This document shows positions 1 through 5,977 of a stretch of 5,977 bases of DNA, piece after piece. This stretch comes from Methanobrevibacter sp. (GTDB lineage: Archaea; Methanobacteriota; Methanobacteria; Methanobacteriales; Methanobacteriaceae), in assembly GCA_017652345.1 (NCBI GenBank), contig JAGCBE010000067.1:1-5977 (forward strand), written 5' to 3'. Numbering within the stretch: the stretch's first letter is position 1; each line of letters begins with the position of its first letter. A program made the translations under genes and the position numbers. The notes beneath the pieces were generated by a model. That model saw nothing but the letters and a program-made list of their open reading frames with translations. It ran no database searches and was not told the origin of the DNA.

Positions 1-383
1 ATCCATTGAAGCATTACAGAAGTAAAAGTACTAAAAGCTGCTTCAGTTGACCATGCTCTTTTGCTCAAGTAATAATCAACTGTAATGTCAATTTGTCTAA
101 ATTGATCAATAACTATTTCTTGAACTTCTGGAGCTTTAGGTCTATTGATTGATAATAAATTTGCTGCTTCAGAATCAGCACCCCATACTCTTGATTTTAA
201 AATATCTGAAGCATAGAATAATTTTGTGTCTCCATATAAGGATCCATCCACTTTGAAATGATCAACTAATTGGGAATAAGTTCCCTTAATGTTGTCTGCA
301 TAAACTTGCTGGCTTATAATCATATTATATATAGCCGCAAAAATTTCATTGGAATTAAGACTTCCACCAAAAGCTGTTGGCAT
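1..383 (-). CDS. Probable major capsid protein, N-terminal part (cut by window edge)
   Basis: The first 127 residues are present; the gene continues beyond base 1. The ATG at 383-381 is preceded by AGGAGG inside the end of the scaffold gene, and the two genes share one base in a TAATG junction, so translation is probably coupled. Seen: the segment around residues 45-73 (VDGSLYGDTKLFYASD, then a WGAD at 67-70), RPKAP at 81-85, and a YLSKRAW segment at 105-111. I recall this kind of N-terminus from capsid proteins of small phi29-like and gut phages, but this is from memory and not a search. The position directly after a short acidic coiled-coil protein matches the phi29 order of scaffold (gp7) then major capsid protein (gp8). 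The protein would form the prohead shell. An alternative is another abundant virion protein. The HK97-fold core, which would settle it, lies outside the window. Confidence 0.65.
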   Translation of the reverse strand, partial: MPTAFGGSLNSNEIFAAIYNMIISQQVYADNIKGTYSQLVDHFKVDGSLYGDTKLFYASDILKSRVWGADSEAANLLSINRPKAPEVQEIVIDQFRQIDITVDYYLSKRAWSTEAAFSTFTSVMLQW

Positions 384-892
384 TATTTACCTCCTATTAA
401 ACCTAGCTCTTTTAATTTTGACATAGGTAAAGCTTCTTTAGTCTTACTTTGTAATAAGTTTGTAAACAGTAAGCTATCCCCATTTGAGTCATCTATGCAA
501 CTTTCAACGATGTTCACAAGATTTTCAATTTTTTCTGAATCAGAAGCTGATGGAGTAATTTGATGACCAGTTGGTAAAAATGGATCTTGATGTCCTGCTT
601 TTATTTCTTCTTCTCTTAATTTAAGAGTTGTCTTCCAAAATTCTAAATTGTTTAGATCTCCAGAAAATAATTTCTTTCTTAATTCGTTTGGATCTACATG
701 TTCTTCTTTTGGAGTTTCTACTTCAACTGGATTTCCATTCACAAGCGAATTTAAAAGTTTACGATTTTCTTCTACTTGCTTGTCATATGTTTCTTTTGAA
801 ACAGTATTTTCCTTTAATCTTTTGATTTCTTCCAAATAATCTTGTTCTAGTGGATTTTCCTCTGTTTTTTCAATTTCGTTGTTTTCTGCCAT
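383..892 (-). CDS. Probable prohead scaffolding protein, 169 aa
   Basis: This is a highly charged, glutamate/lysine-rich, mostly helical protein with no membrane segment or enzymatic motif. Residues about 3-50 are predicted coiled coil (YLEEIKRLKEN and VEENRKLLNS heptad-like runs). A proline-containing linker follows (VETPKEEHVDP), then a short C-terminal helix ending LKELGLIGGK. Such proteins, placed just before the major capsid gene, are the usual phage scaffolds that template prohead assembly and are later lost. The reading frame is open further upstream (to 1015), but that extension is cysteine-rich, runs through a promoter and a hairpin, and has no ribosome binding site. The ATG at 892 has AAGGAGG seven bases upstream and is the better start. 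The stop codon overlaps the capsid start by one base. The function is inferred from position and composition. Confidence 0.7.
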   Translation of the reverse strand: MAENNEIEKTEENPLEQDYLEEIKRLKENTVSKETYDKQVEENRKLLNSLVNGNPVEVETPKEEHVDPNELRKKLFSGDLNNLEFWKTTLKLREEEIKAGHQDPFLPTGHQITPSASDSEKIENLVNIVESCIDDSNGDSLLFTNLLQSKTKEALPMSKLKELGLIGGK

Positions 893-893
893 A

Positions 894-935
894 TTATCCT
901 CCTTTTTGAACAGGAGCATGGAATGACCTAACCAT
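894..935 (-). CDS. Possible 13-codon leader peptide before the scaffold gene
   Basis: An ATG at 935-933 follows an SD-like AAGGTGGGG and opens a 13-codon frame (MVRSFHAPVQKGG). Its TAA stop lies one base before the scaffold ATG, and its last codons contain the scaffold ribosome binding site. The start codon lies within the base-paired arm of the hairpin at 912-941, so its initiation would be hindered unless the hairpin opens. It could couple or meter translation of the scaffold, or it may be a chance frame. Nothing in the peptide itself suggests a function. Confidence 0.25.
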   Translation of the reverse strand: MVRSFHAPVQKGG

Positions 936-941
936 GCCCCC
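912..941 (-). promoter_or_regulatory. GC-rich hairpin in the scaffold mRNA leader
   Basis: On the minus strand GGGGGCAUGG (941-932) pairs with CCAUGCUCCU (921-912), giving ten pairs including two G-U, around a 10-nt loop. It is the most GC-rich spot in the leader. No U-run follows on either strand, so it is not an intrinsic terminator. It ends about 12 bases before the AAGGAGG of the scaffold gene. Likely roles are mRNA protection or control of translation; the sequence does not say which. Confidence 0.6.
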
Positions 942-971
942 ACCTTAGAAATAAGAATATATGAACAACAT

Positions 972-987
972 ATTGCACAAATGCAAT
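972..987 (-). promoter_or_regulatory. Small hairpin or palindrome at the predicted late transcript start
   Basis: ATTGCA and TGCAAT form a six-base inverted repeat around a 4-nt loop, overlapping the predicted transcription start of the promoter just upstream. It could cap the 5' end of the mRNA as a hairpin or act as a small operator. Confidence 0.35.
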
Positions 988-1020
988 TATATTGTATCAT
1001 ACTTTTTTTAAACAATTCAA
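986..1020 (-). promoter_or_regulatory. Vegetative (sigma-A type) promoter for scaffold and capsid genes
   Basis: Two overlapping solutions are visible: TTGAAT (1020-1015) with TACAAT (996-991), and TTGTTT (1015-1010) with TATAAT (991-986). Each has an 18-bp spacer that includes a run of seven A. The predicted start lies near 979-984, giving a leader of about 90 nt before the scaffold ATG. It sits immediately after the stop of the 115-aa gene, so the prohead genes can be expressed separately from the replication and packaging genes. Confidence 0.65.
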
Positions 1021-1022
1021 TA

Positions 1023-1370
1023 CTATTTGAAAAGTTTTTGAATTTTTTTATTTATTCTGTCTGTAATTCTATCAGACATATTACCATATTTACATCCATA
1101 TTTTTTTTGGATGGCCTCTATTCTTTGTTTTGCACTGTCTCTTGAATATCCCATTGAAAGACTATCAAAATTTGAATATTCATTAGTGATCCAATATTCT
1201 ATGGATAGTTTTTCTAAAATAGGATTTCCATGTTTATTTAAAAAATCTTTAGTAATTTCTCTTTTGCCAATAAGAGCTTCTATTACTATTTCGTATTCTG
1301 AAAAGGTATCTCGCAATAGATAGTTTGATAAATTCATATATGCTAAGAATATAGCTTCATTAGTTTTCAT
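1023..1370 (-). CDS. Hypothetical protein, 115 aa
   Basis: I do not recognise this protein. It is helical and basic at the C-terminus (DRINKKIQKLFK), with aromatic residues around 59-68 (EYWITNEYSN) and a patch at 72-96 that includes SMGYSRDSAKQRIEAIQKKYG. No membrane segment, signal peptide or metal-binding motif is visible. The ATG at 1370 has no good ribosome binding site of its own but overlaps the end of the 21-aa gene by 11 bases, so it is probably translated by coupling. It is the last gene before the internal promoter and lies between the packaging ATPase/RNA and the scaffold. A role in virion assembly or host interaction is possible but not shown. Confidence 0.7.
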   Translation of the reverse strand: MKTNEAIFLAYMNLSNYLLRDTFSEYEIVIEALIGKREITKDFLNKHGNPILEKLSIEYWITNEYSNFDSLSMGYSRDSAKQRIEAIQKKYGCKYGNMSDRITDRINKKIQKLFK

Positions 1371-1425
1371 ATTTAGCTAATACTATGGCACAAATTACTA
1401 TGAATATAGCTATAAAGAATTCCAT
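1360..1425 (-). CDS. 21-aa single-helix membrane peptide
   Basis: The peptide reads MEFFIAIFIVICAIVLAKYE plus N. Residues 3-17 are almost wholly hydrophobic, enough for one membrane-spanning helix, with a short charged C-terminal tail. The ATG at 1425-1423 is preceded by AAAGGAGA at good spacing; that site overlaps the stop of the 44-aa gene. The 3' end overlaps the 115-aa gene by 11 bases. The strong ribosome binding site and the tight packing argue that it is translated despite its size. It could be a small membrane effector (for example of lysis or exclusion) or mainly a device to couple translation of the next gene. No family is recognisable. Confidence 0.5.
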   Translation of the reverse strand: MEFFIAIFIVICAIVLAKYEN

Positions 1426-1435
1426 AGTTTCTCCT

Positions 1436-1570
1436 TTATTTCATATTATCTTGCCCAACTATAATTTCAAATGGACGATTTAATTGTTCTAAACATTTTT
1501 GGATGTCATACCATTCACTCACAACTTTAGTTATGAACAATTCTTCTGGTTTTATACTTTCTTTTTTCAT
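1436..1570 (-). CDS. Hypothetical small protein, 44 aa
   Basis: The ATG at 1570-1568 follows AAAGGAG with a six-base gap, one of the stronger sites in the window. The product begins MKKESIKPEELFITKVVSEW and ends VGQDNMK. It is soluble and slightly charged with no recognised motif. It begins 15 bases after the closing helix of the structured RNA at 1585-1714 and ends within the ribosome binding site of the 21-aa gene. The function is unknown. Confidence 0.55.
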   Translation of the reverse strand: MKKESIKPEELFITKVVSEWYDIQKCLEQLNRPFEIIVGQDNMK

Positions 1571-1584
1571 AGTATCTCCTTTGG

Positions 1585-1714
1585 TGATCGGATATGAAAG
1601 GGTATCCTAATATGTGCTAACCACACTTGGCTCATGTGTCAATCTCTGGCACCTCTTCGGCTGCAATCCAGAAAATTGATTTTAACAGATATATATTAAG
1701 ACCGCATCCGACCA
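1585..1714 (-). ncRNA. Candidate packaging RNA (phi29 pRNA-like branched RNA)
   Basis: A 130-nt non-coding stretch starts three bases after the ATPase stop codon and is visibly richer in G+C than its surroundings. I worked out its minus-strand fold by hand. Helix P1 joins the ends: 1714-1706 with 1593-1585, nine pairs with one G-U. Helix P2: 1702-1693 with 1613-1604, ten pairs with two G-U. Inside P2, hairpin P3 pairs 1679-1668 with 1649-1639 (11 pairs, one bulged U) around an 18-nt loop. Hairpin P4 pairs 1638-1634 with 1626-1622 around GAGCCAA. P3 and P4 abut with no spacer. Paired ends, a long stem, then a larger-loop hairpin followed by a smaller one at a three-way junction is the layout of phi29 pRNA. 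The size also fits (about 120 nt essential in phi29). phi29 pRNA forms a ring on the prohead connector and binds the gp16 ATPase. I found only a weak loop-loop match (GCC with GGU) and no clear promoter, so the RNA may be processed from the operon mRNA. Alternatives are a cis-acting mRNA element or a terminator, though no U-run is present. Confidence 0.6.
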
Positions 1715-1716
1715 TA

Positions 1717-2757
1717 TTAACCTCTTGGCTTTAATAGCTCCAATTCTTTTTTAAACATTTTTTGTGTAATAAGATTTCTAAAATAAAAACCTCTTGCATG
1801 AAATGCAGATATAATATCATCTCTAGTAGCTATATTAAATACTCCATCTAAATATGGTTGCATATTTATTGTATGTACTTTTTCATTGTTATATTGAGCA
1901 ATTATTCTGCCATCCCAAAGTGTGAAAGCTACAGTCTTGCCAAATCTAATTACAGATGTTGGCTTCCTTAGTCTTCCTTTATAAACAAGGCTAACATCAA
2001 CAATAACTTTGTTCGTAAATGTTGATGCATCGGGAGCCAATAAATCAGCTATTGTTCCTTTTCTTCTTTCAAGATATTTTTTTCCTGGTGGAATATAATC
2101 AACAACTGCTTTCTTTTTTCTCAGATAATATCTTCCAAATTCTTCTGGAATAAAATTAAATGAACACATTATATCTGAAGCTTCTTCCAAAGTATTTCCA
2201 ATTAAAACTATTCTTAATTTACTTGGATCTTTGGTAGATCTAACCAAGTTTTCCATTTGATTAACAAATGCATAGTTTATATCAAACGTTCGTTTCTCAT
2301 TCTTTTCTCTGTTCATTTCATCCAAGCAGATATTATATCCCTCAAAAAATTCATTGTCATACAGTGCAACACCTTTATCATTGTAGAAAGTTGAAAGAGC
2401 TAAAACCTTAGCCATTTTTTTGCCATGATCATAGACAGTTCCAGCTTTCCGTGTTAACTTTAAATTGTTTTTTCTCATTATATCAGCATCCACAAATTCA
2501 GCTGCATTATTAGCTAATAGTTTCTTTACAGATGCTTCAGTCAATCTAAGCCAAATAAATGGCTTGCCTTTTGTCTTCCATTCATGAACGAAATAATCCA
2601 TCCAAGAATAGCTTTTTCCAGCTTCTCTACCGCCAATACAAATATAGAAGAAGGCCCACATTATTCCAAGCATAGATCTAATAGAATACCATTCACTATC
2701 TTTGAACTTGCGTTTCATGTCAAGTTCTTTGAGTAATTGCTTAGTAGATTTTTTCAT
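1717..2757 (-). CDS. DNA packaging (encapsidation) ATPase, phi29 gp16-like, 346 aa
   Basis: This is the motor ATPase that pumps phage DNA into the prohead. Walker A is at residues 41-49 (IGGREAGKS, with K48 and S49 binding nucleotide). Walker B is YNICLDEM at 141-148, with D146 for Mg2+ and E147 as catalytic base. IVLIGNT at 183-189 looks like the sensor strand with its conserved asparagine (N188). The GGRxxGKS form of Walker A and the length (332 aa in phi29 gp16) fit the phi29-type encapsidation ATPases. Like gp16, it is far shorter than usual large terminases; the C-terminal 130 residues are beta-rich and need not be a large-terminase nuclease, as phi29-type genomes are unit length with bound protein. 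The start overlaps the preceding stop (TAATG) and has only a weak ribosome binding site, so coupling is likely. The candidate pRNA follows directly, which supports the assignment. Confidence 0.88.
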   Translation of the reverse strand: MKKSTKQLLKELDMKRKFKDSEWYSIRSMLGIMWAFFYICIGGREAGKSYSWMDYFVHEWKTKGKPFIWLRLTEASVKKLLANNAAEFVDADIMRKNNLKLTRKAGTVYDHGKKMAKVLALSTFYNDKGVALYDNEFFEGYNICLDEMNREKNEKRTFDINYAFVNQMENLVRSTKDPSKLRIVLIGNTLEEASDIMCSFNFIPEEFGRYYLRKKKAVVDYIPPGKKYLERRKGTIADLLAPDASTFTNKVIVDVSLVYKGRLRKPTSVIRFGKTVAFTLWDGRIIAQYNNEKVHTINMQPYLDGVFNIATRDDIISAFHARGFYFRNLITQKMFKKELELLKPRG

Positions 2758-3302
2758 TATGGAGAACCAAATATCTCACTAGAGATCATATCCTTTGCCA
2801 TTCTTGATGATTCTTTATAGCCCTCAGCCTTATACATTTCTTTAAGATCATGATATTGGTCTTTAATATCATCCCATTCTGATTTTGTAAAAGCCTTTTT
2901 TCCCAGCATGATATCTTTTACAGTAATAGGAGATATCTCAAGATCTATTCCTGCAGCTACATATTCTTCAGCTTTTGATTCTATATATTTCTTTCTAGCA
3001 AGAGCTGATGTTCTGGATACTCTATAACCAGCTCTATTAACAAGTTGGTCTACAACTCTTTCATAAGTTGGTCTTTGTTTCTTTTCAAGAAGTGTTTGTC
3101 TCATAGAAGCAAATGTTAGCTTAAAATCTCTTAGTCTTTCAAGTTTTCCAGTTTCCATTTCTACTCCCTCTTTCTTGAGTCTCTTTTCTAGCTTGTCATA
3201 GTTTGCTTGGTATCGTTCATATAATTTCTTCCATTGATAGGAAGACTTCGGTAAGCCCCGTGAACGCTTGCGAGGCCTACCTACTCTCTTCTTTTGTGCC
3301 AT
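2757..3302 (-). CDS. Basic helical DNA-binding protein, candidate terminal protein, 181 aa
   Basis: The N-terminus is strongly basic and contains an AT-hook-like GRPRK at residues 8-12. A helical stretch follows from about 20 to 75 (YERYQANYDKLEKRLKKEGV at 28-47). The rest is charged and mostly helical, ending SSEIFGSP. Terminal proteins of protein-primed phages start with a basic, helical DNA-binding domain; in phi29 gp3 the early part reads similarly, with a lysine/arginine-rich helix and a KKYGV turn comparable to KKEGV here. Such proteins prime replication through a Ser, Thr or Tyr hydroxyl and stay bound to the genome ends. I see candidate serines near the C-terminus (174, 175, 180) but cannot choose one. 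It is shorter than phi29 gp3 (266 aa). Its place between the polymerase and the ATPase suits a terminal protein. A small-terminase-like or nucleoid-type DNA-binding protein is the alternative. The ATG at 3302 follows AAAGGAAAA. Confidence 0.45.
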   Translation of the reverse strand: MAQKKRVGRPRKRSRGLPKSSYQWKKLYERYQANYDKLEKRLKKEGVEMETGKLERLRDFKLTFASMRQTLLEKKQRPTYERVVDQLVNRAGYRVSRTSALARKKYIESKAEEYVAAGIDLEISPITVKDIMLGKKAFTKSEWDDIKDQYHDLKEMYKAEGYKESSRMAKDMISSEIFGSP

Positions 3303-3305
3303 AAT

Positions 3306-3545
3306 CTATTTTCCTTTACAACAATCAAATGTAGGCATTTCAAATCCCTCTTGATAAGCTATCTCATTAGCTATATCTTGATAAGCTAATATCATTCCCC
3401 TTAGTTCATCATTATTCTTTGCCAATTCAACTCTAGCAGATGGTGCTAAAGTTCTTATTAGTTTTTCATCTGATTTGTTTTTCAAATCTTCGTATGCTGA
3501 ATTTATTTTTTTATTGATCAAATCGTAATATTCCTTAATTGTCAT
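3306..3545 (-). CDS. Hypothetical helical protein, 79 aa
   Basis: I do not recognise this protein. It is lysine/glutamate-rich and helical in its first two-thirds (EYYDLINKKINSAYEDLKNK at about 5-24) and ends with a Cys-Cys pair (FDCCKGK). The in-frame ATG at 3560 is possible, but the ATG at 3545 has GTGAGG at good spacing and gives an 11-base overlap with the upstream gene, matching other junctions here, so I chose it. It is followed by only three bases before the next gene's stop-to-start region begins, showing operon packing. No catalytic motif is visible; a small accessory protein of replication or assembly would fit the context. Confidence 0.65.
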   Translation of the reverse strand: MTIKEYYDLINKKINSAYEDLKNKSDEKLIRTLAPSARVELAKNNDELRGMILAYQDIANEIAYQEGFEMPTFDCCKGK

Positions 3546-4017
3546 TTTTTGCCTCACCATCTTCTACTTGTTCTTCTTTCCATGTGTTAATTTCTTTTTC
3601 AAATCTATTATAAGCCACTTCTAAAATATCTGAATGTTTTAATGCAATATATAATTTGTTTAATTTATTACCATCAAGTTCTTTGATAAATTGTTCTTGA
3701 CTATATTGGGCTTTACGCTTAAAGTCTTCCCAAAAATCTAAAAATTTATTATTTTCATATAGATCATGAAGCTCTCTTTCTGTCATATCTTCTGTTAGCC
3801 ATTCAATAATCATATTATATTTTTGGCTTGTTATATCATCAATAAGTTTCAATCCAAAGTTGGGCTTATTATTTATTATAAATACACGAGTATCTGCATC
3901 GGCCTTTTCCGGATGTTCTCTTTCGTATTCTTTCATTCTTTCAACCAACATATCTCTCAAAATTGTTAATCTTTGTGTTTCTATCATTTGTTGTTCCATT
4001 ATATCTTTAATTTCCAT
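3535..4017 (-). CDS. Hypothetical protein, acidic and helical, 160 aa
   Basis: The ATG at 4017 lies within the last codons of the polymerase gene (11-base overlap) and is preceded by AAGGAGA at suitable spacing. The product is strongly helical. It has an N-terminal coiled-coil-like stretch (residues about 1-36, including RDMLVERMKEYEREHPEKAD), a short beta-like segment at 43-57 (TRVFIINNKPNFGLK), then further helices rich in Trp, Asp and Glu, and an acidic tail (EEQVEDGEAKNDN). No known fold or active site is evident to me. It sits between the polymerase and the terminal-protein candidate, so a replication accessory role, perhaps protein-protein contacts, is a guess from context only. Confidence 0.7.
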   Translation of the reverse strand: MEIKDIMEQQMIETQRLTILRDMLVERMKEYEREHPEKADADTRVFIINNKPNFGLKLIDDITSQKYNMIIEWLTEDMTERELHDLYENNKFLDFWEDFKRKAQYSQEQFIKELDGNKLNKLYIALKHSDILEVAYNRFEKEINTWKEEQVEDGEAKNDN

Positions 4018-5071
4018 GTTCTTTATCTCCTTTTTCTTCTAATACATGTATTCCCTCTTCATCTAATCTAAATTGAATTAGTGGAGCTTCATAGATATCT
4101 CCCCACTCCCATTCACTACGATCTTTTACACGATCTAGTGATGTCATTCCCCTAATAACTGGATTGTATTTGCCGTTTTCTATGAATTCATACGCACCAG
4201 CTGACTTGATTCTTAGTTTGCAGTCAACATGATCATGATGCCATTGTCCTATGTTTGGCCCCTCGTGTTCATCGTGATATTGTTCTCCAGTATACCAGAA
4301 TCCATCGGTATTATAGAGCAATATAATTCCACCGTTTTTTTCAACAAATTTGGCCAATCTCTCAACTCTTCTGTTATTGTCGGCTATTGCATCAGCTGCA
4401 AGTCCTGCATATTTCCATCCGATATTTCTTGAGTGAAACATGCCGATGGAATAATTTAAAATAGCTTTATTGATTTCAACTTTTTTTCTGGATTCAAATA
4501 AATAAGTTATTAAATCCGTAAATTCTGGATGAGTTCTCATCAATCCGCAAGGATAGGATGAATGCCAGTCAATATGATGAACATTTGAATAAATAACATC
4601 ATTATATGCGTATGGCCCTAATTTGATTAGTGGTTTTTCTGTTTTATCTGAAATTTCTTTACCATTTAAAACAGCATATTTTGACATATCTATGTGATAT
4701 TGTTCGCATAGATCCAAAAATTTCCAATAGGCTTTAGTTCCTGATAAAATCTGATTTTTTTCATCTGTTGCAGGAGATGGCCGAAACTGTATCCTATAAG
4801 CAAAAGAATCAATTATAATAATTTCTGCACCAATCAAGGAAAATGAATAAGAGTAGGCGGGAAGATTTATGATCCCTGATGTTTTTATTCCTCCTGATGG
4901 TGTTAGTTTTAATTCATAAAATTTGTTTGTTCTTACATATTGCAAGACATCATTAAAAAGTTCGGAATTTTCAACAGTCGGCTTAATAAGAGTTACAGGA
5001 ATTTTAAGCTTGTTTAAATTTTGCGAAGCTTTTATTTTTTGCGAGCTTCTCAACAATATTGGCTTTTTCAT
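4007..5071 (-). CDS. Minimal family B DNA polymerase (palm domain, protein-primed-like), 354 aa
   Basis: The polymerase motifs of family B appear in order. Motif A is HIDWHSSYPCGLM at 166-178, where D168 is the metal ligand and SSYP matches the SLYP box. Motif B is KAILNYSIG at 202-210 (K202 contacts the incoming nucleotide). Motif C is LLYNTDGFWY at 251-260 with D256. A lysine-rich stretch follows (KLRIKSAGAYEF, about 285-296), like the KxY region of phi29 polymerase. In motif C the usual first aspartate is Asn254. In related family B enzymes the second aspartate is the essential ligand, so activity may survive. phi29 polymerase has 572 aa. Here about 165 residues precede motif A with no visible exonuclease motifs, and only 34 residues separate D168 from K202 (134 in phi29), leaving no room for TPR1. 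I chose the ATG at 5071 (MKKPILL); in-frame TTG codons lie at 5087-5095. The start overlaps the 86-aa gene by 68 bases. Confidence 0.75.
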   Translation of the reverse strand: MKKPILLRSSQKIKASQNLNKLKIPVTLIKPTVENSELFNDVLQYVRTNKFYELKLTPSGGIKTSGIINLPAYSYSFSLIGAEIIIIDSFAYRIQFRPSPATDEKNQILSGTKAYWKFLDLCEQYHIDMSKYAVLNGKEISDKTEKPLIKLGPYAYNDVIYSNVHHIDWHSSYPCGLMRTHPEFTDLITYLFESRKKVEINKAILNYSIGMFHSRNIGWKYAGLAADAIADNNRRVERLAKFVEKNGGIILLYNTDGFWYTGEQYHDEHEGPNIGQWHHDHVDCKLRIKSAGAYEFIENGKYNPVIRGMTSLDRVKDRSEWEWGDIYEAPLIQFRLDEEGIHVLEEKGDKEHGN

Positions 5072-5264
5072 CTCTGTTCCAGCTCTCAACAACAAGCCCA
5101 GACAATGACAGCCTTTTTTCTATTCTGTGCACTGTTGGATCATGTTTCAATGTGTTTATAATTTCTTTTGCTTCTTCATCATTGCGTGCACGATAAGAGA
5201 AGAAAAAGACGGATCTTTTTCCTCTCGTGTCGTTTATATATTCAGTTGTAATTATATTATACAT
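5004..5264 (-). CDS. Hypothetical protein, 86 aa
   Basis: I do not recognise this protein. It has a mixed beta-alpha look: SVFFFSYRARNDEEAKEIIN at residues 18-37 suggests a strand followed by a helix, then a second strand around 47-62 (RIEKRLSLSGLVVESW), and a lysine-rich C-terminal helix. This could be a small ferredoxin-like or RNA/DNA-binding fold, but that is a guess from pattern only. The ATG at 5264 has AAAGGT upstream and comes 12 bases after the stop of the 177-aa gene. Its 3' end overlaps the polymerase frame by 68 bases, with the polymerase in the +1 frame relative to it. This is the longest overlap in the window. Confidence 0.6.
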   Translation of the reverse strand: MYNIITTEYINDTRGKRSVFFFSYRARNDEEAKEIINTLKHDPTVHRIEKRLSLSGLVVESWNRDEKANIVEKLAKNKSFAKFKQA

Positions 5265-5276
5265 GTTGTTTTACCT

Positions 5277-5810
5277 TTAAGCGTAGAAACTTTCGTAAAC
5301 CTCTTGACCATCATACTTGAAAAGGCTATGGCCATGCCATCCGTTTATATATGCTTCTCCGTTTGCCCATTTTGGAAATTGAATCCTTTTTATTTCTCCG
5401 ACTTCATTATTTTTAACAAATATTGAATTTTTTAATATTTCATATTTTTTGGTGTTATATTTTGCATCTTTAGCCATTCCGTTACTATACCAATTTTCAG
5501 AAGTTGTTTCAAGTCTCACTTCTTGGATAATTATTGATGATGCCCCCTTTAATTCTTTAATTCTGAAGAAATCGTAATTAGTTTGATCATATCCCCAACA
5601 CATAGCCAATACATCCCCAACTTTGAAATTATGATTTCTTTTTATTTCTTTTGTTTCTGTTGGTTTTGTTTTTTCTTTTGTTTGGCCTTTTAATAATTTT
5701 TTAATTAAAATTGAAGCCTGGCGAATGTCTAGCTTTTTTAATTCCTCTTGATCTTGTGATGGATCTAATTTCAAAATGAAATTTGTTTGTTTAATTGTGA
5801 TTGCGTTCAT
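5277..5810 (-). CDS. Hypothetical protein with WGYDQTN-type domain, 177 aa
   Basis: Two parts are visible. Residues about 3-42 (ITIKQTNFILKL, then LDIRQASILIKKLL) resemble the short helical repeat found in many phage and plasmid proteins, with a T-x-x-Q start and an AS-x-x-I-x-x-L end (DUF3072-like). A charged linker of lysine and threonine (41-60) leads to a beta-rich domain from about 62, holding VGDVLAMCWGYDQTNYDFF at 64-82. I recall this WGYDQTN-DFY pattern from uncharacterised proteins of mobile elements in Bacillota; no biochemical role is known to me. It is the first gene after the promoter and cre-like sites, hence probably made early. The ribosome binding site is a weak purine run (AAGAGAG). 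It may take part in replication or DNA handling, judged from its neighbours only. Confidence 0.7.
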   Translation of the reverse strand: MNAITIKQTNFILKLDPSQDQEELKKLDIRQASILIKKLLKGQTKEKTKPTETKEIKRNHNFKVGDVLAMCWGYDQTNYDFFRIKELKGASSIIIQEVRLETTSENWYSNGMAKDAKYNTKKYEILKNSIFVKNNEVGEIKRIQFPKWANGEAYINGWHGHSLFKYDGQEVYESFYA

Positions 5811-5828
5811 ATTCTTTTTCTCTCTTTC

Positions 5829-5847
5829 TGTCTTATCTCTAAAGACA
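5829..5847 (-). promoter_or_regulatory. Hairpin at the 5' end of the operon transcript
   Basis: TGTCTT and AAGACA form a six-base inverted repeat around a 7-nt loop. It falls at the predicted transcription start (about 5846), so the mRNA would begin with or within this hairpin. This could protect the transcript. It could also be a small operator. Confidence 0.35.
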
Positions 5848-5852
5848 ATATT

Positions 5853-5881
5853 ATTATATCACAATTCAAGAGTTTTGATTA
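5853..5881 (-). promoter_or_regulatory. Extended -10 promoter for the replication and packaging operon
   Basis: TGATATAAT at 5861-5853 is a perfect extended -10 element (TG, one base, TATAAT). The -35 region at the usual distance (5876-5881, TAATCA) is poor, which is common for extended -10 promoters or activated ones. The predicted start is near 5846, giving a leader of about 36 nt to the ATG at 5810. No other convincing promoter is seen before 1020, so this one probably drives all genes from 5810 down to 1023. Confidence 0.6.
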
Positions 5882-5882
5882 G

Positions 5883-5920
5883 AGAAAGCGTTTTCATTAT
5901 TTTCTTTGTAAGCGTTTTCA
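5883..5920 (-). promoter_or_regulatory. Two tandem cre-like operators (CcpA or LacI-family type)
   Basis: TGAAAACGCTTACA (5920-5907) and TGAAAACGCTTTCT (5896-5883) match the CcpA catabolite operator consensus TGWAANCGNTNWCA in all and all but one position. They form a 24-bp direct repeat whose identical core of 17 bases is at 5886-5902 and 5910-5926. Their centres lie about 43 and 67 bases upstream of the predicted start, just beyond the -35 region, and their spacing is near two helical turns (about 2.3). That position is compatible with activation or with blocking. The sites could tie phage gene expression to host sugar supply, or serve a LacI-family repressor of the phage itself. Confidence 0.5.
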
Positions 5921-5977
5921 TTATTTGTTGTTGAGTCATTCAGGTGAACAACTATGTATAATTACTCCCACTATGTG

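Follow-up and report, generated by a model that had tools for sequence, protein, structure and literature searches.

To our knowledge, the phages named as carriers of a packaging (prohead) RNA, or pRNA, infect Bacillus or close relatives, with Cp-1 cited besides. Our phi29 pRNA reference was positions 201-318 of NC_011048 (minus strand) in the RF00044 alignment, which scored 145.4 bits as the positive control. According to passages of two papers, the pRNAs of Bacillus podoviruses (GA-1, SF5, M2, Nf, DLc1, and others) share little sequence identity and have a common fold with covarying loops (PMC12670572, PMC5340915). The same passages of the former, a study from 2025, describe how Infernal searches of complete virus genomes, seeded with phi29, GA1, and DLc1, added 12 pRNAs, and they stress the covariation of the loops (PMC12670572); its text contains none of the strings "Clostridi", "metagenom", and "Streptococc". 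In a section of another paper, the GA-1 type of pRNA is placed away from the genome end (PMC9965433), and a further source cites Cp-1 of Streptococcus as another pRNA carrier, whose RNA escaped reliable detection by a phi29-type model (PMC6266182). The open-access literature, covered by title and start of abstract and with subscription papers and preprints outside that scope, yielded no pRNA report in the group of phages considered below. The RNA that we describe here, encoded next to a phi29-type packaging ATPase, is very probably a divergent packaging (prohead) RNA gene.

Packaging genes of the window and of related contigs

The window, by which we mean the whole stretch of 5,977 nucleotides that was analyzed, looks, on its minus strand, like a segment of a small phi29-like phage. 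Its gp16-type packaging ATPase of 346 aa (1717..2757, minus strand) matched PF05894 (E 8.5e-10) and the terminase family PHROG 2150 (E 3.4e-16), and the structure model of the protein had a mean pLDDT of 75.6. Among 7997 candidates scored, 3169 were relatives of this ATPase with E<=1e-3, and by a hand count among the matches listed, the longest contig measured 11-17 kb for 45 of 120 ATPase relatives. Phage records gave 31 matches to the window ATPase at E<=10, none of them spanning more than 80% of its length; at the protein level six Bacillus phage matches reached E<=1e-5 with approximately 26% identity, and blastn of the window DNA against the phage collection revealed no relative. Compared with the Bacillus podoviruses, the present phages are uncultured and their ATPases are distant. 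A profile of 37 ATPases (A1) matched two entries in the PDB, 5hd9 (E 8.7e-8, encapsidation protein) and 7jqq (E 6.4e-8, DNA packaging protein), the latter presumably being the packaging enzyme of asccphi28, a phage that resembles ours in possessing a related ATPase. For the asccphi28 genome, its authors report no evidence of a pRNA (PMC7823558).

The scaffold-like protein of the window (383..892, minus strand) was assigned its role from gene order, since it lies 5' of the capsid gene. The latter encodes the N-terminal part of a phi29-type major capsid protein (3..383, minus strand; PF25622, E 5e-4, below the cut-off) and is cut by the window end; no connector gene was recognized in the window, which stops within this gene. 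The next ORF 3' of the RNA encodes 44 aa (1436..1570, minus strand) and had no family match in Pfam or PHROG. Together with a 115-aa ORF at 1023-1370 (minus strand), likewise lacking a convincing match in these two collections, it occupies the space between the RNA and the scaffold gene.

Relatives of the RNA were sought by a pattern scan that used an ATPase alignment in a genome collection of 84,980 species. Among the 47 candidate stretches, four contigs encode an ATPase relative (L001-L004, which as full contigs became L140, L143, L142, and L141, respectively). The same fold was recognized 3' of the ATPase in L143 with a shared CCGAAGAGG motif, the motif led to the copy in L140, and the copy in L141 was found by reading the spacer 5' of the scaffold gene. 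The fifth copy is located in L139, a second contig of the genome that contains L142, and accompanies a more distant ATPase (E 2.3e-99 to the ATPase profile). The five RNAs of the window, L143, L140, L141, and L139 are 128-133 nt long. With the copy in L142, described below, the RNA relatives number five, from four public genome assemblies, and their contigs all encode a phi29-type packaging ATPase, so that an ATPase is present on 6/6 RNA-bearing sequences; the L141 contig ends within the ATPase gene. A gp10-type connector (PHROG 2038) was detected in L140, L141, and L143, which are the three contigs examined for it of the five companions. The scaffold-like protein of the window shows 42, 36, 34, and 28% identity to its counterparts in L143, L140, L141, and L142, respectively, and L139 has an ORF at the scaffold position with a similar start. 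The capsid fragment is 59-70% identical to the L140, L143, and L141 proteins and 37% identical to that of L142. In L143, L140, L141, and L139, the scaffold gene follows the RNA too closely for any ORF such as the two small ones of the window to fit in.

The bins that hold the relatives are labelled Candidatus Ruminococcus equi (class Clostridia), Muribaculum, uncultured Clostridia bacterium, and Clostridiaceae bacterium, which makes three Clostridia-type labels of four and one Muribaculum; as these genomes are assembled bins, host assignment is uncertain. The bin names suggest that the relatives come from guts. One of the bins (G003) contains two distinct phage contigs of this kind, C43 (L142) and C67 (L139), both of which carry an ATPase and an RNA of their own. 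In IMG/VR, no relative was found via the window ATPase, the ATPase alignments A1, A2, and A5, the capsid alignment A7, or the window capsid fragment, and a motif scan there gave nine loci, none of which encodes a relative by tblastn with 15 queries. The first short motif had matched at least 120 stretches in IMG/VR, most of which served as negative controls. ATPase searches across genomes gave matches in 2/398, 1/295, 1/297, and 2/394 genomes, all of them already known from the pattern scan. The L139 ATPase had two matches in phage records at E<=0.01, the L143 capsid protein had none in these records, and the L143 ATPase had no plasmid match.

Anatomy of the RNA and its likeness to phi29 pRNA

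A preliminary description of the locus, made by eye, had drawn an RNA in which paired ends of 9 bp enclose another helix and a pair of abutting hairpins, one larger than the other. We confirmed that the minus strand of 1585-1714 encodes a conserved structured RNA, which occupies the interval from the ATPase stop to the ribosome binding site of the 44-aa ORF and measures 130 nt from paired end to paired end, as defined by the fold, a match to covariance model R2, and covariation. The paired ends, the second helix, and the two unequal hairpins of the earlier fold all stand, whereas the end helix P1 has 10 pairs rather than 9; that fold was also incomplete, as it missed the six-pair helix P3, the AUAUC bulge below P3, and the bulge in arm 1.

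The anatomy is that of six comparative structures, which were set by hand and contain no non-standard pair. From the outside in, the elements are P1, a joint, P2, the AUAUC-like bulge, P3, a three-way junction, arm 1, and arm 2, with all coordinates below referring to the minus strand. P1 starts 2 nt past the ATPase stop codon and, by the fold and the comparative structure, pairs its 5' strand at 1705..1714 with its 3' strand at 1585..1594 (10 pairs); the full 10-pair P1 also occurs in L143, L140, and L142, and it is weaker in L141 and L139. The joint between P1 and P2, GG at 1702..1703, can pair with CC at 1601-1602 and reads GG / ACCCU in most of the RNAs. P2 is formed by 1693..1701 with 1605..1613, and at its boundary with P3 the 5' strand carries the conserved AUAUC bulge (1688..1692), whose ATAT columns are invariant in alignment A4. 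P3 pairs 1682..1687 with 1615..1620 (six pairs). Arm 1 (1639..1679) comprises P4a (1675-1679/1639-1643), P4b (1668-1671/1646-1649), and P4c (1659-1661/1651-1653) and is capped by a GAAGA loop (1654-1658), which is GAGGA in L142; a C-G pair of P4c is changed to G-C in 2/6 RNAs (L141 and L142). On the 5' side of this arm lies the 6-nt bulge AUUGCA (1662..1667), a candidate interlocking sequence, which has 6 nt in all six hand-set structures and is drawn with 5 nt by RNAalifold. Arm 2 (1622..1638) consists of P5 (1635-1638/1622-1625) and a 9-nt loop (1626-1634; 7 nt in L142), the candidate partner of the bulge. No ORF of at least 40 aa overlaps 1585-1714 in the window. In L140, a 56-aa frame runs across the RNA copy.

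The size of 130 nt and a topology identical to that of the RF00044 alignment bear out the initial impression of a phi29-like architecture. Both RNAs are ~120-130 nt long, within the ~120-175 nt of the structural class, and share paired ends, a stem bulge on the 5' strand, and a three-way junction with the arms in the same 5'-to-3' order: arm 1, with two helices, a 5'-side bulge, and a short apical hairpin, precedes arm 2, a plain hairpin. The class features further include complementarity between the bulge and the arm-2 loop, which involves AACC in phi29 and whose support here depends on the score used, as well as a gp16-type ATPase in the same genome and a gp10-type connector, the latter found in L140, L141, and L143. 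Several differences from phi29 were also observed. The stem has an extra helix break here (P1/P2/P3, with the AUAUC bulge by P3), and the arm-1 bulge has 6 nt with 1 nt opposite, compared to 9 and 0 in phi29, where it lies under a 4-pair hairpin. The arm-2 loop has 9 nt (7 in L142) versus 5 in phi29, and the junction linkers are 2-3, 0, and 1-2 nt versus 1, 3, and 0. The apical loop is a conserved GAAGA (GAGGA in L142), unlike in phi29. Finally, the present RNA is encoded among the ATPase and scaffold genes, whereas the phi29 pRNA gene is located near the genome end.

A search with the Rfam model of phi29 pRNA, suggested in the preliminary description, turned out negative: RF00044 (gathering threshold 100 bits) does not recognize the window RNA at E<=10, nor does it match L139-L143 at E<=1, and Rfam had no match at the window interval. 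In the opposite direction, covariance model R1, built from the five RNAs, gave no match to the pRNA in phi29, its best score of 11.8 bits lying elsewhere in the genome. As RF00044 and R1 do not cross-match, the RNA may or may not share descent with phi29 pRNA.

Covariation, covariance models, and folding energy

Covariation was assessed on A4, a structure-blind and almost gapless MAFFT alignment of the five RNAs, which provides a cleaner test than the six-RNA alignment A6 with L142 added. On A4, 81.9% of the 204 pair cells were standard, compared to 62.3 +/- 2.4% in shuffles (0/500 as high) and 35-42% for slid structures. Changes on both sides preserved pairing in 30 of the 42 pairs, G-U pairs included, so that the compensatory changes on which the preliminary description had staked its fold are clearly present, with 0/500 shuffles as good. 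On A6, which leans towards the structure because it was fitted to the model, pairing extends to 86.4% of the cells, with both-side changes in 35 of 41 pairs. On A4, P3 had 95.8% of its cells paired, with both-side changes in 4/5 modelled pairs, and P2 had 79.5%; on the model-fitted alignment of six RNAs, the latter reached 97.9%, and 8/8 of its modelled pairs had both-side changes. P1 was the weakest helix on A4 (57.1% of cells), owing to the poor P1 of L141 and L139 and an offset of the L140 P1 in the alignment. Each of the eight modelled helices contains at least one pair with both-side changes, the paired ends being weak in L141 and L139. RNAalifold alone recovered P2, P3, most of arm 1, and arm 2; on the five-RNA alignment it did not predict P1.

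The R1 model found the sixth copy blind, at 112-241 of L142 with E 1.7e-6, a value that, like all E-values of R1 and R2, is rough because of the short calibration; folding of L142 with wider bounds revealed the full 10-pair P1, formed by 98-107 with 225-234. The R2 model, built only from L143, L140, and L141 (alignment A9) with the window left out, found the window RNA at 1584-1714 (minus strand) with 76.6 bits, a likewise rough E of 2.5e-19, and 0/42 non-standard pairs, and also detected L139 (E 4.9e-8) and L142 (E 1.3e-7). Another hold-out alignment, A8, containing the four RNAs other than that of the window, was set aside since L139 was misplaced in it. In genome searches, R1 had hits in 1/29, 1/150 (run with stricter filters), and 1/3 genomes, that is, in 3/182 genomes with four matches, all on known ATPase contigs. 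No R1 match at E<=1 was obtained in 797 kb from 86 of 129 IMG/VR loci, and nine distant phi29-like phage records (L148-L156) showed neither an R1 match at E<=10 nor an RF00044 match at the gathering score. A search of 49 loci (39 from IMG/VR, phi29, and L148-L156) with R2 returned one match with E 7.6, taken as noise.

Folding energies were less informative. The minus strand of 1571-1716 had a z-score of -0.99 (34/200 shuffles as good), and exactly 1585-1714 had -1.88 (8/200) and, in an independent rerun, -1.73 (11/200); the plus strand scored -0.08. The z-scores of the relatives were -2.55 (L143), -2.13 (L140), -1.81 (L141), -1.00 (L139), and +0.39 (L142). The comparison with shuffled sequence, proposed at the outset as a check, therefore proved weak: z-scores separate the RNA poorly from shuffles, near the result that had been named as adverse, and carry little information. 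The comparative structures exceed the computed minimum by 6.8-9.3 kcal/mol and hence rest on comparison rather than on energy. Energy alone leaves the claim of a structured RNA undecided, and comparison lifts the RNA above chance. Single-sequence energies so close to those of shuffles would be consistent with a signal at the DNA level or with hairpins that arose by chance in a spacer, in either case devoid of RNA function. We regard such an origin as extremely improbable, given the both-side changes that keep pairs in 30 of 42 cases, the detection of the held-out window by R2, and the consensus promoters at the RNA 5' end in L140 and L142 described below. Based on these results, we conclude with high confidence that the RNAs constitute a family with a conserved fold that is not recognized by Rfam.

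Genomic position, loop complementarity, and predicted function

The RNA was originally described as fused to the end of the ATPase gene, an arrangement that holds for the window and two relatives (3/6), in which the RNA lies 3' of the ATPase gene (L143 and L139). It does not extend to L142, where the RNA precedes the ATPase gene, or to L140 and L141, where the two are 3-4 kb apart. Replacement of the interval by unrelated sequence, mentioned in the preliminary description as a sign against the RNA, does occur locally in L140 and L142, with the RNA being elsewhere on the same contig. This varying place among the ATPase and scaffold genes suggests that the RNA moves as a unit. The RNA is situated directly 5' of the scaffold gene in L143, L140, L141, and L139, and its 3' neighbor is the ATPase gene in L142 and the 44-aa ORF in the window.

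Perfect promoter-like sites were found at the RNA 5' end in two of the genomes. In L140, a TTGACA-17-TATAAT site (12/12) ends 4 nt before P1 and is the only 12/12 site on its strand over 14.6 kb; in L142, the same arrangement ends 3 nt before P1 and is one of three 12/12 sites on the strand. The other four RNAs (window, L143, L141, and L139) have no promoter-like site of at least 10/12 just before them, and in the window promoter-like sites near the RNA were not above chance (2 found, 3.5 expected); here the RNA may be released by cleavage of the ATPase transcript. An 11/12 promoter-like site separates the RNA from the scaffold gene in L139, and one in L143 overlaps the 3' end of the RNA, so the scaffold mRNA need not carry the RNA in these phages.

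The location directly 5' of the scaffold gene in four genomes would suit an RNA that works in cis, as a 5' leader or regulatory element of the transcript for the ATPase or for the late (scaffold-capsid) genes, for example in translation control or antitermination. The L142 copy (98-237) would suit it as well, since there P1 extends with its 3' strand up to the ATPase start codon, across the likely Shine-Dalgarno sequence, so that RNA folding could compete with ATPase translation. However, the 3' neighbor is not constant among the six RNAs, the promoter-like sites at or near the RNA argue against a simple mRNA leader, and a leader does not predict complementarity between the bulge and the loop. 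We therefore consider this explanation unlikely.

The complementarity itself was evaluated by several scores. In the window, L143, L140, and L141, bulge positions 2, 3, 4, and 5 pair with loop positions 8, 7, 5, and 4 in 16/16 Watson-Crick pairs, in a register that skips one loop base and into which L139 fits with only 1/4 pairs. This register was the best of 63, and among 120 loop permutations only the native one reached its score, as did 0/2000 letter shuffles and 0/2000 column-preserving shuffles, or 6/2000 with the four RNAs alone. By pair counting, 85% of the bulge-loop cells were paired compared to 53.9% in shuffles (1/500), the count of both-side changes being less striking (39/500). 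Other registers join CGUU with AACG in L139 (four contiguous pairs) and ACUAC with GUAGU in L142, the blind sixth copy (five contiguous pairs), and with one skipped base allowed, the native loops were the best of 720 permutations. By duplex energy, the native loops were no better than swapped ones (64/120 permutations and 615/2000 shuffles as good). Contiguous pairing with G-U allowed was not significant (153/720 permutations as good), and 25/720 were as good with Watson-Crick pairs only; with loops extended by two bases per side, 6/720 (Watson-Crick) and 301/720 (G-U allowed) reached the native contiguous pairing. The L139 loop entered the duplex-energy and contiguous tests in a version with a 3-pair P5 and the register and pair-count tests by its MAFFT columns. 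Since the loop test was designed after five RNAs had been seen, and since significance is lost by duplex energy and with G-U pairs, the strength of this signal depends on the scoring. Judged from the sequences, the arm-1 bulge likely contacts the arm-2 loop, and this pairing may run between molecules.

The same pairing could equally be formed within one molecule, as an intramolecular pseudoknot. It may also be absent, a possibility with which the duplex energies agree. The RNA would then be a structured trans-acting RNA of another function (a regulator, a decoy, or a binder of a capsid or replication protein) with a coincidental likeness to pRNA, for which the GAAGA and AUAUC motifs, with no recognized counterpart in phi29, could also be cited. 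We deem this very unlikely, as topology, size, loop complementarity, and location on contigs with a gp16-type ATPase together match a pRNA. The interpretation as a packaging RNA, put forward in the preliminary description, is thus supported by its size, topology, arm-1 bulge, bulge-loop complementarity, and the presence of every RNA copy found on an ATPase-bearing phage contig, with the packaging function as a prediction.

As a packaging RNA, the ~130-nt transcript made by the phage would have its paired ends as a stem, from which two arms leave a three-way junction, and it may accumulate as a free molecule. By analogy with phi29, the arm-1 bulge of one RNA would pair with the arm-2 loop of the next, and several copies would assemble into a ring at the portal vertex of the prohead. 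The gp16-type ATPase would attach to the stem, with the ring as a scaffold while ATP hydrolysis drives the DNA in. Ring formation, binding to the ATPase or portal, and a need for the RNA in packaging are all predicted from this analogy.

Two origins can be envisaged for such a family. Either it does not descend from phi29 pRNA, so that RNA-scaffolded motors arose or were re-invented more than once, or pRNA is an ancient shared part of the gp16-type motor that has escaped sequence searches throughout a very large group of uncultured phages. We advance this pair of alternatives tentatively, as a possible but doubtful extension of the pRNA interpretation. If either were true, many, perhaps most, natural RNA-assisted packaging motors would be of this unannotated kind, and a packaging RNA across the group of 3169 ATPase relatives, if present, would greatly widen the known range of such motors. 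The age of pRNA thereby becomes testable, as a single ancestral RNA versus several origins, and the models R1 and R2 can be used for annotating such genomes.

Some further genes of these phages were noted. The window encodes a 362-aa protein (4007-5095, minus strand) in which HIDWHSSYP and LLYNTDG were spotted by eye, which we take to be family-B polymerase-like motifs; it had no convincing Pfam or PHROG match, shares 41% identity with an L141 protein of 339 aa, and is short compared to phi29 gp2 (1145-2863). A protein of similar size in L140 (4491-5591), which does not align with that of the window, matched DNA_pol_B_2 (PF03175) with E 1.8e-5, just below the cut-off. A DUF5906/primase-helicase-like protein and an ERF-type annealing protein are encoded in L140 (3444-4481) and L141 (2569-3321, minus strand). 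The replication genes thus differ among these phages, and the phi29 record names neither a primase-helicase-like nor an ERF-type gene. Finally, L149, a phage contig from human faeces whose ATPase match is weak, carries a tRNA gene at 5132-5204 (RF00005, 64.8 bits).
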